Positions 1 through 64,000 of a stretch of 64,000 nucleotides of DNA are shown one piece after another (position 1 is the first letter of the stretch; every line of letters begins with the position of its first letter). The stretch comes from Methylobacter tundripaludum SV96. Lineage in GTDB: Bacteria > Pseudomonadota > Gammaproteobacteria > Methylococcales > Methylomonadaceae. Under the pieces are notes generated by a model. It did no database searches and was not told where the DNA came from. It saw nothing but the letters and a program-made list of their open reading frames with translations. The stretch spans positions 310,001 to 374,000 of the forward strand of contig NZ_JH109153.1 of the NCBI RefSeq assembly GCF_000190755.2, written 5' to 3'. The position numbers and the translations under genes were made by a program.

Positions 1-1
1 C

Positions 2-961
2 GGCAAACCTGTCGTGCCGGTTCGTTGCGAAGGTTTTCGCGGTGTTTCCCAATCGCTGGGTCATCACATTGCTAACGATGCGATTCGCGACTGGGTATTG
101 GAAAACCGTGACGGCGACGAAAGCTTTGCCACGACGCCTTATGATGTCGCTGTGATCGGCGACTACAACATCGGCGGCGATGCCTGGGCTTCGCGTACTT
201 TGCTGGAAGAAATGGGCTTGCGTGTAGTGGCTCAATGGTCCGGTGACGGCACCATTGCGGAAATGGAAAAAACGCCTAAGGTGAAATTGAATTTGATCCA
301 TTGCTATCGCTCAATGAACTACATTGCGCGGCACATGGAAGAAAAATACAAAATCCCCTGGATTGAGTACAACTTCTTCGGCCCCACCAAAATTGCCGAA
401 TCGTTACGCAAAATTGCCGCGTTATTCGATGAAACGATTCAAGCCGGCGCTGAAAAAGTTATCGCTAAATACCAAGCTGAATACGATGCGGTTATCGCCA
501 AATACAAACCGCGCCTGCAAGGCAAACGCGTGATGCTCTATGTCGGAGGCTTACGCCCACGTCATGTTATCGGTGCGTATGAAGACTTGGGTATGGAAGT
601 GGTCGGTACCGGTTATGAATTCGGCCATAACGATGACTATGACCGTACTATCAAGGAAATGGGCAATGCGACGTTGATTTATGACGACGTAACCGGTTAT
701 GAGTTTGAAGAGTTCGTTAAGCGAGTTCAACCTGACTTGATCGGTTCCGGTATCAAGGAAAAGTACATTTTTCAAAAGATGGGTATTCCGTTCCGCCAAA
801 TGCACTCCTGGGATTATTCCGGTCCTTATCACGGTTATGACGGCTTCGCCATCTTCGCCCGAGATATGGACATGACACTGAATAACCCTTGCTGGAAACA
901 GGTGAAAGTGCCCTGGAAAACAGCTGAAAGTTCAGATGTAGCGGTCGCCGCAAGCGCTTAA
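2..961 (+). CDS. nifD: Nitrogenase MoFe protein alpha chain (3' part)
   Basis: Alpha subunit of dinitrogenase, which holds the FeMo-cofactor and reduces N2 in an alpha2beta2 tetramer with NifK. The gene is cut by the window edge: the frame is open from base 2 and about 320 C-terminal residues are visible, against a usual length near 490. Both FeMo-cofactor ligands can be seen: the Cys in [15 protein letters not shown] (codon 302-304) and the His in [16 protein letters not shown] (codon 803-805). The C-terminal motif [12 protein letters not shown] is typical. It is followed after 85 bp by nifK, so a nifHDK operon entering from the left is expected. Confidence 0.98.
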
Positions 962-968
962 TTTTGTG

Positions 969-1000
969 TAGGAGCGGGGCTTCCCCCTTACCCGCTCCTA
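969..1000 (+). repeat. Hairpin between nifD and nifK
   Basis: A 10-bp perfect inverted repeat (TAGGAGCGGG / CCCGCTCCTA) with a 12-nt C/T-rich loop lies in the 85-bp nifD-nifK gap. No T-run follows, so it is not a classical terminator. It could mark mRNA processing or protect the 3' end of upstream nif mRNA; that role is inference. Confidence 0.7.
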
Positions 1001-1046
1001 CTCCTTCAACCGTCGTCCACAGATTAGTGGCGCGTAGGAGATTATC

Positions 1047-2618
1047 ATGAGTCAAGAAGTCGAAAACATACAACCGAGCTACCCTTTATTCCGTAACGAT
1101 GAATACAAGGAAAGCCTCGCCAACAAACGTGAAGCTTATGAAGAGCGTCATCCCCAGGAAAAAATTGATGAAGTGTTTCAGTGGACAACCACCAAGGAAT
1201 ACCAAGAACTCAATTTTAACCGTGAAGCGTTAACCGTAAACCCTGCTAAAGCCTGCCAACCCTTAGGCGCGGTACTTTGCGCGCTGGGTTTTGAAAAGAC
1301 CATGCCCTATGTTCATGGTTCGCAAGGTTGCGTCGCTTATTTCCGTACCTATTTCAACCGTCATTTCAAAGAGCCTGTTGCCTGCGTTTCAGACTCCATG
1401 ACTGAAGATGCGGCGGTTTTCGGCGGCCAGAAAAACATGATGGCCGGTTTGGAAAATGCCAAAGCGTTGTATAAGCCTGACATCATTGCCGTATCAACCA
1501 CCTGTATGGCTGAAGTTATCGGCGACGACTTAAATGCGTTTATCAATAACGCTAAAAAAGCCGGACATATCGAACAGGAATTTCCAACGCCTTATGCGCA
1601 TACCCCAAGCTTTGTCGGTAGCCATACTACGGGTTGGGATAACATGTTCGAAGGCATGTTGCGCTATTTCACCCTGAATCATATGGACGACAAGAAAGTC
1701 GGTTCAAACGGCAAGATCAACCTGGTTCCCGGCTTCGAAACCTATCTGGGCAACTACCGCGTCATGCACCGCATGATGAAGGAAATGGGCGTTGATTACT
1801 CGTTATTGAGCGATCCTTCCGAAGTATTGGATACACCGGCAGACGGCACTTTCCGCATGTATGCGGGCGGCACGACCCAAGCTGAAGTGAAAGACGCGCC
1901 TAACGCGATCGACACCTTGTTGTTGCAACCCTGGCAGTTGGAAAAAACCAAAAAGTATGTGCAAACCATCATGCATCAACCCGCTACAGCCATCAATATT
2001 CCGATGGGCCTGGAATGGACCGATGAATTCCTGATGAAAATCTCCGAACTGACCGGCAAACCGATTCCTGCTTCCTTGGAACTGGAACGTGGTCGCTTGG
2101 TGGACATGATGACTGACTCGCACACCTGGATGCACGGCAAGAAGTTTTCCTTGTACGGCGATGCGGATTTTGTGATGGGCATGACCAAATTCCTGCTGGA
2201 AATGGGCGCTGAACCGACCGACGTATTGTGCAACCATGCCAACAAACGTTGGGCGAAAGCGATGGATAAAATGCTCAAAGATTCGCCTTATGGACAAAAA
2301 ACCGTCGTCCATACCGGCAAAGATTTATGGCATTTCCGTTCATTGGTCTTTACCAACAAACCGGACTTCATGATCGGCAATTCTTACGGCAAGTTCATTC
2401 AACGCGACACCTTCTATAAAGGCGAAGAGTTTGAAGTGCCGTTGATCCGCATTGGCTTCCCAATCTTTGACCGGCATCACCTGCACAGAATGACAACGCT
2501 GGGTTACGAAGGCGCTATTTATATGCTGACAACCTTGGTTAATGCCGTTCTGGAACAGTTGGATAAAGAAACCAAAGGTATGGGTACGACTGACTATAAC
2601 TACGATTTGATTCGTTAA
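1047..2618 (+). CDS. nifK: Nitrogenase MoFe protein beta chain
   Basis: Beta subunit of dinitrogenase; with NifD it coordinates the P-cluster that passes electrons to FeMo-cofactor. The 523-residue length is normal. The three P-cluster cysteines are at C70 (NPAKACQPLG), C95 (GSQGC) and C153 (STTC), the same positions as in the A. vinelandii protein. An AGGAG ribosome site precedes the ATG. It lies 85 bp after nifD; the 134 bp to nifT is filled by a mobile-looking inverted repeat. Confidence 0.99.
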   Translation: MSQEVENIQPSYPLFRNDEYKESLANKREAYEERHPQEKIDEVFQWTTTKEYQELNFNREALTVNPAKACQPLGAVLCALGFEKTMPYVHGSQGCVAYFRTYFNRHFKEPVACVSDSMTEDAAVFGGQKNMMAGLENAKALYKPDIIAVSTTCMAEVIGDDLNAFINNAKKAGHIEQEFPTPYAHTPSFVGSHTTGWDNMFEGMLRYFTLNHMDDKKVGSNGKINLVPGFETYLGNYRVMHRMMKEMGVDYSLLSDPSEVLDTPADGTFRMYAGGTTQAEVKDAPNAIDTLLLQPWQLEKTKKYVQTIMHQPATAINIPMGLEWTDEFLMKISELTGKPIPASLELERGRLVDMMTDSHTWMHGKKFSLYGDADFVMGMTKFLLEMGAEPTDVLCNHANKRWAKAMDKMLKDSPYGQKTVVHTGKDLWHFRSLVFTNKPDFMIGNSYGKFIQRDTFYKGEEFEVPLIRIGFPIFDRHHLHRMTTLGYEGAIYMLTTLVNAVLEQLDKETKGMGTTDYNYDLIR

Positions 2619-2621
2619 GTC

Positions 2622-2726
2622 AAATCCCCCTAGCCCCCTTTTACAAAGGGGGAACTGTTTATCCTTTCGTTTGAAAAAGAGGAACAGTTCATCCCCCCTT
2701 TGAAAAAGGGGGGTTAGGGGGGATTT
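2622..2726. repeat. MITE-like inverted repeat between nifK and nifT
   Basis: About 105 bp whose ends are inverted copies of each other: AAATCCCCCTAGCCCCC on the left and GGGGGGTTAGGGGGGATTT on the right. Each arm also contains an internal hairpin (CCCCCTTT...AAAGGGGG type), and AACTGTTTATCC / GGAACAGTT lies in the middle. This is the architecture of a non-autonomous miniature inverted-repeat element or REPIN. It fills nearly the whole nifK-nifT gap and may affect downstream expression. Confidence 0.75.
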
Positions 2727-2752
2727 ATCAATGCGTGTAAACGGAGAACTCA

Positions 2753-2977
2753 ATGCCTAGTGTCATGTTGAAAAAAAATGCAGAGGGCAAATTAGTCTTC
2801 TACGTCCCCAAAAAAGATTTGGAAGAAGTGGCGGAATCCGTTGAATTCGATAGTCCCGATAAATGGGGCGGTGAAGTCCTGCTTAGCGACGGATCAAAAT
2901 ATTATTTCGAACCGATGGATGAACAGCCGGATTTCCCCGTTACCTTGCGCGCAAAACGTTTAGATTCAGGAGAATAA
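2753..2977 (+). CDS. nifT: Nitrogen fixation protein NifT (FixU)
   Basis: Small (74 aa) protein found almost always just after nifK. The sequence MPSVMLKKNAEGKLVFYVPKK and the C-terminal part around KWGGEVLLSDGSKYYFEPM are typical of the NifT/FixU family. Its biochemical role is unclear; in model diazotrophs it is dispensable. GGAGAACTCA precedes the ATG. The next ferredoxin gene starts 2 bp after the stop, so the two are probably co-translated. Confidence 0.95.
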   Translation: MPSVMLKKNAEGKLVFYVPKKDLEEVAESVEFDSPDKWGGEVLLSDGSKYYFEPMDEQPDFPVTLRAKRLDSGE

Positions 2978-2979
2978 TC

Positions 2980-3180
2980 ATGGCCTTATATATTGTTGAA
3001 GCGGATTGTATTTCATGCGGCGACTGCGAACCGGTCTGCCCAACCATGTCAATCACAGAAGGTTCTATTGTCTTTAAAATCGACAAAAAAACCTGCACCG
3101 AATGCGAAGGCGATTTTGACATTCCTCAATGCGTCAAAGTTTGCCCTATCGATAACTGCATTCTGCCGCTTGAGGCATAA
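2980..3180 (+). CDS. 2[4Fe-4S] ferredoxin, FdxN/Alvin type
   Basis: A 66-residue soluble ferredoxin with two cluster motifs: CISCGDCEPVCP near the N-terminus and a second motif with an 8-residue insert (C-x2-C-x8-C-x3-C, CTECEGDFDIPQCVKVCP). That insert is characteristic of Alvin-type low-potential ferredoxins such as FdxN, which donate electrons to nitrogenase or to NifB-type maturation. It is packed between nifT and a nifY-like gene in one operon. Assignment as FdxN proper is inference from motif and position. Confidence 0.9.
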   Translation: MALYIVEADCISCGDCEPVCPTMSITEGSIVFKIDKKTCTECEGDFDIPQCVKVCPIDNCILPLEA

Positions 3181-3184
3181 GCAG

Positions 3185-3895
3185 ATGAACAGCCAGGCTA
3201 CACTCTCGCGAGAACTGGCTTTACGTATCGGGCTGGCGGCTCGCGCTCTGCCCGATACCGATGCCAAACGCTTGCTTTCGGTATTGACCGATTGCATCGG
3301 CCTTCCCATCACTGAAGAAAAAATTGTCGGCATTAACCTGAAAACACTCAAAACCGCGCTGGCGGGTGAGTTTTTAGATGTTGACGAACCTTTACTGACC
3401 CATGCTTTAAGCATTCTTAAATCCGGCCTGGATACTCACCCTACCGCGCAGACACAACAAGCCTATGTTGACGGCGACATGCCCGGTTCCGTTCGTATCG
3501 CCTGTGCCAGTAATGACGGCATTAACGTTGACGGCCATTTCGGTTCTTGCAGCCAATTCATGGTTTATCAGGTTTCAGCCGATGAGGCCCGGTTAATCGA
3601 CATCCGTAACCCTGACATACCTAAGGGCCTGGAAGTGGATGATAAAAACGTGTTCAGGGCGGAACTGATTCAGGATTGCCAGGTACTTTATATCGCCTCG
3701 GTTGGCGGTCCTGCGGCGGCAAAGATTGTCAAACTGGGCATACACCCCATGAAGCTGCCCGGCATTGAAAGCATTGCCGACATCATCGATCAGCTGCAAA
3801 CCGTTATTGCCGGAACTCCGCCGCCCTGGCTGGCTAAAGTCATGGGCATTGATGCAACTAATCGATTCAGGTTTGAAAGGGAAGCGACGGGATGA
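3185..3895 (+). CDS. nifY: NifY/NafY-like FeMo-cofactor binding protein
   Basis: A 236-residue protein with an N-terminal helical domain (about residues 1-90) and a C-terminal dinitrogenase FeMo-cofactor biosynthesis domain (NifX/NifB fold). The C-terminal domain shows GHFGSC and the SVGGPAAAKIVK loop. Family members bind FeMo-co or NifB-co and apo-NifDK as carriers. ATG 3185 lies 4 bp after the ferredoxin stop and the reading frame upstream of it is only an extension. A paralogue lies at 22269-22982. Which of the two corresponds to NifY and which to NafY cannot be decided here. Confidence 0.88.
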   Translation: MNSQATLSRELALRIGLAARALPDTDAKRLLSVLTDCIGLPITEEKIVGINLKTLKTALAGEFLDVDEPLLTHALSILKSGLDTHPTAQTQQAYVDGDMPGSVRIACASNDGINVDGHFGSCSQFMVYQVSADEARLIDIRNPDIPKGLEVDDKNVFRAELIQDCQVLYIASVGGPAAAKIVKLGIHPMKLPGIESIADIIDQLQTVIAGTPPPWLAKVMGIDATNRFRFEREATG

Positions 3896-4158
3896 TCACC
3901 ACAAATCAAGTCAACGCCATAGCGGCAGAAATCGAAGCATTGGGTGTCGATGAAAGCACGATTTCGGTGCTAAGACAGCAGTACCAATCGATCCATTTCA
4001 CTTACTGTATGGATGACGATCTGCCCAATAATACGCCGGTCATTGAGCATAAAGACTTCAATCTTTATTTAGTTGATGGCCGGGAACACTGTCTGTGCCT
4101 GACCAATGATTATGAAGCTGCAACGGGCATCGTCGTTGCAGAAGTCATTGCGGACTAA
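3892..4158 (+). CDS. nif-linked conserved small protein
   Basis: An acidic protein of 88 aa whose ATGA start overlaps the stop of the preceding nifY-like gene, indicating translational coupling. No catalytic motif or membrane segment is visible; three Cys are scattered. From memory, proteins of this size and position in nif clusters carry a domain-of-unknown-function label (DUF6129); this is a recollection, not a search result. Function unknown; position suggests a role in the MoFe protein branch. Confidence 0.75.
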   Translation: MITTNQVNAIAAEIEALGVDESTISVLRQQYQSIHFTYCMDDDLPNNTPVIEHKDFNLYLVDGREHCLCLTNDYEAATGIVVAEVIAD

Positions 4159-4170
4159 ACGGTACTTCAC

Positions 4171-4938
4171 ATGTCCAATCGTGAAAATCCTGTCAGCGTT
4201 CCTTTTGCCGATTGCAGCCTATGCCCTTTTCGCGGCAAAACCCTGCTAATGGGGCGTTGTATGCCCGGCGATACCTGCGTATTCGTTGAAAGCGGAAGGC
4301 AAATCGACCGCTTTTTTCGAGTCAATCCCGGTTATGCCGAGCACTATCTGCACGATAATTTTTGGGAAAGGCGCGCTATTGCGGTCCGTTACGCACCGCA
4401 AAAGGCATTGACCGACTTGATTCATGATGAAGATGAAGTAGTCAGGCGCGCAATCGCCTATCGGATACCCGTGTCCCAGCTGCATCTGTTAATCGATGAT
4501 CCGGATAGAGAAGTGCGCATGACCGTAGCGGATCGCATTGCGCCCGCCGATCTGGAAAAGATGGCTGACGACCAAGACTATATCGTCAGATTAACGATAG
4601 CCAGAAGGCTGCCGGAAGGACGCCTGTTCCGCTTTATTCGCGATGAAGACCTGCAAGTGCGAAAAATCGTTGCCGAACGTTTGCCCGAAGTCAGCCTGGG
4701 TTTAATGGCTCATGACAATGCACCTGAAGTCAGACGCATTGTCGCCGAGCGGATGAACCCGGACGATGCCGTGATCATGCTCAATGATGCCGACTGGGTC
4801 GTGCGCTATACCGCGGCCCAGCGCGTTGCTCCCGAAGCATTGGTCGGTCTGCTTGACGATCCCGAGCCTGATGTCCGGGCTGCGGCGCAGGAACGATTAA
4901 CAAGCATTGCCCATGCAACGCATGGGATCGAGAAATAG
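4171..4938 (+). CDS. 4Fe-4S leucine-rich-variant (LRV) repeat protein
   Basis: A 255-aa protein like the LRV protein encoded beside nif genes in A. vinelandii. The N-terminal region has a Cys cluster (CSLCPFRG, then CMPGDTC, about residues 14-35) that should bind a [4Fe-4S] cluster. The rest is about eight repeats of roughly 24 residues of the form VRRAIAYRIP, VRMTVADRIA, VRLTIARRLP, VRKIVAERLP, which stack as an alpha/3-10 helical superhelix. The Fe-S plus repeat design suggests a protein-binding scaffold. Role in nitrogenase assembly is not established. Confidence 0.9.
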   Translation: MSNRENPVSVPFADCSLCPFRGKTLLMGRCMPGDTCVFVESGRQIDRFFRVNPGYAEHYLHDNFWERRAIAVRYAPQKALTDLIHDEDEVVRRAIAYRIPVSQLHLLIDDPDREVRMTVADRIAPADLEKMADDQDYIVRLTIARRLPEGRLFRFIRDEDLQVRKIVAERLPEVSLGLMAHDNAPEVRRIVAERMNPDDAVIMLNDADWVVRYTAAQRVAPEALVGLLDDPEPDVRAAAQERLTSIAHATHGIEK

Positions 4939-4948
4939 GAAACAGTGT

Positions 4949-5911
4949 ATGGCTGATCAACCTTTTCAACTTGACGGGCAACAGCTTGCAAAAATCTGTA
5001 AGCACACCCTGCCCGACCACAACGATGAATTAATACTCGCTAAACTTCAATCGCTGAACCCCGACTACCCGATTCGCTTGGCCAGAACAGGCGCCGAATG
5101 GTATCGCCTGGGCGGCATTGTCGATATGGACGGCAACCGCATCGCCAATGATTTGATTGAATGGACCGAAAGAACCTATATCGAATGCGGCAAAAACCTG
5201 CAAACCCTGATTGATCACGCACGGGAACAAAAGCTGATTGCCACGCGGCAAACCGGCAACACCCTGTATTTTGTTATTCAAACCGGCAGCAAAGCAGAAC
5301 AATTCATCCAGATCGACATCGATAAAACCCATGAGATGTCGGACCGGTTGCTGGTCGGCGAACAGTGTCCGCCTGAGGATTTAGAAGAATTTATTGATCC
5401 ACTGGACCCGGAATGCATAGAAACATTCTGCATTGGAACCTCGCGTTATTCTTATCGACGTAAAACTGACGTGTCGATTTTCATGGATGAAATCAATAAA
5501 TACCATATCAAAGAACATCCGGCGCAACGTTTTATGGATGACTGGAACCGAAGCAGCGCCCAGCAAAAAGCCGCGCTTTGCGATGACTGGATTGTCCGGC
5601 CTTTCAGGCATACCGGGCGCTTTGGGGAACAAATAATCAACGTCGAAATCATCAATACCCAGCAAAAAAACGTCCCGCAACTGGACGATATTAACGGCAA
5701 GAAAGGCACCTCGCTGCATACCCTGTTGACCCGTTTCGATCGGCAGGCCGGTTATCCGTTTGCCTGGTTCTTTTATATGGTTAAAGGCAAGCTGGTTTCT
5801 CCGCACAGCGGCGTAGCGGTTTTTAAGGATATCAGCGGAGATTTTTCTTATTTACCCGAACGCGATGTCGCGGTACTTAAAGACTGGATTAACACGCCTT
5901 ATAGCGTGTAG
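4949..5911 (+). CDS. nif-cluster conserved hypothetical protein
   Basis: A 320-aa soluble protein that I do not recognise. The start ATG 4949 follows TAGGAAA and is preferred to an upstream codon that would overlap the LRV gene. It has no signal peptide, no membrane segment and no familiar nucleotide-binding motif. Conserved-looking stretches include the ARTGAEWYRLGGIVDMDGNRIANDL region and the C-terminal AGYPFAWFFYMVKGKLV. It is placed 10 bp after the LRV gene and is likely in the same operon. A terminator-like hairpin follows at 5935-5960. Confidence 0.8.
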   Translation: MADQPFQLDGQQLAKICKHTLPDHNDELILAKLQSLNPDYPIRLARTGAEWYRLGGIVDMDGNRIANDLIEWTERTYIECGKNLQTLIDHAREQKLIATRQTGNTLYFVIQTGSKAEQFIQIDIDKTHEMSDRLLVGEQCPPEDLEEFIDPLDPECIETFCIGTSRYSYRRKTDVSIFMDEINKYHIKEHPAQRFMDDWNRSSAQQKAALCDDWIVRPFRHTGRFGEQIINVEIINTQQKNVPQLDDINGKKGTSLHTLLTRFDRQAGYPFAWFFYMVKGKLVSPHSGVAVFKDISGDFSYLPERDVAVLKDWINTPYSV

Positions 5912-5934
5912 CGAACACTCGATTTTTCATCACC

Positions 5935-5960
5935 TGCTTTGCAATGCAAAGCATATTTTT
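5935..5960 (+). terminator. Terminator-like hairpin before the Nif11 gene
   Basis: Inverted repeat TGCTTTGC-AAT-GCAAAGCA followed by TATTTTT. The stem is 8 bp with a 3-nt loop and a short T-run, so partial termination is likely. The Nif11 gene just downstream would then be expressed by read-through or from its own promoter. Confidence 0.6.
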
Positions 5961-5980
5961 AAACCATAGGAGTAAACACC

Positions 5981-6199
5981 ATGTCAATTGCACAAATAAA
6001 AGCATTCTCTGAACACGCAAAAGCAGATCCTGAATTAAAAGAAAAGCTGTTAGCCGTTCAAAAAATCAGAGAACTGATTGCATTGGGCAAAGAATATAAT
6101 TTTGAACTGGATGAAGTGGAACTGTATCCGCCCAACGAACCGCAATTCGTCGAAGAACAACTTTCCGAAAGAATGACTAAGGCTTTGTTGAGAGTTTAA
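5981..6199 (+). CDS. Nif11-family small protein
   Basis: A 72-residue protein matching the Nif11 pattern: MSIAQIKAFSEHAKADPELK at the start, then a helical segment ending in LGKEYNFELDEVEL. Nif11 proteins were first noted in nif clusters; related sequences also act as leader peptides of modified peptides, but there is no GG cleavage site or modification enzyme here. Strong ribosome site (TAGGAG). It is the last gene of the first nif block and lies between a terminator-like hairpin and a long palindrome. Confidence 0.85.
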   Translation: MSIAQIKAFSEHAKADPELKEKLLAVQKIRELIALGKEYNFELDEVELYPPNEPQFVEEQLSERMTKALLRV

Positions 6200-6204
6200 G
6201 TTTT

Positions 6205-6272
6205 CGTAGGTTGGTGCCGACGTAAGGAAGCCCACTGAATTGTTGGGCTTCGTACCTCAGCGCCAACCTACG
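6205..6272. repeat. REP-like palindrome ending the first nif block
   Basis: A 68-bp imperfect palindrome: CGTAGGTTGG... / ...CCAACCTACG at the ends and GAAGCCCA / TGGGCTTC inside. It separates the convergent Nif11 and uracil-DNA glycosylase-family genes and can act as a two-way terminator. A related 'gtaggt..acctac' element lies at 51798-51890. Confidence 0.7.
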
Positions 6273-6900
6273 CAATATCCGCCATACGATCTTGGCAAAT
6301 TTGTTGCCAGGCCCGATGCTGTTGCAAGATCGTCAATGCCGATTCCAGCAGCGCAAGACCCGCCTCGGTCCGATGCCAGGTCGACGCACCGGACGGATGC
6401 GGCAACGGAATCGCTTCGGTGCGGTGGCCGTGAAAAGTAACGGGATGAAGCTTGCCGATCACATCGTTCAGTCTTTTAACCGGCATCAATTGGCCAATCG
6501 CCAGTTTGCCGACCGGCAGGATCAGGTCGGGCTTAAGCAAATCGACTTCCGCCTGCAGCCAGCCCGCGCAGTTATCGATTTCGGCCGGACTCGGCACACG
6601 ATCTCCGCCCTTCGGATTTTTACCCGGAAAACAGCGACACACGGCGGCCATGTAGACACGCTGCCGAAAAGCCTGTTCATCAAGCCCGATGCGCTCAAAC
6701 CATTTGAACATCGTTTTACCTGCCGTCCAGGCAAACGGTTTACCGAAACCGCCTTCTTTGTCGCCGGGCGCCTGCCCTATCAGCAAAATCTTCGATAGTA
6801 CCGGGCTCCCGCTCACGACCGGACCGATCATCTCGGGGCATCGGCTGCAATTCGACAATGCAGCGCGATGGGCGCGCATCAATTGTTCGCGTATAGGCAT
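6268..6900 (-). CDS. Uracil-DNA glycosylase superfamily protein
   Basis: A 210-aa protein of the UDG superfamily, probably removing uracil or related damaged bases. The motif LLIGQAPGDKEGGFGKPFAWTAG gives the first active-site loop and PLPHPSGASTWH gives the C-terminal HPS loop. Cysteines near the N-terminus (NCSRCPEM) and VCRCFPGKNPKGGD may be structural. ATG 6900 is preferred because the longer frame begins at TTG and overlaps xthA. The xthA stop (6902-6904) is adjacent, so both repair genes form one operon. Not a nif gene. Confidence 0.85.
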   Translation of the reverse strand: MPIREQLMRAHRAALSNCSRCPEMIGPVVSGSPVLSKILLIGQAPGDKEGGFGKPFAWTAGKTMFKWFERIGLDEQAFRQRVYMAAVCRCFPGKNPKGGDRVPSPAEIDNCAGWLQAEVDLLKPDLILPVGKLAIGQLMPVKRLNDVIGKLHPVTFHGHRTEAIPLPHPSGASTWHRTEAGLALLESALTILQQHRAWQQICQDRMADIA

Positions 6901-6901
6901 C

Positions 6902-7666
6902 TTAAAAATCAATCTCGATGCCGACCGGGCAATGATCCGATCCGCTTATCTCCGGCAGAATAAAGGCCTGCTTGACGTTGCCGGCCAGTGTTTTACTGGT
7001 CAACACATAATCGATCCGCCAACCGACATTTCTTGCCCTGGCGCCGCCGCGGAAACTCCACCAGCTGTAGGCGACGGTGTCCGGATGGAAATGCCGGAAG
7101 GTATCAACCAGTCCGGCATCGAGAAAACGGCTGAATCCGTCGATTTCAACCTGGGTATAACCGGCCGATTTATTATAATTCGGCTTCGGCCGCGCAATAT
7201 CGATTTCCTGGTGTGCGACGTTAAAATCGCCGCAAGCGATCAGCGGCTTCTTCTTTTGCAGTTGCCGGCAATAGGCCAGAAACTCGATATCCCAAGTTTG
7301 GCGATAATCCAGCCGGGCCAATGCCTCGCCCGAATTCGGCACATAAACGTTGAGCAGGAAAAAATTCTCGAATTCGGCGACGATCACGCGGCCTTCGCGG
7401 TCATGCTCGACAATGCCGATGTCGCTGATAACTTGCAGCGGCTCCTTCCGGGATAAGATCGTGACGCCGGAATAACCCTTGCGTTCGGCGCAGTTGGAAT
7501 AAACCCGGTAGCCGTCAATGCCTTCCAGCGCCTTGTCGATCTGATCGGCCTGGGCCTTGGTTTCCTGCAACAGAATGCAGTCGGCATCGAGCAGCGCCAG
7601 CGTTTCGGCAAAGCCTTTGCTTTGCACAGCGCGAACGCCGTTGACATTCCAGGAAATGATTTTCAT
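6902..7666 (-). CDS. xthA: Exodeoxyribonuclease III (AP endonuclease)
   Basis: A 254-residue Mg2+-dependent enzyme that cuts at abasic sites and degrades DNA 3'-5'. Typical motifs: MKIISWNVNGVRA, LLQETKAQ (metal-binding Glu), YSGVTILS, NVYVPNSG, CGDFNVAHQEIDI, RIDYVL and GSDHCPVGIEI with the catalytic Asp-His. Length is normal for the ExoIII family. It is followed directly by the UDG-family gene on the same strand, forming a small base-excision repair operon inserted between two nif blocks. Confidence 0.95.
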   Translation of the reverse strand: MKIISWNVNGVRAVQSKGFAETLALLDADCILLQETKAQADQIDKALEGIDGYRVYSNCAERKGYSGVTILSRKEPLQVISDIGIVEHDREGRVIVAEFENFFLLNVYVPNSGEALARLDYRQTWDIEFLAYCRQLQKKKPLIACGDFNVAHQEIDIARPKPNYNKSAGYTQVEIDGFSRFLDAGLVDTFRHFHPDTVAYSWWSFRGGARARNVGWRIDYVLTSKTLAGNVKQAFILPEISGSDHCPVGIEIDF

Positions 7667-7790
7667 GCGATGATTCCATCTGATAGGTTAGAAGTTGATA
7701 TTTTAATGGTAAATCTGTGTTTTGTGACTTTGACTTTCTTCAAAAAAAGACCTGTCTCCATTTGTTCCTCCGTTTCATCTGGCCCACTTG

Positions 7791-8510
7791 CTAAGTGTCT
7801 ATCAACTTAGCAACTTGCTCTTTTATGTACTCTCTCATCTCATATTCAGTGCCAAATACAGACAGGAAGTTTGGGATGTTTTTGCAGCACAATAATTCAT
7901 ACATATGCTCTCTCCATAGGCTGTTCACCCTGCTGCTCAATCCTGCTAATGCAAGTAAATGTTCAGGCGATTTGGCTTTTACGAAAGCCCACTTGGGTAA
8001 CTTAAACATGCCATCTATTTGACCGATTATTTCGTATTTGAGAGCATCAATTTTGAATGGAGAGATTCTTTTGGGTTGAAATAAATTTTCAAGGAAAAGA
8101 TGAATTATGAGGAAGTCACTATAGAAGTAGCTGATTTCCAATGACTCGCCATGATGTTCTTCCTTAATATCAACAAGAAGAATTCCACCGCCACGTCCTG
8201 CTCCATGCGAAGGTGAGTGAAGTCGAAAACCTTCCAGGTTAGAAAATAGCGGGCGAATCAATTTTCTGTGAATTTTCCAGCTATTTGTTTTTCCTGCGAC
8301 AGTTTTAAGTTGAATGGGGACAAGTGTGAGTCGATCATCGAAAATTAAATCAAATCCATCACAATCAACTGTTGGCGTATAAATTAGTAAATCGTAACCG
8401 CAAACTGCCGCCGCCAGCAGCAGATCGTGTTTTATTCTACTCGTTAATAATAACTCTCTCGCATTACTGTATCGAGAAGAGGAGAGAAAATTTGATAATT
8501 GCGATTTCAT
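7791..8510 (-). CDS. Hypothetical protein, PD-(D/E)XK nuclease-like
   Basis: A 239-aa protein of unknown function. The section YDLLIYTPTVDCDGFDLIFDDRLTLVPIQLKTV looks like the core of a restriction-type nuclease fold: an Asp after a strand, then a second strand carrying Q-x-K (as in DUF4365-like proteins). The remainder is not recognised. The gene is visibly more AT-rich than neighbouring nif genes and sits in the insert between nif blocks beside toxin-antitoxin genes, suggesting horizontal acquisition. The nuclease call is inference. Confidence 0.5.
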   Translation of the reverse strand: MKSQLSNFLSSSRYSNARELLLTSRIKHDLLLAAAVCGYDLLIYTPTVDCDGFDLIFDDRLTLVPIQLKTVAGKTNSWKIHRKLIRPLFSNLEGFRLHSPSHGAGRGGGILLVDIKEEHHGESLEISYFYSDFLIIHLFLENLFQPKRISPFKIDALKYEIIGQIDGMFKLPKWAFVKAKSPEHLLALAGLSSRVNSLWREHMYELLCCKNIPNFLSVFGTEYEMREYIKEQVAKLIDT

Positions 8511-8561
8511 TCTAAAATTTAAGCCCCGTAGGGCGTAATAGCGTATTGCGCCGCGTGAATA

Positions 8562-8761
8562 CTAAGATTGCACTTCGAAGTTTAATCCATCTTCTTTTAA
8601 AACGTCCTCAAGCGGAATAGTACTTTCATCTTTACGCTCAGCAATGGTAGCCAAGTCTTCAAAGTCTTCTAACAACTCCAGATAATCTGCCATTGGCAAA
8701 ATCACCGACAATTTTTGTCTGTTTGCATTGGTTATGTATTGTGGTTGTGTGGTGTGCTCAT
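8562..8761 (-). pseudogene. Phd/YefM-like antitoxin with a CA-repeat frameshift
   Basis: The reading frame ending at 8562 encodes an antitoxin-like protein (QYITNANRQKLSVILPMADY, then LEDFEDLATIAERKDE, ending in an acidic tail). The natural start appears to be ATG 8761 (ATGAGCACACCA, with GGAGCC upstream and TATAAT at 8796-8801), but that ATG is in another frame and stops after nine codons. Removing one CA from the CACACA stretch would join the two. The alternative TTG start at 8819 lies upstream of the -10 box. Either a broken gene or a phase-variable start. Confidence 0.55.
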
Positions 8762-8795
8762 GGTCTGTCTTGGCTCCTGTTTTCTGTTGCCCCGG

Positions 8796-8801
8796 ATTAT
8801 A
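8796..8801 (-). promoter_or_regulatory. Candidate -10 box of the antitoxin gene
   Basis: Perfect TATAAT on the minus strand, about 35 bp upstream of ATG 8761. No good -35 at 17-bp spacing is visible. It matters because it places the TTG start at 8819 outside the transcript. Confidence 0.45.
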
Positions 8802-8846
8802 CTGCTTTGGGCATAGCAAGAAACGCTTTCAAAATCCATCGTTATT

Positions 8847-9155
8847 TCAATCCAAACGGTTTTCAAGCTTCGCAACCTTATTCATCCGCTCATGAAGAAC
8901 TGCGATAATGCAAGGCCGCTTCCCTTCAGGATGAATATAAAAAATGTAGTGATGCTCGCACCGCGTTACCTGTATTTGAGGGTAGCGTTCAGAGAAGGAA
9001 CGCGAAAAAGACGATCTGTCGGCAATTTCGAGAAAACGTCGCTCAAGCAGTCCCGCATATTGCAAAGACTGATTTTTACCCCACTGCTTCAACGTATAAC
9101 GGGCGATGTCTTTGAGGTCATCTTCTGCTGAAGGAGTTAACTCATAAGGCGGCAT
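8847..9155 (-). CDS. ParE/RelE-family toxin
   Basis: A 102-aa type II toxin. The N-terminal pattern YELTPSAEDDLKDIARYTLKQWG and the C-terminal RCEHHYIFYIHPEGKRPCIIAVLHERM fit the ParE fold; ParE proteins poison DNA gyrase, while RelE relatives cleave mRNA. It starts 4 bp after the stop of the ribbon-helix-helix antitoxin upstream, the usual antitoxin-toxin order. A second, frameshifted antitoxin-like frame follows downstream. Confidence 0.85.
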   Translation of the reverse strand: MPPYELTPSAEDDLKDIARYTLKQWGKNQSLQYAGLLERRFLEIADRSSFSRSFSERYPQIQVTRCEHHYIFYIHPEGKRPCIIAVLHERMNKVAKLENRLD

Positions 9156-9159
9156 TTGG

Positions 9160-9423
9160 TTACTGCATTTCTTCTTGATGAGTTTCCTCGAAAATCTGCT
9201 GTACGGACTTGTTGACGACTCCCCCTTGCTCTGCTGCCTCGATACGCGGCTTCAGGAACGCTTCCAGTTGGCGCAATGCGTCTTCCTCGCTTGCTGCATT
9301 TATTTCCGGCAACGGCTGAAAGACACGTTCCAAGACATAGTCTTTGATGCTCTGCCCCCGCAAAGCCGATACAGCTTTGAGTCGTTGATGTTGTTCCTGA
9401 GTTACTTCGATAGATAGGCGCAT
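9160..9423 (-). CDS. Antitoxin of the ParE-type toxin
   Basis: An 87-aa partner of the downstream toxin. The N-terminal MRLSIEVTQEQHQRLKAVSALRG is a ribbon-helix-helix type DNA-binding segment; the acidic C-terminal part would wrap the toxin. ATG 9423 is chosen because GGAGAAATTT precedes it; the longer frame upstream lacks a ribosome site. Such proteins usually repress their own operon. Confidence 0.8.
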   Translation of the reverse strand: MRLSIEVTQEQHQRLKAVSALRGQSIKDYVLERVFQPLPEINAASEEDALRQLEAFLKPRIEAAEQGGVVNKSVQQIFEETHQEEMQ

Positions 9424-9574
9424 AAATTTCTCCTTCCAGACTTCGTGGTTTAAACAGCATAACATTGAAAACAACAAAACCACAAATGTACATTTGTGCA
9501 GCGCAATGTATGCTTCGGCCTCTATGTTTACCGTACATCGTCGTTATTGCCTTTGTAATACCTCTTCTCCATTT

Positions 9575-9590
9575 TGTAAGCTTTGCTACA
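9575..9590 (+). promoter_or_regulatory. NifA upstream activator site of nifE
   Basis: TGTAAGCTTTGCTACA fits TGT-N10-ACA exactly. It lies about 60 bp upstream of the -24 box, closer than the usual ~100 bp. It differs at only one base from the NifA site at 47781-47796. Confidence 0.8.
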
Positions 9591-9634
9591 AGCCAATCCC
9601 ATACAAAATACAACAATTTCAATGCCATACAAAA

Positions 9635-9650
9635 TGGCACAACGATTGCT
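9635..9650 (+). promoter_or_regulatory. Sigma54 promoter of nifE
   Basis: TGGCAC-AACGA-TTGCT: full match to the -24/-12 consensus, with GG and GC ten bases apart. Transcription should begin near 9661, giving a leader of about 24 nt before nifE. Confidence 0.9.
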
Positions 9651-9684
9651 TTAGCTTAATCAAACAAAGCTATTGGTCAAGCCG

Positions 9685-11181
9685 ATGAAATCAACTAAAG
9701 ACATTGCCGCGCTGCTGGACGAACCTGCCTGTGAGCATAACAAGAAGGAAAAATCCGGTTGCGCCAAACCCAAACCCGGCGCTTCTGCAGGCGGCTGCGC
9801 TTTTGACGGTGCGCAGATTGCATTGCTGCCGATTGCCGATGTCGCGCATATCGTCCACGGGCCGATTGCTTGTGCGGGCAGTTCCTGGGACAACCGGGGC
9901 ACGCGCTCTTCCGGAGCGGATTTATACCGCATCGGCATGACCACCGATTTGACTGAGCAGGACATCGTGATGGGACGCTCGGAAAAACGCTTGTTCCATG
10001 CCATCAAGCAAGCGATAGATACTTACTCACCGCCCGCCGTGTTTATTTACAACACCTGCGTCCCGGCCTTGGTCGGTGATGACATTAACGCGGTGTGCAA
10101 GTCCGCCCAGGAGCGCTGGGGCGTTCCGGTGGTGCCGATTGATTCTGCCGGATTTTACGGCACCAAGAATCTGGGCAACCGCATTGCCGGCGACGCCATG
10201 GTTAATCATGTGATCGGCACCCGCGATCCCGACCCCTTGCCGTTAACCGTTCAACGCGCGGAAATAAAGATCCATGACGTTAACCTGATCGGCGAATACA
10301 ACATCGCCGGTGAGTTCTGGCATGTGTTGCCGCTGTTCGATGAACTGGGTCTGCGCATCTTATGCACACTGTCCGGCGATGCGCGGTTCCGCGAAGTGCA
10401 AACCATGCACAAAGCCGAAGTCAATATGATGGTTTGCTCGAAAGCGATGATCAACGTCGCTCGTAAATTACAACAAAAGTACGGCACGCCGTGGTTTGAA
10501 GGCAGTTACTACGGCATTACCGACACCAGCCAATCGTTAAGAGATTTCGCCAAAGTGCTTAACGATGCCGACTTAACAGAACGCACCGAGGCGCTGATAC
10601 AGCGCGAAGAAACCCGGATCAGGAAAGAACTGGAGCCGTGGAAAGCGCGCCTGAAAGGCAAACGGGTGTTGCTGTTTACCGGCGGCGTAAAAAGCTGGTC
10701 GGTGATTTCCGCGTTGCAGGATTTGGGCATGGTGGTGGTTGCGACCGGCACCAAAAAATCCACCGAAGAAGACAAGGCCAGAATCCGTGAATTGATGGGC
10801 GAAGATACGGTGATGATCGACGACGGCAGCCCAAGAGCATTGCTGAAAATCGTCCATGACTACAAGGCCGACATCCTGATCGCCGGCGGTCGCAACATGT
10901 ACACCGCGTTGAAAGCCAAGGTTCCGTTTTTGGATATTAACCAGGAACGCGAATTCGGTTATGAAGGCTACCAAGGCATGCTGGAGCTGGTGCGCCAACT
11001 GGCATTGACGATTGAAAGCCCGGTATGGGAGGCGGTTAGAGCGCCTGCGCCGTGGAAAGTCAAAAATAAGGAAAAAAGCTTATTTGAATCCCCTCATCCC
11101 AACCTTCTCCCTCAGGGAGAAGGAGCTCCCACTCTTAATTCAGCAGTATCAAATATTGACGAGGAGGCGAGCAATGGCTGA
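9685..11181 (+). CDS. nifE: FeMo-cofactor scaffold protein NifE
   Basis: NifE with NifN forms the NifD/NifK-like scaffold on which NifB-co matures to FeMo-co. ATG 9685 is used; an in-frame TTG at 9673 is less likely. Conserved stretches include [40 protein letters not shown] and [15 protein letters not shown]. The 498-aa length is longer than usual (about 460-475). The excess is the C-terminal tail after APAPWKVK, encoded by a dispersed palindromic repeat (11090-11126). The stop overlaps nifN by 8 bp (ATGGCTGA). Confidence 0.97.
11090..11126. repeat. Palindromic repeat inside the 3' end of nifE
   Basis: The segment CCCCTCATCCCAACCTTCTCC followed by CTCAGGGAGAAGGAG is a copy of an intergenic repeat; a near-identical inverted copy is at 32790-32830. 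In nifE it is translated as [14 protein letters not shown], extending the protein. Confidence 0.8.
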
Positions 11182-12571
11182 CATCCTGAAAAGAAACAAA
11201 GCGCTATCGGTCAATCCGCTGAAAGCCAGCCAACCGATAGGCGGCTCGCTGGCGACATTGGGTTTTAATCGCGCCATGCCGATGCTGCACGGCTCGCAAG
11301 GCTGCACCGCATTTGCCAAAGTGTTTTTTGTACGCCACTTCAGGGAACCTATTCCGTTGCAAAGTACGGCAATGGATCAAGGCAGTTCGGTGATGGGAGC
11401 GGACGAAAATGTGCGCGAGGGCATTCTTACCATTGCCGAAAAATCCCGCCCTGCCCTGATTACTATTTTGACTACCGGTTTGGCAGAAACACAAGGCGCT
11501 GATGTACACCGGAATGTCAGGGAATTTAGGGAAGCTAATCCGGAATTTGCCGATATTGCAGTTGTCGCGGTTAATACCCCGGATTTTACCGGCAGCGTCG
11601 AAACCGGTTTTGCGGCGACTCTGACTGAAATTATTCGCGCTTTGGTACCGGATGCCAAGGAGGCCGGAACTTATCCCGGCAAACGAAAGCGCCAGGTCAA
11701 TGTCCTGGTCAATTACATGCTGACACCAGGCGATCTCGAAGCGCTTCGGGATATTTTCGAGCAATTCCAGCTCAGGCCGGTTTTCGTACCGGATATTTCC
11801 GATTCGCTGGACGGCTGTTTGACCGATGAAGATTTCAGCCCTGTCACTATCGGCGGCACCCTGATATCTGAAATGGCGACGCTCGGCGATGCGCTGGCGA
11901 CGGTGGTTATCGGCCCATCGCTAACCAAAGCGGCGGAATTGCTGGAACAAAAAACCGGCGTACCGACCTATGCCCTCGATCATCTTTACGGCTTGAAAGC
12001 CAATGATGCATTGATTTCCGCATTGGCTGAAATCAGCGGTCACGATGTGCCTGAGCGCATTGAACGGCAGCGCTCGCAGTTACAGGACGCCATGCTCGAC
12101 ACGCATTTTATGCTCGGCCAATTACGTATCGCCATTGCCGCCGATGCGGATTTACTGAATGCGTTTGTCGATCAGGTTCAGGAAATGGGTGCGGAAGTCG
12201 TTGCCGCGGTCACTTCCTGCAACGTGCCGCTGTTGGCGCGAATCCCCGTCGCCAGCATCAAAATAGGCGACCTTGAAGACATGGAATTGATCGGCAAAGC
12301 CAACAAGGTGCAACTGGTGATCGGCAATTCTCACGCTGTCGATACCGCCGAACGGCTGGGCACGCCTATTTTGAGAGCCGGGTTCCCGTTGTACGACATT
12401 ATCGGCGGCTACCAGAAAACCTGGATCGGTTATCGCGGCTCCCGGCAAACGCTGTTTGATCTGGCCAACCTGGTCATCAATTTTTCGCATGAAGAAATTC
12501 CGATTTACCGCTCGGTGTACGCCCAAAAACCCGCCAGCGAACTAACAGACTACCCGCTGTCATGTCATTAA
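11174..12571 (+). CDS. nifN: FeMo-cofactor scaffold protein NifN
   Basis: Partner of NifE in the alpha2beta2 scaffold for FeMo-co assembly, related to NifK. 465 aa, normal length. Conserved N-terminus: [22 protein letters not shown] and [11 protein letters not shown]; the C-terminal part [27 protein letters not shown] is typical. ATG 11174 follows GAGGAGGCGAGCA and overlaps the nifE stop, so translation is coupled. nifX begins 44 bp downstream. Confidence 0.97.
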
Positions 12572-12615
12572 CAAGACGCATGCACATAGTGCAAAGCACT
12601 GATGAGAGGAAGTTT

Positions 12616-13047
12616 ATGGAAACCGCATTAAAAATAGCGTTTGCCACGACCGATATGGAAACGGTAAACCAACATTTCGGCTCGGCCAAATCCTTCGCGA
12701 TTTATGCGGTGGATATGGACGACGCGCAATTGCTGGAAGCCGCCCAATTCGGCGAACTCAGCCAGGACGGCAATGAAGATAAGCTGTCGGTCAAGATCGA
12801 ATTACTGGATGGCTGTGCGGCGGTGTATTGCCAAGCCATTGGCGGTTCGGCCATTAACCAACTGATCACCAAAAACATACAGCCGGTCAAGGTCCATGAA
12901 GGCGGCAAGATTAAAGACCTGATCGTTGACCTGCAAAATGAGATGAAAGCTGGGCCCTCCAGTTGGCTGGCAAAGGCGATTAATCAGCATAAGAGTCCCG
13001 ATCCTCAGCGCTTTAATCAAATGGAAGATGAAGGCTGGGATGAGTGA
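12616..13047 (+). CDS. nifX: FeMo-cofactor biosynthesis protein NifX
   Basis: A 143-aa carrier that binds NifB-co and VK-cluster during FeMo-co assembly. It shows the family fold: IAFATTDMETVNQHFGSAKSF and the AIGGSAINQLI loop. ATG 12616 is preceded by GAGAGGAAGTTT. It is normally followed directly by the DUF269 gene; here an insertion sequence lies between them. Confidence 0.96.
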   Translation: METALKIAFATTDMETVNQHFGSAKSFAIYAVDMDDAQLLEAAQFGELSQDGNEDKLSVKIELLDGCAAVYCQAIGGSAINQLITKNIQPVKVHEGGKIKDLIVDLQNEMKAGPSSWLAKAINQHKSPDPQRFNQMEDEGWDE

Positions 13048-13062
13048 TATTTCATCAACGCC

Positions 13063-13158
13063 GGGCGGGGCATGTTGCCCCGTCCGAAACGTTTAGCGTA
13101 ACCACTTTGCTTTGGTATATAGCGGAAACGTTAGGAACGGGGTTGCAAACCCCGTCCC
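13063..13158. repeat. Two hairpins after nifX
   Basis: Palindromes GGGGC-ATGTT-GCCCC (13067-13081) and ACGGGGTT-GC-AAACCCCGT (13137-13155) lie between nifX and the insertion sequence. They look like an older REP-type element, now flanking the IS on its left. They may act as mRNA-stabilising or terminating hairpins. Confidence 0.55.
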
Positions 13159-13160
13159 GC

Positions 13161-14725
13161 CTAGGAGACTGTCGGATTTAGCAGTGCAAAAAGTGTTAAA
13201 ATAACCCTATCGAAACACCAAATCAAAAAACAAAAATGGCTACCCAATTCATCCTGATTGATCGCGATACCCCCTACATTCTGCCCCCGTGTGTTCAGGA
13301 TTATTTGCCTGAAGATCATATGGCCCGTTTTGTTGTCGAGATTGTCGATCAACTGGATTTACGGACGCTATCAGCCGTCTATGCGGGCAAAGGAAAGCGC
13401 CCCTATCATCCGGCGATGCTGTTGGCGTTGCTGTTCTACGGTTACGCGACCGGCGTATTTTCCAGTCGCAAACTGGAGAAAGCCACTCATGACTCGATGG
13501 CCTTTAAATACATCTGCGCCAACGAAAACCCAGATCACGACACCATCAACAGCTTTCGCAAGCGCTTTGGCAAAGAGATCGAAAGCCTATTTGTCGAGAT
13601 ATTGGTACTTGCACAAACCTTGGGGCTGCTTAAGCTGGGTACGGTGAGCCTGGACGGCACCAAGATTAAAGCCAATGCCAGCAAGCATAAAGCCTTGAGC
13701 TGGGATTACGCCAATCAACTGGAAGCCCAGTTCAAACAGGAAGTTGAAACCTTGATGAAACTGGCTGAAGCCGCCGACAATTCCCCGCTTCCAGAAGACA
13801 TGGATGTACCCAAGGAACTCAAACGCCGCCAAGACCGTTTAGCAGTGATTGCCAAAGCCAAACAGGAAATCCAGGCCCGTGCCAAGGCGCGTTACGCGCA
13901 AGAAAAGGCCGAGTATGACGAAAAGCAGGCTAAGCGTGAACAACACCTGAGTGAAACCGGCAAGAAAATGGGCGGCAAAGCCCCCCAAGCGCCTACCGAT
14001 GCGCCTCAAGGTAAAGATCAAGTCAGCCTGACCGATGAAGAGTCCCGCATCATGCCGACCCCTAATGGTTTTGAACAAGCCTATAACGCCCAAGCCAGTG
14101 TTGATATTGCCACCCACCTGATCGTTGCTCATCACATCACCCAACACACCAACGACAAACAAGAAATCGAACCGGCCTTAGCCAAACTGGAACAGCTCCC
14201 GGAATGCTTGGGGAGTGTTGACAACCTGTTGGCCGACACCGGCTACTTCAGCCAAGCCAATGTAAAGGCGTGTGCTGATGCAAAGATAAAACCGTACATC
14301 GCCCAAAAGCGGCAAAGCCATAACCAAGCCCTTGACGCCCGGTTTCAGCATCAGCCGGAAATAGGCGAAAGCACCTTACCGCCGGTTGAGGCCATGACCC
14401 ATCGCTTAACAACCAAAGCGGGCAAAGCACTCTACGGCAAGCGAAAATCTACTGTCGAAACCGTGTTTGGCATCATTAAACACGTCCAGGGATTCAGGCA
14501 ATTCCAGCTTCGAGGCCTGGAATCCGTCCAAAGTGAATGGAATTTAGTCTGTATAGGCTGGAATTTAAAAAGAATGCATGTATTAAGAGGGTGAGAGAGG
14601 AAAAAGAGCATTGAGCTGCCCATAAAACAGAACTATGGGCATTAAAAATCCCAATAAACCACTTTTTTAAATTTTAATCGTGATTAAGTGGGGAGGCTCG
14701 CTCTATTAATCCGACAGCCTCCTAG
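13161..14725 (+). mobile_element. IS1182-type insertion sequence between nifX and DUF269
   Basis: About 1.56 kb with one transposase gene. Ends are inverted repeats: left CTAGGAGACTGTCGGATT at 13161 and, read inward on the other strand, CTAGGAGGCTGTCGGATT at 14725, with one mismatch. CTAG at the tips is palindromic, so it may be a 4-bp target duplication or part of the repeat. The IS sits between nifX and the nifX-associated DUF269 gene, genes that are adjacent in other diazotrophs. The transposase frame is intact, so insertion looks recent. Confidence 0.92.
13236..14594 (+). CDS. IS1182 family transposase
   Basis: A 452-aa DDE transposase. The N-terminal DUF772 region (YLPEDHMARFVVEIVDQLDL, PYHPAMLLALLFYGYATG, DHDTINSFRKRF) is followed by LDGTKIKANASKH (first catalytic Asp), a charged coiled-coil insert (about residues 165-255), the core NGFEQAYNAQASVD and LADTGYFS (second Asp), and the C-terminal RKSTVETVFGIIKHVQGFRQF (catalytic Glu). 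It looks complete and in frame. ATG 13236 lies about 75 bp inside the left end. Confidence 0.95.
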   Translation: MATQFILIDRDTPYILPPCVQDYLPEDHMARFVVEIVDQLDLRTLSAVYAGKGKRPYHPAMLLALLFYGYATGVFSSRKLEKATHDSMAFKYICANENPDHDTINSFRKRFGKEIESLFVEILVLAQTLGLLKLGTVSLDGTKIKANASKHKALSWDYANQLEAQFKQEVETLMKLAEAADNSPLPEDMDVPKELKRRQDRLAVIAKAKQEIQARAKARYAQEKAEYDEKQAKREQHLSETGKKMGGKAPQAPTDAPQGKDQVSLTDEESRIMPTPNGFEQAYNAQASVDIATHLIVAHHITQHTNDKQEIEPALAKLEQLPECLGSVDNLLADTGYFSQANVKACADAKIKPYIAQKRQSHNQALDARFQHQPEIGESTLPPVEAMTHRLTTKAGKALYGKRKSTVETVFGIIKHVQGFRQFQLRGLESVQSEWNLVCIGWNLKRMHVLRG

Positions 14726-14782
14726 GGGTAGCATATAGAAATGCATGTTGCTTAAACACGGGACGCGGCGCGTCCGACACCG

Positions 14783-14809
14783 CATTCCCACGCAGCGCGT
14801 GGGAACGAG
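14783..14809. repeat. Palindromic repeat TTCCCACGC...GCGTGGGAA
   Basis: CATTCCCACGCAGCGCGTGGGAACGAG, one copy of a family also found at 34183, 43484, 55352 and 55470. It lies just upstream of the DUF269 gene and downstream of the IS. Confidence 0.75.
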
Positions 14810-14840
14810 AATAAATTTATCACTTAACGGAGAAATAAAC

Positions 14841-15314
14841 ATGGCCATTGCTGCATTAGTCGTACAAGAAGACGATACCAATCTAGGTTCCGACATCGTC
14901 AAAGACATGATCAAACAATTACGCGCGATTGATACTTACGATACCTATGAAGGTTGGTCGGAAGCAAAAATCATCGACCCTATCGTGCTGACCAAAGAAC
15001 GCAAAAAGAACATCCCGGTGATCGGCGATCCTGATGAAATCACCATTGCCCGCTTAAAAGCCTATTACAACTCATTGGCGACGCTGATTGAGAAAAAAAC
15101 CGGCCTGATGGCTGCACCGATGGTTCATCTCAGCCACGAAGGCTTTGGCCGCGCGTTAATCATGGTCGGCAAGCTGATTGTGGTCGATAAAATCTTGCGC
15201 GATACCCATCGTTTCGGCTTCTCAAGCCTGGAAGACCTGCGCGAAAAAAGCGACCAAACCATCGAAAAAGCGCTGGGATTAATCGAAAAATACAATGCGG
15301 CTGCAACCGACTAA
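14841..15314 (+). CDS. NifX-associated nitrogen fixation protein (DUF269)
   Basis: A 157-aa protein of the DUF269 family, nearly always encoded after nifX. Typical sequence: FVKDMIKQLRAIDTYDTY-like segment, KAYYNSLATLIEKKTG, and GKLIVVDKILRDTHRFGF. Function is unresolved; context points to FeMo-co synthesis or electron transfer. ATG 14841 follows ACGGAGAAATAAAC. The IS upstream separates it from the nifE promoter, so its expression may depend on read-through or an unseen promoter. Confidence 0.93.
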   Translation: MAIAALVVQEDDTNLGSDIVKDMIKQLRAIDTYDTYEGWSEAKIIDPIVLTKERKKNIPVIGDPDEITIARLKAYYNSLATLIEKKTGLMAAPMVHLSHEGFGRALIMVGKLIVVDKILRDTHRFGFSSLEDLREKSDQTIEKALGLIEKYNAAATD

Positions 15315-15324
15315 GGAGGCGCTT

Positions 15325-15537
15325 ATGTCTGAAGAATTGAAAAAACTGGAAAAAGAAGTCAAAAAGACCAAACGCTTGGCCAATGAGCAAGCGATGGTAT
15401 TGCATGACCTAATTGAAGACAGCTTGCCCGAAGGATACGGTGATCTGCTGGGTATCGCCCAAGCGACTTACGATGCCTGCAAAGCCTGGGATGAAGCCAA
15501 CCAAAAACTAATTGCCGCGCAAACTGAAGCGGCCTGA
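15325..15537 (+). CDS. CCE_0567-like metalloprotein (DUF683)
   Basis: A 70-aa, two-helix protein of the DUF683 family found after the DUF269 gene in many nif clusters. The N-terminal helix is Lys/Glu rich ([19 protein letters not shown]), followed by [17 protein letters not shown] and a second helix. A cyanobacterial relative binds metal. GGAGGCGCTT gives a clear ribosome site 10 bp after the previous stop. Precise role unknown. Confidence 0.9.
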
Positions 15538-15551
15538 GCAGGAGAATAGCC

Positions 15552-15869
15552 ATGTCTGATTTTGTAACCGGCGTTACCTTTGGCGGCACGGAGTGGACGC
15601 CCGCTTACGTCACCGACATCAATCAAAAAACCTGCATCGGTTGCGGCCGCTGCTTTAAAGTCTGCCCGCGCGATGTTTTCGATTTGGTGGAAAAAGCCGA
15701 AGCCCTCGACCCGGATGACTTTGATGACGATTACGGCGATTTTGAAGACGATGACGACAACAGCATGGTCATGAGTTTAAAGAACAAACTCGATTGCATC
15801 GGCTGCGAAGCGTGCTCCAAAGTGTGCCCAAAAAGCTGTTTTACCCACGAACATAAACAAGCTGCGTAA
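15552..15869 (+). CDS. fdxB: Nif-specific ferredoxin III (FdxB)
   Basis: A 105-residue 2[4Fe-4S] ferredoxin. Motif one is [12 protein letters not shown], motif two [12 protein letters not shown]. Between them is an acidic insert very rich in Asp (about residues 50-72), a mark of FdxB-type proteins. It likely carries electrons for nitrogenase or FeMo-co assembly. It is tightly linked to the DUF683 gene (14 bp). Confidence 0.93.
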
Positions 15870-15888
15870 AGGCTCAGCCATCAATCGC

Positions 15889-16000
15889 AATGGAACGCTG
15901 ATGACGCAGATGAATATGATGAACACAGATAAAATCTTATTTAATCATAATTATCAGCGTCGCCTAGAGGCGCCTACTTTTGGCATCTGCGTTCCATTTT
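15889..16000. repeat. Dispersed repeat, copy 1 (aacgcagatga family)
   Basis: Imperfect palindrome of about 110 bp: GGAACGCTGATGACGCAGATG at the left and GGCATCTGCGTTCC at the right, with AATCATAATTATCAGCG inside. A second, diverged copy is at 42014-42152. It lies between fdxB and the 2Fe-2S ferredoxin gene. Confidence 0.65.
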
Positions 16001-16037
16001 CTAACCGCTGAATAATTTTTTTAAAAGGATCACAATC

Positions 16038-16361
16038 ATGCCCAGACCCGAAAAACATGTATTTGTATGCACCCAAAACCGTCCGCAGGGACATCCCAGG
16101 GGTTCCTGCGCCAGCAGCGGTTGCGCCGAAATCATGAATGAATTCATGAACGAAATTCAAGCCCGCAACCTGTTTGAAAAAATCGCCCTGACCAACACCG
16201 GCTGCATGGGGCCTTGCATGATGGGTCCCAGCGTTCTGGTTTACCCTGAAGGGATTATGTACGGCAAGCTGAAAAAAGATGACGTAAAAACCATCATCGA
16301 GCAGCATCTGCTCGGCGGCGAACCGGTTGCCGAGCTGATGGTTCCTGCCGAGATCTGGTAA
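16038..16361 (+). CDS. [2Fe-2S] ferredoxin, Shethna/thioredoxin-like
   Basis: A 107-aa protein of the thioredoxin-fold [2Fe-2S] ferredoxin family (Shethna-type, known from Azotobacter nif clusters). Cluster cysteines: CTQNRPQGHPRGSC near the N-terminus and TGCMGPCMMGP. The C-terminal YGKLKKDDVKTIIEQHLLGG is typical. Possible role in electron transfer or in protecting nitrogenase from oxygen, by family analogy. It is followed immediately by a TPR-like gene. Confidence 0.9.
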   Translation: MPRPEKHVFVCTQNRPQGHPRGSCASSGCAEIMNEFMNEIQARNLFEKIALTNTGCMGPCMMGPSVLVYPEGIMYGKLKKDDVKTIIEQHLLGGEPVAELMVPAEIW

Positions 16362-16393
16362 TGGGCTCAGTTGCGTTTGTAGAGGAACGGGTG

Positions 16394-16861
16394 ATGTTTA
16401 GCCCGAATATGCCCAACGAAGTTAATAATCTTCTGCAAGCGGCGGTCGCCGCAAGCTCGGTTGACCCGAGCCGCGCGGAAAACCTGTTTTTACAAGCGCA
16501 ATCGCTGGACAGCCATTGTTTGCAAACCTATTTTGCGCTGTATAAGTTTTATTTTTTTCAAAAGCGTCTCGTTGATGCGGAACGGATTGTTTTGGCAGGT
16601 CTGGAAGAGGCGGCAAAACAAGGCGGCTTTCCCAACGACTATCGTAGACTGGTTCAAAGCCGGCCAGAATGGAACTTGTATGCCAATGACAGCACCTTGT
16701 TTTATTTGTACACACTGAAGGCCTTAGCATTTATCAAGCTCAGGCAAGGTTTTACCACTGACGCGCAGCTTGTTTTGTCGCACCTGCAACAACTGGACCC
16801 CAAAGACCTTTCGGGCGCGTCGGTCATTATGGATTTAGCCGCGGGGATTACCGAGTCATGA
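16394..16861 (+). CDS. TPR-like nif-linked protein (paralogue 1)
   Basis: A 155-aa all-helical protein with tetratricopeptide-like character (LFLQAQSLDSHCLQTYFALYKFYFFQKRLVDAERIVL). ATG 16394 has the better ribosome site (GAGGAACGGGTG); an upstream ATG at 16361 would overlap the ferredoxin stop. A clear paralogue at 42141-42656 shares the pattern L..Y.L.P..L....AL..FY.YQ.RL..A and LY.YTLKA..F...R. Partner proteins are unknown. The downstream gene overlaps by ATGA. Confidence 0.75.
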   Translation: MFSPNMPNEVNNLLQAAVAASSVDPSRAENLFLQAQSLDSHCLQTYFALYKFYFFQKRLVDAERIVLAGLEEAAKQGGFPNDYRRLVQSRPEWNLYANDSTLFYLYTLKALAFIKLRQGFTTDAQLVLSHLQQLDPKDLSGASVIMDLAAGITES

Positions 16862-17232
16862 ATTTATCCGAACACATCGCTATAAACCGTCAGCTGGCTG
16901 AATGCGTCTGTCAGCGGCTGACTGAAGAAATCAACGAACTGGGTTTTACTGAAGCGGACATTCGTCACTATCCGCGCTACGATGATGCCGATTTTGTACT
17001 CATCAAAGACCCTTATGCCGGAGCGGATAACTTAGCCTGCTATTGGTACGATGAGCCTAAAAAACAGCGCATCGGCAGGCTTCAGTTCAATAGCGACGGC
17101 ACCTTTTACGCAGAGTACGATGTCGTCAAGCCGCATCCGACCAAGACCCGTCGCTTTGTCGAGGGCGTCACCGCCTGGGGCAAAGCCGAACAGATTAAAT
17201 CCGAAGCCAAGTTGCTGGAAATGCCCGAATAG
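16858..17232 (+). CDS. nif-linked conserved hypothetical protein
   Basis: A 124-aa soluble protein; its ATG overlaps the previous stop (ATGA). No known motif: the N-terminal half is helical, and the middle RIGRLQFNSDGTFYAEYDVVKPHPTKTRRFVEGVTAWG looks like beta strands. Its position in the fdxB operon suggests a nif-related role, but none can be assigned. Confidence 0.72.
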   Translation: MNLSEHIAINRQLAECVCQRLTEEINELGFTEADIRHYPRYDDADFVLIKDPYAGADNLACYWYDEPKKQRIGRLQFNSDGTFYAEYDVVKPHPTKTRRFVEGVTAWGKAEQIKSEAKLLEMPE

Positions 17233-17237
17233 CCGCT

Positions 17238-18203
17238 ATGGAAAATCCGGCGCGAATTTATGAGCTGTTGCTGGATTATGCCGGTAGCGATACGCAAGTC
17301 ACCGAATTAAGCATCGGTCCGGTTTGGACGGTTTGTAAAGCACAGCATACAGGCTTGGCGATGAGCCCCGGCCTTCCCACCCGCACCTTATCGTGGCCGG
17401 GTACCTTGGCCGGTAGAACATTGGCGGAATTGGCCGGATGGATTACCGATTGGGAGCCTTACAAGGCGACGGTTGCCATGGCGGCTATTAATTGCAGCTT
17501 AAACCGCTATGAACTGCCGTCAGGCATAACTCTGTTGCCAGCTCCCGACAGCGCCAATCTGGCTGTTTTCGATCATTTCCTGCCCCGGCTGCAAGGCAAA
17601 AAAGTCGTTGTTATCGGCCGTTATCCGGGCATTGAACGCTATGCCGACCAGGTCAACCTCAGCATCATCGAACGGCAGCCCATGCCGGGCGACTATCCCG
17701 ATCCCGCCTGCGAATTTTTATTGCCCGACGCCGACTGGGTATTTTTAACGGCCAGTTCCATTACCAATAAAACTTTCCCGCGTCTGGCCGAGCTTGCTCA
17801 ACACGCCACCACCGTATTGATGGGCCCGACCGTGCCGTGGTTGCCCGAACTGCATGAATTCGGCATTGACTATCTGGCCGGTGTTGAAGTGATTGATCCC
17901 GTAAAGCTGCATCAAACTGCGGCGGAAGGCGGCGGGGTGCGCATTTTTGACGATGCGGTGCGTTACCGGATTGTCGACTTAACGCCCGGTAACAGCATGA
18001 TGTGGCTGAAGAGCCAGATAGCTCAGGACTATACGAGCAGACAGCTGCTGACCCTGGCTATGGAGCGATGGTACAGCACCGGCAACAAAGGCCGGTTTCC
18101 TGAATTTAACCGGCTCAATCAAGTAACGGCCAAGCTTTCGCGTATGGATAGCAGTTATAAGCGGCTGTGGGATGTCAGCAACGCGCTCCCCGAATCGAGT
18201 TAA
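17238..18203 (+). CDS. DUF364 (putative heavy-metal chelation) domain protein
   Basis: A 321-aa protein with the DUF4213 (enolase N-like) N-terminal part (LLDYAGSDTQVTELSIGPVWTVCKA, then ATVAMAAINCSLN) and a C-terminal DUF364 Rossmann-like part (VVVIGRYPGIERY, DADWVFLTASSITNKTF, VLMGPTVPWLPELHEFGIDYLAGVEV). Members are suggested to bind heavy metals and occur in nif clusters, so a part in molybdenum or iron handling is plausible. It starts 5 bp after the preceding stop. The C-terminal tail of about 70 residues is extra. Confidence 0.82.
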   Translation: MENPARIYELLLDYAGSDTQVTELSIGPVWTVCKAQHTGLAMSPGLPTRTLSWPGTLAGRTLAELAGWITDWEPYKATVAMAAINCSLNRYELPSGITLLPAPDSANLAVFDHFLPRLQGKKVVVIGRYPGIERYADQVNLSIIERQPMPGDYPDPACEFLLPDADWVFLTASSITNKTFPRLAELAQHATTVLMGPTVPWLPELHEFGIDYLAGVEVIDPVKLHQTAAEGGGVRIFDDAVRYRIVDLTPGNSMMWLKSQIAQDYTSRQLLTLAMERWYSTGNKGRFPEFNRLNQVTAKLSRMDSSYKRLWDVSNALPESS

Positions 18204-18215
18204 TGCAAGCTAAAA

Positions 18216-18410
18216 ATTTTTCACCACGAAGACACGAAGAACACGAAGTTATATCGTTCCCACGCTCCGGCGTCACTGCCATTAAGTTAAGAAATACGCT
18301 GGTTCCCAAGCTCCTGCTTGGGAACCCAGATGACGAAGCTTTAGCTTCGCGAGACGGGAAGCTGGAGCTTCCCACACCGAATTCCCAAGCTGGAGCTTGG
18401 GAACTAGCGC
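18216..18410. repeat. Compound of dispersed repeats
   Basis: Contains a CACCACGAAGACACGAAG copy (18221-18248), palindrome GGTTCCCAAGCTCCTGCTTGGGAACC (18300-18325), AGCTTTAGCT and GAAGCTGGAGCTTCCC units, and ATTCCCAAGCTGGAGCTTGGGAACT (18380-18405). The same units recur at 34500, 38570-38690, 44930-45085 and 52781-52885. Confidence 0.8.
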
Positions 18411-18450
18411 CCACCAGCACACCAGCACACCAGCGATCCCCTCACTGAAA

Positions 18451-18466
18451 TGTATGGTTTACGACA
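18451..18466 (+). promoter_or_regulatory. NifA upstream activator site
   Basis: TGTATGGTTTACGACA is a perfect TGT-N10-ACA, about 117 bp upstream of the -24 box of the next promoter, the usual distance for NifA looping. Confidence 0.8.
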
Positions 18467-18582
18467 ATTACGTACAAAATAAATTTGAGTTGTTAGGTTA
18501 AACATCTATAACCACGACAATCAAGTCACAAAAACACTCCTACCCTGCTGTTTTTAAATAAATATATAGCGACATTCTAACA

Positions 18583-18598
18583 TGGCATAAACCCTGCT
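18583..18598 (+). promoter_or_regulatory. Sigma54 promoter of the unknown/AAA+ operon
   Basis: TGGCAT-AAACC-CTGCT, with GG and GC ten bases apart. Expected start near 18610. With the NifA site at 18451 it places the downstream genes in the NifA regulon. Confidence 0.82.
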
Positions 18599-18649
18599 TT
18601 ATCAAGGTTAATACTAAAATTTACACATTACCCATCCGGAGAAAAAACA

Positions 18650-19219
18650 ATGCTACTCGAAACCTATCAAGATAAAGGCTTATTAACTGTCACTTTGGTC
18701 AACGGTCAAACCGGCACTGCGGGTGTTTATGCTTATCGCGGCGACCTGGTTTTAAAAGAAGGATCGCTACGCGAAGGTTCAACAACCGACCGCAGACCGC
18801 CTGAAGCCTTGTTGATTCATTCAGCCTTGATCGTTGAAAACGACAAGATCAAATTTATCAACGGCCTGTTGCCTACGCTCGATTTGTTACCCGTTCTTGT
18901 CGAAAAATATAAAGCCGATCTTGCCGAAGACTGCATCGCTTTAATCTATGTAGAAAATATCGGTAAAGGCTTGCAGGTCGAACTGGAAGGCGTTACCTAT
19001 AAATTAATGCCTTTCAAGGAAGGCTTGGTCTGGAATGAATTGCTCGAAGAATTATATATTGAGAAAAGCGAGCTGAAGGGTCAATCCGCTGAAGATAAGG
19101 TCGCCATCGCTTACGCGGCAGCCAAATCGTATACCCCGAAGACGCCGCTCGTTTCATTTGCCGAAGCCGAAGACAACACTATCGAAGTGATTAAAGACGC
19201 GGCAGTAGGCGCAATTTAA
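18650..19219 (+). CDS. Unknown NifA-regulated protein, paired with AAA+ ATPase
   Basis: A 189-aa acidic protein I do not recognise. No signal peptide, membrane segment or cysteine-rich motif; mixed alpha/beta character with a rich set of LVEKYKADLAEDCIALIYV- and VELEGVTYKLMPFKEGLVWNE-like stretches. It is the first gene behind a sigma54/NifA-type promoter, followed 148 bp later by an AAA+ ATPase, so it could be the ATPase's substrate, adaptor or regulator. Function unknown. Confidence 0.85.
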   Translation: MLLETYQDKGLLTVTLVNGQTGTAGVYAYRGDLVLKEGSLREGSTTDRRPPEALLIHSALIVENDKIKFINGLLPTLDLLPVLVEKYKADLAEDCIALIYVENIGKGLQVELEGVTYKLMPFKEGLVWNELLEELYIEKSELKGQSAEDKVAIAYAAAKSYTPKTPLVSFAEAEDNTIEVIKDAAVGAI

Positions 19220-19367
19220 GATTGTGATTATTGCCCTTCTGAACCTCCTGCTTAAAAGATAATTTTCCGCTTTTCACTGATGCTGACAACACTGCCGGGA
19301 TTTAAACGCCCGTCAGTGTTGTACAGCCACCCCGCTTCATTATTCAACGCATTGATAGAGAGATCCT
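19220..19367. other. Spacer with hairpin before the AAA+ gene
   Basis: Contains an inverted repeat ACAACACTG...CAGTGTTGT (about 19286-19324) extended outward by GCTG / CAGC-like bases, with a loop of about 20 nt and no T-run. It could be an mRNA stability or attenuation element separating expression of the two genes. Confidence 0.5.
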
Positions 19368-21095
19368 ATGAAACTTCAGATTGAGCGCAAGTATGTCGAA
19401 GCCATGGTCAGTGAGTTTCCGGGGCTGGCGGCATTGAATGATCAATTGCGTTTCGGCAATAAAGCCGAGGTGTCATTCAAGCAACTGTCCAACACCGAGC
19501 TGAGTTTTTTGCAGTCGCTTTACAAAAATGCCGGGACTGAAATGCAAGGCCATGTCGCGTTGCTTTCAACGCTGCAAAAAGCGATGAACGACGATACCGT
19601 CAAGTTTGAAGAACACGACCTGGAACTGCTGCTACCCGCAATTGCCCGTTATCTTATCAATGACGCGATACGCGGTTGGTTATTCCAGACCAACGTTGCC
19701 GGAAAACCCATGGCCTACGTGGTCACCCGGCTGGACTTTACGCCTTCGGGCGAGGAAGAAACCGGACGGGTCACGCTTGAACTCAAAGCCAATGCCAAAG
19801 GTAAAGTGGCGACCTCAACCCTTACTATCCGCGCCCGGGACATTGCCGATAAAACGGTCACGGAAATTTTCGTCGCCAAAGGCTTTCTTAAAGAAACGCC
19901 TGAACTTATCGCCACTTATGACGATGCCGCCGGACGTTATTTCGAATGGTGCGGCCAGTCCGGCACACAGTTTTTAGGCAAAGGCACCGGATTTTATGCC
20001 GAAGATCCCACCGCTTCGCATCGCAGCACCGATTGGGCGCGCAAGGATGTCGTGGTTTTGTCTACCGAAGGCGGGACTGCGCGCCTGGTTAATGATGAAA
20101 GCATCCTCAGCGAGCGCGCCTTATCGGTGGATGCCAAAGGCGACATTCTTGCCAAGTATTTACGCAAAGCCGCCAAAAGCAATCGCTATGACCTCAAGAT
20201 CGAAAATGAAGTTGAAGCATCGGAAAAAGAAATCCCCAAAGGCCTGTTTACCGAGCTGCCGGTACATTGCTACCTGCTGATGTTTCATCTGGAACTGCAT
20301 CATCATTTATGGGTGCATGTGAATGACATCAAGCCTTATCGCTATCAACCGGAATTAAAACAAAAGCTGATTCTTCGCGAAGAACAGATTGATCTGATCG
20401 ATATTCTTACCGCCGAAATGGATGTCCTGATGGATGACATTATTGAAGGCAAGTCGGGCGGCACCACGGTGCTGTGCGCAGGGCCAGCCGGAGTGGGTAA
20501 AACCTTGACTGCCGAAGTCTATTCCGAAATTATCAAACGCCCGCTGTACCGCGTGCATTCCGGGCAATTGGGACTCAACGTCGGCGAGATGGAAAAAGCC
20601 TTAAAAGACGTATTAACCCGCGCTCAGCGCTGGGGCGCGGTGATGCTGATCGACGAGGCGGATGTTTACATCAAGCGGCGCGACAATAATATCGCGATGA
20701 ATGCGGTCGTCGGGGTATTTCTACGGGTGCTTGAATATTTCAACGGCTTGCTGTTTTTGACCACCAATCGTGTGGATGACATTGATGAAGCCATTGTTTC
20801 CCGTTGTATCGCGTTGATTAAGTATTATCCGCCGGACGCCGATGCACGCCGCCGAATCTGGCAGGTCATGATCGAGCAATTCGAGCTGGATGTTGATGCT
20901 GATTTAATTAATCAATTAGTGGATAGCTTCCCGGAAGCGACAGGCCGCGATATCAAAGGGCTTTCCAAACTGGTCGCCAAGTTTTGCCAACACAAAAAAG
21001 TAACGCCGACCTTGGATGTATTCAAGCGTTGCTCGATATTCCGGGGCATGGATCTGGAAAAGTCCGCAGAAAGTGCACTAAATCAGGGCAGTTAA
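19368..21095 (+). CDS. AAA+ ATPase in nif island
   Basis: A 575-aa protein: an N-terminal unknown region (about 1-340) followed by one AAA+ module. Walker A is GPAGVGKT at 372-379, Walker B VMLIDEAD at 425-432, sensor region LFLTTNRVDDIDEAIVSRC with the arginine finger candidate, and a C-terminal lid (EATGRDIKGLSKLVAKF). The module resembles the AAA proteins that remodel protein complexes. Transcribed from a NifA-type promoter with the 189-aa protein, it may remodel or activate a nitrogenase-related protein; that is inference. Confidence 0.88.
   Translation: MKLQIERKYVEAMVSEFPGLAALNDQLRFGNKAEVSFKQLSNTELSFLQSLYKNAGTEMQGHVALLSTLQKAMNDDTVKFEEHDLELLLPAIARYLINDAIRGWLFQTNVAGKPMAYVVTRLDFTPSGEEETGRVTLELKANAKGKVATSTLTIRARDIADKTVTEIFVAKGFLKETPELIATYDDAAGRYFEWCGQSGTQFLGKGTGFYAEDPTASHRSTDWARKDVVVLSTEGGTARLVNDESILSERALSVDAKGDILAKYLRKAAKSNRYDLKIENEVEASEKEIPKGLFTELPVHCYLLMFHLELHHHLWVHVNDIKPYRYQPELKQKLILREEQIDLIDILTAEMDVLMDDIIEGKSGGTTVLCAGPAGVGKTLTAEVYSEIIKRPLYRVHSGQLGLNVGEMEKALKDVLTRAQRWGAVMLIDEADVYIKRRDNNIAMNAVVGVFLRVLEYFNGLLFLTTNRVDDIDEAIVSRCIALIKYYPPDADARRRIWQVMIEQFELDVDADLINQLVDSFPEATGRDIKGLSKLVAKFCQHKKVTPTLDVFKRCSIFRGMDLEKSAESALNQGS
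21074..21090 (+). promoter_or_regulatory. Possible NtrC-like site
   Basis: TGCACTAAATCAGGGCA resembles the NtrC consensus TGCAC-Y-N5-GGTGCA with two mismatches in the right half. It lies in the end of the AAA+ gene, about 95 bp upstream of the -24 box at 21185. Confidence 0.35.
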
Positions 21096-21184
21096 CCAAC
21101 ACAAATAGCTGCGTTTGGTGCAAATGTTATAGTGGTTATCACTAAAATAGACTCAACCAATTGAAATAAAAGAGAATTAAATGT

Positions 21185-21200
21185 TGGCACTATTACTGCA
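21185..21200 (+). promoter_or_regulatory. Sigma54 promoter of a candidate small RNA
   Basis: TGGCAC-TATTA-CTGCA with GG and GC ten bases apart. No gene starts within 290 bp downstream, but a strong terminator follows at 21259, so the transcript would be about 80 nt. Confidence 0.65.
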
Positions 21201-21210
21201 TATATAATTT

Positions 21211-21292
21211 ACATAGTTTGTTTCGTTTGCATAGCCTTTCCTGAGCGTTGTACCTTCCGCGCCCTATTTTCTCGACTAGGGCGCTTTTTTTT
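21211..21292 (+). ncRNA. Candidate sigma54-dependent small RNA
   Basis: Predicted from a sigma54 promoter (21185-21200) and a rho-independent terminator (21259-21292). The RNA of about 82 nt would have a U-rich 5' part, two C/U-rich stretches (GCCUUUCCUG and ACCUUCCG) that could pair with ribosome sites, and a terminator hairpin with eight U. The design resembles nitrogen-controlled RNAs such as NrsZ of Pseudomonas, but no sequence similarity is claimed. The alternative is that the hairpin simply ends the AAA+ operon. Confidence 0.5.
21259..21292 (+). terminator. Rho-independent terminator
   Basis: GCGCCCTA-TTTTCTCGAC-TAGGGCGC followed by eight T. Eight-bp GC-rich perfect stem; one of the best terminators in the window. 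Confidence 0.92.
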
Positions 21293-21340
21293 GCCTGAAA
21301 TATCTCGCCAACCCCAGAAAGCGCGCACTGTTCAAAATTA

Positions 21341-21356
21341 TGGCAACTAATTTGCT
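21341..21356 (+). promoter_or_regulatory. Sigma54 promoter of the rhodanese operon
   Basis: TGGCAA-CTAAT-TTGCT, GG and GC ten bases apart. Expected start near 21367, leaving a leader of about 140 nt before ATG 21507. No perfect TGT-N10-ACA is seen upstream. Confidence 0.75.
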
Positions 21357-21506
21357 AGAGTAATTTGTATAGCATCTATATAGCCCTTAACGCTAACAAA
21401 TAGAGCCACTAACGACATTTAATAGTAACAAAATCTATTTTATTGTTAGTTTTACTACAACCTTCGCATCCTGTTGAGGAATGACCTTCCGAGTCATTAA
21501 ACTGCC

Positions 21507-21815
21507 ATGAAATACAAAACAATCTCCATTGCCGATTCCGAACAATTGATTAAAGAGTCCAAGCCTATGATCCTGGACTGTAGGGACATGAAAGATTACA
21601 GGGCGGGACATTTGGAAGACGCTCTGCACGTTCATGAAGGCTTAAAAGATTCATTGGTTAAGCGCGGCGATAAGCAGCGCAGCCTGTTGATTTATTGCTA
21701 TTACGGCCATGCCAGCGAGCACCTTGCCGAATTTTTCAGCGATTTCGGCTTCAAGGATGTCTATAGTCTGGAAGGCGGTTATTCCGGCTGGAAAGAAAAA
21801 CATCAGGAAGCGTGA
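21507..21815 (+). CDS. Rhodanese-like sulfurtransferase
   Basis: A 102-aa single-domain rhodanese. It shows LDCRDMKDYRAGHLEDALHV, the active-site loop CYYGHAS starting at C64, and the closing VYSLEGGYSGWKE. It would move sulfane sulfur and may support Fe-S cluster assembly for nitrogenase; a nif-linked rhodanese also occurs in A. vinelandii. It starts a three-gene operon (rhodanese, ankyrin, NifY-like) behind a sigma54 promoter. The ankyrin gene overlaps its stop. Confidence 0.9.
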   Translation: MKYKTISIADSEQLIKESKPMILDCRDMKDYRAGHLEDALHVHEGLKDSLVKRGDKQRSLLIYCYYGHASEHLAEFFSDFGFKDVYSLEGGYSGWKEKHQEA

Positions 21816-22267
21816 TGAAGCCTGAAATACGGGATTGGTTGCAAAACAACTATTTCTCTGTAGCCCGGCCGGTTTTAAAGAACAGTGACAACATTTATCC
21901 GTTGATATTGGCAAGCCGGCAAGGCCGTAGCGATGTAGTCCGTTTTTTGATCGAACAGAATGCAGCGCCGGACGTTATCGATCAATACGGCAATAACGCA
22001 TTGTGGGCGGCGTGTTATGCCGATAACAGCGACTGTATCGATGCCCTGATTCAGGCAGGCGTCGATATTAATCATCAAAACTCCGCCTCCGGCGCTACCG
22101 CCTTGATTTTTGCGGCATCCAGCGGCAGGGAAAAAGTTGTCGAACAACTATTGGCGGCCGGCGCCGATCCAGACCTTAAATCGCACGACGATTTCACTGC
22201 GCTGGATTTAGCCTCCACCCGAAAAATACTCAAATTATTATCCAAGCTTGTTAAATCAGGAGATTAA
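21812..22267 (+). CDS. Ankyrin repeat protein
   Basis: A 151-aa protein with about three to four ankyrin repeats: PLILASRQGRSDVVRFLIEQNAAPDVID, NALWAACYADNSDCIDALIQAGVDINHQN, TALIFAASSGREKVVEQLLAAGADPDLK, then TALDLASTRKIL. A protein-binding adaptor; its partner is unknown. The start overlaps the rhodanese stop by 4 bp and the NifY-like gene begins 1 bp after its stop, so the three are translationally linked. Confidence 0.88.
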   Translation: MMKPEIRDWLQNNYFSVARPVLKNSDNIYPLILASRQGRSDVVRFLIEQNAAPDVIDQYGNNALWAACYADNSDCIDALIQAGVDINHQNSASGATALIFAASSGREKVVEQLLAAGADPDLKSHDDFTALDLASTRKILKLLSKLVKSGD

Positions 22268-22268
22268 A

Positions 22269-22982
22269 ATGGAAGCATTGCCCCGTGAACTAGCCTTACG
22301 CATTGCCTTAGCCTCACGCATCCTGCCCGGTATCGACGTACCCAGGCTGCTGGAAATATTACACGAGCGAGTCGGCTCGCCGCTGGATGATGAAAAATTA
22401 AAATCCATCACCGTCACCAATCTTAAAACCGGTTTAGGCAGCCTGGACGGCGAAGAGGACGGCGAGGACATCGGCATCGGTCTTGCCAATATCAAACTGG
22501 CGGTGCGTTACCTGTGGGGCGACGAGGCCGAAGATGAAGACCTGCCGGAAATATTGCCTTATAAAGACGGCGATATGCCGGACTCTATCCGCGTCGCCAT
22601 CGGTTCAAACAGCGGCGCGTTGATTAACGGGCATTTCGGTTCCTGCATCCGTTTTCTGGTTTATCAGTTATCGCAGGATGATTACAAACTGGTTGATATA
22701 CGCTCGACGATTGAAGCCGACAGCAGCGAGGACAGAAACCTGTTTCGCGCCAATTTGATCAAAGACTGTCATGTCATGTTCGTGCAATCCATCGGCGGCC
22801 CGGCGGCGGCTAAAGTGATACGCGCCGATATTTACCCGATCAAGATCCCCGATGTCACCGAAGCGGTCGATCAGTTAAAGGAATTTCAAAAAGTCTTCGA
22901 TGCGCCGCCGCCGTGGTTTGCCAAAGCCCTGGGGCGCTCGGCTGAAGAACGGGTCAGGTTTACGCATGATGAGGTTTGTTAA
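22269..22982 (+). CDS. Second NifY/NafY-like FeMo-cofactor binding protein
   Basis: A 237-aa paralogue of the protein at 3185-3895: same N-terminal helical domain (RELALRIALASRILPGIDVPRLLEIL vs RELALRIGLAARALPDTDAKRLLSVL) and the same cofactor-binding domain (GHFGSC, SIGGPAAAKVI, DAPPPWFAKALGR). It has an acidic insert in the linker (EEDGEDIG). AGGAG lies upstream of ATG 22269. It probably carries FeMo-co or stabilises apo-dinitrogenase, perhaps as NafY to the other copy's NifY. Confidence 0.88.
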   Translation: MEALPRELALRIALASRILPGIDVPRLLEILHERVGSPLDDEKLKSITVTNLKTGLGSLDGEEDGEDIGIGLANIKLAVRYLWGDEAEDEDLPEILPYKDGDMPDSIRVAIGSNSGALINGHFGSCIRFLVYQLSQDDYKLVDIRSTIEADSSEDRNLFRANLIKDCHVMFVQSIGGPAAAKVIRADIYPIKIPDVTEAVDQLKEFQKVFDAPPPWFAKALGRSAEERVRFTHDEVC

Positions 22983-23087
22983 GACGCACTGAACTCAAGT
23001 AGGGCGGACAAAAAACCGCCCTACCCGCTCCTCTATCCCTCCAATCCATCGTGGAGGGCCGCTATGTAATTCACTTAGGCCCTTAAC

Positions 23088-23498
23088 ATGACAGATTGGA
23101 CTTTAGACCGGGAGGCGCAACTCGCCTATTCCTACGACCGTTTCGCGCAAGCCAAGATTTTTGTGTTTCGTAAATGGTGCGAGCAGGCTGCCGAACGGCA
23201 TGTGCTTCCTCCAGCCGATCTTTCCGGATCGTGCAAATACGGCAGCCTGTTCATGAATCAGGTGTTCGGCGGCTCGATCTGCGGCCACTATCAGCATCAA
23301 TACAATATCATCGGCGGACGTATAGTCGATCTCAGTCACGATGCCATCGATGTCGGCAGCATCAAAAACCCCTACCTTCATGAACCCGATTTCTTCGCTA
23401 TCCCGGAAAAACAGGCCTCGCTAAATAACTGCCTGCCGCGCGTCAAACACTGGGTCGCCCAATTTTTAAAGGAAATCGAAAGTGCCGAAGACAAGTAG
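23088..23498 (+). CDS. Conserved protein with possible Cys-His-Asp triad
   Basis: A 136-aa protein not recognised with certainty. The order C49 (LSGSCKYGSLF), H70 (GHYQHQYN) and D81 (RIVDLSHDA) resembles a transglutaminase/papain-like catalytic triad on a core helix and strands. No signal peptide. It lies 105 bp after the NifY-like gene, on the same strand, and ends 14 bp before the convergent trxC. The enzyme assignment is inference from residue pattern only. Confidence 0.7.
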   Translation: MTDWTLDREAQLAYSYDRFAQAKIFVFRKWCEQAAERHVLPPADLSGSCKYGSLFMNQVFGGSICGHYQHQYNIIGGRIVDLSHDAIDVGSIKNPYLHEPDFFAIPEKQASLNNCLPRVKHWVAQFLKEIESAEDK

Positions 23499-23512
23499 GC
23501 TATGTACCGGGT

Positions 23513-23944
23513 TCAAACGTTACTGTTGACCCAGCGCACAATATCCGCAGCGCTCATCGCGCCTGACATGCGGGCTATTTCGCGGCCGGATTTGAATATG
23601 ACCAGCGTAGGAATGCTGCGAATATTAAATTGCCCGGCAATATCCTGTTCCTGCTCGGTATTGAGTTTGGCCAAACGCACCTTGGGTTCAAGTGCAGCAG
23701 CCGCTTGGGCATAGGCTGGAGCCATCATCTTGCACGGCCCGCACCAGGACGCCCAGAAATCGACCACCACAGGAATATCATTACGGGCAATGTGCTGTTG
23801 AAAATTGCGGCCGGTTAATTCCAAAGGATGCCCGGTAAACAAAGCCTCTTTGCATTGACCGCAACGGGGATGTTGGCTCAAGCGCTCGGACGCTATACGA
23901 TTTACCGCATGGCAATGGGGGCAAACAATGTGCAAAGTAGTCAT
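23513..23944 (-). CDS. trxC: Thioredoxin 2
   Basis: A 143-aa zinc-containing thioredoxin. The N-terminal extension has two CxxC pairs (CPHCHAVN and CGQCKEA) that bind zinc, then the thioredoxin fold with WASWCGPCKMMAP. Reduces protein disulfides in the cytoplasm, often under oxidative stress. Length and domain order match TrxC. Monocistronic by appearance, convergent with the preceding gene. Confidence 0.95.
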   Translation of the reverse strand: MTTLHIVCPHCHAVNRIASERLSQHPRCGQCKEALFTGHPLELTGRNFQQHIARNDIPVVVDFWASWCGPCKMMAPAYAQAAAALEPKVRLAKLNTEQEQDIAGQFNIRSIPTLVIFKSGREIARMSGAMSAADIVRWVNSNV

Positions 23945-24019
23945 GGGATGGCCTTGTTGTTGAGTTTGGTTATTGACGATATGAGGCCGTCAGCTCTAAA
24001 ACTCAACTTTATAAAGTCA

Positions 24020-24523
24020 TCACCCGCCAAACCCTGCCAAGAACCGGCTGAATTCATCAATTAACTGTGGCATCGCACTGAGCATCCGGTGATCGGTATC
24101 GTATAGATTCAAACGGACGCGGTACTTTCGGCAAAACCGAAAGGCATTTTCCGGCGGAACAATATCGTCCTGCCAGCCGTGGAATACCCGAATATCTTCA
24201 GCCGTCGGTGTAAACTCGGTTTGCCGGTAGCCGGGCAGATAAAACGCGGGCGCCAACAGGAAAAGTCCCTTGGGTTTAATCGATTCCGAGGCCACGGTTG
24301 CAACATAAGCGCCCATGCTGGAGCCGATTAATACGACTTCATCGTAGCCGGATAAATCCATCGCCAGCAGTTGCTCGACCCGCTTATCAGGATCCGAATG
24401 TTCTTGGTAATCCGGACTTTCAAACGCATAGCCGTAGCTTTTGGCAACCTCGGCAAATTGCACGGTCTTCTCGCCCCAAGGTATGCTGTCTTTCCCGTGA
24501 TTGTAAATAACTACTTTTTTCAT
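24020..24523 (-). CDS. Small alpha/beta hydrolase
   Basis: A 167-aa serine hydrolase-like protein. The nucleophile elbow GSSMG (VVLIGSSMGAYVA), the Asp in FHGWQDDIVPP and the His in YDTDHRM complete a probable triad. ATG 24523 begins MKKVVIYNHGKDS; a longer frame starts with TTG and is less likely. Substrate unknown. It is divergent from the YheT-type hydrolase at 24603. Confidence 0.8.
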   Translation of the reverse strand: MKKVVIYNHGKDSIPWGEKTVQFAEVAKSYGYAFESPDYQEHSDPDKRVEQLLAMDLSGYDEVVLIGSSMGAYVATVASESIKPKGLFLLAPAFYLPGYRQTEFTPTAEDIRVFHGWQDDIVPPENAFRFCRKYRVRLNLYDTDHRMLSAMPQLIDEFSRFLAGFGG

Positions 24524-24602
24524 ATCGGTAACCGCCAAGATTAATTGATTGTTCGCGAATGGTATTACAATCAGGCATCCTTGTTACGGAATTCTATAGC
24601 CC

Positions 24603-25613
24603 ATGCTTACCAAAACAACCTTCAAGCCCGCCTGGTGGTTATGCAACAGCCATTTACAGACGCTTTATCCGGCCTTATTAAGAACAACGCCTAATCCGCC
24701 CGATTATCGCCGCGAAAGATTAACGACTCCCGATCATGATTTTATCGACATCGATTATTGCGGAACCGGTAACCAGCCGCTGATTATGCTGATCCACGGC
24801 TTAACCGGCAGCTCGCAATCGGACTATATCAAAGGTTTGCAAAGCGTCTTGCTCAAACAAGGCTTTCGCAGTGCCGCGCTTAATTTCCGCGGCTGTAGCG
24901 GCGCATCCAATAACAAAGCGCGTTGTTATCATTCAGGCGAAACGGAAGATATTGATTTTCTGTATCAAACTTTGCGCCAACGCGAACCCGAAACGCCTTT
25001 AGGCGTCGTAGGTTTTTCATTAGGCGGCAATGTGCTTTTAAAGTGGCTGGGCGAACAAGGCGACCGGTTAAATCTGTTTGCCGCGGTCGCGGTTTCGGTG
25101 CCGTTGCTGCTGGGAATTTGCTCGACAAAACTGGATAACGGTTTTTCAACCTTCTATCGCTTCAATTTACTGAGAGAGTTAAAAGCCTATATGCGCGTCA
25201 AACTGCTGCATCTTGAAAGCATAGGTCAAGCTCAAGAAGCCATGAAGATCAAGGAACTGGGCGATTTGTCGACAATCAAGTCGTTCTGGCAATACGACGA
25301 TCGGGTCGTAGCCAAATTGCATGGCTTTGACGATGTACACGACTATTACCGACGCTCCAGTTCCAGGCAATATCTCAAATCGATCTCGGTGCCCACGTTA
25401 GTGATCCAGGCCGTTGACGATCCGTTTATGACCCAAGAAGTGCTGCCCAACCTGAATGAAATATCGCCCTGTGTACAATTGGAATTGACCCAACACGGCG
25501 GTCATGTAGGCTTCATCTCAGGATTAATCCCCTTTAAACCGGAGTATTGGCTGGAACAACGGATACCGGAATTTTTGATCAGATACGCCGTTGCAAGTGT
25601 AAGTAAAGCGTAA
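24603..25613 (+). CDS. YheT-family alpha/beta hydrolase
   Basis: A 336-aa hydrolase of the YheT/ABHD1-3 family. It shows FKPAWWLCNSHLQTLYP at the N-terminus, LIMLIHGLTGSS, the nucleophile motif GVVGFSLGGNVLLKW, the Asp in IQAVDDPFM and the His in HGGHVGFI. Length is normal. Physiological substrate unknown. Probably a housekeeping gene outside the nif regulon. Confidence 0.9.
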   Translation: MLTKTTFKPAWWLCNSHLQTLYPALLRTTPNPPDYRRERLTTPDHDFIDIDYCGTGNQPLIMLIHGLTGSSQSDYIKGLQSVLLKQGFRSAALNFRGCSGASNNKARCYHSGETEDIDFLYQTLRQREPETPLGVVGFSLGGNVLLKWLGEQGDRLNLFAAVAVSVPLLLGICSTKLDNGFSTFYRFNLLRELKAYMRVKLLHLESIGQAQEAMKIKELGDLSTIKSFWQYDDRVVAKLHGFDDVHDYYRRSSSRQYLKSISVPTLVIQAVDDPFMTQEVLPNLNEISPCVQLELTQHGGHVGFISGLIPFKPEYWLEQRIPEFLIRYAVASVSKA

Positions 25614-25638
25614 GGCCCGCTAATACGGATACGGCCTT

Positions 25639-25674
25639 AAAAATGAAAATGGCCGCAGATTTAGCTGCGGCCAT
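25639..25674 (-). terminator. Terminator of the minus-strand secreted-protein gene
   Basis: Stem ATGGCCGCAG / CTGCGGCCAT (25649-25674) with a 6-nt loop; on the minus strand it is followed by TTTCATTTTT. It ends the gene at 25761 and faces the end of the YheT-like gene. Confidence 0.75.
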
Positions 25675-25760
25675 TCAGGGAAAGCAAGATCATTTATGCC
25701 GCGCATTGACAGACTCATACGCATTTTTTTACCCGACATAAAGCCGACCTTAGTCGAAGA

Positions 25761-26174
25761 TTAACGCAACAGATCCAGCGCCTTTTCAGCGGCTTTTGCT
25801 TTAACTTTGCTCTTGACTGCCTTAGTGGATTTGGGCGCACTTTCAACCTTTTCTTTACCGGCTTTTAATACTTCAACGGCTTTTTTTGTCTCTTCCGGCG
25901 TTGCTTGATCGACCTTTTTCTCAACTGATTCCTTCAGCGTTTCTTTCAATTGATCTTTAACCGCATCAGGCGCGTTTTCTACGCCTTTTTTTAAATTTTT
26001 GGCATTTTCCAGCGTTTGGTTGGCAGACTCGGCCTTTTTAACAGCGTCCGGCGCTACGACTGTAGCGGTATCTTTAGCCGCTTGTTTTGCCACACCTTCG
26101 AGCAAACCCTGCTCGGCAAACACTGAGCTGGAAACCAATAAAAATGAACCGAATAAAATCGCTTTGTTTCGCAT
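25761..26174 (-). CDS. Secreted Lys/Ala-rich helical protein
   Basis: A 137-aa protein with a clear Sec signal peptide (MRNKAILFGSFLLVSSSVFAEQ, cleavage likely after VFA). The mature part is a highly charged, repetitive helix rich in Lys, Ala, Glu and Val (KKAVEVLKAGKEKVESAPKS), of low complexity. ATG 26174 follows AAGGATGCTCAC; the longer frame begins with TTG. Function unknown; periplasmic location inferred. Confidence 0.75.
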   Translation of the reverse strand: MRNKAILFGSFLLVSSSVFAEQGLLEGVAKQAAKDTATVVAPDAVKKAESANQTLENAKNLKKGVENAPDAVKDQLKETLKESVEKKVDQATPEETKKAVEVLKAGKEKVESAPKSTKAVKSKVKAKAAEKALDLLR

Positions 26175-26256
26175 GTGAGCATCCTTCAATGAATTGTGAT
26201 TTGAGGCTAAAGAATACTACAGCGAATCTGAACCGGTCATTAACAAAATGATTCGT

Positions 26257-28095
26257 TTAATCCTTGTTCGATGCTGAACCGTTCAGCGGGTTGCTTTCCT
26301 CTCGTTCCGGCAGGAAACCGCCTGCCTGCATAGTCCACAAACGATAATAAACACCCTGTTGCGCCAAGAGTTGATCATGTCCGCCGTCTTCTACGATGCG
26401 CCCTTGATCGAATACCAAAATCCGGTCCAAATGCGCAATCGTAGACAAACGGTGCGCAATGGCAATGACCGTCTTGCGGCCCATCGCGCGGTCGAGGTTT
26501 TCCTGAATGGTACGCTCGGTGACCGAATCCAGACTGGACGTGGCTTCATCCAGAATCAGAATCGGCGCATCTTTCAACATCACCCGTGCAATCGCAATGC
26601 GCTGACGCTGGCCGCCGGATAATTTGACCCCGCGCTCGCCAACCAAGGAATCGTAACCTTCAGGCATCACCTTGATAAACTCATCGGCATGCGCCATGCG
26701 CGCCGCCGCCTCAATGGCTGTATCATCCGCCGCCAAGCGACCGTAACCGATGTTTTCTTTCAGGCTGCGATGAAACAAACTGGGGTCTTGCGGGATTAAA
26801 CTCACCTGCTCATGCAGCGAATCCAGCAAAACCTGCTGAATATCCATGCCGTCAATCAGGATCCTGCCGCTTTGCAGCTGATAGTTGCGTAACATCAGGC
26901 TGACGAAAGTCGATTTTCCGGAACCGGAAAAGCCGACCAACCCGACCCTCTGCCCCGGCTCGATGACGACATTCAAGCCGTCGAACACCGGCTGACCTGG
27001 CTCATAACTAAAACACACATTACGAAATTCAATCCGGCCCTGGCTGATTTCCAGCGGCAACGCGCCCGGCACATCGACAATTTCATGCGGCTGAACGATG
27101 GTTTCCACACCGTTTGCAACATTGCCCACATATTCGAAAAACTCCAAAAAGCGCCGGGTCAGATTGCGCGCATCGCTGATAATCAGTAAAGCCAGCCCGA
27201 TGCTCATGGTGAAATCGCCGACACCGATCAAACCACTGTCCCACAACGTCAACGCATAGTACACCGTGCCGACTTTGAGCATGGCGGCGGCAGTAAACTG
27301 GAACCAGCGCACCCGTTCCATATACCAAAAAGTGCGACGCCCGGCCTGGACTTCCGTTTCCAAAAAACCGTCCAGAAACTCCCGCTCAAAATGCAAGCGT
27401 GCAAACAACTTGGCATTCAGGATGTTGGTCACCGCATCGACAATCTTGCCGTTTACCAGGCTGCGAGTCGCCGCGTAACCCTGCGCATAAGGCTGACAGC
27501 GCGTCGCCAGCCAATATGAAAGGCTCACATACGCGAACACCCAGCCCGCGACCAACAGGCCCAAGCCTTGATGCACGTTGAATAGCAGCCCGATAGAAAC
27601 CGCGAAAGTGACCAGAATGGGCCAGAAATCGCACAGCACCGACCATGTCGTGTGATTGACGCTCATCGCCGTTTCGCTGATGCGATGGGCCAAAGCGCCC
27701 GCAAAATGACTGCCGAAATAACGCGGCGCATGATATTGCAGATAGGCGTACAAGGCTTTTGTAGTGCGCTGACGCAAACGCGGCCCCATGATAATCAATA
27801 CCGCGCCGCTCCCCCGGCTAAACAGGATTTCCGCCACGTTCAAACCCGCCAACAGCAACAACGGCCCGCGTAGACTTTCCAGCACCGTCGCGCCTGACAA
27901 ATGGGTCACGCCGTCCATAATGGCTTTAATCGCATAAGGCACCAGAATACTGCATGCCGCCTGCCCGGTTTCCAAAAGCATCATCAGGAAAATCCAGCCG
28001 CGAAAACCGGCTAAGCAGTACACAATAAACTTAACAATACCGGTGGGCAAAGGCGGGGCGTCTGCGGCTCGTTGAAAGGGCGCGTTGTTAGGCAT
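26257..28095 (-). CDS. ABC exporter (fused permease and ATPase)
   Basis: A 612-aa half-transporter of the MsbA/ABCB type. The N-terminal part (about 1-330) has six membrane helices; the ATPase domain shows Walker A GFSGSGKST, signature LSGGQRQRIAIAR, Walker B ILILDEATSSLD and the switch His (IAHRLSTIAH). It would export a lipid, peptide or drug across the inner membrane as a homodimer. No linked substrate gene is obvious. Confidence 0.92.
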   Translation of the reverse strand: MPNNAPFQRAADAPPLPTGIVKFIVYCLAGFRGWIFLMMLLETGQAACSILVPYAIKAIMDGVTHLSGATVLESLRGPLLLLAGLNVAEILFSRGSGAVLIIMGPRLRQRTTKALYAYLQYHAPRYFGSHFAGALAHRISETAMSVNHTTWSVLCDFWPILVTFAVSIGLLFNVHQGLGLLVAGWVFAYVSLSYWLATRCQPYAQGYAATRSLVNGKIVDAVTNILNAKLFARLHFEREFLDGFLETEVQAGRRTFWYMERVRWFQFTAAAMLKVGTVYYALTLWDSGLIGVGDFTMSIGLALLIISDARNLTRRFLEFFEYVGNVANGVETIVQPHEIVDVPGALPLEISQGRIEFRNVCFSYEPGQPVFDGLNVVIEPGQRVGLVGFSGSGKSTFVSLMLRNYQLQSGRILIDGMDIQQVLLDSLHEQVSLIPQDPSLFHRSLKENIGYGRLAADDTAIEAAARMAHADEFIKVMPEGYDSLVGERGVKLSGGQRQRIAIARVMLKDAPILILDEATSSLDSVTERTIQENLDRAMGRKTVIAIAHRLSTIAHLDRILVFDQGRIVEDGGHDQLLAQQGVYYRLWTMQAGGFLPEREESNPLNGSASNKD

Positions 28096-28238
28096 GGTTC
28101 AAGAAATATCCAGGAAAGAACCGACATTATAATGGAAAGTGCGGCCTTGCAGGCTTTCCGGCGTCGCGTTAAATCATTGGAAGAATAAGAGACCGGCGCG
28201 CCTGCAAATGGCTTCGCCCTGCCCTGCAAACAAACGTA

Positions 28239-28745
28239 TCAGCTGTCGATAATTTCCAGGCAGGCGGTCATCGTATGACGGATTATGAAAAACGTCATCG
28301 CTATCGGGTAAAGCATGTAGTGGCGGGTAATCAGCAGACTAATCAGCACAAACACCACAATCGTACCGATATTAAAATAGCTGTTTTTTTCCAGGTGTCG
28401 CAGGTGCCGGATAGATTCCAGGTCGAAATATTCACTCTTGTTGATCAAGGTTAGCGTCACGATTGAGGTTAACAACGCGAAATACAGCGGGAAGAAAAAG
28501 AACATCGGCGCATCGTAGTTGAACTCTTGCATCCAGTATGCATACCAGACTAACAGGCCGCTGGTGGCAAATCCGTCGTGCCAGATAACGGTGGGGGCTT
28601 TTTTAAAATAGCCCGCCAGCAAACTGGCAGCCATCAGCGCCAAGCCGACGCCCAAAGCTACCGGCGTGGCAAGTAGCGGTAGAAATTGGTTTTGGTTCTG
28701 TACCAGAGCCGCCAGAGACACGCTGCAAAGAATAAATCCGATCAT
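28239..28745 (-). CDS. Multi-pass membrane protein of unknown function
   Basis: A 168-aa protein with about five hydrophobic segments (MIGFILCSVSLAALV, ATPVALGVGLALMAASLLAGYF, FFFFPLYFALLTSIVTLTLI, NIGTIVVFVLISLLI, YPIAMTFFIIRH). ATG 28745 is preferred; a longer frame would need a TTG at 28811. No family is recognised. It lies upstream of the ABC exporter on the same strand, separated by 143 bp. Confidence 0.7.
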   Translation of the reverse strand: MIGFILCSVSLAALVQNQNQFLPLLATPVALGVGLALMAASLLAGYFKKAPTVIWHDGFATSGLLVWYAYWMQEFNYDAPMFFFFPLYFALLTSIVTLTLINKSEYFDLESIRHLRHLEKNSYFNIGTIVVFVLISLLITRHYMLYPIAMTFFIIRHTMTACLEIIDS

Positions 28746-29209
28746 GATCAAATATTGTGTGAATTTTCTCGGACTATAACACCCGACAGGACAGAAATCC
28801 AAAGCAATCAATTACCTAACCGGGTTGCAGTTGTTAGTATCGGGTATTGAAAGGGGTAATGCCGACTTTCAGCCAAAACAGGACTGTGAATATGAATTTA
28901 AGGATGGAGCTGAGTGATTTCCGTCACTAGGCGCAAACAATTCATCCCTCAGGGGGTATTTGTACGTATTGTAATTGCTATTAAAAGGGTTATTGTAAAC
29001 CGTACTTAATTTAGATGAGTTCACCGTAATTCATGGGTAACTAGCTCAATTACATCGTAAGTCGCTCTACCTAATATGATTTTTCGAAATAACCAATAAT
29101 TCAAAAATAGGAAATTCATGCACAATCAGAAGCAGTTCGAAAGGCAGCCTTGGGGCTGTTAGCAGCCCGCCCACTGCTTTACGGGGCGATACTTAGAGGA
29201 AAATAAAGC
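28746..29209. other. Gene-free region upstream of the beta-helix gene
   Basis: About 460 bp without a supported gene. It is AT-rich in the middle. I see no sigma54 element, NifA site or clear palindrome family; only GAGGAAAATAAAGC, the ribosome site of the next gene, is readable. Confidence 0.5.
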
Positions 29210-30424
29210 ATGAAAACAAAATACGAAAACACAGTCTTTCATTTTTTAGCAACCTTCGGGTGTCTCATGTTACTCGTACCGTTTGCGCATGCAGACACCC
29301 AAACACCCTTGGACTGCCCGGGAGTAATCGTTGTCCAAGGTGGTTATAGTCTCACTGAAGATACAACCTGCGACACCGGCTTCCGTTGGCATGAGAACAA
29401 TAAGTTTTTCAGCCTTAATGGATTCACCCTCACAACAGGCTCTATTTTAGTCGAAGGCGACCGCCTCACAATACGTAATGGGGCACTCCAAACCAACGGC
29501 ATCAACTGGGCATTCGGCGATCACGGGACTCTGTTGAACCTCGCGATCACAAGCGCCGGCGCACCCCGCGGATTTTTTATTGAAGCTGGAAGCAACTTCA
29601 CCGTAAAGAACAGTACCCTTACAAACATCCCCCATGTCGCCCTGTCTTTCTATTACGGTGACGGCGGGACGGTGAGGAACTCGAAGTTCACCGGAAATGG
29701 GTGGGCAATCAGTATCCAAAAAAGCAATGGTGTGCTGATTGAGCACAACAACTTCGTAGGCAACATTCGGGGGAGCAATCTCTGGGACGAAGACGGCGGA
29801 GGGGTCAACAACAACAAGATTCGCCACAACATCTTCCGGGAGAACAGGGTGGGCATCAACATGCTTGCGCTCCCCCAAAGTACAAGCATCTTTCCTGCGT
29901 TTGAGGGAAACCAGATCATAGGGAATCAGATAAGCCGCAGCAGCCACTCCGGGGCACTTATCGAGGTTGTTTGCGACGACTCATCTGTGCCACTAAGATG
30001 TCCTGCTCAGAATACGAACGTGAGCGGTAATCGTCTGAACCGTAACGGTTTTAACTCGCTCACGGGTTTGCCTGATGGCGCCGAGCCTGATGACGATGGA
30101 GTAACTGCTCGAGCCACTCTGCGAGTCTTTGGGAATCAGTCTATCCCTTACCCGGACGGTCTCGCCGGTGTGGTGCTATCGAACAACCGCGCCGACAGAA
30201 ATGCTGATCTCGGATTCGACGTGCAGGGCGTCACCGATGGCGGAGGTAATATAGCCGAGTCCAACGAAAATCCAGAGCAATGCGTAGGTTTGATATGTAG
30301 CATCAGTGTCGGCGAGCCCCTTACCGTCCGGCCAGATTCCATATCCGCCCGCTCCCTGTCTGTCTTGCAGGACGCCATATCCAAGGCACCATCAGCGTCT
30401 GGCCAATTGAGGCACAGACACTAG
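29210..30424 (+). CDS. Secreted right-handed beta-helix protein
   Basis: A 404-aa protein with a signal peptide (about residues 1-28, ending PFAHADTQ) and repeated beta-helix rungs such as NFTVKNSTLTNIPHVALSFYYGDGGTVRNSKFTGNGWAISI and GVLIEHNNFVGN, the NosD/pectate-lyase-like pattern. Cys residues at both ends may form disulfides. It would act outside the inner membrane, perhaps on polysaccharide. The C-terminal 40 residues are low complexity. Base use differs from neighbouring genes, which suggests separate origin. Confidence 0.8.
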   Translation: MKTKYENTVFHFLATFGCLMLLVPFAHADTQTPLDCPGVIVVQGGYSLTEDTTCDTGFRWHENNKFFSLNGFTLTTGSILVEGDRLTIRNGALQTNGINWAFGDHGTLLNLAITSAGAPRGFFIEAGSNFTVKNSTLTNIPHVALSFYYGDGGTVRNSKFTGNGWAISIQKSNGVLIEHNNFVGNIRGSNLWDEDGGGVNNNKIRHNIFRENRVGINMLALPQSTSIFPAFEGNQIIGNQISRSSHSGALIEVVCDDSSVPLRCPAQNTNVSGNRLNRNGFNSLTGLPDGAEPDDDGVTARATLRVFGNQSIPYPDGLAGVVLSNNRADRNADLGFDVQGVTDGGGNIAESNENPEQCVGLICSISVGEPLTVRPDSISARSLSVLQDAISKAPSASGQLRHRH

Positions 30425-31063
30425 TAGCCAGAAAACATGAGGGTATCTGTAAAACACCCCGAAGGCGGAATGCTAGTGGGGCGGTGGACGGTGCTCCCAC
30501 TTAGCCCGGTTGTGTCGCAAAATTTTTCGAAATTAGAGACTGACAATGCGCGGTTTTTAGAGGCTCTCCTCATTTATAAGGATAAGTATTTTCAATTTTT
30601 TTTGACGAAGAAAAATTCCTTCGAGTTGAACCCCGTCGTCTAGCGATGAGATGAGCTTTCATGACGCCCTCATGTTGATCGTGAGGGCGTTTTTGGGTGC
30701 CAAACAATAAAGCCGAACTATCTCGCGTAACACTTTGCTGGTTTGATTTATGATCACCTCTGACAGTTTTTAGTCTTAGCTGGCGGAAGATGAGAAGTGT
30801 CTAATGTTTTGATCGGCCGTTCATTTAAATATTTTCTTGTTTTTAAAACAAATTTGACTGCTTGCAATGGGTCGTTAGCTGTCATAGCGAACTACCTCGG
30901 AGTTAACATAAATAACAATGCTCTATGATTTTGAGTAAAGTTTAAAACTCATCATTAGTCATATTTGCAAGAAGATATGCGATAACTTTTAATACCCAGT
31001 CAAAAGAGAGATAAAACATCCCGCATAACATTATCACGTAAATAAACCGGGCATTCCGATCAC
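30425..31063. other. Long intergenic region
   Basis: About 640 bp. It holds the terminator at 30664-30694; the remainder is AT-rich with no gene I can support. A 68-codon frame at 30437-30643 has no ribosome site and no recognisable sequence and is not called. Confidence 0.6.
30664..30694 (+). terminator. Rho-independent terminator
   Basis: ACGCCCTCA-TGTTGATCG-TGAGGGCGT followed by TTTT. It lies 240 bp after the beta-helix gene, so the transcript would carry a long 3' tail or an unseen small gene or RNA lies between. Confidence 0.85.
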
Positions 31064-31876
31064 TTATTTGCCCAATAGCTCTTCCGAGCAGGCTATGCTG
31101 ATTCTTTCAGGCCTTACCGCCAACTTCAATGCGGATAGCTGTCCTTGGCTTGATAAAGGATAAATGCCGGGAAAAATGTCGTCTTCAAAATCAGCATCAT
31201 CGGCAAAAATAATATTCAAATTGGACGTAAGACGGTCGGGCAGCCGGTACCAAGGCAGCAAACCCTCCGCTTGAGTTCCTACCGCACCGCCGGCATTGAA
31301 ATCCAGTTTGCCTTGCTCGTCGCAATATTTCATCAGGGTATAGGCATTGATAATAAAACTCAGCCGTTTCCACCCCCTGAGTTTTGCATGCCAACGGGAT
31401 TGGCCTTGCTCCCTGTTTTCGAGTAAAGCCATGTAATTATTTTGCGATAATGCCGATTCAACTTCATAGCCAAAGGTTAACGCCTGGCTAAAACTCCATT
31501 CAGCAGGAATGCCCGCATGCACCAGGGTAAAGTTGAGTTTGGAATCGTGATGAATAAAGCCCCGGCGACGCAGCCACTTTAACAGTTCGTCCCGATCCGG
31601 GGCGTTAAGAATGTCATCCAGCGTATCGCCCGCTTCGGGGTGTGCGAAACCTTCCGCTAATGCCAACAAGTGCAACTCCTGATTGCCCAACACCGTAACG
31701 GCTTTTTTACCCAAGTCCTTGACGAACCTGAGTACAGCCAGAGACTCAGCCCCTTCATTGACTAAATTACCGGTAAACCATAAGCAATCGTTGTCCGGAT
31801 CAAACTGGATTTTCTCCAGTAATTTTACCAGTAACCGGTAATTGCCTTTTACATTGCCGATGGCGTAGGTGGTCAT
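31064..31876 (-). CDS. ApaH-like protein lacking the metal-binding residues
   Basis: A 270-aa homologue of symmetrical Ap4A hydrolase ApaH over the whole length (YAIGNVKGNYRLLVKLLEKIQF, CLWFTGNLVNEGAESLAVLRFVK, TVLGNQELHLLALAEG, HAGIPAEW, GIYPLSSQG). The catalytic metal ligands are replaced: GDxHG has become GNVKG (N8, K10), GDLVxRG has become GNLVNEG (N37), GNHD has become GNQE (Q66, E67), and the late GHWA motif reads FADDA. It is therefore probably not a phosphatase. The frame is intact, suggesting a retained non-enzymatic role. Divergent from a flavodoxin gene. Confidence 0.85.
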   Translation of the reverse strand: MTTYAIGNVKGNYRLLVKLLEKIQFDPDNDCLWFTGNLVNEGAESLAVLRFVKDLGKKAVTVLGNQELHLLALAEGFAHPEAGDTLDDILNAPDRDELLKWLRRRGFIHHDSKLNFTLVHAGIPAEWSFSQALTFGYEVESALSQNNYMALLENREQGQSRWHAKLRGWKRLSFIINAYTLMKYCDEQGKLDFNAGGAVGTQAEGLLPWYRLPDRLTSNLNIIFADDADFEDDIFPGIYPLSSQGQLSALKLAVRPERISIACSEELLGK

Positions 31877-32069
31877 AATGTTCAGCTTCCAAATCCATAG
31901 TGCTTATAAAGCATCAATTATGATGCCAGACATGTAGCGCATTGCTTGAAAGCGTGAAAAATAAGCATAAGTCATTGATAGGGCGAGGAGATGACAAACG
32001 CTGGATCGTGTCCAACCCACCCTGGTGCGTCGTTATTTTGTAACAAACCCGCCCACTTTTCGGCCGTAT

Positions 32070-32085
32070 TGTTACTAAGATGACC
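32070..32085 (+). promoter_or_regulatory. Imperfect NifA site upstream of flavodoxin 1
   Basis: TGTTACTAAGATGACC matches TGT-N10-ACA except the last base. It lies about 85 bp upstream of the -24 box at 32154. Confidence 0.45.
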
Positions 32086-32153
32086 AACGGCTCTCTAAGC
32101 AGGTTTACTTCCGGAACGCGCCAACGGCCGCTTCCACTCAATAAACTAGGTGT

Positions 32154-32169
32154 TGGTTTAAATATTGCT
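32154..32169 (+). promoter_or_regulatory. Sigma54 promoter of flavodoxin 1
   Basis: TGGTTT-AAATA-TTGCT: GG and GC are ten bases apart and the -12 box is perfect; the -24 box lacks CAC. Expected start near 32180, just ahead of ATG 32203. Confidence 0.6.
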
Positions 32170-32202
32170 GTGCATTAATCGACGACTAACTTGGGTTTCA
32201 TT

Positions 32203-32748
32203 ATGAACAAGATCGGAATATTTTACGGCACAGAGACAGGCATGACGGAAGCGATGGCCCAGATCATGTACCGGGTTTTAGGCGATGACATTGCCAGCGA
32301 ACCGGCTAATGTGAATCGGGCCAAGGTGTCGGAATTATTGCAATATAAAGCCCTGATTCTGGGAGCGCCCAGTTATGGGGTCGGAGAATTGCCCGGCAGA
32401 ACCACAGGCAGTGAACAGGGGAACTGGGAAGAGTTTTTATTCCGCCTCGATGATGCCGACTTGTCCGGAAAGCGAATTGCGCTGTTCGGTTTGGGCAATC
32501 AACAGAAATATTACGATCGCTTTGCCAGTTCGCTGATTCATTTGTATCAGCACTGTGTTGCTTACGGCGCAGAGGTTATCGGAGCCTGGAGCACCGAAGG
32601 CTACCATTTCAGCCGCTCGCACTCGGTTATCGACAATAAGTTTGTCGGCCTGGTGCTGGATCATCATAGCCAACCCGAAATGACCACAACCCGGATTATC
32701 GGCTGGCTGGAACAGATTAAGCCGGGCTTGCTGGAGAAATTAAATTAA
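32203..32748 (+). CDS. Long-chain flavodoxin (paralogue 1)
   Basis: A 181-aa FMN-binding electron carrier. The phosphate-binding loop is FYGTETGMTEAMAQ, the flavin loops are GAPSYGVGELPG and LFGLGNQQKYYDRFAS, and the long-chain insertion near GAWSTEGYHF is present. It resembles NifF at 37227 and may also donate electrons to nitrogenase. It follows a sigma54-type promoter. ATG 32203 is used rather than the in-frame upstream codon. Confidence 0.9.
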   Translation: MNKIGIFYGTETGMTEAMAQIMYRVLGDDIASEPANVNRAKVSELLQYKALILGAPSYGVGELPGRTTGSEQGNWEEFLFRLDDADLSGKRIALFGLGNQQKYYDRFASSLIHLYQHCVAYGAEVIGAWSTEGYHFSRSHSVIDNKFVGLVLDHHSQPEMTTTRIIGWLEQIKPGLLEKLN

Positions 32749-32964
32749 TGCTTCCGTCGCATTTAACCATAAGTATCTACACAAGTACCGGCCCCTTCTC
32801 CCTTGAGGGAGAAGGTTGGGATGAGGGGGATATAAAGGGTTGTTTTTATTCTCCTCACCCCAACCCTCTCCAGCAGGAGAGGGAGCCAAGCTGCTTTGTA
32901 ACTCATTGTATTTATAATACAAAAAAGTTGTATAGATAGCTATGCATTTAACCGAAGGACATTA
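32749..32964. other. Repeat-filled spacer
   Basis: 216 bp between flavodoxin 1 and the next gene, nearly half occupied by the palindromic repeat at 32790-32885. The rest is AT-rich. No promoter is recognised. Confidence 0.6.
32790..32885. repeat. CCTTCTCCC-GGGAGAAGG repeat pair
   Basis: Two inverted units: CCCCTTCTCCCTTGAGGGAGAAGG followed by TTGGGATGAGGGGG, then CCTCACCCCAACCCTCTCC with AGGAGAGGGAG. The first is an inverted copy of the sequence inside the 3' end of nifE. Confidence 0.8.
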
Positions 32965-33417
32965 ATGATAACCAACGCCGACAGCATCGCTCAATTGCGC
33001 CGCTATATCGCCGAACGAAAGCCGGTGTTGCAAAAACAATACGTGCAGTTGCTTGCCCAAGACCTTTCGCGGCAACAATGGGACGGCTGCTTGCAACGCA
33101 ATGTGCTGATCGTTTTGGAACAGGCTTATGACGAAGCACTGGCCTTTGTAAAAACGCTGCCGTTCGATAGCGCCGCAAGCCCGGTTGATCAAGGATTATC
33201 CGATTTAACCAGGCAAGCGTTAAGCGCGTTCAACGGCTTCACCGACGACTTCTTACTGTTTGTCGTCGATAAACACCGCACCTCCTGCGCATTATCCAAC
33301 TTCCCCGACGAACACAAACCGGACAAAACTTACCTTAACGCGGTGATGCGGGACATCGCCGGGCTTTGGCAAAACTTTGCTTTAACGGTTAATACCCACT
33401 TTCTGGAATGCCGGTAA
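32965..33417 (+). CDS. Hypothetical protein between flavodoxin and GST genes
   Basis: A 150-aa mainly helical soluble protein that I do not recognise. GAAGGACATTA precedes the ATG. It has two Cys in the C-terminal half apart from one in the N-terminal half and no catalytic signature. It is 32 bp from the nif-linked GST gene and likely co-transcribed with it. Function unknown. Confidence 0.7.
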   Translation: MITNADSIAQLRRYIAERKPVLQKQYVQLLAQDLSRQQWDGCLQRNVLIVLEQAYDEALAFVKTLPFDSAASPVDQGLSDLTRQALSAFNGFTDDFLLFVVDKHRTSCALSNFPDEHKPDKTYLNAVMRDIAGLWQNFALTVNTHFLECR

Positions 33418-33449
33418 CGCAGTCCGTTCAAACCCCACAGGAAAATCGA

Positions 33450-34070
33450 ATGAAATTGTATTTAACGCCCGGCTCCTGCTCGACAGGCATCCATATTTTA
33501 ATGGAAGAACTCGACTTGGTTTTCGAAGCGCATCTCGTGAATCTAATGGCTGGGGATCAAAATACGCCGGACTATCTTGCCGTAAACCCGAAAGCCACCA
33601 TCCCGACGCTGGTGCGCAACGACGGCACTGCATTGACGGAATTTCAAGCGATCGCCTATTGGCTGGCGCGAAGCTATCCCAAAGCCAAACTGTTGCCCGA
33701 CGACCCGGACGGCGACGCGCATGTTATCGAGTTGATGGATTACGTGGTCGGCACCGTTCACGGCCAGGGTTTTGCCAGAATTTTTACGACCGACCGGTTC
33801 GCGGTCAACGAAGCCGATTTTGAAGCCGCTAGAGCTCAAGGCATGGACATCGTTACGCGAGGCTTTGCCGTCATTAATGACGGTTTACCGGCTGAAGGCT
33901 ATGTCATGGGTTCTTTCAGCATCGCCGATGCAGCTTTGTTTTATGTCGAATTTTGGGCCTACAAAACCGGGATTACGCTGCCGAAAAATTGCCTGAAACA
34001 CTATCGCTTGATGCTTGAACGCCCGGTGGTAAGGCGCGTCTTGATGGAGGAAGGCTATCGTTTGGATTAG
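33450..34070 (+). CDS. nif-linked glutathione S-transferase
   Basis: A 206-aa GST: N-terminal thioredoxin-like domain (MKLYLTPGSCSTGIHILMEEL; the Ser/Cys near residues 9-11 would contact glutathione; NPKATIPTLV cis-Pro loop; LTEFQAIAYWLA) and C-terminal helical domain (GSFSIADAALFYVEFWA). ATG 33450 follows CAGGAAAATCG. GST genes are found inside nif clusters of A. vinelandii, where a role in redox protection or Fe-S handling is supposed but unproven. Confidence 0.88.
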   Translation: MKLYLTPGSCSTGIHILMEELDLVFEAHLVNLMAGDQNTPDYLAVNPKATIPTLVRNDGTALTEFQAIAYWLARSYPKAKLLPDDPDGDAHVIELMDYVVGTVHGQGFARIFTTDRFAVNEADFEAARAQGMDIVTRGFAVINDGLPAEGYVMGSFSIADAALFYVEFWAYKTGITLPKNCLKHYRLMLERPVVRRVLMEEGYRLD

Positions 34071-34599
34071 CCTAAAAACCTCAAAAACGCGGTTTGATAA
34101 TAGATAACGAGCTGTGACCCATGCGTAGGGCGTGCCGTGCGCGCCTTAGCTCCCAAAGCATGCCCTACAGAGGATATTCCCCCTCGTTCCCACGCGCTGC
34201 GTGGGAATGCAGCCTGAACCGCTCTGCGGTTCGAGACGTCGGAGCGCCCCAGACTGGAGAGCACTCGTCTTTACATAAGCCGTCATACCCGCCGGGAAGC
34301 GGGTATCCAGTGCCATGGATGGCGAGCTGTATACGTCCATGTAACCTGGATCCCTGCACAAATCCGTCTGGAACGGATTTGCATTAACCCAAAGGGTGTC
34401 AGGCAGGATAGCCTGACATGAATCCCTGCCGGGATGACGTGCTTTTCAATACTTATGTATAACAACAAGTGCGGCGCGTGGAAACGCGAGCGAGTTAAGG
34501 AATACGCTGGTTCCCAAGCTCCAGCTTGGAAACCAGCGCTCACTAAAATCATTAACTTAATGGCAGTGACGTAGCACGTAAAAATGAGGAGAACACAAA
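34071..34599. other. Repeat-rich intergenic region
   Basis: About 530 bp without genes, filled by several palindromic repeats: GCGTAGGGCGTGCC...GCATGCCCTAC, CGTTCCCACGCGCTGCGTGGGAATG (34183-34209), CCGCCGGGAAGCGGGTATCC, AATCCGTCTGGAACGGATT, TGTCAGGCAGGATAGCCTGACA and GGTTCCCAAGCTCCAGCTTGGAAACC (34509-34535). No promoter was recognised ahead of the hemerythrin gene. Confidence 0.75.
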
Positions 34600-34995
34600 A
34601 TGACAATAATTGAAAAAGCCGCCACGCCTATCGTCGGCTATGAGCCAATCGATAACGATCATGATGAATTTATCAGCCTGTTAAACAAGCTGGAAACTGC
34701 CGATAACGCAACTTTCCCAGCCTTGTTCCAGCAATTATACGAACAGACCGAACAGCATTTTGATCGGGAAAACCAGTTGATGCAGCAGTTTTCCTTTCCG
34801 GGAGTGACCGATCACAAAGGCGAACATCAACGGGTTCTCGGGGAGTTCAAGCAATTTAAATCGCGGGTTGATAAAGGGCTGATTGCTTTTGGCCGTTCGT
34901 TTGTCAAAGACCGCCTTCCGCAGTGGTTCGGACTGCATGTGACGACGATGGACACCGCATTGGCAACTCACATTAACATGCAATCCGACGCGTAA
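34600..34995 (+). CDS. Bacteriohemerythrin
   Basis: A 131-aa di-iron O2-binding protein. Iron ligands can be placed at H21 (DNDHDEF), H53 and E57 (EQHFDREN), H72/H76 (DHKGEHQ), H113 and D118 (HVTTMD). In diazotrophs and methanotrophs such proteins bind or deliver oxygen; near nif genes, protection of nitrogenase from O2 is plausible. AATGAGGAGAACACAAA is the ribosome site. The AlkB-like gene starts 4 bp after the stop. Confidence 0.93.
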   Translation: MTIIEKAATPIVGYEPIDNDHDEFISLLNKLETADNATFPALFQQLYEQTEQHFDRENQLMQQFSFPGVTDHKGEHQRVLGEFKQFKSRVDKGLIAFGRSFVKDRLPQWFGLHVTTMDTALATHINMQSDA

Positions 34996-34999
34996 GTCG

Positions 35000-35587
35000 A
35001 TGGCACACGGCTCCGAACTTGAGATCATTGAAGACTTTTACGATGCCGCCGAATGCGAACGCATCTATCGGCGTTTACTGCATGAACAAGATTGGCCTGA
35101 TAATCGATATACGGTCGCCGGACGGCAATTTACCCTGCCCCGATTACAAACCTGGCATGCCGATCCGGGCATTCGCTACAGCTACAGTAACAACCTGTTG
35201 CAAACCCGATCATGGACGCCGTTGCTGTCCGAGATCAGAACCCAAATCGAGTCGGCCTTAAATTTCTCCTTTAATTCGGTATTGGTTAATCTGTATCGAG
35301 ACGGCAATGATTATGTCGGTTGGCATTCGGATAATGAGCCGGAACTGGGCGAACAACCCTTTATCGCGTCATTGACGTTCGGCGCGGAACGCCACTTCGA
35401 GTTCAGGCATAAACAATCGTCGGAAAACGGCCGGGTATTATTGCGTAGCGGCACTTTGCTGGTTATGCAGCCGAATTTTCAACACCATTGGCTGCACAGC
35501 GTTCCAATCGATCAAAACGTGATGGAGGGACGCATCAACTTAACGTTCCGTAAAGTTATCCCCGCAAGCAACTGTTTTTCAAATTAG
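35000..35587 (+). CDS. AlkB-like 2-oxoglutarate/Fe(II) dioxygenase
   Basis: A 195-aa DNA/RNA repair type dioxygenase. Fe ligands: His and Asp in VGWHSDNEPELG and a distal His in the QHHWLHSVP segment; 2-oxoglutarate is bound by Arg residues in RINLTFRKV. The nucleotide-recognition lid lies in the N-terminal half. It is closest in form to the short AlkB homologues (ABH2/3-like). Tandem with hemerythrin; linkage to nitrogen fixation is uncertain. Confidence 0.88.
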   Translation: MAHGSELEIIEDFYDAAECERIYRRLLHEQDWPDNRYTVAGRQFTLPRLQTWHADPGIRYSYSNNLLQTRSWTPLLSEIRTQIESALNFSFNSVLVNLYRDGNDYVGWHSDNEPELGEQPFIASLTFGAERHFEFRHKQSSENGRVLLRSGTLLVMQPNFQHHWLHSVPIDQNVMEGRINLTFRKVIPASNCFSN

Positions 35588-35691
35588 ATGCTTTTCAAAG
35601 AAATTAAACTCAAAACCGGTCGAGTTAAACTATCTCGCCATACGCATCAGCTTAAAGATATTCAATCAATAACATGATTAATTCACCACGA

Positions 35692-35746
35692 AGACTCGAA
35701 GAGCACGAAGTTTTTACCTTGGTTTTTTCTTCGTGTCTTCGTGGTG
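35692..35746. repeat. Inverted TTCACCACGAAGAC repeat
   Basis: TTCACCACGAAGACTCGAAG on the left and CTTCGTGTCTTCGTGGTG on the right: a hairpin of about 20 bp between convergent genes. Same family at 18221, 38568, 45062 and 62891. Confidence 0.8.
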
Positions 35747-35773
35747 TTATCTCTTAAATTGATGCCTATGGAG

Positions 35774-36070
35774 TCACACCATCTCGCCCGACTCATTAAA
35801 GTGAATCTCACGCACTTCATCGTCCTCGATTATTTGCGCATACTTTAAAACGCCGTCATCGTAATATTGATACTGATGTTCGGATTCAACCTCGCCATAA
35901 ACCACTTTCTGGCAAAGCAGCATTCTGTCCTGGTCATCGAAACGGCTGCGATAATACGTGTTGCGATTGTTTAAGCTGTCTCCGGTTATCTCGTTGACCA
36001 GCTTTAACGGCAGTTTGACGCCGCTGTAACTGACAAAATAGCGAAATTCGGTGTGTTGTTCTTGATTCAT
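35774..36070 (-). CDS. nif-linked small conserved protein
   Basis: A 98-aa soluble protein (EFRYFVSYSGVKLPLKLVNEI, then YYRSRFDDQDRMLLCQKVVYGEVESEHQYQYYDDG). I recall proteins of this kind next to nif genes labelled DUF6156, but cannot confirm it. Mostly beta strands with an acidic C-terminal part. It is the last gene of the minus-strand nifF operon, 12 bp after its neighbour. Function unknown. Confidence 0.75.
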   Translation of the reverse strand: MNQEQHTEFRYFVSYSGVKLPLKLVNEITGDSLNNRNTYYRSRFDDQDRMLLCQKVVYGEVESEHQYQYYDDGVLKYAQIIEDDEVREIHFNESGEMV

Positions 36071-36082
36071 ACTGTACAGGGT

Positions 36083-36382
36083 TTAAGAAAAAAGATGAGT
36101 GGAGATGATCTCTATGATTTGATCCAAGGTCAGGTTTTCGTTTTCGCCGACAATGTTATGCATGGAAATCGGGTATTTCAGGTCTATGCCGTAACGTCCT
36201 GAATTCTGGCCGAAGGTGTAGATATAGGCGGAAATATCCGGTTCGTTAACGGTGCAGAGTTCGATAGCTTGAAAATGCTGCTCCTGATTGTTCAACGCCA
36301 AGGTATTTTCACCGTAACGATGCACCAGTTCCAATAACAGCAGCTTAAGCGGAATATCTTTATCAATGGCCCAAACATTCAT
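36083..36382 (-). CDS. nif-linked hypothetical protein
   Basis: A protein of about 99 aa if ATG 36382 is the start; a longer start at 36472 would overlap rseC by 75 bp. Visible stretches: MNVWAIDKDIPLKLLLLELVHRYG and ISAYIYTFGQNSGRYGIDLKYPI. No recognised motif. It lies between rseC and the 98-aa gene in the same operon. AAGGT at the end of rseC could serve as a distant ribosome site. Function unknown. Confidence 0.65.
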   Translation of the reverse strand: MNVWAIDKDIPLKLLLLELVHRYGENTLALNNQEQHFQAIELCTVNEPDISAYIYTFGQNSGRYGIDLKYPISMHNIVGENENLTLDQIIEIISTHLFS

Positions 36383-36396
36383 ACCGGCATCAAAGG

Positions 36397-36834
36397 TTAG
36401 ACCTTCCTGACGACGACAGGCCGGGCGTAATAATTCAGTATCAACAGACTTTGCGCTTTGTTGATTAGCCATAGCGAAACGATAAAGCTCAGCACGGCGC
36501 TGCCGGCAGTCCATAAATCCGCGTAGTGGGCATCAACCGGCAACAGCCAGTCGGCCATGCCTGCGCCGGTAAACAAGGCGATTAACGGCACCAGATATAA
36601 TAATAGGGACGCGCGTAGCAGCAGGTTTTCATCGATAGCGACCATGACTCGATCGCCGGTTTTCAGTTGAATATCGCTATCGACCGGCACCGACTTTTTC
36701 TTGAGAACGCTGCCGATTGCATTGGTGGTGCATGAGGCTTTTTGCAGACAACCGCCGCAGGCACTGTTTTGTCCGCCTTCGACCCAGACCTGATGGTTTT
36801 CTATTTTCACCACGACCGCTAATTCTTCTATCAT
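36397..36834 (-). CDS. rseC: SoxR-reducing / Rnf-associated protein RseC
   Basis: A 145-aa inner-membrane protein. The N-terminal domain has a Cys set (SACGGCLQKASC) and is followed by two membrane helices (LLLRASLLLYLVPLIALFTGAGMADWLL and LWTAGSAVLSFIVSLWLI). RseC works with Rsx/Rnf in reducing SoxR in E. coli. Here it lies beside nifF and a Rieske protein rather than in the rnf operon, which suggests a part in electron flow to nitrogenase. ATG 36834 is preferred over GTG 36843. Confidence 0.88.
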   Translation of the reverse strand: MIEELAVVVKIENHQVWVEGGQNSACGGCLQKASCTTNAIGSVLKKKSVPVDSDIQLKTGDRVMVAIDENLLLRASLLLYLVPLIALFTGAGMADWLLPVDAHYADLWTAGSAVLSFIVSLWLINKAQSLLILNYYARPVVVRKV

Positions 36835-36846
36835 CGCTATCACCGT

Positions 36847-37212
36847 TCAATCGATCAGGGTCAGATGCTTTTCGGCAAAATAGAGGGTGCCGTCAATCTC
36901 TTCCAGACGCAGCGATTGCAAGCGTTGCCCAAAGCAAACCGGACTTTGGCACTCTCCGGTTTTGGGATCGAAGATAAAACCGTGCATCGAACAACGCAGA
37001 TATAAGCCGGTTTCATCGAAGATGGCGTCCTGCTCGCAATTTAACGGTCTGTGCATGTGCATACAATGATTGACATACGCATAGGCAATGCCTTCAAACG
37101 CAAACATAATGGCCGAAACCGGCTGCTTTTTAAAACGGATTTGCCGCGTTAAATAGTCGGCTTTATCCAATTCATCACGCGTACAGGCTGGTTTTGTGTG
37201 GTCGTTCGCCAT
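36847..37212 (-). CDS. Rieske [2Fe-2S] protein
   Basis: A 121-aa soluble Rieske protein. Cluster ligands are C50-x-H52 (HCMHMHRPLNC) and C74-x2-H77 (RCSMHGFIF). It resembles the small ferredoxin subunits of dioxygenases or nitrite reductase rather than bc1. ATG 37212 overlaps nothing and starts 14 bp after nifF. It could serve as an extra electron carrier of the nif system; that is inference. Confidence 0.9.
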   Translation of the reverse strand: MANDHTKPACTRDELDKADYLTRQIRFKKQPVSAIMFAFEGIAYAYVNHCMHMHRPLNCEQDAIFDETGLYLRCSMHGFIFDPKTGECQSPVCFGQRLQSLRLEEIDGTLYFAEKHLTLID

Positions 37213-37226
37213 GACTGATCCGGACT

Positions 37227-37760
37227 TTAATCCCAAGCCTTCGCCAGCATTTTCAACCATGTATCCAGTCTTTCCGGCGTGAGCTCTTTTTGGTTTTCCT
37301 GGTCCAAGACCAAGCCTACAAAGCGGTCATCGACGACGGCTTTAGAGTTTTTGAAGTTATAACCCTCGGTATCCCATGCACCAATTAGGGTGGCGCTGCA
37401 TTGTTTAAACTGCTCGTACAAATAAAACATCGCATCGACAAATTCTACCGGATAGCTTTTTTGATTGCCCAGCCCGTAAATCGCCACTTTTTTACCGCTG
37501 AAATCCTGCCCGGCCAGCGTCGGCAAAAACTCCTCCCAACTGGTTGTCGCATTGCCGGTTGATAAGCCGGGCAATTGGCCTTCGCCATACGTGGGCGTAC
37601 CCAGAATCAAGGTGTCATACGCCTGCAAATCCGCCACCGCGGCGTTGCGGATATTCACCGGCTTGGCGGCGATAGCCGAACCCAATGCCGTTGTTATGTC
37701 TTTTGCAATCCGCCGGGTATTGCCTGTATCCGTACCGAAAAAAACGCCTACTTTAGCCAT
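37227..37760 (-). CDS. nifF: Flavodoxin NifF
   Basis: A 177-aa long-chain flavodoxin donating electrons to the Fe protein of nitrogenase. FMN phosphate loop FFGTDTGNTRRIAK, flavin loops GTPTYGEGQLPG and YGLGNQKSYPVEFVDA, and insertion GAWDTEGYNF. It is close to Azotobacter-type NifF. It lies in a gene run with a Rieske protein and RseC. No sigma54 element is visible in the 138 bp upstream; a large palindrome lies there instead. Confidence 0.93.
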   Translation of the reverse strand: MAKVGVFFGTDTGNTRRIAKDITTALGSAIAAKPVNIRNAAVADLQAYDTLILGTPTYGEGQLPGLSTGNATTSWEEFLPTLAGQDFSGKKVAIYGLGNQKSYPVEFVDAMFYLYEQFKQCSATLIGAWDTEGYNFKNSKAVVDDRFVGLVLDQENQKELTPERLDTWLKMLAKAWD

Positions 37761-37820
37761 GATTTTCCCCTCTAAGTGTTTTAATAGTGCCTACGCTCCG
37801 GTTCGGGAACGTTACAGGCC

Positions 37821-37853
37821 AGACCTTCCAGGTTTTTAAAACCTGGAAGGTCT
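37821..37853. terminator. Perfect palindrome between Grx-BolA and nifF
   Basis: AGACCTTCCAGGTTTT and its exact complement, 16-bp arms with a single base between. It is probably a two-way terminator or transcript-processing hairpin separating the Grx-BolA gene from nifF. Confidence 0.7.
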
Positions 37854-37898
37854 CCATACCGACATCGCCTTGACATAATTGGAACAAGCGACCTGTTC

Positions 37899-38507
37899 CT
37901 ACAACTGAATTTGCAGCAACCCGCCAGCCTGCTGTTTTTCCTGCCATTCATCCGGGGTAAACGCTTTAACACTGACTGCATGAAGCTTGCCCGAGGCCAA
38001 CGGTTCCTTTAACGTTGCCAGAACCAACTGCTGTTTTTTTACTATCGTTAACTCGTTAAATTGCGCGCTGACCACGGTGATCGTTAAATCGCAGCCCTCG
38101 CCTTCGATCATCACTTTGGCATCGTCAATGCCCTGCTGCACCAATTGCGTAACCTCGCTAACGCTTAATGCCTCGCTTTCGGCTTCCGCTTTTTTCGGCG
38201 CGGCGGCGGTTAATAAGGGCAATAAACTGCCATTGTTGGACATTTCTTCAATAATGTCGCAACCGCCTACCAGTTCGGCGTTAACAAACAGCTGCGGATA
38301 GGTCGGCCAGTGGGAAATGCTCGGTAACTTTTCCCGGATAAACGGCGCTTCCAGCACATTGACATAAGCGTAAGGGATATGGGTCGCATCGAGTATGCCG
38401 ACTGCTTTAGCCGAAAACCCGCATTGCGGATTGGTCGGCACGCCTTTCATGTAAATGATGATCGGCTGGGCTGCCAGTTGAGCGCGGATTTTATCTTCGG
38501 TTTTCAT
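37899..38507 (-). CDS. Monothiol glutaredoxin-BolA fusion protein
   Basis: A 202-aa fusion of two proteins that normally form a [2Fe-2S]-bridged complex. The N-terminal Grx4/GrxD domain has the monothiol motif CGFS (C29; NPQCGFSAKAVGIL) and the glutathione-binding WPTYPQLFV and GGCDI stretches. The C-terminal half (about 120-200) is a BolA domain (LTITVVSAQFNELTIVKKQQLVLATL, HAVSVKAFTPDEW). It should sense or deliver [2Fe-2S] clusters, here placed beside clpX and nifM. Confidence 0.9.
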   Translation of the reverse strand: MKTEDKIRAQLAAQPIIIYMKGVPTNPQCGFSAKAVGILDATHIPYAYVNVLEAPFIREKLPSISHWPTYPQLFVNAELVGGCDIIEEMSNNGSLLPLLTAAAPKKAEAESEALSVSEVTQLVQQGIDDAKVMIEGEGCDLTITVVSAQFNELTIVKKQQLVLATLKEPLASGKLHAVSVKAFTPDEWQEKQQAGGLLQIQL

Positions 38508-38722
38508 AAGCTTCTCGTTTTTTGTTGGTTTTCTCGTTCCTTCGTTCTGCGTGAAACGAGGTAATAATTCACCACGAAGGCACGAAGGACACGAAGTTTG
38601 TACTAGTTCCCAAGCTCCAGCTTGGGAATTCAGTGTGGGAAGCTCCAGCTTCCCGAGTCGCGAAGCTGGAGCTTGGGAACCAGCGTCATATAGCTAATGC
38701 TTTGCGTACCCTACATTTCGCT
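38508..38722. repeat. Repeat-filled gap between clpX and Grx-BolA
   Basis: Contains TTCACCACGAAGGCACGAAGG (38568-38590) and the palindromes GTTCCCAAGCTCCAGCTTGGGAATT, GGGAAGCTCCAGCTTCCC and GAAGCTGGAGCTTGGGAACC (38605-38690). Same families as at 18216-18410 and 44905-45090. Confidence 0.75.
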
Positions 38723-39994
38723 CTATCCAGCCTGCTGCCTAAGTTTGGCTTCAGTCTTTTTTATCAACCTGATTTGGCCATCCCCTTTAACCACATCGGC
38801 ATCGACAATACATTGCTCAACGTCATCGGAGGATGGAATATCGAACATGGTTTTACGTAAGATCTGCTCCATGATGCTGCGCAAACCGCGCGCCCCGGTT
38901 TCGCGTTCGATGGCTTTTTGGGCGATTTCGACCAGGGCATCCTGTTCGAATTTCAACTCCACGCCTTCGTAAGCAAACAGTTGTTGATACTGACGCACCA
39001 GCGCATTTTTGGGCTCGGTCAAAACCCGGATCAAGGCGTCAACATCAAGCGCTTCCAAGGGGGCCAATACCGGAAAGCGACCGATAAACTCGGGGATTAA
39101 GCCGAATTTGCGTAAATCGCTGGGTTGCGTCGCATTCAGCATATCGTCCAATGACGGTTTTTCGGCCGTTTTATTCACTTCGGCATGAAAACCGATAGCG
39201 GAATTGCTCGGCACCAAGCGTTTTTCGACATGTTTTTCCAGGCCCGGAAACGAACCGCCGGCAATAAACAGGATATTGCGCGTATCCATGGTGGTCTCGC
39301 CATCCTTGTTGCGCCCTTTGGCCGGAATCTTAACGTGCGAACCTTCAACCAGTCTTAACAATGCTTGTTGCACACCTTCGCCGGACACGTCGCGAGTGCC
39401 GGTTTGCTGTTCGGGACTGCGGGCGATTTTGTCGATTTCATCCAGATAAACGATGCCCCATTCGGCATTGAGCATATTGCCTTCGGCGACATCCAGCAGT
39501 CTGACCAGGATATTTTCCACATCGTCGCCGACATAACCGGCCTGGGTCAGCGTTGTCGCATCGGCAATAACAAACGGTACGCCGACAATTTTTGCCAAAG
39601 TGCTCGCTAACAGCGTCTTGCCGGTGCCGGACGGACCTATTAACAGGATGTTGGACTTGCCGATTTCCACATCCTTGTCGAACTCGCCCAAGCCCGCATC
39701 GCCGCTTTCATGCTTGAGCCGTTTGTAATGGTTATAAACCGCAACCGCCAATATTTCTTTGGCAAGATGCTGGCCGATAATGTAGCGGTCGAGATGTTCC
39801 TTGATTTTTGCCGGAATGGGCAATGCGCCCTGCATTTCGGAAAGCTCTTTTTTCCGGCTCCAGCTGGTTACCACCTGATTGGCTAATGACACGCAAGCCC
39901 CGCAAATATAACCTTCGCTACCGGCAATCAAAGGTACCGAAGCGGATTGCTCTATGCCGCAAAAAGAACAGTGTTTGATTTCTTTATCGCTCAT
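38723..39994 (-). CDS. clpX: ClpX unfoldase, nif-linked paralogue
   Basis: A 423-aa AAA+ unfoldase. Zinc-binding N-domain with C9, C12, C31 and C34 ([16 protein letters not shown]), Walker A GPSGTGKT, pore loop GYVGDD, Walker [16 protein letters not shown]-type sequences around [13 protein letters not shown], and sensor [10 protein letters not shown]. The GRGL ClpP-binding loop region is near [10 protein letters not shown]. In A. vinelandii a second clpX in the nif cluster controls NifB and NifEN turnover; the same role is likely. nifM overlaps its start. Confidence 0.93.
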
Positions 39995-40862
39995 TATCGC
40001 TTTCCTCAGATTCAGGAGTGGCTAAACCGGCTAACCAGGCGCGCTGGCAGGTACGCCGGGCGCGTTCTTTCATTAGCTGGCGTATTTTTGGGGTTGCTTT
40101 TGCCAAAGACAAGGTTTCAGCCTTTTGTATGCTCTTGCACAACAGCAGATGAAGACCGATTTCCGATTTGACCACATCGCTGACTTCCCCCGGTTTCAAG
40201 TTGAACAGCACCGCATCCAATTCAGGATAAAGCGTGCCGCGCGGCACGATACCCAGAACGCCGCCTTGCAACGCGGTCGGGCATTCGGAATGCCTTAAGG
40301 CCAGGTCGGCAAATTTGTGCGGTTTTTTATGCAGTTTTTCGGCGAGCTCCTGAGCGCGACTTAAAGCCGCTTCGGGAGTATTTTCAGCATAATCGGGGTT
40401 AATGCTGATGAAGATATGGCTGACTTCACGCCGTTCAGGACAATTAAATTGCTCGGCATGAAGGTGGTAATAGATGCCGATGTCGATCTCGCTGATAGCG
40501 GGCGCATGACTGGCAATCGACTCCAGCACCGTGTTGACCTTACACTGACGGTGCAATGCCGCCTGCAAGCTGGCTTTGCTGAGCCGGTTTTTTTCCAGAT
40601 CGCTGAAAAAAGCGTCCTCATCGTCATAGCGGTCGCGAATTTCCTGATAAGCGTGCTGCAATTCCTGATCGGTAATGATGACTGCCGCCGCTTCAGGCGT
40701 ATTCAGCACCCTGCTCTCAATCCTGAACTCATTTAACGCCTGGATTTGCGCCTGCTGTAACTCAGCCCCCGCCAATTCATTGGGCGATTTTTTGAATAAG
40801 GCTAAAGCCGCCCTCAGTAAATTGTAAGTTTCCAGCTGGACAGGTTTTTCAATTACCGTCAT
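39984..40862 (-). CDS. nifM: NifM, peptidyl-prolyl isomerase for NifH
   Basis: A 292-aa foldase needed to activate the Fe protein. N-terminal helical region and a C-terminal PpiC/parvulin domain (about 145-255: [64 protein letters not shown]). ATG 40862 follows AGAGGTTTGAT; the longer frame would run into nifZ. It overlaps clpX by 11 bp and begins 1 bp after nifZ ends, so the set nifW-nifZ-nifM-clpX is one tight operon. Confidence 0.93.
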
Positions 40863-40863
40863 A

Positions 40864-41343
40864 TCAAACCTCTGGTTCGTTAAATGTCTCGGGGCGCGCT
40901 GGAGCCAAAGCTGTTTCAGGCACTTGCAGAGTTCTGCCCTGAAAAGCGACATGGTATTGAATCAGCTCGTTATCTCTAATCACCTTAAAAACCTCGCCTT
41001 CCGTCCCTTTAGTAAACAGAATATTACCCTGTATGCCTAAATCGATAATGCACACCACCTTGTCCCTGAACTCGAAGCGGCTGGGATTCCAGGGTTCGTC
41101 AGCGCCTATTAATTCTTCCAATCGGCAGCCGACCATCCGCCCCTGACTCAGGAAATGTACGGTAAAAATAACCTGATCCTGTAGAAAAGTGCCCACTTCC
41201 AGGACATTGCCGACACTGCCCCGCCGCACCAACAGCTCTCCGACTTCCATACCGGGATAAGTGCCGTCGTTGCGGACGTTTCTGGTGACCCGAACCGATT
41301 CGCCAAATTCAAACCGGCCTTCGTCGAAGCGATCGGGCTTCAT
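40864..41343 (-). CDS. nifZ: Nitrogenase maturation protein NifZ
   Basis: A 159-aa protein assisting formation of the second P-cluster in NifDK. Two NifZ-type segments are seen: FEFGESVRVTRNVRNDGTYPG with LVRRGSVGNVLEVGTFL, and FEFRDKVVCIIDLGIQGNILFTKGTEGEVFKV. The start overlaps the nifW stop (ATGA type). A short paralogue with one such domain is at 47816. Confidence 0.93.
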   Translation of the reverse strand: MKPDRFDEGRFEFGESVRVTRNVRNDGTYPGMEVGELLVRRGSVGNVLEVGTFLQDQVIFTVHFLSQGRMVGCRLEELIGADEPWNPSRFEFRDKVVCIIDLGIQGNILFTKGTEGEVFKVIRDNELIQYHVAFQGRTLQVPETALAPARPETFNEPEV

Positions 41344-41657
41344 GTTTTTATGTCGCTTAAAGAAACAAATGCGGTTTGCGATAACTCGCCCATGGCAAAC
41401 ACTTTAAACACTTTTTCGGTCTGTGCGTCGGATTCGACAAAATCCTGATAGGCTCGCATCAGTAATTTACTGTAAATAGCCCGTTTTGCCGGTTCATGTT
41501 CAGGCATCTCATCAGCGGCTTTTTGTAAATAATCATGAAACCGTTGCAGAATATGCAGACGGTTGACATGTACCACGCTGGGTACGTAATCCAGTTGAAA
41601 ATATTGCAAAAAGTCTTCTGCGGATTCCAAATCTTCCATTTCTTCTTCAAAACTCAT
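41340..41657 (-). CDS. nifW: Nitrogenase-stabilising protein NifW
   Basis: A 105-aa protein that binds and protects the MoFe protein and homocitrate-dependent maturation. Conserved parts: LESAEDFLQYFQLDYVPSVVHVNRLHILQRFHDYL and the Cys-free C-terminal helix KVFKVFAMGELSQTAFVSLSDI. ATG 41657 follows a CCGGAGAAAAACC ribosome site. It is overlapped by nifZ. Confidence 0.93.
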   Translation of the reverse strand: MSFEEEMEDLESAEDFLQYFQLDYVPSVVHVNRLHILQRFHDYLQKAADEMPEHEPAKRAIYSKLLMRAYQDFVESDAQTEKVFKVFAMGELSQTAFVSLSDIKT

Positions 41658-41673
41658 GGTTTTTCTCCGGTAG

Positions 41674-41787
41674 TTAAAGAGGGCCGACTGAAGAGGCATC
41701 CTGAATTAAAAGGTAAAGTGCCAGAATAACAAACGCCACTATGGGCATAAGGGTCAGTAATGATTCAGTTAACTCTTTTTTCAACAT
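41674..41787 (-). CDS. 37-aa single-span membrane peptide ahead of nifW
   Basis: A small gene (MLKKELTESLLTLMPIVAF, then VILALYLLIQD) with one membrane helix of about 20 residues after a basic N-terminus. GGAGCAAGATC ahead of ATG 41787 is a good ribosome site, and it is 16 bp upstream of nifW in the same direction. The size and helix recall CcoQ-type small subunits, but no family is claimed. Real-gene status rests on ribosome site, position and helix. Confidence 0.6.
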   Translation of the reverse strand: MLKKELTESLLTLMPIVAFVILALYLLIQDASSVGPL

Positions 41788-42140
41788 GATCTTGCTCCAG
41801 TTAATAAATTGGGTTACGACTGCATGGACAGATATTTGCTCCTGCAATATCTGCATTCCCCACATCCCTGTGGATTATGCAGGAGGTAGAGCAATGCAGG
41901 AGCAATTGCCGAGCGCAGCATAATCCAACAATCGAGGTTCAAAAATAGTGGCTTACGCTGCGCCAGCCCAGCCTACATCTGTTTTGCGCTGTAACTACTC
42001 AACCATCAAATACAATTGAACGCAGATGACACGGATGATTATGATAAACACTGATAATCTTAAAACGGCGATCAAATGCTTTTTCCTGGACAATTCAAAA
42101 AAAACCTTATTCAATCATAATGATCAGCGTTATCAGCGTT
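41788..42140. other. Gap before the nifW run, with dispersed repeat
   Basis: About 350 bp containing CTCCTGCAATATC-like inverted pieces (ATTTGCTCCTGCA / TGCAGGAGCAA at 41835-41910) and a second copy of the aacgcagatga repeat (42014-42152). No sigma54 element with correct spacing was found on the minus strand. Confidence 0.6.
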
Positions 42141-42152
42141 CTATTTTTCTAA
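42014..42152. repeat. Dispersed repeat, copy 2 (aacgcagatga family)
   Basis: Diverged copy of the element at 15889-16000: AATTGAACGCAGATGAC...GATTATGATAAACACTGATAA...AATCATAATGATCAGCG. Its right end, TTCTATTTTTCTAACTGCTGAG, runs into the 3' end of the TPR-like gene and supplies its last codons. Confidence 0.65.
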
Positions 42153-42656
42153 CTGCTGAGTAGTTACTTTGCGCTTGATCACCAATTCCAATAATCCCTG
42201 CGCGCCAATTCTGTCCCTACTATCAAGCTCGACCAGTTTTTCAAAAATAGACTGGCTCAAATCCAGATTCTCCAAACGCATATTTAAAAAGCCGACGGCT
42301 TTCAGGGTAAATAAATACAGCCGGATATTCGTTAATAAATCGGCCGGCGCATTACTAACATGCGTAGGTTGCAGCTCTCGCCAATCCTCGGGAAACGCTA
42401 TGGTCGGCCTGATCACCACCAGGGCTTTGGTGGTTGCCGTTAAAGCCTCTTCCAGCCGGTGCTGGTAATAATAAAAACGGTTTAACGCCACCAGTACGTT
42501 TAACGACTCCGGTGCCAGAAAATACGCTTTCAATAACGGCAACTCGGCATCGCCATCCGCATAATTTTCCGCCGCGCTCGCTATCATCTCTTTAACGCCT
42601 GCAACATCCGCTTGTTCAAAATACAAACCTTGTGCTTCAAAATCCAACAGATCCAT
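42141..42656 (-). CDS. TPR-like nif-linked protein (paralogue 2)
   Basis: A 171-aa helical protein related to the one at 16394-16861 (shared: LLKAYFLAPESLNVLVALNRFYYYQHRLEEAL and RLYLFTLKAVGFLNMRLENLDLSQSIFEKLVELDSRD). No catalytic motif. It starts at the very end of cysE on the same strand, so the genes are coupled. The last eight residues are encoded by the dispersed repeat at 42014-42152. Role unknown; two copies in one nif island suggest binding to two related partners. Confidence 0.78.
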   Translation of the reverse strand: MDLLDFEAQGLYFEQADVAGVKEMIASAAENYADGDAELPLLKAYFLAPESLNVLVALNRFYYYQHRLEEALTATTKALVVIRPTIAFPEDWRELQPTHVSNAPADLLTNIRLYLFTLKAVGFLNMRLENLDLSQSIFEKLVELDSRDRIGAQGLLELVIKRKVTTQQLEK

Positions 42657-43448
42657 TTATAGCCTCGCCGCCAGTTTTACCGGACTCTCTTTTTTGGGAG
42701 TGCAAATGCTTTCCGCATCGCACACATCGCAACTGTCTTCAACCAATACTTTGTGCGCCTGCTTTTGCCCGGCCTCCAGTTCATCTATCCGTTCGATCAA
42801 ACAGGCAATCGCTTTGCCGACCGGATCGGGAATCAAATGATGATCCAGATCAATACCGTGCCGGTTTTGTATTTGCGTGCCTTTACTTTGGATAATGCGG
42901 CCGGGAATGCCCACCACCGTACAGCAGGGCGGCACATCCTTGATCACCACCGAATTAGCGCCGACACGGACATTGTTACCCAGCGTAATAGCTCCGAGAA
43001 TCTTGGCCCCGGAACCCACCATCACGTTATTGCCCAGGGTAGGATGGCGTTTTTCCTTGTTCCAGGTGGTGCCGCCCAAGGTTACACCATGATATAAAGT
43101 GACATCGTTGCCAATCTCAGCCGTCTCGCCGATCACCACGCCCAGCGCGTGATCGATAAACAGGCGCCGCCCGATAGTTGCCGCCGGGTGAATATCGACA
43201 CTGGTAATCATTTTGCTAAATGCGGCCAGGATTCTGGCAGCCAATTTCCAGTTAGCTTTCCACAAACGGTGGCTGACCCGATGCACCAGCACCGCATGAA
43301 CCCCCGAATAGGTCAGCAATATTTCCCAGACGCTATGCGCTGCGGGGTCGCGGCCGAAAACACAGTGGACATCTTCATGCCATTGAGCCAGAAAGCCCAG
43401 CGGCGCTTGTGCTTTGCTTTTAATATTATCTGATATGGCCATAACCAT
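42657..43448 (-). CDS. cysE: Serine O-acetyltransferase (nif-linked)
   Basis: A 263-aa enzyme making O-acetylserine for cysteine, the sulfur source of NifS; nif-linked copies are called NifP or CysE1. Left-handed beta-helix hexapeptides run through [43 protein letters not shown] and [22 protein letters not shown]. The catalytic His-Asp pair is in FIDHALG. The C-terminal tail is longer than in CysE and has a [10 protein letters not shown] cluster that could bind metal or sense redox. AGGAG lies 8 nt before ATG. Confidence 0.92.
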
Positions 43449-43483
43449 TTTTTAAACTCCTAATTGAGTACGGAGGTGTTCGC

Positions 43484-43573
43484 CCTCGTTCCCACGCGCT
43501 GCGTGGGAATGCAGTGCCGGACGCGCTGCGTCCCGTATTCTGCCGGTTCCCAATCCGGAGATTGGGAACCGGC
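43484..43573. repeat. Two palindromes between the 48-aa gene and cysE
   Basis: CTCGTTCCCACGCGCTGCGTGGGAATGCAG (43484-43514) and CCGGTTCCCAATCCGGAGATTGGGAACCGG (43543-43572), members of two dispersed families. Confidence 0.8.
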
Positions 43574-43591
43574 AGACTCACAGGAATAAAA

Positions 43592-43738
43592 TTAATTTAA
43601 ACTCCAACCGGTCTTACCCAGCATCGGTGGCCCGGGTATCCTGAAAAAAGAACCGGGATTACGATCGTCCTGATCAGGTATTTCCAACGTTTCTTTAACT
43701 TCCGGCTCGCATGACTGCAATTCTTTATGTTCGTTCAT
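43592..43738 (-). CDS. 48-aa protein between nifV and cysE
   Basis: A short gene starting MNEHKELQSCEPEVKETLEI and ending GPPMLGKTGWSLN. GAGGGCGATCACC ahead of ATG 43738 is a good ribosome site, and the start is 12 bp after the nifV stop. Acidic first half, then a Pro/Gly-rich segment with RIPGPPMLGKTGW. No membrane helix, one Cys (C10). Too short for most gene callers; unknown family, probably real because of spacing and coding-like sequence. Confidence 0.65.
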   Translation of the reverse strand: MNEHKELQSCEPEVKETLEIPDQDDRNPGSFFRIPGPPMLGKTGWSLN

Positions 43739-43750
43739 GGTGATCGCCCT

Positions 43751-44875
43751 CTAAAGATTTTGATGAAAAAGATTAAGCTCTTCGGTTTGAGGTGATCTTT
43801 TGGTATCACTGACAAAGCGCCTAACCTGGGTTAATAAGGCTTGTGCCTGTATTCGGCTTACCGCGATGCCGATTTGTTTATAGGCGTGAATCACACCTTG
43901 CGTTCCCGAGTGCTTACCCAAGATTAATTGATGACTGCGCCCGACAACGGCAGGATCGACGCCTTGATAATTGTTCGGATCCTTTAACAGTCCATCGACA
44001 TGAATGCCCGCTTCATGACTGAATACGCTTTTGCCGATCAGGCTTTTCCGACTGCCGATTGCATCGCCCGATGCCCGGGCAACCTGCTCGGACAACTCGG
44101 GTAAATTCTGCAAATTGACCCCAGTTTCAAGGCCGTATAACTGCTTTAAGCCGACCACCACTTCTTCCAATGCGGCATTGCCGGCGCGCTCGCCCAGTCC
44201 ATTGACCGTGGTATTGACATGAGTCGCGCCTGCCAGCGCCGCGGCCAGCGTGTTGGCGGTGGCCAGTCCCAAATCGTCATGGGCATGCATTTCAATTTCC
44301 AGGTCGGTCGCCGCTCTTAACTTTTTGATCGTCTCGAATACGCCGAACGGTTCCATAATACCGACCGTATCGGCGAAACGAATCCTGCTTGCTCCGGCCA
44401 GCTGAGCGGTTTCAGCCATGCGTATCAAGAAATCCACATCCGCTCGCGAGGCATCCTCCATGCCGACGCACACCTCCATGTTCAAACTTCGCGCTTCCTG
44501 AACGCAGCTGGTAATGGCGTTTAAAACCCATTGCCGACTTTGTTTAAGCTTGTGCTGAATGTGTTGGTCCGACGCCGATATGGATAAATCAATCTTGTGT
44601 ACATTCAAATCCAGACAGGCATGCAAATCATCGCGGCGCATTCTCGACCAGACCAGCAGTTTTGAAGGCAATCCCAAAGCGGCAATCGCCTTGATTTCTT
44701 CCCGTTCCACCGGCCCCATTGCCGGAATGCCAATTTCCAGCTCCGGCACACCCAATCCCGCCAACTGCGTTGCAATCGCCAGCTTTTCATCCAGCGAAAA
44801 AGCGACTCCGGCTGATTGCTCGCCATCCCTGAGCGTGGTGTCGTCTATGATGATATGGCGTGCTTGAGTTTTCAT
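43751..44875 (-). CDS. nifV: Homocitrate synthase NifV
   Basis: A 374-aa enzyme condensing acetyl-CoA and 2-oxoglutarate to homocitrate, the organic part of FeMo-cofactor. TIM-barrel motifs: [56 protein letters not shown] (metal His), [15 protein letters not shown] and [12 protein letters not shown] 44875 is used. It shares the minus-strand nif run with nifU and nifS, separated from nifS by repeats. Confidence 0.95.
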
Positions 44876-44904
44876 TTTCCAGCTCAACAGTTAAGTGGGA
44901 TAGC

Positions 44905-45090
44905 TACTTCTCCGCCAGGGAGAAGGTTACGCTGGTTCCCAAGCTCCAGCTTGGGAACCTCAGTCCAGAAAGCTCTAGCTTTCTGTATTTCGGGAAGCTG
45001 GAGCTTCCCTCACTGCGTTCCCAAGCCAGAGCTTGGGAACGAGCGAACGAGTCATTCCATTCGTGTTCTTCGTGTCTTCGTGGTGAATAA
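44905..45090. repeat. Repeat cluster between nifS and nifV
   Basis: Contains CTTCTCCGCCAGGGAGAAGG (44908-44928), GGTTCCCAAGCTCCAGCTTGGGAACC (44934-44959), AAAGCTCTAGCTTT, GGGAAGCTGGAGCTTCCC, CGTTCCCAAGCCAGAGCTTGGGAACG (45016-45041) and the inverted TTCGTGTCTTCGTGGTGAA unit (45066-45090). Three dispersed families meet here. Confidence 0.8.
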
Positions 45091-45108
45091 TTTATTTAGC
45101 TTACTTTG

Positions 45109-46317
45109 CTACGCATAAGTCGGCGCAAACGCTTTTTCAGGGTCGGCGACAGGGCCGTTACCGTCCCAATACGGCGACAACTTGCGTAAGGTCGCCACAA
45201 TGCCGGGCATCACCTCCAGAACTTTATCCACTTCCGCCATGCTGTTATAGCGCGAAAAGGAAAAGCGAATCGTGCCGTGCGCGGCGGTGTAAGGAATATC
45301 CATGGCCCGCATCACATGCGAAGGTTCCAAAGAGCCGGAGGTACACGCCGAACCGCTCGATGCCGCGATACCGTATTTATTCAATAACATCAAGATCGAC
45401 TCGCCTTCGATATATTCAAAGGCTATGTCGGTGGTGTTAGGCAGACGGTTGTACATATCGCCGGTTACGAAACAATGCCCAATCTGCTCGGTAATGCCTT
45501 GTTCCAGACGGTCGCGCATGGCTTTGACTTTGGTGTTTTCATACTCGATATACTCCAGCGCCAGTTCGCAGGCTTTTCCCAGGCCGACAATGGACGCGCT
45601 GTTTTCGGTCCCTGCCCTTCTGCCGCGCTCCTGATGGCCGCCGCGCAGCAAAGGGCGATAACGGGTGCCGCGACGCAGGTATAAAACACCGATGCCTTTG
45701 GGTGCATGCAACTTATGTCCCGATAATGACAACATATCGATTTTGGTATCCTGTAACATCATCGGAATCTTGCCAACTGCCTGTACCGCATCGGTATGAA
45801 ACATCACGCCTGCGGCATTGGCCATCTCTGCCATTTCCGCGACCGGGAAAATCGTACCGGTTTCGTTATTGGCCCACATCACCGAGACAATCGCCACCTG
45901 GTCGGATAACAATCTTTTATAGGACTCCAGGTTCAAGCGTCCGGCTTTGTCGACCGGCATTCTGTGGATGGTGTAACCCTCTTTTTCAAGATAATCGCAC
46001 AGGCTTAAAATCGCCGGATGCTCCACCATCGTGGTAATGATTTCTTTCTTGTTCGGTTGAGCCTTGATCGCGGAGAGAATCGCCGTGGAGTTGGATTCGG
46101 TGCCGCACGAGGTAAAAATGATTTCGGAATCATGCTCGCAGCCGATCAAGGCCTGAACCTGTTGCCGGGCCTGTTTAAGTCCGCGCGCCACGCCGTCGGC
46201 GAATTTATGGATGGATGACGGATTGCCGTATTGCTCAAGGAAATAAGGAATCATCACATCGACCACCGCAGGATCAACCTTGGTGGTGGCATTGTTATCA
46301 AGATAAATGTCAGTCAT
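45109..46317 (-). CDS. nifS: Cysteine desulfurase NifS
   Basis: A 402-aa PLP enzyme supplying sulfur for Fe-S clusters. The PLP lysine is in SLSGHKLHAPKGIG; the N-terminus is IYLDNNATTKVDP; the persulfide Cys loop is SSGSACTSGSLEPSHV; RFSFSRYN closes the domain. ATG 46317 overlaps the nifU stop (TGATG). It works with the NifU scaffold next door. Confidence 0.96.
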   Translation of the reverse strand: MTDIYLDNNATTKVDPAVVDVMIPYFLEQYGNPSSIHKFADGVARGLKQARQQVQALIGCEHDSEIIFTSCGTESNSTAILSAIKAQPNKKEIITTMVEHPAILSLCDYLEKEGYTIHRMPVDKAGRLNLESYKRLLSDQVAIVSVMWANNETGTIFPVAEMAEMANAAGVMFHTDAVQAVGKIPMMLQDTKIDMLSLSGHKLHAPKGIGVLYLRRGTRYRPLLRGGHQERGRRAGTENSASIVGLGKACELALEYIEYENTKVKAMRDRLEQGITEQIGHCFVTGDMYNRLPNTTDIAFEYIEGESILMLLNKYGIAASSGSACTSGSLEPSHVMRAMDIPYTAAHGTIRFSFSRYNSMAEVDKVLEVMPGIVATLRKLSPYWDGNGPVADPEKAFAPTYA

Positions 46318-47222
46318 CACGCCACCTCTATATTGACCAGCTTCGCCATTTCCGATGCCGGTACGACTTTAATGAATTCGCCCATGACTTCCATCAAGCG
46401 TTGTTGGATTCCGGCTATCGTCATCGCCGCCATCTGGCAACCGTTGCACGCGCCGGTCATGTTGACGTAAGCGGTGTTGCCGATGACTTCGACCAGTTCC
46501 ACGTCGCCGCCGTCCGCCATCAGTGCCGGTCTTAACGATTCCAGCACTTCCTCGATCTTTTTTATGCGTTGCAAATTGGTCATCGGCGCTTTAACGGCTG
46601 CAACTTTTTCAGGAGCCGCTACCGGTGCGGCGGTAGGATCGAATTTCTCGCCTTTTTCGGCCAATACTTTTTCCAGAATCGCTTCAATGTCTTCATGGCA
46701 AGCCGCGCAACCGCCGCCCGCTTTGGTGAAGTTGGTGACATCTTCAACAGTGCGCAATTTATTGGCCCAAACCATTTCTTCGATCATCACCGCATCAATC
46801 GCGAAACATTTGCAGATCAGCGCACCTTCTTCATGGTCGTCTTTCCACTCTTCGCCGCGATAATTGGCTATCGCCGCTTGCAACGCTTCCCGTCCCATGA
46901 CCGAACAGTGCATTTTTTCCGGCGGCAAGCCTTCGAGTTGATCGGCAATATCCTGGTTGGTCACTTTTAACGCATCATCCAGCGTCATGCCTTTAATGAT
47001 TTCGGTCAGCACCGATGACGAAGCGATCGCCGAACCGCAACCGAAGGTCTGAAAACCGGCTTCAAGGATGATTTCGCTTTCATCATCAACCTTCAGCGTC
47101 AGCCGTAACGCATCGCCGCAGCTGATTGAACCCACTTCGCCTGTCGCATTGGCATCAACGACCGCGCCCGCATTTTTGGGGTTAAAAAAATGTTCTTTAA
47201 CTTTGTCTGAATAGTCCCACAT
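46317..47222 (-). CDS. nifU: Fe-S scaffold protein NifU
   Basis: A 301-aa modular scaffold. The IscU-like N-terminal domain (about 1-125) has Cys in [25 protein letters not shown] and MHCSVMG; the central [2Fe-2S] domain has CKCFAI and [11 protein letters not shown]; the C-terminal Nfu domain has CNGC in [12 protein letters not shown]. It assembles clusters with NifS for the Fe and MoFe proteins. An IscA-like gene lies upstream in the same operon. Confidence 0.96.
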
Positions 47223-47254
47223 GGCTTTATCCTCGGATTGAATTTGCTGATAAG

Positions 47255-47611
47255 TTAAGAACAGGTTTTAGTTCCAGTGCCTTCGCTACTGGTATTAAAC
47301 GAAGTCCCGCAAGCGCAACTTTTAGCCGCATTAGGGTTGGTAAATTTAAATCCCGAACCTTCGATGGTGTCGAGAAAGTCGACTGACATGCCGTCGAGCA
47401 TCGGCAAGCTGGCCGGATCGATAAACACCTTTACCTCGCCGCAATCAATGACGGTGTCTTCCGGCGTTTGGCTGCCTTCGAGTTTCAATCCGTATTGATA
47501 ACCTGAGCAGCCGCCATCGGTGACTTCTATCCGTAAACCGGCTGTAGGTGTTTCCGAACCGGCAATAAAGCGGCCGACGGCGCTAATGGCCTTTTCTGTT
47601 AATGTAATCAT
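47255..47611 (-). CDS. iscA: IscA/HesB-like iron-sulfur carrier (nif)
   Basis: A 118-aa A-type carrier, often called nifIscA. Cluster or iron ligands: Cys in [11 protein letters not shown] and the CACG pair near the C-terminus ([11 protein letters not shown]). ATG 47611 follows AGGAGTGCATAAAA. It is the first gene behind the minus-strand sigma54 promoter at 47658-47673 and precedes nifU. Confidence 0.92.
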
Positions 47612-47657
47612 TTTTATGCACTCCTGAATGTATGGCATCGTTCTTGTTAATACCTAA

Positions 47658-47673
47658 AGCAACCTGTATGCCA
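47658..47673 (-). promoter_or_regulatory. Sigma54 promoter of iscA-nifUS
   Basis: On the minus strand TGGCAT-ACAGG-TTGCT, GG and GC ten bases apart. Start expected near 47647, giving a 35-nt leader for iscA. Confidence 0.87.
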
Positions 47674-47780
47674 TTTCGTTATTTACTTATTAATAGCTTG
47701 TTTAATAAGGTCTTAACAAAACAACTGGACAATAAATAACGTCTTATCAAACAGGTTTCACTCACACAACCAGCTGACAA

Positions 47781-47796
47781 TGTAAGGTTTGCTACA
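47781..47796 (-). promoter_or_regulatory. NifA upstream activator site of iscA-nifUS
   Basis: TGTAAGGTTTGCTACA on the plus strand (perfect TGT-N10-ACA), about 110 bp upstream of the minus-strand -24 box. It also lies 20 bp ahead of the plus-strand NifZ-like gene. Confidence 0.82.
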
Positions 47797-47815
47797 AAAT
47801 GAAAGGGGATACGAA

Positions 47816-48079
47816 ATGAACGTAGAAGATTTAGAGTTAGGCGATGTCGTTTATGCCGCCAAGACGATTACTGATGATGGCTCAATACCTGATGGCGTCG
47901 AAGGCGAAATATTAGCCGAAGCCGGAACCCGCGGAGTAATCACCCTGATCGGGCATGTGGAAGAAGAACCGAATCGCAGCGTTTTTCTGGTGCGCTTTGA
48001 AGATAAAGACATGAACCTGGGTAACCCGGTCGGTTGCTGGGTTGAAGATTTGGCCATGGAGCCCAAAACCATTAATTAA
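47816..48079 (+). CDS. Short NifZ-domain protein
   Basis: An 87-aa protein with one NifZ-type domain: DLELGDVVYAAKTITDDGSIPDG and EGEILAEAGTRGVITLIGHV match the first domain of NifZ at 40864. AAGGGGATACGAA is the ribosome site. It is divergent from iscA-nifU. Probably assists nitrogenase or cluster maturation; no sigma54 element in its own direction is visible. Confidence 0.85.
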   Translation: MNVEDLELGDVVYAAKTITDDGSIPDGVEGEILAEAGTRGVITLIGHVEEEPNRSVFLVRFEDKDMNLGNPVGCWVEDLAMEPKTIN

Positions 48080-48402
48080 GTTAAGCGGACTACCGGCCTG
48101 TTTGAGACTTGGCAATTTAACCCGGCAACGCCTATTCACCGTGCCGACACTCACCCTGTCGGCACTAGAAGCTATTACCTGTTTGGAATGGGAAAAAATA
48201 GTGAACGGCCTGAAGCATTGGCTCACTTGCTAAGTGAAACCACGCGATAAAGCTACTCGACTTATATGAATAGATTATGAATCTATTATGCATAATAAAG
48301 AAACAATCCATGCGTAAATAGCGGCATTGTCAACAATAGCCATCTTCTATATAGTTAAATCGTAGACTAAAAAACATTTCAACTTTATACGAGGATTTAC
48401 TC
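48080..48402. other. Gene-free spacer
   Basis: About 320 bp, AT-rich toward its right end. I see no promoter of known type, repeat family or terminator. Confidence 0.5.
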
Positions 48403-48576
48403 ATGAACGACTTTTACAAAGATATTTTAACGGGCGCGATGTTTGTAACCGGCTTAATTGGCTTTATTTCCGGCGAATTCGTCATCTCATCAGCGCTATT
48501 CGCAACAGCGTCCATAGCCAGTAACGTTAACCTGAACCGTAAACGAGGTAAAGCCGGCCAATTATCATGCGAATGA
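48403..48576 (+). CDS. 57-aa small membrane protein
   Basis: A small gene beginning MNDFYKDILTGAMFVTGLIG. The sequence has two hydrophobic stretches (GAMFVTGLIGFI and FVISSALFATASIA) and a basic tail (NLNRKRGKAG). ACGAGGATTTACTC is a good ribosome site. A terminator-like hairpin follows at 48611-48648. No family recognised; likely an inner-membrane peptide. Confidence 0.65.
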   Translation: MNDFYKDILTGAMFVTGLIGFISGEFVISSALFATASIASNVNLNRKRGKAGQLSCE

Positions 48577-48610
48577 TGCACCCATTCACACTGTTTGACC
48601 CACTGACTTG

Positions 48611-48648
48611 AAGACTTCCAGGGCTTAACGGCCTTGGAAGTCTTTTGG
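48611..48648 (+). terminator. Terminator after the small membrane protein
   Basis: AAGACTTCCA(G)GGC-TTAAC-GGC(C)TTGGAAGTCTT followed by TTGGCTTTT. Long stem with one unpaired base on each side. Confidence 0.75.
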
Positions 48649-48753
48649 CTTTTAGACTTCCCTCCGCTTCACAAATCGCTTAAAACCCTTGGCACTGCAT
48701 CATCATGGCCCCTGCCAAAATCAAGCTCCACACTCACCCCGATCCCGCACTAG

Positions 48754-48975
48754 CTCATCGCTATCGGCTTTCATGGCTTATTAGCGTGGCTAATCAGCAC
48801 TCCCTTCGCCTCTCTGGTCGCCGAACCGTTAGCCAAACAACTTGGAACATCCCTGCTGGGCATACATCTGAATCTTGCGTTTCACCGTTATCGGTCGCGT
48901 TTAGGTTTAGGCTTTGTGCCGATTCTGACTATACTGGCACCTTATTTGCTTACTCAAAATGCGTCCGGACTATAG
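48754..48975 (+). pseudogene. Possible remnant of a membrane-protein gene
   Basis: A 73-codon stretch without a start codon, open between stops, encodes hydrophobic segments such as LLAWLISTPFASLVAEPLA and VPILTILAPYLLTQNA. No ribosome site or intact start is present, and an upstream TAG interrupts it. It may be the decayed end of a membrane protein gene. No family is claimed. Confidence 0.3.
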
Positions 48976-49252
48976 GTTAAGCTGGGTTTAGCCATGACAA
49001 AATCCTACTCGTTGCCAACAGGCGCGAAAGCTTTGTCACTATGGCGGGCAGTCCGGGCAATAGCGACTGCAAAAGGCGAAAAAGTAGAATCTTGTCGAGC
49101 TTTTTAATCCAGTTGAGCGGAAATTGTTTTCTCATTCCGCGTTATTAGCTGGATTATAGGTATTTCTTCCATGCAGGAAATTTTGGGTTGCTATTCTTCT
49201 GAACAGCGGACCACTTTGGTAAAGGAGGATTCCTCCTTGTATTTGAGGCATT
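48976..49252. other. Leader region of the nitroreductase gene
   Basis: No gene. Just before the nitroreductase there is a small palindrome AAGGAGG-ATT-CCTCCTT (49220-49236) upstream of the true ribosome site (TTGAGGCATT). No nif-type promoter found. Confidence 0.5.
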
Positions 49253-50887
49253 ATGAATAAGCAAACCGTTCTAAACTACCACAATCGCACCAAACACAGC
49301 CTGGAGCGTTACGCCAAAGGCCCGGAATCCATCGATTGGGAAGACCAACCCGATCAATTCCGGCGTTTTTCCGGTTGCGAGATTGTCACGCTGCCCTTAC
49401 CCGGCGCCGAACTTGAACCGTTGTTTGCCGACCTGGATAACCCGGAATTAATACCGTCAAAACCGTTAGACATGGCTAATGTCGGTTTATTGCTGGAATT
49501 AGCCTTCGGCCTGTCGGCATGGAAACAATTCGGGCCAAGCCGCTGGGCATTGCGCTGCAACCCTTCCAGCGGCAACCTTCACCCGACTGAAGCTTATCTG
49601 ATCAGCACCGGCGATGACCGCAACCGCTCCCGGCGAGTTAGCGGCATACACACCATCCCTGGCGATAACTTCATCAAATCGGGCGTTTACCACTATGTCA
49701 GTCACGACCATAGTCTTGAACAGCGTTGTCGGTTTTCCGACAATTTGCCCGATTCCGGCATATTGATCGGTTTGTCTTCAGTCCATTGGCGGGAAGCCTG
49801 GAAATACGGCGAGCGAGCTTTCCGCTATTGCCAGCATGATCTAGGCCATGCCTTGGGCGCATTGCGTTACGCGGCAGCGACGCTGGGCTGGTCGGTTGAA
49901 TTGCAGGCCGAATGGTCGGATGACGACATCGCCAAGCTGTTAGGACTCGATCGGGATGATTTTAAAAAGCTGGAACATGAATCCCCCGACATTATTTGCC
50001 GGATTAATACCCACGCCGACAGCAAGCCGTTAGACATCAAGGCCCTGCTGGAAGCCGCGCAATCGGGAGACTGGTTCGGCAAAGCCGACAGCCTTCGCGC
50101 CTATCATATGTATAAGTGGCCGATCATTGATGAAGTCTCAACTGCCGCCAGCAAACCGCAAACCGAAGAATCTGAGTGGCTGGCAGTACAACAGCCAATT
50201 ATAAAATCATCCTGCACAAAAACGGCAACTGAAATTATCCGTCAACGCCGCAGCGCGCAACAGTTTGACGGCAAAATGACTCCCCTGCCGCAGACTGATT
50301 TTTACCGGATGCTGGCCGCCGTTTTGCCGACCACAGCCGCATTCGAACTGTGGCGCTGGCCGCCGAAAATTCACCTGTTTATTTTCGTGCATCGCGTTGA
50401 AGGTTTAGCTCCCGGCATCTATGCGCTGCCGAGACATAACGATGCCCTTGAATCCTTGCAGGCCGCAACCTTGGCTGATTTCGACTGGCAGAAAGTATCC
50501 GAAGCAATACCGCTTTATCATTTGCATTCAGGAGATTGCAGGCAGATCGCCAAAACGCTTTCCTGCCATCAACCCATCGCCAGCGACAGCGCCTTCAGCC
50601 TGGGCATGGTTGCGGAATTCGGCGAAACCATCGAAGCCGCGCCGTGGCTTTACCGCCGCTTGTTCTGGGAATGCGGCTTGATAGGTCAAACGCTGTATCT
50701 GGAAGCGGAAGCGGCAGGCCTTCGCGGCACCGGTATCGGCTGTTACTTTGATGACAGCGTGCATGAGCTTTTAGGGTTCAAGGACGATAAATTCCAAAGC
50801 CTTTATCATTTTACGGTGGGTAAGCCGCTGGAAGATAAACGACTGGAAACGTTACCAGCTTATGGGCATTTAGACGACGTAGTATAG
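49253..50887 (+). CDS. SagB/ThcOx-type double nitroreductase
   Basis: A 544-aa protein containing two nitroreductase-fold domains in tandem. The first (about 80-235) shows RCNPSSGNLHPTEAYLI and AFRYCQHDLGHALGALRYAAATLGW; the second (about 310-540) shows EIIRQRRSAQQFDGKMTPL and RRLFWECGLIGQTLYLEAEAAGLRGTGIGCYFDD. FMN is expected at the dimer-like interface. SagB relatives oxidise azolines in peptide natural products, but no precursor peptide or cyclodehydratase is nearby. Role unknown. Confidence 0.88.
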   Translation: MNKQTVLNYHNRTKHSLERYAKGPESIDWEDQPDQFRRFSGCEIVTLPLPGAELEPLFADLDNPELIPSKPLDMANVGLLLELAFGLSAWKQFGPSRWALRCNPSSGNLHPTEAYLISTGDDRNRSRRVSGIHTIPGDNFIKSGVYHYVSHDHSLEQRCRFSDNLPDSGILIGLSSVHWREAWKYGERAFRYCQHDLGHALGALRYAAATLGWSVELQAEWSDDDIAKLLGLDRDDFKKLEHESPDIICRINTHADSKPLDIKALLEAAQSGDWFGKADSLRAYHMYKWPIIDEVSTAASKPQTEESEWLAVQQPIIKSSCTKTATEIIRQRRSAQQFDGKMTPLPQTDFYRMLAAVLPTTAAFELWRWPPKIHLFIFVHRVEGLAPGIYALPRHNDALESLQAATLADFDWQKVSEAIPLYHLHSGDCRQIAKTLSCHQPIASDSAFSLGMVAEFGETIEAAPWLYRRLFWECGLIGQTLYLEAEAAGLRGTGIGCYFDDSVHELLGFKDDKFQSLYHFTVGKPLEDKRLETLPAYGHLDDVV

Positions 50888-51080
50888 GGGTGGAAAAGAC
50901 ATTACAAGTAAGCTCGGAATGAGACATTTTTTAAAACGAGCGCCGCTTTTTTGTGTGTCTCGCCTAATTAGTTTATAATTAATTTAATATAAACAATAAA
51001 TTAGATAATATTATGAAAAATATACGACAAATTAGGTTTTTTATAAAACAATCGATGCCGTATATATTCGTTAGGTAGCT

Positions 51081-51785
51081 ATGAAGTACGTTGTCACTGG
51101 TCGAGTGCATCCTGAACGAGCCGATGTCTCGTTCAGCCGCATAGAGATGGGATTTGAAGGCGGCGGTACTGCTATTGCCAGTTGCGACGCTTCACAAGTC
51201 ACAATCACATTGAACGTTCCTAGCATTGACGGGTGGATCTCTGCAAAAATTATGGCCGACGATGTTGCAAATATTATTGTCAATTCCCTCGGTTTTTCAC
51301 TTGGTTCTGGTTACGCGGTAGAACTAATTCAGGTTACCGAGGAAGATGGTACTCCACACGTGTTTGGCGTCAGACCGGAAGGTGAAACGCCGGGGCAGAC
51401 TTTAGGTATCAATCCTCACATTCCCGCTTTCAATCGAGCGTTTCAGCTATCTGGAAGAGATGTATTCTTCCGTTTGGCGCTTCGCGACTACCTTCGAGCA
51501 ATAACCGACGTAACAGATTGCGCAACGTATTGCTATCGTGCCATCGAAGGAATCAAGTCCGCCTTTGTGTTCAAGACAGGACTCGACCGCTGGGATGACA
51601 TGCATGCGACACTCGGTACGGAGCGCGATGCGATCACCACCACAGTGAAGCACTACGCAGACGCAGTACGCCACGGCAATTGGGTGAATGCAAAACCAAC
51701 CAATAAGTTTGAACGATGGAAGATGTTGTCCATTACCCGCGACATTCTGGTCAAATACCTTGATTATGCCGAGCCAGCCATGTAG
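51081..51785 (+). CDS. Hypothetical protein, likely acquired
   Basis: A 234-aa soluble protein I do not recognise. It has an N-terminal beta-rich part and a C-terminal helical part (AYCYRAIEGIKSAF-like stretch, then a Trp/Arg-rich end). It lies in an island bounded by AT-rich sequence (50888-51080) and a REP-type palindrome (51798). It has no nif link. Function unknown. Confidence 0.7.
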   Translation: MKYVVTGRVHPERADVSFSRIEMGFEGGGTAIASCDASQVTITLNVPSIDGWISAKIMADDVANIIVNSLGFSLGSGYAVELIQVTEEDGTPHVFGVRPEGETPGQTLGINPHIPAFNRAFQLSGRDVFFRLALRDYLRAITDVTDCATYCYRAIEGIKSAFVFKTGLDRWDDMHATLGTERDAITTTVKHYADAVRHGNWVNAKPTNKFERWKMLSITRDILVKYLDYAEPAM

Positions 51786-51797
51786 ACCGGAATAAGT

Positions 51798-51890
51798 CCC
51801 GTAGGTCGGGTTAGCGTAGCGTAACCCGACATTTGCCGCGCGAATGTTGTTGGGTTACGGGGCAAAAAGACGCGCCTAACCCAACCTACG
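51798..51890. repeat. REP-like palindrome (cgtaggt family)
   Basis: Ends GTAGGTCGGGTTAG / CTAACCCAACCTACGAC with inner GTAACCCGACA / TTGTTGGGTTAC. About 93 bp, between the convergent genes. Confidence 0.75.
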
Positions 51891-51916
51891 ACGCTGCTAT
51901 CCGACGACCTACCCGA

Positions 51917-52258
51917 CTACGATCGAAGCTCTTTTTCCATTTTTTTACATTGCCCGGCATCCAGCCATCGCTCGCACCATACATTCAAAGCGGTTGCGCT
52001 GCCTTTCATTAAATCAAATTCCCGCTTTGCTTCGCCCGGTTGTTCGGTTGGCCACCAGCTATGCGCTGCAAACTGTTTGGCAATGTAGTCGCAGGCTTTG
52101 GACAAGTCAGCCTCTGTTAGGTCTATTTTTTTTGAATTCATCAGGTTCACCATTGCAATAAAAAGTGGACGACAGCAAAAATCAACATCATACGCTGATC
52201 GTGCTTTTCGTCGATAGTCCTGACGGTCGGACATGCTGTTTATGCCCGACATTTCCAT
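51917..52258 (-). CDS. Hypothetical protein
   Basis: A 113-aa protein with helical, charged sequence and Trp/Cys residues in the C-terminal half (AAHSWWPTEQPGEAKREF, ALNVWCERWLDAGQCKKMEKEL). It is not recognised. The first ATG (52258) has no strong ribosome site; a later in-frame start (52151 or 52142) is possible. Convergent with the previous gene. Confidence 0.55.
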   Translation of the reverse strand: MEMSGINSMSDRQDYRRKARSAYDVDFCCRPLFIAMVNLMNSKKIDLTEADLSKACDYIAKQFAAHSWWPTEQPGEAKREFDLMKGSATALNVWCERWLDAGQCKKMEKELRS

Positions 52259-52383
52259 AATCCAATATGATGGCTGTGCAATGAGCGTTACCGTACAGAA
52301 CTCATCTGTTTTTTAAGCGTAAAGTCTGAAACTGATGAGATAAAATAGTTTATTTATTAAACACGAACCTGTTAGGAGGACGT

Positions 52384-52566
52384 ATGGATATTCAAGTCGG
52401 CGGTTTACTAGGTTTTATCGTGCTTGTCCTGGACATCTGGGCCATTATTAGCATCGTAAAAAGTGGTGCTACAACTGGATCGCAAGTTTTATGGGTGATT
52501 TTGATTTTACTGCTGCCCGTTGTCGGTCTGATAATTTGGTGGCTTGCGGGACCGAAAGGCGGTTAA
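52384..52566 (+). CDS. PLDc_N-type small membrane protein
   Basis: A 60-aa protein of two membrane helices (GGLLGFIVLVLDIWAIISIV and GSQVLWVILILLLPVVGLIIWWLAG) ending GPKGG. It matches the phospholipase-D nuclease N-terminal (PLDc_N) small protein type found alone in many bacteria. TAGGAGGACGT is a strong ribosome site. Function unknown. Confidence 0.85.
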   Translation: MDIQVGGLLGFIVLVLDIWAIISIVKSGATTGSQVLWVILILLLPVVGLIIWWLAGPKGG

Positions 52567-52592
52567 TCGACTCTCAAATGGAGATAGTCCTA

Positions 52593-52711
52593 TAGGCAGG
52601 AATAAGACAGTTCGAGCGTTAGCGAGAACTGGCGTTTCCGGCAAACACCACCCGAATTCGCCGGAAACGCCACCTCGCGCTACGCGCTTGGTGGCCTTAT
52701 TCCTGCCTACG
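52593..52711. repeat. 120-bp palindromic element (ggaataag family), copy 1
   Basis: Ends TAGGCAGGAATAAG / CTTATTCCTGCCTA and inner GGCGTTTCCGGC / GCCGGAAACGCC. A related element is at 55515-55637. Confidence 0.85.
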
Positions 52712-52780
52712 CCTGATTCCCAACAAAAAGCTGTGCCTGACCTCGGCTAGACAACTCGGGTAGTATTTTACTGTTGCGCT

Positions 52781-52885
52781 GGTTCCCAATCTCCAGATTG
52801 GGAACCCAGAAGGCGAAGCTCTAGCTTCGCGAGACGGGGAGCTAGAGCTTCCAATACAGAATTCCCAAGCTGGAGCTTGGGAACT
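52781..52885. repeat. Compound of dispersed palindromes
   Basis: GGTTCCCAATCTCCAGATTGGGAACC, GAAGCTCTAGCTTC, GGAGCTAGAGCTTCC and ATTCCCAAGCTGGAGCTTGGGAAC. Same arrangement as 18300-18405. Confidence 0.8.
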
Positions 52886-52955
52886 AGCGGAATTAGCGGA
52901 GCTAGCGGAATTAAAATATCGGGCAATGAAAAATTATTACCCGACCTGCCTAACT

Positions 52956-53420
52956 TTACATTTGCGATTGCAAATAATTCTGCAAGCCTACTTTCTCAAT
53001 CAATTCAAGCTGGGTTTCCAGCCAGTCGATATGCTCTTCTTCAGACTCCAGAATATGGGCAAAAACCTCACGCGAAACAAAATCGCTTACTTTCTCGCAG
53101 TAAGCAATCGCTTCCCTGAGCAAAGGCACTGCAATTTGCTCTAGCTTTAAATCGCAACCGAGCATTTCCTTGGGGTTTTCACCGATCATCACTTTACCGA
53201 TATTTTGCACGTTCGGCAGACCTTCAAGGAACAGAATCCGCTCGATAATTTGATCGGCGTGTTTCATTTCGTCAATGGATTCGTGATATTCCTTTTCGTT
53301 AAGCTTTGTAAATCCCCAATTTTTGTACATCCTGGCATGGAGAAAATACTGGTTGATCGCTGTCAGTTCATTTTCCAGTGCTTTGTTGAGGAACTCGATA
53401 ACTTTTGTGTCGCCTTTCAT
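52956..53420 (-). CDS. bfr: Bacterioferritin
   Basis: A 154-aa haem-containing iron-storage protein. Ferroxidase ligands: E18, E51 and H54, E94 and the [10 protein letters not shown] segment (E127, H130); the haem Met is M52 in DEMKHADQ. It forms a 24-subunit shell. Here it lies directly after bfd and the rnf operon, so it probably buffers iron for nitrogenase and Rnf Fe-S clusters. Confidence 0.96.
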
Positions 53421-53432
53421 GATGTTTTCCCT

Positions 53433-53645
53433 TTAAATAATCGTTATGGGTTGATTGGTTGCAGAAGGTAATAGTTGAACGGGCGCCATTCTTTGCTCAA
53501 GCAAAGCGCTGACTTCTTTATTGCATTTCCCGCAATCCTTGCCTATCCCGAAACAATGGGTTAGTTTTTTTCGCGTACACACACCATTGTCGATAGCGGT
53601 TAAAATCTGCGAGTCGGTGACCGCTTTACAAACGCATATATACAT
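53433..53645 (-). CDS. bfd: Bacterioferritin-associated ferredoxin
   Basis: A 70-aa [2Fe-2S] protein that reduces bacterioferritin to release iron. Cluster Cys: MYICVCKAVTD and CGKC in IGKDCGKCNKEV. It lies 12 bp upstream of bfr, a matched pair. The C-terminal tail is short and unconserved. Confidence 0.93.
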   Translation of the reverse strand: MYICVCKAVTDSQILTAIDNGVCTRKKLTHCFGIGKDCGKCNKEVSALLEQRMAPVQLLPSATNQPITII

Positions 53646-53654
53646 GGCTATTAC

Positions 53655-53915
53655 CTAACGTCTTCGCCGTTGCACCGTCTGCGGATCGACAGTGATTTGG
53701 CGATAAATTTCCACCCTGTCCCCATCATTGACAGGCGTATCCAGCGCGGCAATTTTGCCGAATATGCCCACTTTTTGGCTGGACAGATTTATCTCGGGAT
53801 AAAGTTTTAATACACCGGACAGGTTAATGGTTTCTTCTATGGTGCTGTTATCCGGGACTTCCAGGCGCATCCATAGTTGTCTATCGACTTGTGCGTAACA
53901 AACTCCGACGTTCAT
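53655..53915 (-). CDS. rnfH: RnfH family protein
   Basis: An 86-aa ubiquitin-like-fold protein of the RnfH/UPF0125 family (VGVCYAQVDRQLWMRLEVPDNSTIEETINLSG, KVGIFGKIAALDTPVNDGDRVEIYRQITVDP). It overlaps the rnfE stop. RnfH is encoded in Azotobacter rnf1; its function is unclear. Confidence 0.9.
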   Translation of the reverse strand: MNVGVCYAQVDRQLWMRLEVPDNSTIEETINLSGVLKLYPEINLSSQKVGIFGKIAALDTPVNDGDRVEIYRQITVDPQTVQRRRR

Positions 53916-54610
53916 GATTCCTCCTCAGCAATAACCGGGGTTAATACAGTGACCGATACTTTTCTTTCTGCGATTTTCTGGTCTATCAAGCGTTTGCCGA
54001 CAATCAAAAAAGCCAGCATGATGAATCCGCCGGGCGGCAACGCCATTAATAAAAAGCCTTTGTAATTGGGAATAACGGTGACTTCCAGAAACCTGAACGA
54101 TTCGCCCAGCAGCACTGACGCATTGGCGAACAGTGTGCCCGACGCGCTGATTTCTCTTGCCGCACCGAGCGCGACCAGCACGATCAGAAAACCCAGGCCC
54201 ATCATCAAGCCGTCCCACAGTGCATGTTTGACCGGCTGCTTGGAGGCGAATGCTTCGGCACGGCCTAATAAGGCGCAATTAGTGACGATTAACGCAATGA
54301 ACAAGCCCAGCACTTTATAGAGTTCGTGCGCCCAGGCATTCATTAAAATATCGACCAAAGTCACCAGTGCGGCAATCAGCAACACGAAAATCGGGATACG
54401 GATTTCACTGGGGATTAAATGCCGGGTCACTGAAATGAGGCCGTTGGATGCGATGATCACCACCAGCGTGGCAAGACCCATGCCCAAGCCGTTGGTGGCG
54501 GTTCCGGTCACGGCTAATAATGGGCACAGCGCCAGATTTTGCCCGAACACGATGTTATTGTTCCAAATGCCGTCGGCGGCGATTTTGCGATAGGTTTCCG
54601 ATAAAAACAT
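53912..54610 (-). CDS. rnfE: Electron transport complex subunit RnfE
   Basis: A 232-aa integral membrane subunit of the ion-translocating ferredoxin:NAD+ oxidoreductase, about six helices. Motifs: NNIVFGQNLALCPLLAVTGTA at the start and NCALLGRAEAFASKQ with conserved Cys residues (Fe centre shared with RnfA). Length is normal. It lies between rnfG and rnfH. Confidence 0.95.
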   Translation of the reverse strand: MFLSETYRKIAADGIWNNNIVFGQNLALCPLLAVTGTATNGLGMGLATLVVIIASNGLISVTRHLIPSEIRIPIFVLLIAALVTLVDILMNAWAHELYKVLGLFIALIVTNCALLGRAEAFASKQPVKHALWDGLMMGLGFLIVLVALGAAREISASGTLFANASVLLGESFRFLEVTVIPNYKGFLLMALPPGGFIMLAFLIVGKRLIDQKIAERKVSVTVLTPVIAEEES

Positions 54611-54620
54611 GGCAATGCCC

Positions 54621-55331
54621 TCAAGGATTGATCAGTTGGTCTTGATGCGCTTTGAATAACTGCAAGCCGCGGTAAATGGCCTGCACCGACTTACGCGGGG
54701 TAATGGTCGCACCGGCGAACTGGTCGAATTCGCCGCCGTCTTTTTTAACCGCCCATTTTGCAGGCGCTAAGTTGTCCAGGGAGCGGCCGACAAAATTCAA
54801 TATCCAATCCGACTTGGCGACTTCGATTTTATCGCCAAGGCCCGGAGTTTCTTTGTGGCTGAGCACACGCACGCCCAAAATATTGCCGTCGCGGTCTATG
54901 CCCATGATCATATTGATTGCGCCGGAATAGCCGTCAGGTGCGGTAAACTTGAAACATACGGCGCTGACTTGGCCGGATTTTTTGGCGATATAAACGGTGG
55001 TTTCGTTTGCGCCGATATTGTATTCGGCGGACGGAATGGTCAGCGTGTCTTGCAGCATGTCGTTATCGTAAAGAGCGGCGGGTACCACTTCTTCCAGCGA
55101 TTTTTTTAAATCTTCATCGAGCCGCCGTTGGATCGTGCCTTCGGTGCTGCAATTGGTCACGCCCAGCAGTACGCTGGCAATCAAAGCGAATCCCGCCAAG
55201 ACGCCGGTTTGAAATTCCAGCTTGGGCCTGAGCTTAGCTAAATTCGACGGCTCCAGCCAGTTTTTCAGGAATTCCCGATAAACGGCGATTTTTTGTTTCA
55301 GGCGTTCGATGGTTGCTGGGTCAAATTTCAT
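54621..55331 (-). CDS. rnfG: Electron transport complex subunit RnfG
   Basis: A 236-aa subunit with one N-terminal membrane helix (GVLAGFALIASVLLGVTN) and a periplasmic FMN domain. The covalent FMN site is the Thr in DQFAGATITPRKSVQA (S/TGAT-type). Conserved VLSHKETPGLGDKIE. A 310-bp block of repeats separates it from rnfD. Confidence 0.95.
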   Translation of the reverse strand: MKFDPATIERLKQKIAVYREFLKNWLEPSNLAKLRPKLEFQTGVLAGFALIASVLLGVTNCSTEGTIQRRLDEDLKKSLEEVVPAALYDNDMLQDTLTIPSAEYNIGANETTVYIAKKSGQVSAVCFKFTAPDGYSGAINMIMGIDRDGNILGVRVLSHKETPGLGDKIEVAKSDWILNFVGRSLDNLAPAKWAVKKDGGEFDQFAGATITPRKSVQAIYRGLQLFKAHQDQLINP

Positions 55332-55351
55332 GGTGTATTCCTATATTTTGT

Positions 55352-55497
55352 CTCGTTCCCACGCGCTGCGTGGGAATGCAGTCAAGGCGCGCTGCGCCGC
55401 GAACGGTGAGTGCCGACAATGCGTCAAACATAAACTTTCCAATTACAGGACGCAGCGCGTCCTACAATGCATTCCCACGCAGCGCGTGGGAACGAGC
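55352..55497. repeat. Inverted pair of TTCCCACGC palindromes
   Basis: CTCGTTCCCACGCGCTGCGTGGGAATGCA at the left and, inverted, TGCATTCCCACGCAGCGCGTGGGAACGAG at the right, with GGCGCGCTGCGCC and GGACGCAGCGCGTCC between. The whole unit is a composite inverted repeat between rnfD and rnfG. Confidence 0.85.
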
Positions 55498-55514
55498 TCA
55501 TCAAACGTATCTTA

Positions 55515-55637
55515 CGTAGGCCGGAATAAGACTTTTCAAGCGTTAGCACGAGAAAAGCGTTTCCGGCAGACATGCGCACTGCTATGCCGGAAACACCGCT
55601 TTTCGCTAACGCTGCAACCGGATTATTCCGGCCTACG
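55515..55637. repeat. 120-bp palindromic element (ggaataag family), copy 2
   Basis: CGTAGGCCGGAATAAG / GATTATTCCGGCCTACG with inner GCGTTTCCGGCA / TGCCGGAAACACC and AAGCGTTAGC / GCTAACGCT. Copy 1 is at 52593-52711. It follows rnfD directly. Confidence 0.85.
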
Positions 55638-55641
55638 ATAT

Positions 55642-56715
55642 TTACGATTTCGGTATTTCAAGCGGCTTGCCTTTACGGTCGCGTCCGTAAATTCTGGGGC
55701 GAATGTAATGATCGATCAGCGGCGTCGCCGAGTTCATCAACAGCACTGCAAACCCAGCGCCTTCGGGATACGCGCCCCAGGTACGGATAACAAAAATCAG
55801 CAATCCGCAACCCGCTCCGAACACCAGCTGCCCTGTCGACGTATTCGGCGAAGTGACATAATCGGTGGCAATGAAAAACGCCACGCACATCAACGCGCCC
55901 GAATTCAAATGCAACAGCGGACTGACATAATGCTCACTGTCCATGGTATGAAAAACCCCGGCCAACAGCGCAACGGTCAGCAATAAGGACACCGGAATCT
56001 GCCATTGAATGATGTTTTGGCGAATTAACCAGATGCCGCCCAAACCCAGCAACAGCGTCGAGGTTTCGCCCAAACTGCCGCGCGTCCCTCCGATAAAGCT
56101 AAGAAAACCGGAGGTGTCCTTCAGGATGTCGGTCAGTAAACGGTTCTGGGAAAACTCGGTTTTGATAAAGCCCAACGTAGTCGCGCCAGTATTGGCGTCG
56201 ATATTGTCCAAGCCTGAAAAAGTAATATGCCAACTTTCGGCCAGCCCCGGCGAATGCGAAAAAAACAACGGCGATACATTCGCCCAGGTGGTCATCTCGA
56301 TAGGAAAGGAAATCAGCAGTGCGACGCGTGCCAACATCGCCGGATTGAACAGGTTTTGCCCCAAGCCGCCGTAAACCTGTTTGCCTAAAATAATCGCCAG
56401 CCCGGAACCGACCACGCCTATCCACCACGGTGCCCAAGGCGGCAGTGTCATGGCCAACAGCCAGCCGGTCAGTACGGCGGAACCGTCCATAATGACGGGT
56501 TTAGCCACCCTGCCCTTGAGGCGCATGCATAAGGCTTCAAAAGCAACCGCCGATAGCACCGTGATAACAAAAAGATTCAACGCCGGCCAACCGAAACACA
56601 ACAGTCCAAACGCTGTCGCAGGCGATAGCGCCAGCATGACTTGCCACATAATATGACTGACACTGTTGTTAGCACCGACATGTGCGCCGCTGCTCGGTTT
56701 TAGTTGCACAATCAT
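55642..56715 (-). CDS. rnfD: Electron transport complex subunit RnfD
   Basis: A 357-aa membrane subunit of about nine to ten helices. The FMN-binding Thr is in DANTGATTLGFIK (phosphoester-linked flavin), and HYVSPLLHLNSGALMCVAFFIATDYVTSP and YPEGAGFAVLLMNSATPLID are typical. Part of the Rnf pump that lifts electrons to ferredoxin or flavodoxin for nitrogenase. Confidence 0.96.
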   Translation of the reverse strand: MIVQLKPSSGAHVGANNSVSHIMWQVMLALSPATAFGLLCFGWPALNLFVITVLSAVAFEALCMRLKGRVAKPVIMDGSAVLTGWLLAMTLPPWAPWWIGVVGSGLAIILGKQVYGGLGQNLFNPAMLARVALLISFPIEMTTWANVSPLFFSHSPGLAESWHITFSGLDNIDANTGATTLGFIKTEFSQNRLLTDILKDTSGFLSFIGGTRGSLGETSTLLLGLGGIWLIRQNIIQWQIPVSLLLTVALLAGVFHTMDSEHYVSPLLHLNSGALMCVAFFIATDYVTSPNTSTGQLVFGAGCGLLIFVIRTWGAYPEGAGFAVLLMNSATPLIDHYIRPRIYGRDRKGKPLEIPKS

Positions 56716-58199
56716 ACCAATGCCTCCTGCTCGGCTTTTAGCCGTTCCCGTTCTGCCTTGGCCGCTATTCGGGCCAACTCGTCTTCGCGTTGTTGCTGGG
56801 CGATACGTTCCATACGGGCATTGCGCGCATCGATCAAACGCTTGGTTTGCTCTGATTTATGTTGCGCCTGCTGTCTGGCGATGACTTCGCCCGAGGCATA
56901 TTTAAAAAACTGCACCAATGGAATATTCGAAGGACAGATATAAGAACAGCAACCGCAACTGATACAGTCTTTCAAGCCTAAATCCACCGCCGCATCCAGT
57001 TGGTTAATGCGAATATTGTTCGCCATATCCAAAGGTCGTAATCCCGCAGGACAAACGCTGACACAGCCGGCGCAACGGATACAGGGTTGTTCCTCGGTGT
57101 TTTTAAGTTCGCTTTTCGTTAATGCCAGAATGCCGCTGGTGGCCTTGACCGTGGGTAACCCCGTGTGCGGCAGGGAATCGCCCATCATCGGGCCGCCCAT
57201 AATGATGCGCGCGGTTTGTTCTTTATCCACCTCGCAAAACTCGAACAGTTCGGAGATTAACGTGCCAAACGGAACCTCGACATTCATCGGGCGTTTCACA
57301 GCGCCGCCCGCTACGGTAACCACGCGGCCAAGCAATGGTTGCCCAAGGCGAATGGCTTTATGCACGGCATAAGCGGTGCCGACATTGTGGATGGTCACGC
57401 CGACTTCCGATGAGCGGCAGCCGACCGGGACTTCTTTGCCGGTTACATAACGGATCAATTGCCGGTCCCAACCCATCGGGTAGCGGGTGGGGATTTGTAT
57501 GACTTTAATCTGTGCATAGGGTTCGGCTGCGGCCAGCATCGCAACATAAGCCTGCGGTTTGTTGTCTTCTATCGCCACCACCGCCTGCTCGGTTTCCATG
57601 CCGTGCAGCATCAAACGCACACCGTCGATAATCTCCCCGGCGCGTTCCTGCATCAGTCGGTCGTCGCAGCATAAATAAGGTTCGCATTCCGAACCGTTTA
57701 TAATCAGCGTATCGACATGGTTCTCTCGGCCCATATTGAGTTTGACCGCAGTCGGAAAAGTTGCGCCTCCCAAGCCGACGATACCCGCCGCACCGACACG
57801 AAAGCTGATTTCTTCAGGGTTTAGCTGGAACGGGTCGTCAACAACCGATATTGCCATCCATTCATCTTTGCCGTCGGTTTCCAGCACGATAGTTCGGATA
57901 GGCAACGCGGACGGATGCGGTGCCGGATAGTCGTTAACGTCAACAATAATACCCGAACTGGGTGCGTGTACCGGCGCGGAAATCAGGCCTTGGCTGTAGG
58001 CTAACAACTGCCCTTTCAGCACTTTTTCGCCGACCATAATCACCGGCTCTGCGGGTTTGCCGACGTGTTGTTGCAGCGGAATATACAGTTTTTTCGGCAG
58101 CGGAAAGTCGCTGGCGATGGGCAGTGCCGCGGTCGCGGTTTTATGCTCTTCTGCATGGACGCCGCCCCGAAAACGCGGTTTTTTAAACAAACTTAACAT
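56712..58199 (-). CDS. rnfC: Electron transport complex subunit RnfC
   Basis: A 495-aa peripheral NADH/FMN subunit. N-terminal RGGVHAEEHK, Rossmann-like GAAGIVGLGGATFPTAVKL, and two [4Fe-4S] motifs CIRCAGCVSVCPAGLRP and CISCGCCSYICPSNIPLVQ. The C-terminal tail is a short Ala/Glu/Arg-rich coiled segment, much shorter than in E. coli RsxC. Start overlaps rnfB stop by 7 bp. Confidence 0.96.
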   Translation of the reverse strand: MLSLFKKPRFRGGVHAEEHKTATAALPIASDFPLPKKLYIPLQQHVGKPAEPVIMVGEKVLKGQLLAYSQGLISAPVHAPSSGIIVDVNDYPAPHPSALPIRTIVLETDGKDEWMAISVVDDPFQLNPEEISFRVGAAGIVGLGGATFPTAVKLNMGRENHVDTLIINGSECEPYLCCDDRLMQERAGEIIDGVRLMLHGMETEQAVVAIEDNKPQAYVAMLAAAEPYAQIKVIQIPTRYPMGWDRQLIRYVTGKEVPVGCRSSEVGVTIHNVGTAYAVHKAIRLGQPLLGRVVTVAGGAVKRPMNVEVPFGTLISELFEFCEVDKEQTARIIMGGPMMGDSLPHTGLPTVKATSGILALTKSELKNTEEQPCIRCAGCVSVCPAGLRPLDMANNIRINQLDAAVDLGLKDCISCGCCSYICPSNIPLVQFFKYASGEVIARQQAQHKSEQTKRLIDARNARMERIAQQQREDELARIAAKAERERLKAEQEALV

Positions 58200-58765
58200 A
58201 CGGCATTACTCCCTGTTCCCATCGGTTGCACGGGAACATTCAGAGGCTTGGCCCAGCGCCAGTTACGCAAAGTCACTTCGATCGGGTGCATTTGCAGGCA
58301 TTCGGTCGGGCATACTTCGACACATTTCTTGCAGGCGATGCAGGCATCGGCAACGACCGCGTGAATTTGTTTGGGCGCACCGACAATGGCGTCGGTAGGA
58401 CAGACTTTAAAACAGCGGGTACAGCCGGTGCAGGTGGCTTCGCTGACTCTGGCGACCAGTAATTCGGGTTCTTTTACGTCGCTTAAATCCAAATCCAAAC
58501 CCAATAAAGCGGCGATTTGTTCAGCCAGCGCGCTGCCTCCCGGAGGGCACATTGTTGCAGGCGCACACCCCTCAGCCAATGCTTCGGCGGCAGGCCTGCA
58601 ACCGGGAAAGCCGCATTGGCCGCATTGCGAACCGGGCAGCAAGGCTTCCAGTTCATCGACAATCGGGCTGCTTTCAACTTTTAAATACTTGCCGGCAATA
58701 CCCAGCAGCAAGCCTAAAACCAGCCCTAACAAAGTTAAACTTACAATGGCGGATAAAACGTACAT
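58193..58765 (-). CDS. rnfB: Electron transport complex subunit RnfB
   Basis: A 190-aa Fe-S subunit anchored by an N-terminal helix (VLSAIVSLTLLGLVLGLLLGIAGKYL). A four-Cys domain (LLPGSQCGQCGFPGC, then CAPATMCPPGG) is followed by two [4Fe-4S] motifs CTGCTRCFKVCPTDAI and CIACKKCVEVCPTECL. It accepts or donates electrons with ferredoxin. Confidence 0.96.
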   Translation of the reverse strand: MYVLSAIVSLTLLGLVLGLLLGIAGKYLKVESSPIVDELEALLPGSQCGQCGFPGCRPAAEALAEGCAPATMCPPGGSALAEQIAALLGLDLDLSDVKEPELLVARVSEATCTGCTRCFKVCPTDAIVGAPKQIHAVVADACIACKKCVEVCPTECLQMHPIEVTLRNWRWAKPLNVPVQPMGTGSNAVC

Positions 58766-58782
58766 AGTTTATTTCCTGTAAA

Positions 58783-59364
58783 TCATTTACTGTAAAGTCC
58801 TGCAAAACCCATAAATGCCAGCGATAAAATCCCGGCGGTAATAAACGCAATCGGCGTACCGGCAAATAATGTCGGAACCGCCATTAACGCCAGACGCTCC
58901 CGCAAACCGGCAAACAACACCATCACCAGCGTAAAGCCGAGTGCGGAACCGAAACCGAAAATCATGCTCTGCATAAAGCCGTATTGCTCTTGCACATTGA
59001 GTAACGCCACGCCCAAAACCGCGCAATTGGTGGTAATCAGCGGCAGGAAAATCCCCAGTATCTGATACAGCACCGGGCTGGTTTTATGCACCACCATTTC
59101 GGTGAACTGCACCACGGCGGCAATCACCAGAATAAAGGCGAGTATGCGTAAAAACTGAATATTAAAAGGCGCTAAAATAAAATGTTCCAGCATCCAACTG
59201 GTCATCGCCGCTAGAGTCAGTACGAAGGTGGTTGCCAAGCCCATGCTCAATGCCGAATCCAGTTTTTTCGAGACACCCATGAACGGACACAGCCCGAGGA
59301 ATTTAACCAGAACCACGTTGTTGACCAGAGCCGTACCTAATAAAAGAAGAAGATATTCACTCAC
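58783..59364 (-). CDS. rnfA: Electron transport complex subunit RnfA
   Basis: A 193-aa membrane protein of six helices, first gene of rnfABCDGEH. [24 protein letters not shown] and [21 protein letters not shown] carry the conserved Cys (shared Fe centre with RnfE). It is transcribed from a minus-strand sigma54 promoter at 59405-59420. Confidence 0.96.
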
Positions 59365-59404
59365 TGTTTTTCCAGGCTGTTTCTAGGGTTGTTTGTAAGG
59401 TCAA

Positions 59405-59420
59405 AGCATCAATTATGCCA
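59405..59420 (-). promoter_or_regulatory. Sigma54 promoter of the rnf operon
   Basis: On the minus strand TGGCAT-AATTG-ATGCT, GG and GC ten bases apart. Start expected near 59394, 30 nt before rnfA. Confidence 0.82.
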
Positions 59421-59498
59421 ATTCGATGAATATGCAGACGCAACACGTTTGTCGCCCGAGCGTTCCGCATAAAACCTCCCAAATCAGTGCATGAAAAC

Positions 59499-59514
59499 TG
59501 TTACAAGTAATACA
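59499..59514. promoter_or_regulatory. NifA site 1 between rnf and nifLA
   Basis: TGTTACAAGTAATACA, perfect TGT-N10-ACA. About 80 bp from the rnf -24 box and 140 bp from the nifL -24 box. Confidence 0.75.
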
Positions 59515-59537
59515 TATCGACACCGATAAGAATATTT

Positions 59538-59553
59538 TGTCGCAAACCTTACA
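59538..59553. promoter_or_regulatory. NifA site 2 between rnf and nifLA
   Basis: TGTCGCAAACCTTACA, perfect TGT-N10-ACA; its inner CAAACCTTACA matches the reverse of the site at 47781. About 118 bp from the rnf -24 box and 102 bp from the nifL -24 box. Confidence 0.82.
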
Positions 59554-59654
59554 ATGTCTTATGATTCATGAACCCGCTTAGTTCGTAGTCTTGCATTACA
59601 AACAAGGTTGAGCCATGTCAGATTGAGTTATCAGTGAAACATTCGCATTAATGT

Positions 59655-59670
59655 TGGCGTTATATTTGCT
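59655..59670 (+). promoter_or_regulatory. Sigma54 promoter of nifLA
   Basis: TGGCGT-TATAT-TTGCT, GG and GC ten bases apart. Start expected near 59681, 41 nt before nifL ATG. No good NtrC palindrome is seen nearby, only weak TGCA half-sites. Confidence 0.78.
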
Positions 59671-59721
59671 AAGTAATCTTATAAAGCTACCTTAAAGCAC
59701 TCTCACACCCGGCCATAACAC

Positions 59722-61338
59722 ATGAAAAAAACTTCATTGCGATTTTTACAGACGCATACCAACATGGCGAACGTCATCGGCGAACTTGCACCTGATTTAT
59801 TTGGCGAAGGCTATGGCGACAAGATGCTGTACAGCTTGTTTGCTGAAACGGTTGAACAGGTGCCGATAGCCATTTCCATTACCGACAAGAAAGCCAAAAT
59901 TCTTTATGTTAATGAAGAGTTTTGCAGAGTCACAGGCTACCGGCCTGAAGATATTCTGGGGGAAAACGAATCCTTATTATCGGACAAACACACACCTAAA
60001 GAGGTGTATCACGATTTATGGCGCACCATCAGTGCTAAGAAAATATGGCGCGGAACCTTATGCAACCGGCATAAATCCGGTCAGCGTTATCTATCCGATT
60101 TGACCATTGCCCCCATGTTAAATGAAACCGGGGCAGTCACTCATTACATCGGCATGCACAGAGATATTACCCAAGCGTACGAATCCGAAAAAAAGGTGAT
60201 TAACCAGAAATTATTGATAGAGTCCGTCATTAATTCATCGCCTATCGCCATGGTTGTACTTGACGACCAGGATAGGGTTATCTTGGATAATCATAACTAC
60301 AAAGCGCTGGTCAGCGATCTTGATAAAGGCGAGCCTGCAACTTATTTTTTACGATTGCTGCGGGAGGAAATGGGCGATTTATGGTCGCAGCTGCAAAGCA
60401 AGGAACAGGGTTTTAATAACCGCGAGTTTAAAGTAGAAAGCAAGGGCAGCCAGCGAACCCGTTGGTTTTCTTGCGCCGGAAACTGGTTTGTAGAAAATGA
60501 GGTAAACGCCGACGCCTTTTTTGAGAATGCATCCAAACAGTACCTGATACTGACCTTAACAGACATCACCCGGCAACGCAGGCAGATGGAAGAGCTGCAT
60601 ATTCAAACCTTAAAAACCATTATGGCTGAGGATGAGCGGGTGCGCGGTATCAGGGAAACATTGCTGGGAGCGATGCACCAAATTCAAATGCCGATGAACC
60701 AAATTAGGGCGGCCGAGCAAATTTTACGACACAGGCGGGACGATCAACACGCCGGTCTGTTACAAATCCTGCAACAGATCCAGCAATCCGGGGAAGAAGC
60801 CGTTGCGACCATGCAAAAATGTATTCCCGAGATTCTGCAAACTGCCGTTATTCCGGTTAACATCAACCAGATTCTGCATGAAGTCTTATTGCTCAATAAC
60901 CAACGGATCTGTAGTAACGATATAGAGGTGCATTGGCAACCCTTGTCAAAATTGCCGACCATGCTGGGCTCGGAAAACCGCCTGCGCATCTTATTCAAGC
61001 AATTAATAGACAATGCGATTGAAGCCATCTGCGAGTCGAATGGCGGGGAACAACGGCTCAAAATCACTACCGACACCGATGCCGATTTGATTTATGTCAG
61101 CATTGAAGACAGCGGCGCCGGTATTCCGGTTGAAAAACGCGCCAAAGTATTCGAACCTTTCTATACCACGCGCGCCATGGGCGGCAACCAAGCGGGTATG
61201 GGACTGGTGATGGCAAAGGAGATTGTTAACCAGCATCAGGGCTTTATTGAAATAGACCCGGATTGCGATCAAGGCTGCCGGTTCAAAATCAGTTTTCCTC
61301 TGCACAAACAGGTCTTTAAGGGGGTAGAGAATGGCTGA
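59722..61338 (+). CDS. nifL: Nitrogen fixation regulator NifL
   Basis: A 538-aa redox and nitrogen sensor that inhibits NifA. PAS1 (about 40-160: VPIAISITDKKAKILYVNEEFCRVTGY, then IGMHRDITQAYESEKK) binds FAD; PAS2 follows (about 165-290); a helical H-like region (LLGAMHQIQMPMNQIRAAEQ) precedes a GHL ATPase domain (LIDNAIEAICES, DSGAGIPVEKRAKVFEPFYTTR, GMGLVMAKEIV). It responds to oxygen through FAD, ATP/ADP and GlnK. The stop overlaps nifA by 8 bp (ATGGCTGA). Confidence 0.95.
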   Translation: MKKTSLRFLQTHTNMANVIGELAPDLFGEGYGDKMLYSLFAETVEQVPIAISITDKKAKILYVNEEFCRVTGYRPEDILGENESLLSDKHTPKEVYHDLWRTISAKKIWRGTLCNRHKSGQRYLSDLTIAPMLNETGAVTHYIGMHRDITQAYESEKKVINQKLLIESVINSSPIAMVVLDDQDRVILDNHNYKALVSDLDKGEPATYFLRLLREEMGDLWSQLQSKEQGFNNREFKVESKGSQRTRWFSCAGNWFVENEVNADAFFENASKQYLILTLTDITRQRRQMEELHIQTLKTIMAEDERVRGIRETLLGAMHQIQMPMNQIRAAEQILRHRRDDQHAGLLQILQQIQQSGEEAVATMQKCIPEILQTAVIPVNINQILHEVLLLNNQRICSNDIEVHWQPLSKLPTMLGSENRLRILFKQLIDNAIEAICESNGGEQRLKITTDTDADLIYVSIEDSGAGIPVEKRAKVFEPFYTTRAMGGNQAGMGLVMAKEIVNQHQGFIEIDPDCDQGCRFKISFPLHKQVFKGVENG

Positions 61339-62872
61339 GCGTATACAACTGATCGAAGCTGAACTTGATACTTTGTATATCATCAGTCAGGTATTAAACA
61401 GCACCCACGATTTGCATGCCAAATTACAGGCGGTTTTGGAGATACTGCACAAACGGTCGGGCATGCGTTCAGGCATGATAACGCTGCGGGAAATTGAAAG
61501 TAACAGCATGATTGTCAGCGTCGTCCATACCAACGGCGGCGGTAAATTTACCGAACCGGTCCGGTACAATCCGGGCGAAGGCTTGATGGGCGCCATCCTT
61601 GACGAGGGCAGCACCATCGTCATTGAAAAAGTGTCCGAAGAGCCGCGTTTTTTAGGCCGTCTGGGATTGTACGATCCCGAACTGCCGTTTATCGGCTCGC
61701 CCATCTATATAGAAGAAGGCGACACCATCGGCGTGCTGGCCGCCCAGCCCGATAACAGCCAGTTTCTGGGCGAGCGCGCCCGGTTTATGGAGATGATCGC
61801 CAACCTGATTGCGCAAAGCGTCAAAATGTTGCGGGTCATCGAGCGCAAACAGCGCAATCTGCTCAGCGAACGGGATCAACTCAAACAGGCGCTGATCAAG
61901 AACTACAGCTTCGAGAATATCATCGGACATTCGCCGCCGATGTTAAAAGTGTTCGATTTGATTCGCCAGGTTGCAAAATGGAATACCACGGTATTAATCC
62001 GCGGCGAATCAGGCACCGGTAAAGAAGTGGTCGCCAATGCGATTCACTTTAACTCGGGCTGCGCCGGCGGACCTTTTTTAAAGCTCAATTGCGCCGCCCT
62101 GCCCGACACCTTGTTGGAGTCTGAATTATTCGGCCACGAAAAAGGCGCGTTTAGCGGCGCGGTCAGCCAACGCAAAGGCCGATTTGAACTGGCCGATAAC
62201 GGCACCCTGTTTCTCGACGAAATCGGCGAAATTTCCGCATCGTTCCAGGCCAAACTGCTGCGCGTATTGCAGGAAGGCGAATTCGAACGGGTCGGCGGCA
62301 CCCAAACCATCAAGGTTAATGTGCGCATCATTGCCGCAACCAATCGCGACCTTGAGGAAGAAGTGACCAAAGGCGAGTTCAGGGAGGATTTGTATTACCG
62401 CCTTAATGTCATGCCGGTCTTCATGCCTGCATTACGCGACAGGACTGAGGACATTCCAGAGTTATCCGAATTCCTGCTCGGCAGGATTTCGCAGCAGCAA
62501 GGCGGCCGACCGCTGGAAATCAAGGAAAGCGCGATACGCATATTGATGAAACACAGCTGGCCCGGCAACGTTCGCGAACTGGCAAACCGGCTGGAACGCG
62601 CCGCGATCATGAGCCCGAACGGCATCATCGATCGCGACGTGATGGTCAGCACCGGCCTGGAAGACGAAATCGGCACCGCTATCAGTCATAAACCGCAAAA
62701 ATCACCCGCGATTGATTTTAATGATGAAAACATGGACGACCGGGAACGGGTCATCGCCGCGTTGGAGCAAAGCGGTTGGGTACAAGCCAAAGCCGCACGC
62801 CTGCTGAATATGACGCCGAGGCAAATCGCTTATCGGATTTTGACCTTGGATATTACGATGAAGCAAATTTAA
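61331..62872 (+). CDS. nifA: Nif-specific transcriptional activator NifA
   Basis: A 513-aa sigma54 activator. GAF domain (about 20-170), AAA+ domain with Walker A GESGTGKE (about 225-232), sigma54-contact loop GAFSGA (about 271-276, Ser in place of the usual Thr), Walker B LFLDEIGE, and C-terminal helix-turn-helix (about 475-513: AAARLLNMTPRQIAYRI-like). There is no Cys-rich interdomain linker, so it is the NifL-dependent, not the oxygen-sensing rhizobial, type. It binds TGT-N10-ACA sites, found upstream of several operons here. Confidence 0.97.
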   Translation: MAERIQLIEAELDTLYIISQVLNSTHDLHAKLQAVLEILHKRSGMRSGMITLREIESNSMIVSVVHTNGGGKFTEPVRYNPGEGLMGAILDEGSTIVIEKVSEEPRFLGRLGLYDPELPFIGSPIYIEEGDTIGVLAAQPDNSQFLGERARFMEMIANLIAQSVKMLRVIERKQRNLLSERDQLKQALIKNYSFENIIGHSPPMLKVFDLIRQVAKWNTTVLIRGESGTGKEVVANAIHFNSGCAGGPFLKLNCAALPDTLLESELFGHEKGAFSGAVSQRKGRFELADNGTLFLDEIGEISASFQAKLLRVLQEGEFERVGGTQTIKVNVRIIAATNRDLEEEVTKGEFREDLYYRLNVMPVFMPALRDRTEDIPELSEFLLGRISQQQGGRPLEIKESAIRILMKHSWPGNVRELANRLERAAIMSPNGIIDRDVMVSTGLEDEIGTAISHKPQKSPAIDFNDENMDDRERVIAALEQSGWVQAKAARLLNMTPRQIAYRILTLDITMKQI

Positions 62873-62890
62873 GGAATCTTTGAGCAGGTT

Positions 62891-62954
62891 TTTCACCACG
62901 AAGACACGAAGAGCACGAAGAATAAATATCAACTTCGTGTCTTCGTGGTGAATC
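62891..62954. repeat. TTCACCACGAAGAC palindrome after nifA
   Basis: TTCACCACGAAGACACGAAG...CTTCGTGTCTTCGTGGTGAA with a loop of about 20 nt. It lies 19 bp after the nifA stop and may terminate or stabilise the nifLA transcript. Confidence 0.85.
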
Positions 62955-62996
62955 AAAAAATTTAATCAATAACTCCCCAAAGCATTTGGAGCAACA

Positions 62997-63257
62997 ATGA
63001 CTATTTTATATGTGCAACACGATTATGCCGTCTTCGGCTTTGGTGAAACCCGACAAGAAGCCCTCGCGATGGCAGCGCAATGGCTAAAAGATGAAACCGG
63101 CAAACAAGGCTGTTCAGTTGATTATGCAGAAAGCTTATTGGTAACGTCACCCAAACCCGGACAAATGACGCTATACCAAACCGATGAACACATCCCCGGC
63201 GATGCGGAAAACTGGGGCGGCGAAGAGCTTTTGGATTGGTATCATGATGTAGCTTGA
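62997..63257 (+). CDS. Hypothetical protein after nifA
   Basis: An 86-aa soluble protein (YVQHDYAVFGFGETRQEALAMAAQWLKDETGKQG). It is not recognised. GGAGCAACA precedes the ATG. It lies outside the nif set, just before a toxin-antitoxin pair. It has no obvious motif. Confidence 0.6.
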   Translation: MTILYVQHDYAVFGFGETRQEALAMAAQWLKDETGKQGCSVDYAESLLVTSPKPGQMTLYQTDEHIPGDAENWGGEELLDWYHDVA

Positions 63258-63331
63258 GGTGGGTTGTTATCCCATTTATTAATCAACGGGATATAATGTA
63301 ATTCAATCGAACCCCAAGTGAGTACAAAGCC

Positions 63332-63565
63332 ATGAGCATTGATTATCACAACATGATTACCATTGAACCCGGCAAACGTGGCGGCAAGCCGTGCATTAGA
63401 GGTTTACGGATTACCGTTTATGATGTGCTTTCCTGGCTGGCCGATGGCATGAGCCGTATTGAAATTGTCGAAGACTTCCCGGAATTAACGGATGACGACA
63501 TTACCGCCTGCCTGCAATTTGCAGCCGATAGGGAGCGGCAATCTGTAATCATCAAAGCGTTATGA
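63332..63565 (+). CDS. DUF433 antitoxin
   Basis: A 77-aa DUF433 protein: ITIEPGKRGGKPCIRGLRITVYDVLSWLADGMSRIEIVEDFPELTDDDI, a winged-helix-like VapB/antitoxin type. It overlaps the downstream DUF5615 toxin gene by 4 bp, the usual arrangement. It should bind the toxin and repress the operon. Confidence 0.9.
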   Translation: MSIDYHNMITIEPGKRGGKPCIRGLRITVYDVLSWLADGMSRIEIVEDFPELTDDDITACLQFAADRERQSVIIKAL

Positions 63566-63894
63566 AGCTATTGCTTGATGAAAACCTGTCGCGGCGAATC
63601 GTGCCACTCATCCAAGACAGCTACCCCGGTTCAACACAGGTAGCTTTGATCGGTCTGGAGCATGTCAATGATAATGTCATTCGCCAATATGCCATTGATA
63701 ACGACTACATCATCGCTACTCAGGATGCAGATTTTTACGAAATGGGCCTGATTCATGGGCAACCTCCCAAGATTGTCTGGCTCAAGATGGGCAATCATTC
63801 CAAAACGACGACAATTAAAACCTTGCTCGATAATAAGCAAGCCATTGAACAAGCGTTAATTATCGACAATAAAGCTTGTATTGAGATTGTATAA
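63562..63894 (+). CDS. DUF5615 PIN-like toxin
   Basis: A 110-aa PIN-fold toxin of the DUF5615 type. The acidic active-site residues are in MKLLLDENLSRRI, and in IATQDADFYEM; the C-terminal LLDNKQAIEQALI is typical. It probably cuts RNA. Its start (ATGA) overlaps the antitoxin stop. Confidence 0.88.
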   Translation: MKLLLDENLSRRIVPLIQDSYPGSTQVALIGLEHVNDNVIRQYAIDNDYIIATQDADFYEMGLIHGQPPKIVWLKMGNHSKTTTIKTLLDNKQAIEQALIIDNKACIEIV

Positions 63895-64000
63895 TTCAAT
63901 ATGCGATCTTCTCATGCGGCGCAATATGCCGCGCTATTGCGCCCTACATATTACGTTTTACCGTGTTTAAATCAAGGCATTATTTGTCTGAACAATGGTG

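Follow-up and report, generated by a model that had tools for sequence, protein, structure and literature searches.

The nif island of Methylobacter tundripaludum SV96 contains a sigma54-type promoter that seems to lead to no protein, raising the question of what this promoter drives and whether, as a sequence-only reading had proposed, it belongs to a small regulatory RNA. The window, that is, the whole stretch of 64,000 nucleotides analyzed from this 4.85 Mb genome, includes nifK, nifE, nifL, and nifA, with nifH located just beyond its edge. The candidate RNA gene sits between an AAA+ ATPase gene (PF00004; 19368-21095, plus strand), to which 41 of 121 genomes had a match at E ≤ 1e-40, and a plus-strand series of rhodanese (from 21507), ankyrin, and NifX-like (DIMCO_N/Nitro_FeMo-Co) genes at 21507-22982, the last of which scored 91.1 bits with the nifX model, below the cut-off of 112. 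Additionally, a 189-aa gene without a Pfam match (18650-19219, plus strand) was the immediate upstream neighbor of the RNA in several relatives where the AAA+ gene was not found there, and adjoined other nif-locus genes in most of the fetched nif-locus stretches. No ORF of at least 60 aa overlapped 21096-21434 on either strand, in agreement with the initial description of a promoter with no gene behind it. Elsewhere in the window, we noted an IS1182-family transposase gene within the nif cluster (13236-14594) and a SagB-family peptide dehydrogenase gene (nitroreductase fold; 49253-50887) with a sigma54-like site, TGGCACCTTATTTGCT, upstream of it at 48935.

A near-consensus -24/-12 element, two unpaired C/U-rich runs, and a terminator with eight T, all named by the sequence-only reading, held up in our analysis. 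The element, TGGCACTATTACTGCA (TGGCAC-TATTA-CTGCA), is located at 21185-21200 on the plus strand; TGGCACNNNNNYTGCA occurred once in the window, compared with 0.08 expected, and 8 of 100 shuffles had one. A sigma-70 scan of 20900-21600 gave no match, with 1.6 expected in shuffles. With the start placed by the geometry of sigma54 promoters (+1 about 12 nt past the GC) and the end by the U tail, the predicted RNA comprises about 82 nt (21211-21292, plus strand). Its first C/U-rich run, GCCUUUCCUG (21234-21243, plus strand), is anti-Shine-Dalgarno-like and predicted to be single-stranded, and is followed by a second, ACCUUCCG (21252-21259, plus strand); the cores of the two, UUUCCU and CCUUCC, were mostly unpaired in the computed ensemble. 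Direct reading of the sequence placed the intrinsic terminator at 21259-21292 (plus strand), with a stem of 21259-21266/21277-21284, the loop UUUUCUCGAC, and eight T at 21285-21292 that would form a U8 tail. An automated terminator scan of 20900-21600 reported none; the loop limit of that scan is 8, and the loop here is 10.

We pursued the distribution of the RNA with sequence and covariance searches. At E ≤ 0.1, BLAST with 21150-21300 returned matches in 61 of 121 genomes, many of them trivial, and 20 genomes, including the query genome itself, were below 1e-10; in some cases the identity of 97-98% was confined to the RNA part. We next built a covariance model (R1) that covers just the RNA, from 25 sequences in an alignment (A1) that omitted, of 30 loci, the chance match L028 and also L017, L025, L029, and L030; it had matches in 45 of 121 relatives at E ≤ 0.01. 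A second model (R2), likewise limited to the RNA, drew its 32 sequences exclusively from copies carrying the sigma54 element, its alignment (A2) leaving out the 8 of the first 42 copies without that element as well as L122 and L128. At E ≤ 0.001, R2 had matches in 85 of the 237 genomes of the family, some of which carried two or three copies, although the lowest-scoring rows, at about 30 bits, may reflect terminators matched by chance. We fetched 84 of the 104 R2 rows, the 20 left out spanning 28.6 to 46.4 bits. Structure prediction and covariation had both been suggested as checks on the RNA, and both favored it. Specifically, the 82-nt RNA folded at -19.9 kcal/mol (z = -2.8; 2 of 200 shuffles equally good), while in A2 the terminator stem had standard pairs in 256 of 256 cells and two-sided changes in six of eight pairs, a covariation score reached by 0 of 500 shuffles. 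The loop UUUUCUCGAC was also retained in many copies of this alignment.

Searches beyond the family pointed to a restricted distribution. In the GTDB contig collection (from which the query genome was possibly excluded), 22 stretches contained the exact terminator pattern, all of them Methylobacter or other Methylococcales/Methylococcaceae records. In a sample of the class, 17 of 369 genomes matched at E ≤ 0.01, none above 31.7 bits apart from the query genome and one genome of the same family (41.4 bits), and in a sample of the phylum 20 of 398 genomes matched, only the query genome exceeding 31 bits. Among 34 distinct matches outside the family, 19 were inspected, and a slightly looser version of the sigma54 pattern was present in 2 of the 18 that could be anchored; we rejected these as copies of the RNA and read them as ordinary terminators. 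An Rfam scan of 14 out-of-family loci recovered a TPP riboswitch only, a search of a plasmid collection with 21096-21320 gave no match, and neither did a search of viral contigs with the terminator pattern. On these comparisons, the predicted RNA is a conserved gene in Methylobacter and its relatives. Tandem pairs of RNA genes were observed at the nif locus (L114, L166, and L168) in G036, G123, and G124, three genomes from a single genus, together with a third copy on another contig.

The sigma54 element proved to be conserved along with the RNA. The pattern [TC]GGC[AG]-N8-GC was present in the 39-nt slot before the RNA in 62 of the 84 fetched copies and was not recognized in the other 22; the control rate elsewhere in the loci was 470/18280 (2.6%). 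The first copies stem from a BLAST query that contained the promoter, and the cleaner figure is that of the copies used in neither model, 28 of 42 of which had the element. Because the element is kept in a fixed slot, including in these copies outside both models, we conclude that the predicted RNA and its putative promoter element are inherited together. Thus the question of whether promoter and terminator are jointly conserved in relatives, raised when the RNA was first proposed, has a positive answer that extends to other loci. Across the 62 element-bearing copies, the inferred RNA was 61-93 nt long (74-86 nt in 56), and the longest closed frame within any of them was 21 codons, with none at all in 13. 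UCCU was located ahead of the terminator in 48 of the 62 and [CU]UCCU in 44, ACCUU was present in 31, and the tail was U8 in 48 and of seven to nine U in 57.

We then considered whether the RNA could be part of a neighboring transcript. Copies were assigned to the nif locus when any of four neighbor proteins gave a tblastn match on the fetched stretch, a definition by which short contigs were possibly misfiled and under which G044 was counted although its genome had no nifH over the cut-off. By this definition, 58 of the 84 copies were near nif-locus genes, 40 of them with the sigma54 element, and 26 were elsewhere, 22 of these with the element and with other upstream genes. Copies away from the nif locus had differing neighbors, some of which converge on the RNA (G019, G023, G004, and G047), and at the level of sequence the predicted gene was shown to be independent of its surroundings.

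The same strand and the conserved order at the nif locus would suit an RNA that is a leader or attenuator of the rhodanese-ankyrin-NifX-like operon. However, a second sigma54 element, TGGCAACTAATTTGC (21341-21355, plus strand), lies outside the RNA gene and ahead of these genes, 48 nt past the RNA terminator in the window. Such an element was found within 300 nt behind the RNA in 42 of the 58 nif-locus copies, versus 44/2110 (2.1%) in the control, and in 40 of 51 copies of a first hand-picked set, usually with a spacing of about 45-49 nt past the terminator. Since the downstream operon thus has its own conserved sigma54 element, and copies elsewhere have other or convergent neighbors, the predicted RNA is unlikely to be its leader, and we give that reading next to no weight. 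No TGT-N10-ACA, the NifA-type motif, was present in the 250 nt before the second element.

A related explanation derives the RNA from the upstream nif-cluster mRNA (AAA+ or 189-aa gene), as its 3′ end, whether of 3′UTR type or as a mere terminator; an AAA+ mRNA simply ending at the terminator had been named at the outset as an outcome that would speak against a small RNA. Of the 84 copies, 18 at the nif locus lack the element and resemble this case. All of them lay at most 130 nt from the stop of the preceding gene (AAA+ or 189-aa), in nine that gene extended into the promoter's place (G034, G043, G057, G060, G068, G141, G151, G157, and G280), and an apparently degenerate sigma54 element was kept in some of the others (G010, G025, G149, and G240). 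In these promoterless copies, the RNA may be produced as the end of the upstream mRNA. Yet the window has the element, as do 40 of the 58 nif-locus copies and the 22 copies with different upstream genes. Moreover, closeness is weak evidence, as distance alone is not diagnostic: the window RNA starts about 115 nt past the AAA+ stop despite its promoter. With a promoter of its own, the window RNA is unlikely to be merely a 3′UTR, and as an account of the RNA as such we consider this explanation very improbable. Copies of the 3′UTR type, which closely follow the AAA+ or 189-aa gene and have no sigma54 element, included L118, L120, L180, L187, L193, L197, and L199.

The region upstream of the promoter carries a conserved enhancer of the NtrC type. 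The NtrC-like palindrome already spotted at 21074-21090 (site 1, TGCACTAAATCAGGGCA, plus strand) turned out to be one half of it. This site lies over the final codons of the AAA+ gene and is conserved in relatives, also where the AAA+ gene does not precede the RNA. The second NtrC-type site (21106-21122, plus strand), in which the right half, TTTGGTGCA, is conserved, was absent from the sequence-only reading, as were the IHF-like element at 21154-21164 and the sigma54 element at 21341. When read as two 17-bp sites, the centers (21082 and 21114, about -129 and -97 from 21211) are 32 bp apart, or three helical turns, likewise the spacing of NtrC sites at E. coli glnA. Paired NtrC sites are usual at about -100 to -140 from the start, and by sequence the window combines a -24/-12 element with paired NtrC-type sites within this range. 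The IHF-like element, CAACCAATTGA (CAANNNNTTGA; plus strand), lies between enhancer and promoter, and its reading as a putative IHF site follows the general IHF consensus; the pattern [CT]AAN4[TC]TGA was found in 32 of the 62 promoters, compared with 201/23289 (0.9%) in the control.

Across the family, the half-site pair GC[AC]C[TC] / GGTGC, 39-43 nt apart and mostly at about -110 and -69 counted from the T of TGG, was present in 24 of 62 promoters versus 19 of 8966 control windows (0.2%). The copies are related by descent, so that this rate and that of the IHF-like pattern are to be read as conservation rather than as independent events; a stronger point than the overall rate is that, of the 22 promoters outside the nif locus, 9 carry the pair. 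The pair was found in 18 of 34 promoters among the first copies and in 6 of 28 among the later ones, which were in neither model, so that it is most frequent close to the genus of this window. Conversely, the strict pair was absent in 38 of the 62 promoters (22 of the 28 in neither model). Three further promoters carried NtrC half-sites at shorter spacing and that of G047 had a single perfect palindrome, TGCACCTAATTGGTGCA, while no recognizable NtrC site was found in several nif-locus copies (G009, G013, and G052). Given the many promoters without the strict pair, other activators may act on some of them. In the 1.254 Mb of the query genome that were scanned, 11 places joined a sigma54-like element to an NtrC half-site pair, among which 21185 alone combined a TGGCA element with the family spacing. 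NtrC itself was above the curated cut-off in nine of nine genomes tested; ntrC is at G000:C1:1243958, and the RNA is on another contig, C2. From these sequence features, we infer that NtrC is the activator of the RNA promoter.

The nifL (59722) promoter region, 59499-59670, combines two TGT-N10-ACA sites of NifA type (59499 and 59538) with a sigma54 element at 59655 and gave no NtrC-type match in the same scan, which suggests that nifLA is under NifA control. For the RNA, too, NifA or another sigma54 activator could take the place of NtrC. Besides the many promoters that lack the strict NtrC pair, the co-occurrence of the RNA with nifH speaks for this alternative: in a tally by hand of 73 family genomes (RNA matches of at least 40 bits, nifH over the cut-off), the RNA was present in 26 of 39 nifH-positive and 7 of 34 nifH-negative genomes (Fisher p = 1e-4, uncorrected for phylogeny). 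Against NifA, TGT-N10-ACA was found in 0 of 28 RNA upstream regions and within 250 nt of only 1 of 34 RNA promoters (G070), though nifE and nifL of the same window do carry it. Furthermore, among the seven nifH-negative carriers, two genomes were about 80% complete (G013 and G014) and one had a partial nifH (G057), but G004, G008, and G044 were 99% complete, had no nifH over the cut-off, and retained the RNA. We therefore regard control by NifA or another activator as unlikely and retain NtrC as the candidate. The strict NtrC pair was present in G008 and G044, and looser sites in G004. That the RNA also occurs away from nif and in genomes lacking a nifH above the cut-off appears to tie it to nitrogen status more generally, such that nif seems to be a frequent neighbor. 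The proposal of a nif-linked RNA consequently stands insofar as the RNA is conserved at the nif locus, but not in the sense of a nif-specific one.

The mechanism that these features suggest would begin with nitrogen limitation, upon which phosphorylated NtrC would occupy the two sites at 21074-21122. A DNA bend at the IHF-like site would let it meet sigma54-RNA polymerase at 21185-21200, and transcription would run from near 21211 to the U8 terminator. With its unpaired runs, UCCU and ACCUU, the RNA could then mask the ribosome-binding sites of target mRNAs and lower their translation, with Hfq as a probable partner in pairing. Hfq is encoded in the query genome, and a U tail of at least seven after the terminator hairpin, a mark of Hfq-binding trans-acting RNAs, was found in 57 of 62 RNAs. 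We infer that the RNA is actually transcribed, whereas base pairing at ribosome sites and the use of Hfq are only suggested by its sequence. Taken as a whole, a stand-alone gene for an NtrC/sigma54-driven, trans-acting RNA of about 80 nt that pairs with ribosome sites, probably via Hfq, is the reading that we consider likely.

Scans for targets gave a weak hint at most. Over 1035 start regions (26% of the genome), the mean pairing energy was -12.99 kcal/mol, versus -11.43 to -12.96 for 12 shuffles, and the best value, -32.7, was not beyond that of shuffled RNA, -37.1 kcal/mol. Within the window (78 genes), the mean of -22.87 was below 19 of 20 shuffles (-19.8 to -23.0). The notion that neighboring nif-cluster mRNAs might be targets fared poorly, in that complementarity at their starts was at most 8 nt, mostly to the Shine-Dalgarno sequence, and unconserved. 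The top candidate, nuoF, has in its start region (L277 970-2241) the sequence CGGAAGGT, a perfect complement of ACCUUCCG; it was rejected, its energy being within the shuffled range and its GGAAGG/GAAAGG not covarying with the RNA among the 8 of 23 genus genomes in which nuoF was found at E ≤ 1e-100. CrcZ and CsrB-type RNAs titrate proteins, and a similar role here would fit both the lack of a target that stands out and the several copies per genome, as suits a sponge. However, the conserved UCCU and the U8-tailed terminator are the usual marks of pairing, Hfq-bound RNAs, and we hold titration to be quite improbable.

An Rfam 15 scan of the window at gathering score returned no matches, and no Qrr match was found in it. 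The Qrr RNAs of Vibrio are several homologous sigma54-driven RNAs per genome, under the NtrC-family activator LuxO in quorum sensing; the Methylobacter RNA is like them in its multiple sigma54-type copies and unlike them in regard to LuxO and quorum sensing. The RNA was originally likened to NrsZ of Pseudomonas aeruginosa, which passages of PMC9308961 describe as a nitrogen-limitation RNA driven by NtrB/C and RpoN, 226 nt long, processed, acting via ACAGGCAG, and encoded beside ntrC. As judged from those passages, the likeness holds for the promoter logic (sigma54 and NtrC sites, here by sequence) but not for size (226 versus about 80 nt), the ACAGGCAG motif (0 of 62 Methylobacter-family RNAs), or genomic place, given that the Methylobacter RNA is on a contig other than that of ntrC. 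The alphaproteobacterial MmgR, according to sections of PMC7143759 and PMC8401924, is a 77-nt, Hfq-dependent, NtrC-activated RNA with an anti-SD motif, listed with RpoD and RpoN in a table of PMC7143759. The corresponding suhB/MmgR family, RF00519 (alpha-r8), was the nearest in Rfam, at 26.1 bits in the window, under its gathering score of 41; in 7 of the 20 loci from relatives it likewise coincided with a copy of the RNA (21.8-25.1 bits, the best being 25.1), and the aligned letters were mostly terminator. We accordingly rejected membership in that family, the resemblance being one of how the RNAs might work.

From partial accounts, the enterobacterial GlnZ resembles the promoterless 3′UTR-type copies but differs in being cut from the glnA 3′UTR and in its seed, UUGCCGUGGAAA. 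NfeR1 of Sinorhizobium (alpha-r14), in passages of PMC10746234, is a nitrogen-stress RNA with anti-SD motifs and with three hairpins with CCUCCUCCC, repressed by NtrC, and with a promoter said to lack a sigma54 signature. It shares the nitrogen link and the anti-SD motifs described there, but CCUCCUCCC was in 0 of 62 Methylobacter-family RNAs. Finally, NcS25 of Burkholderia, in the portion of PMC10117139 that concerns it, is an 84-nt RNA that pairs with the SD and upstream of which its authors found no sigma54-like motif; it is thus similar in size to the Methylobacter RNA and differs in lacking that motif.

Collectively, our results delineate a new family of predicted NtrC/sigma54-type small RNAs in Methylobacter and its relatives. 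By titles and abstract openings, we found no nitrogen-controlled small RNA in gammaproteobacterial methane oxidizers in the open-licence literature, the nearest study found concerning, by the same parts, the transcription units of the alphaproteobacterium Methylosinus sporium (PMC12403871). We tentatively propose, as a possibility that falls short of a firm expectation, that the family forms an RNA arm of the NtrC regulon across these bacteria, with one to three copies per genome, shifting between its own NtrC/sigma54 promoter and, once that promoter is lost, the 3′ end of a nif-cluster mRNA. If so, what one and the same RNA signals would differ between species, being nitrogen starvation in some and ongoing nif transcription in others. 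With a conserved RNA of the NtrC type next to nif, the link between methane carbon flow and nitrogen status would become testable in these bacteria, and the copies with and without a promoter would offer a natural series in which promoters are gained and lost around a single RNA.
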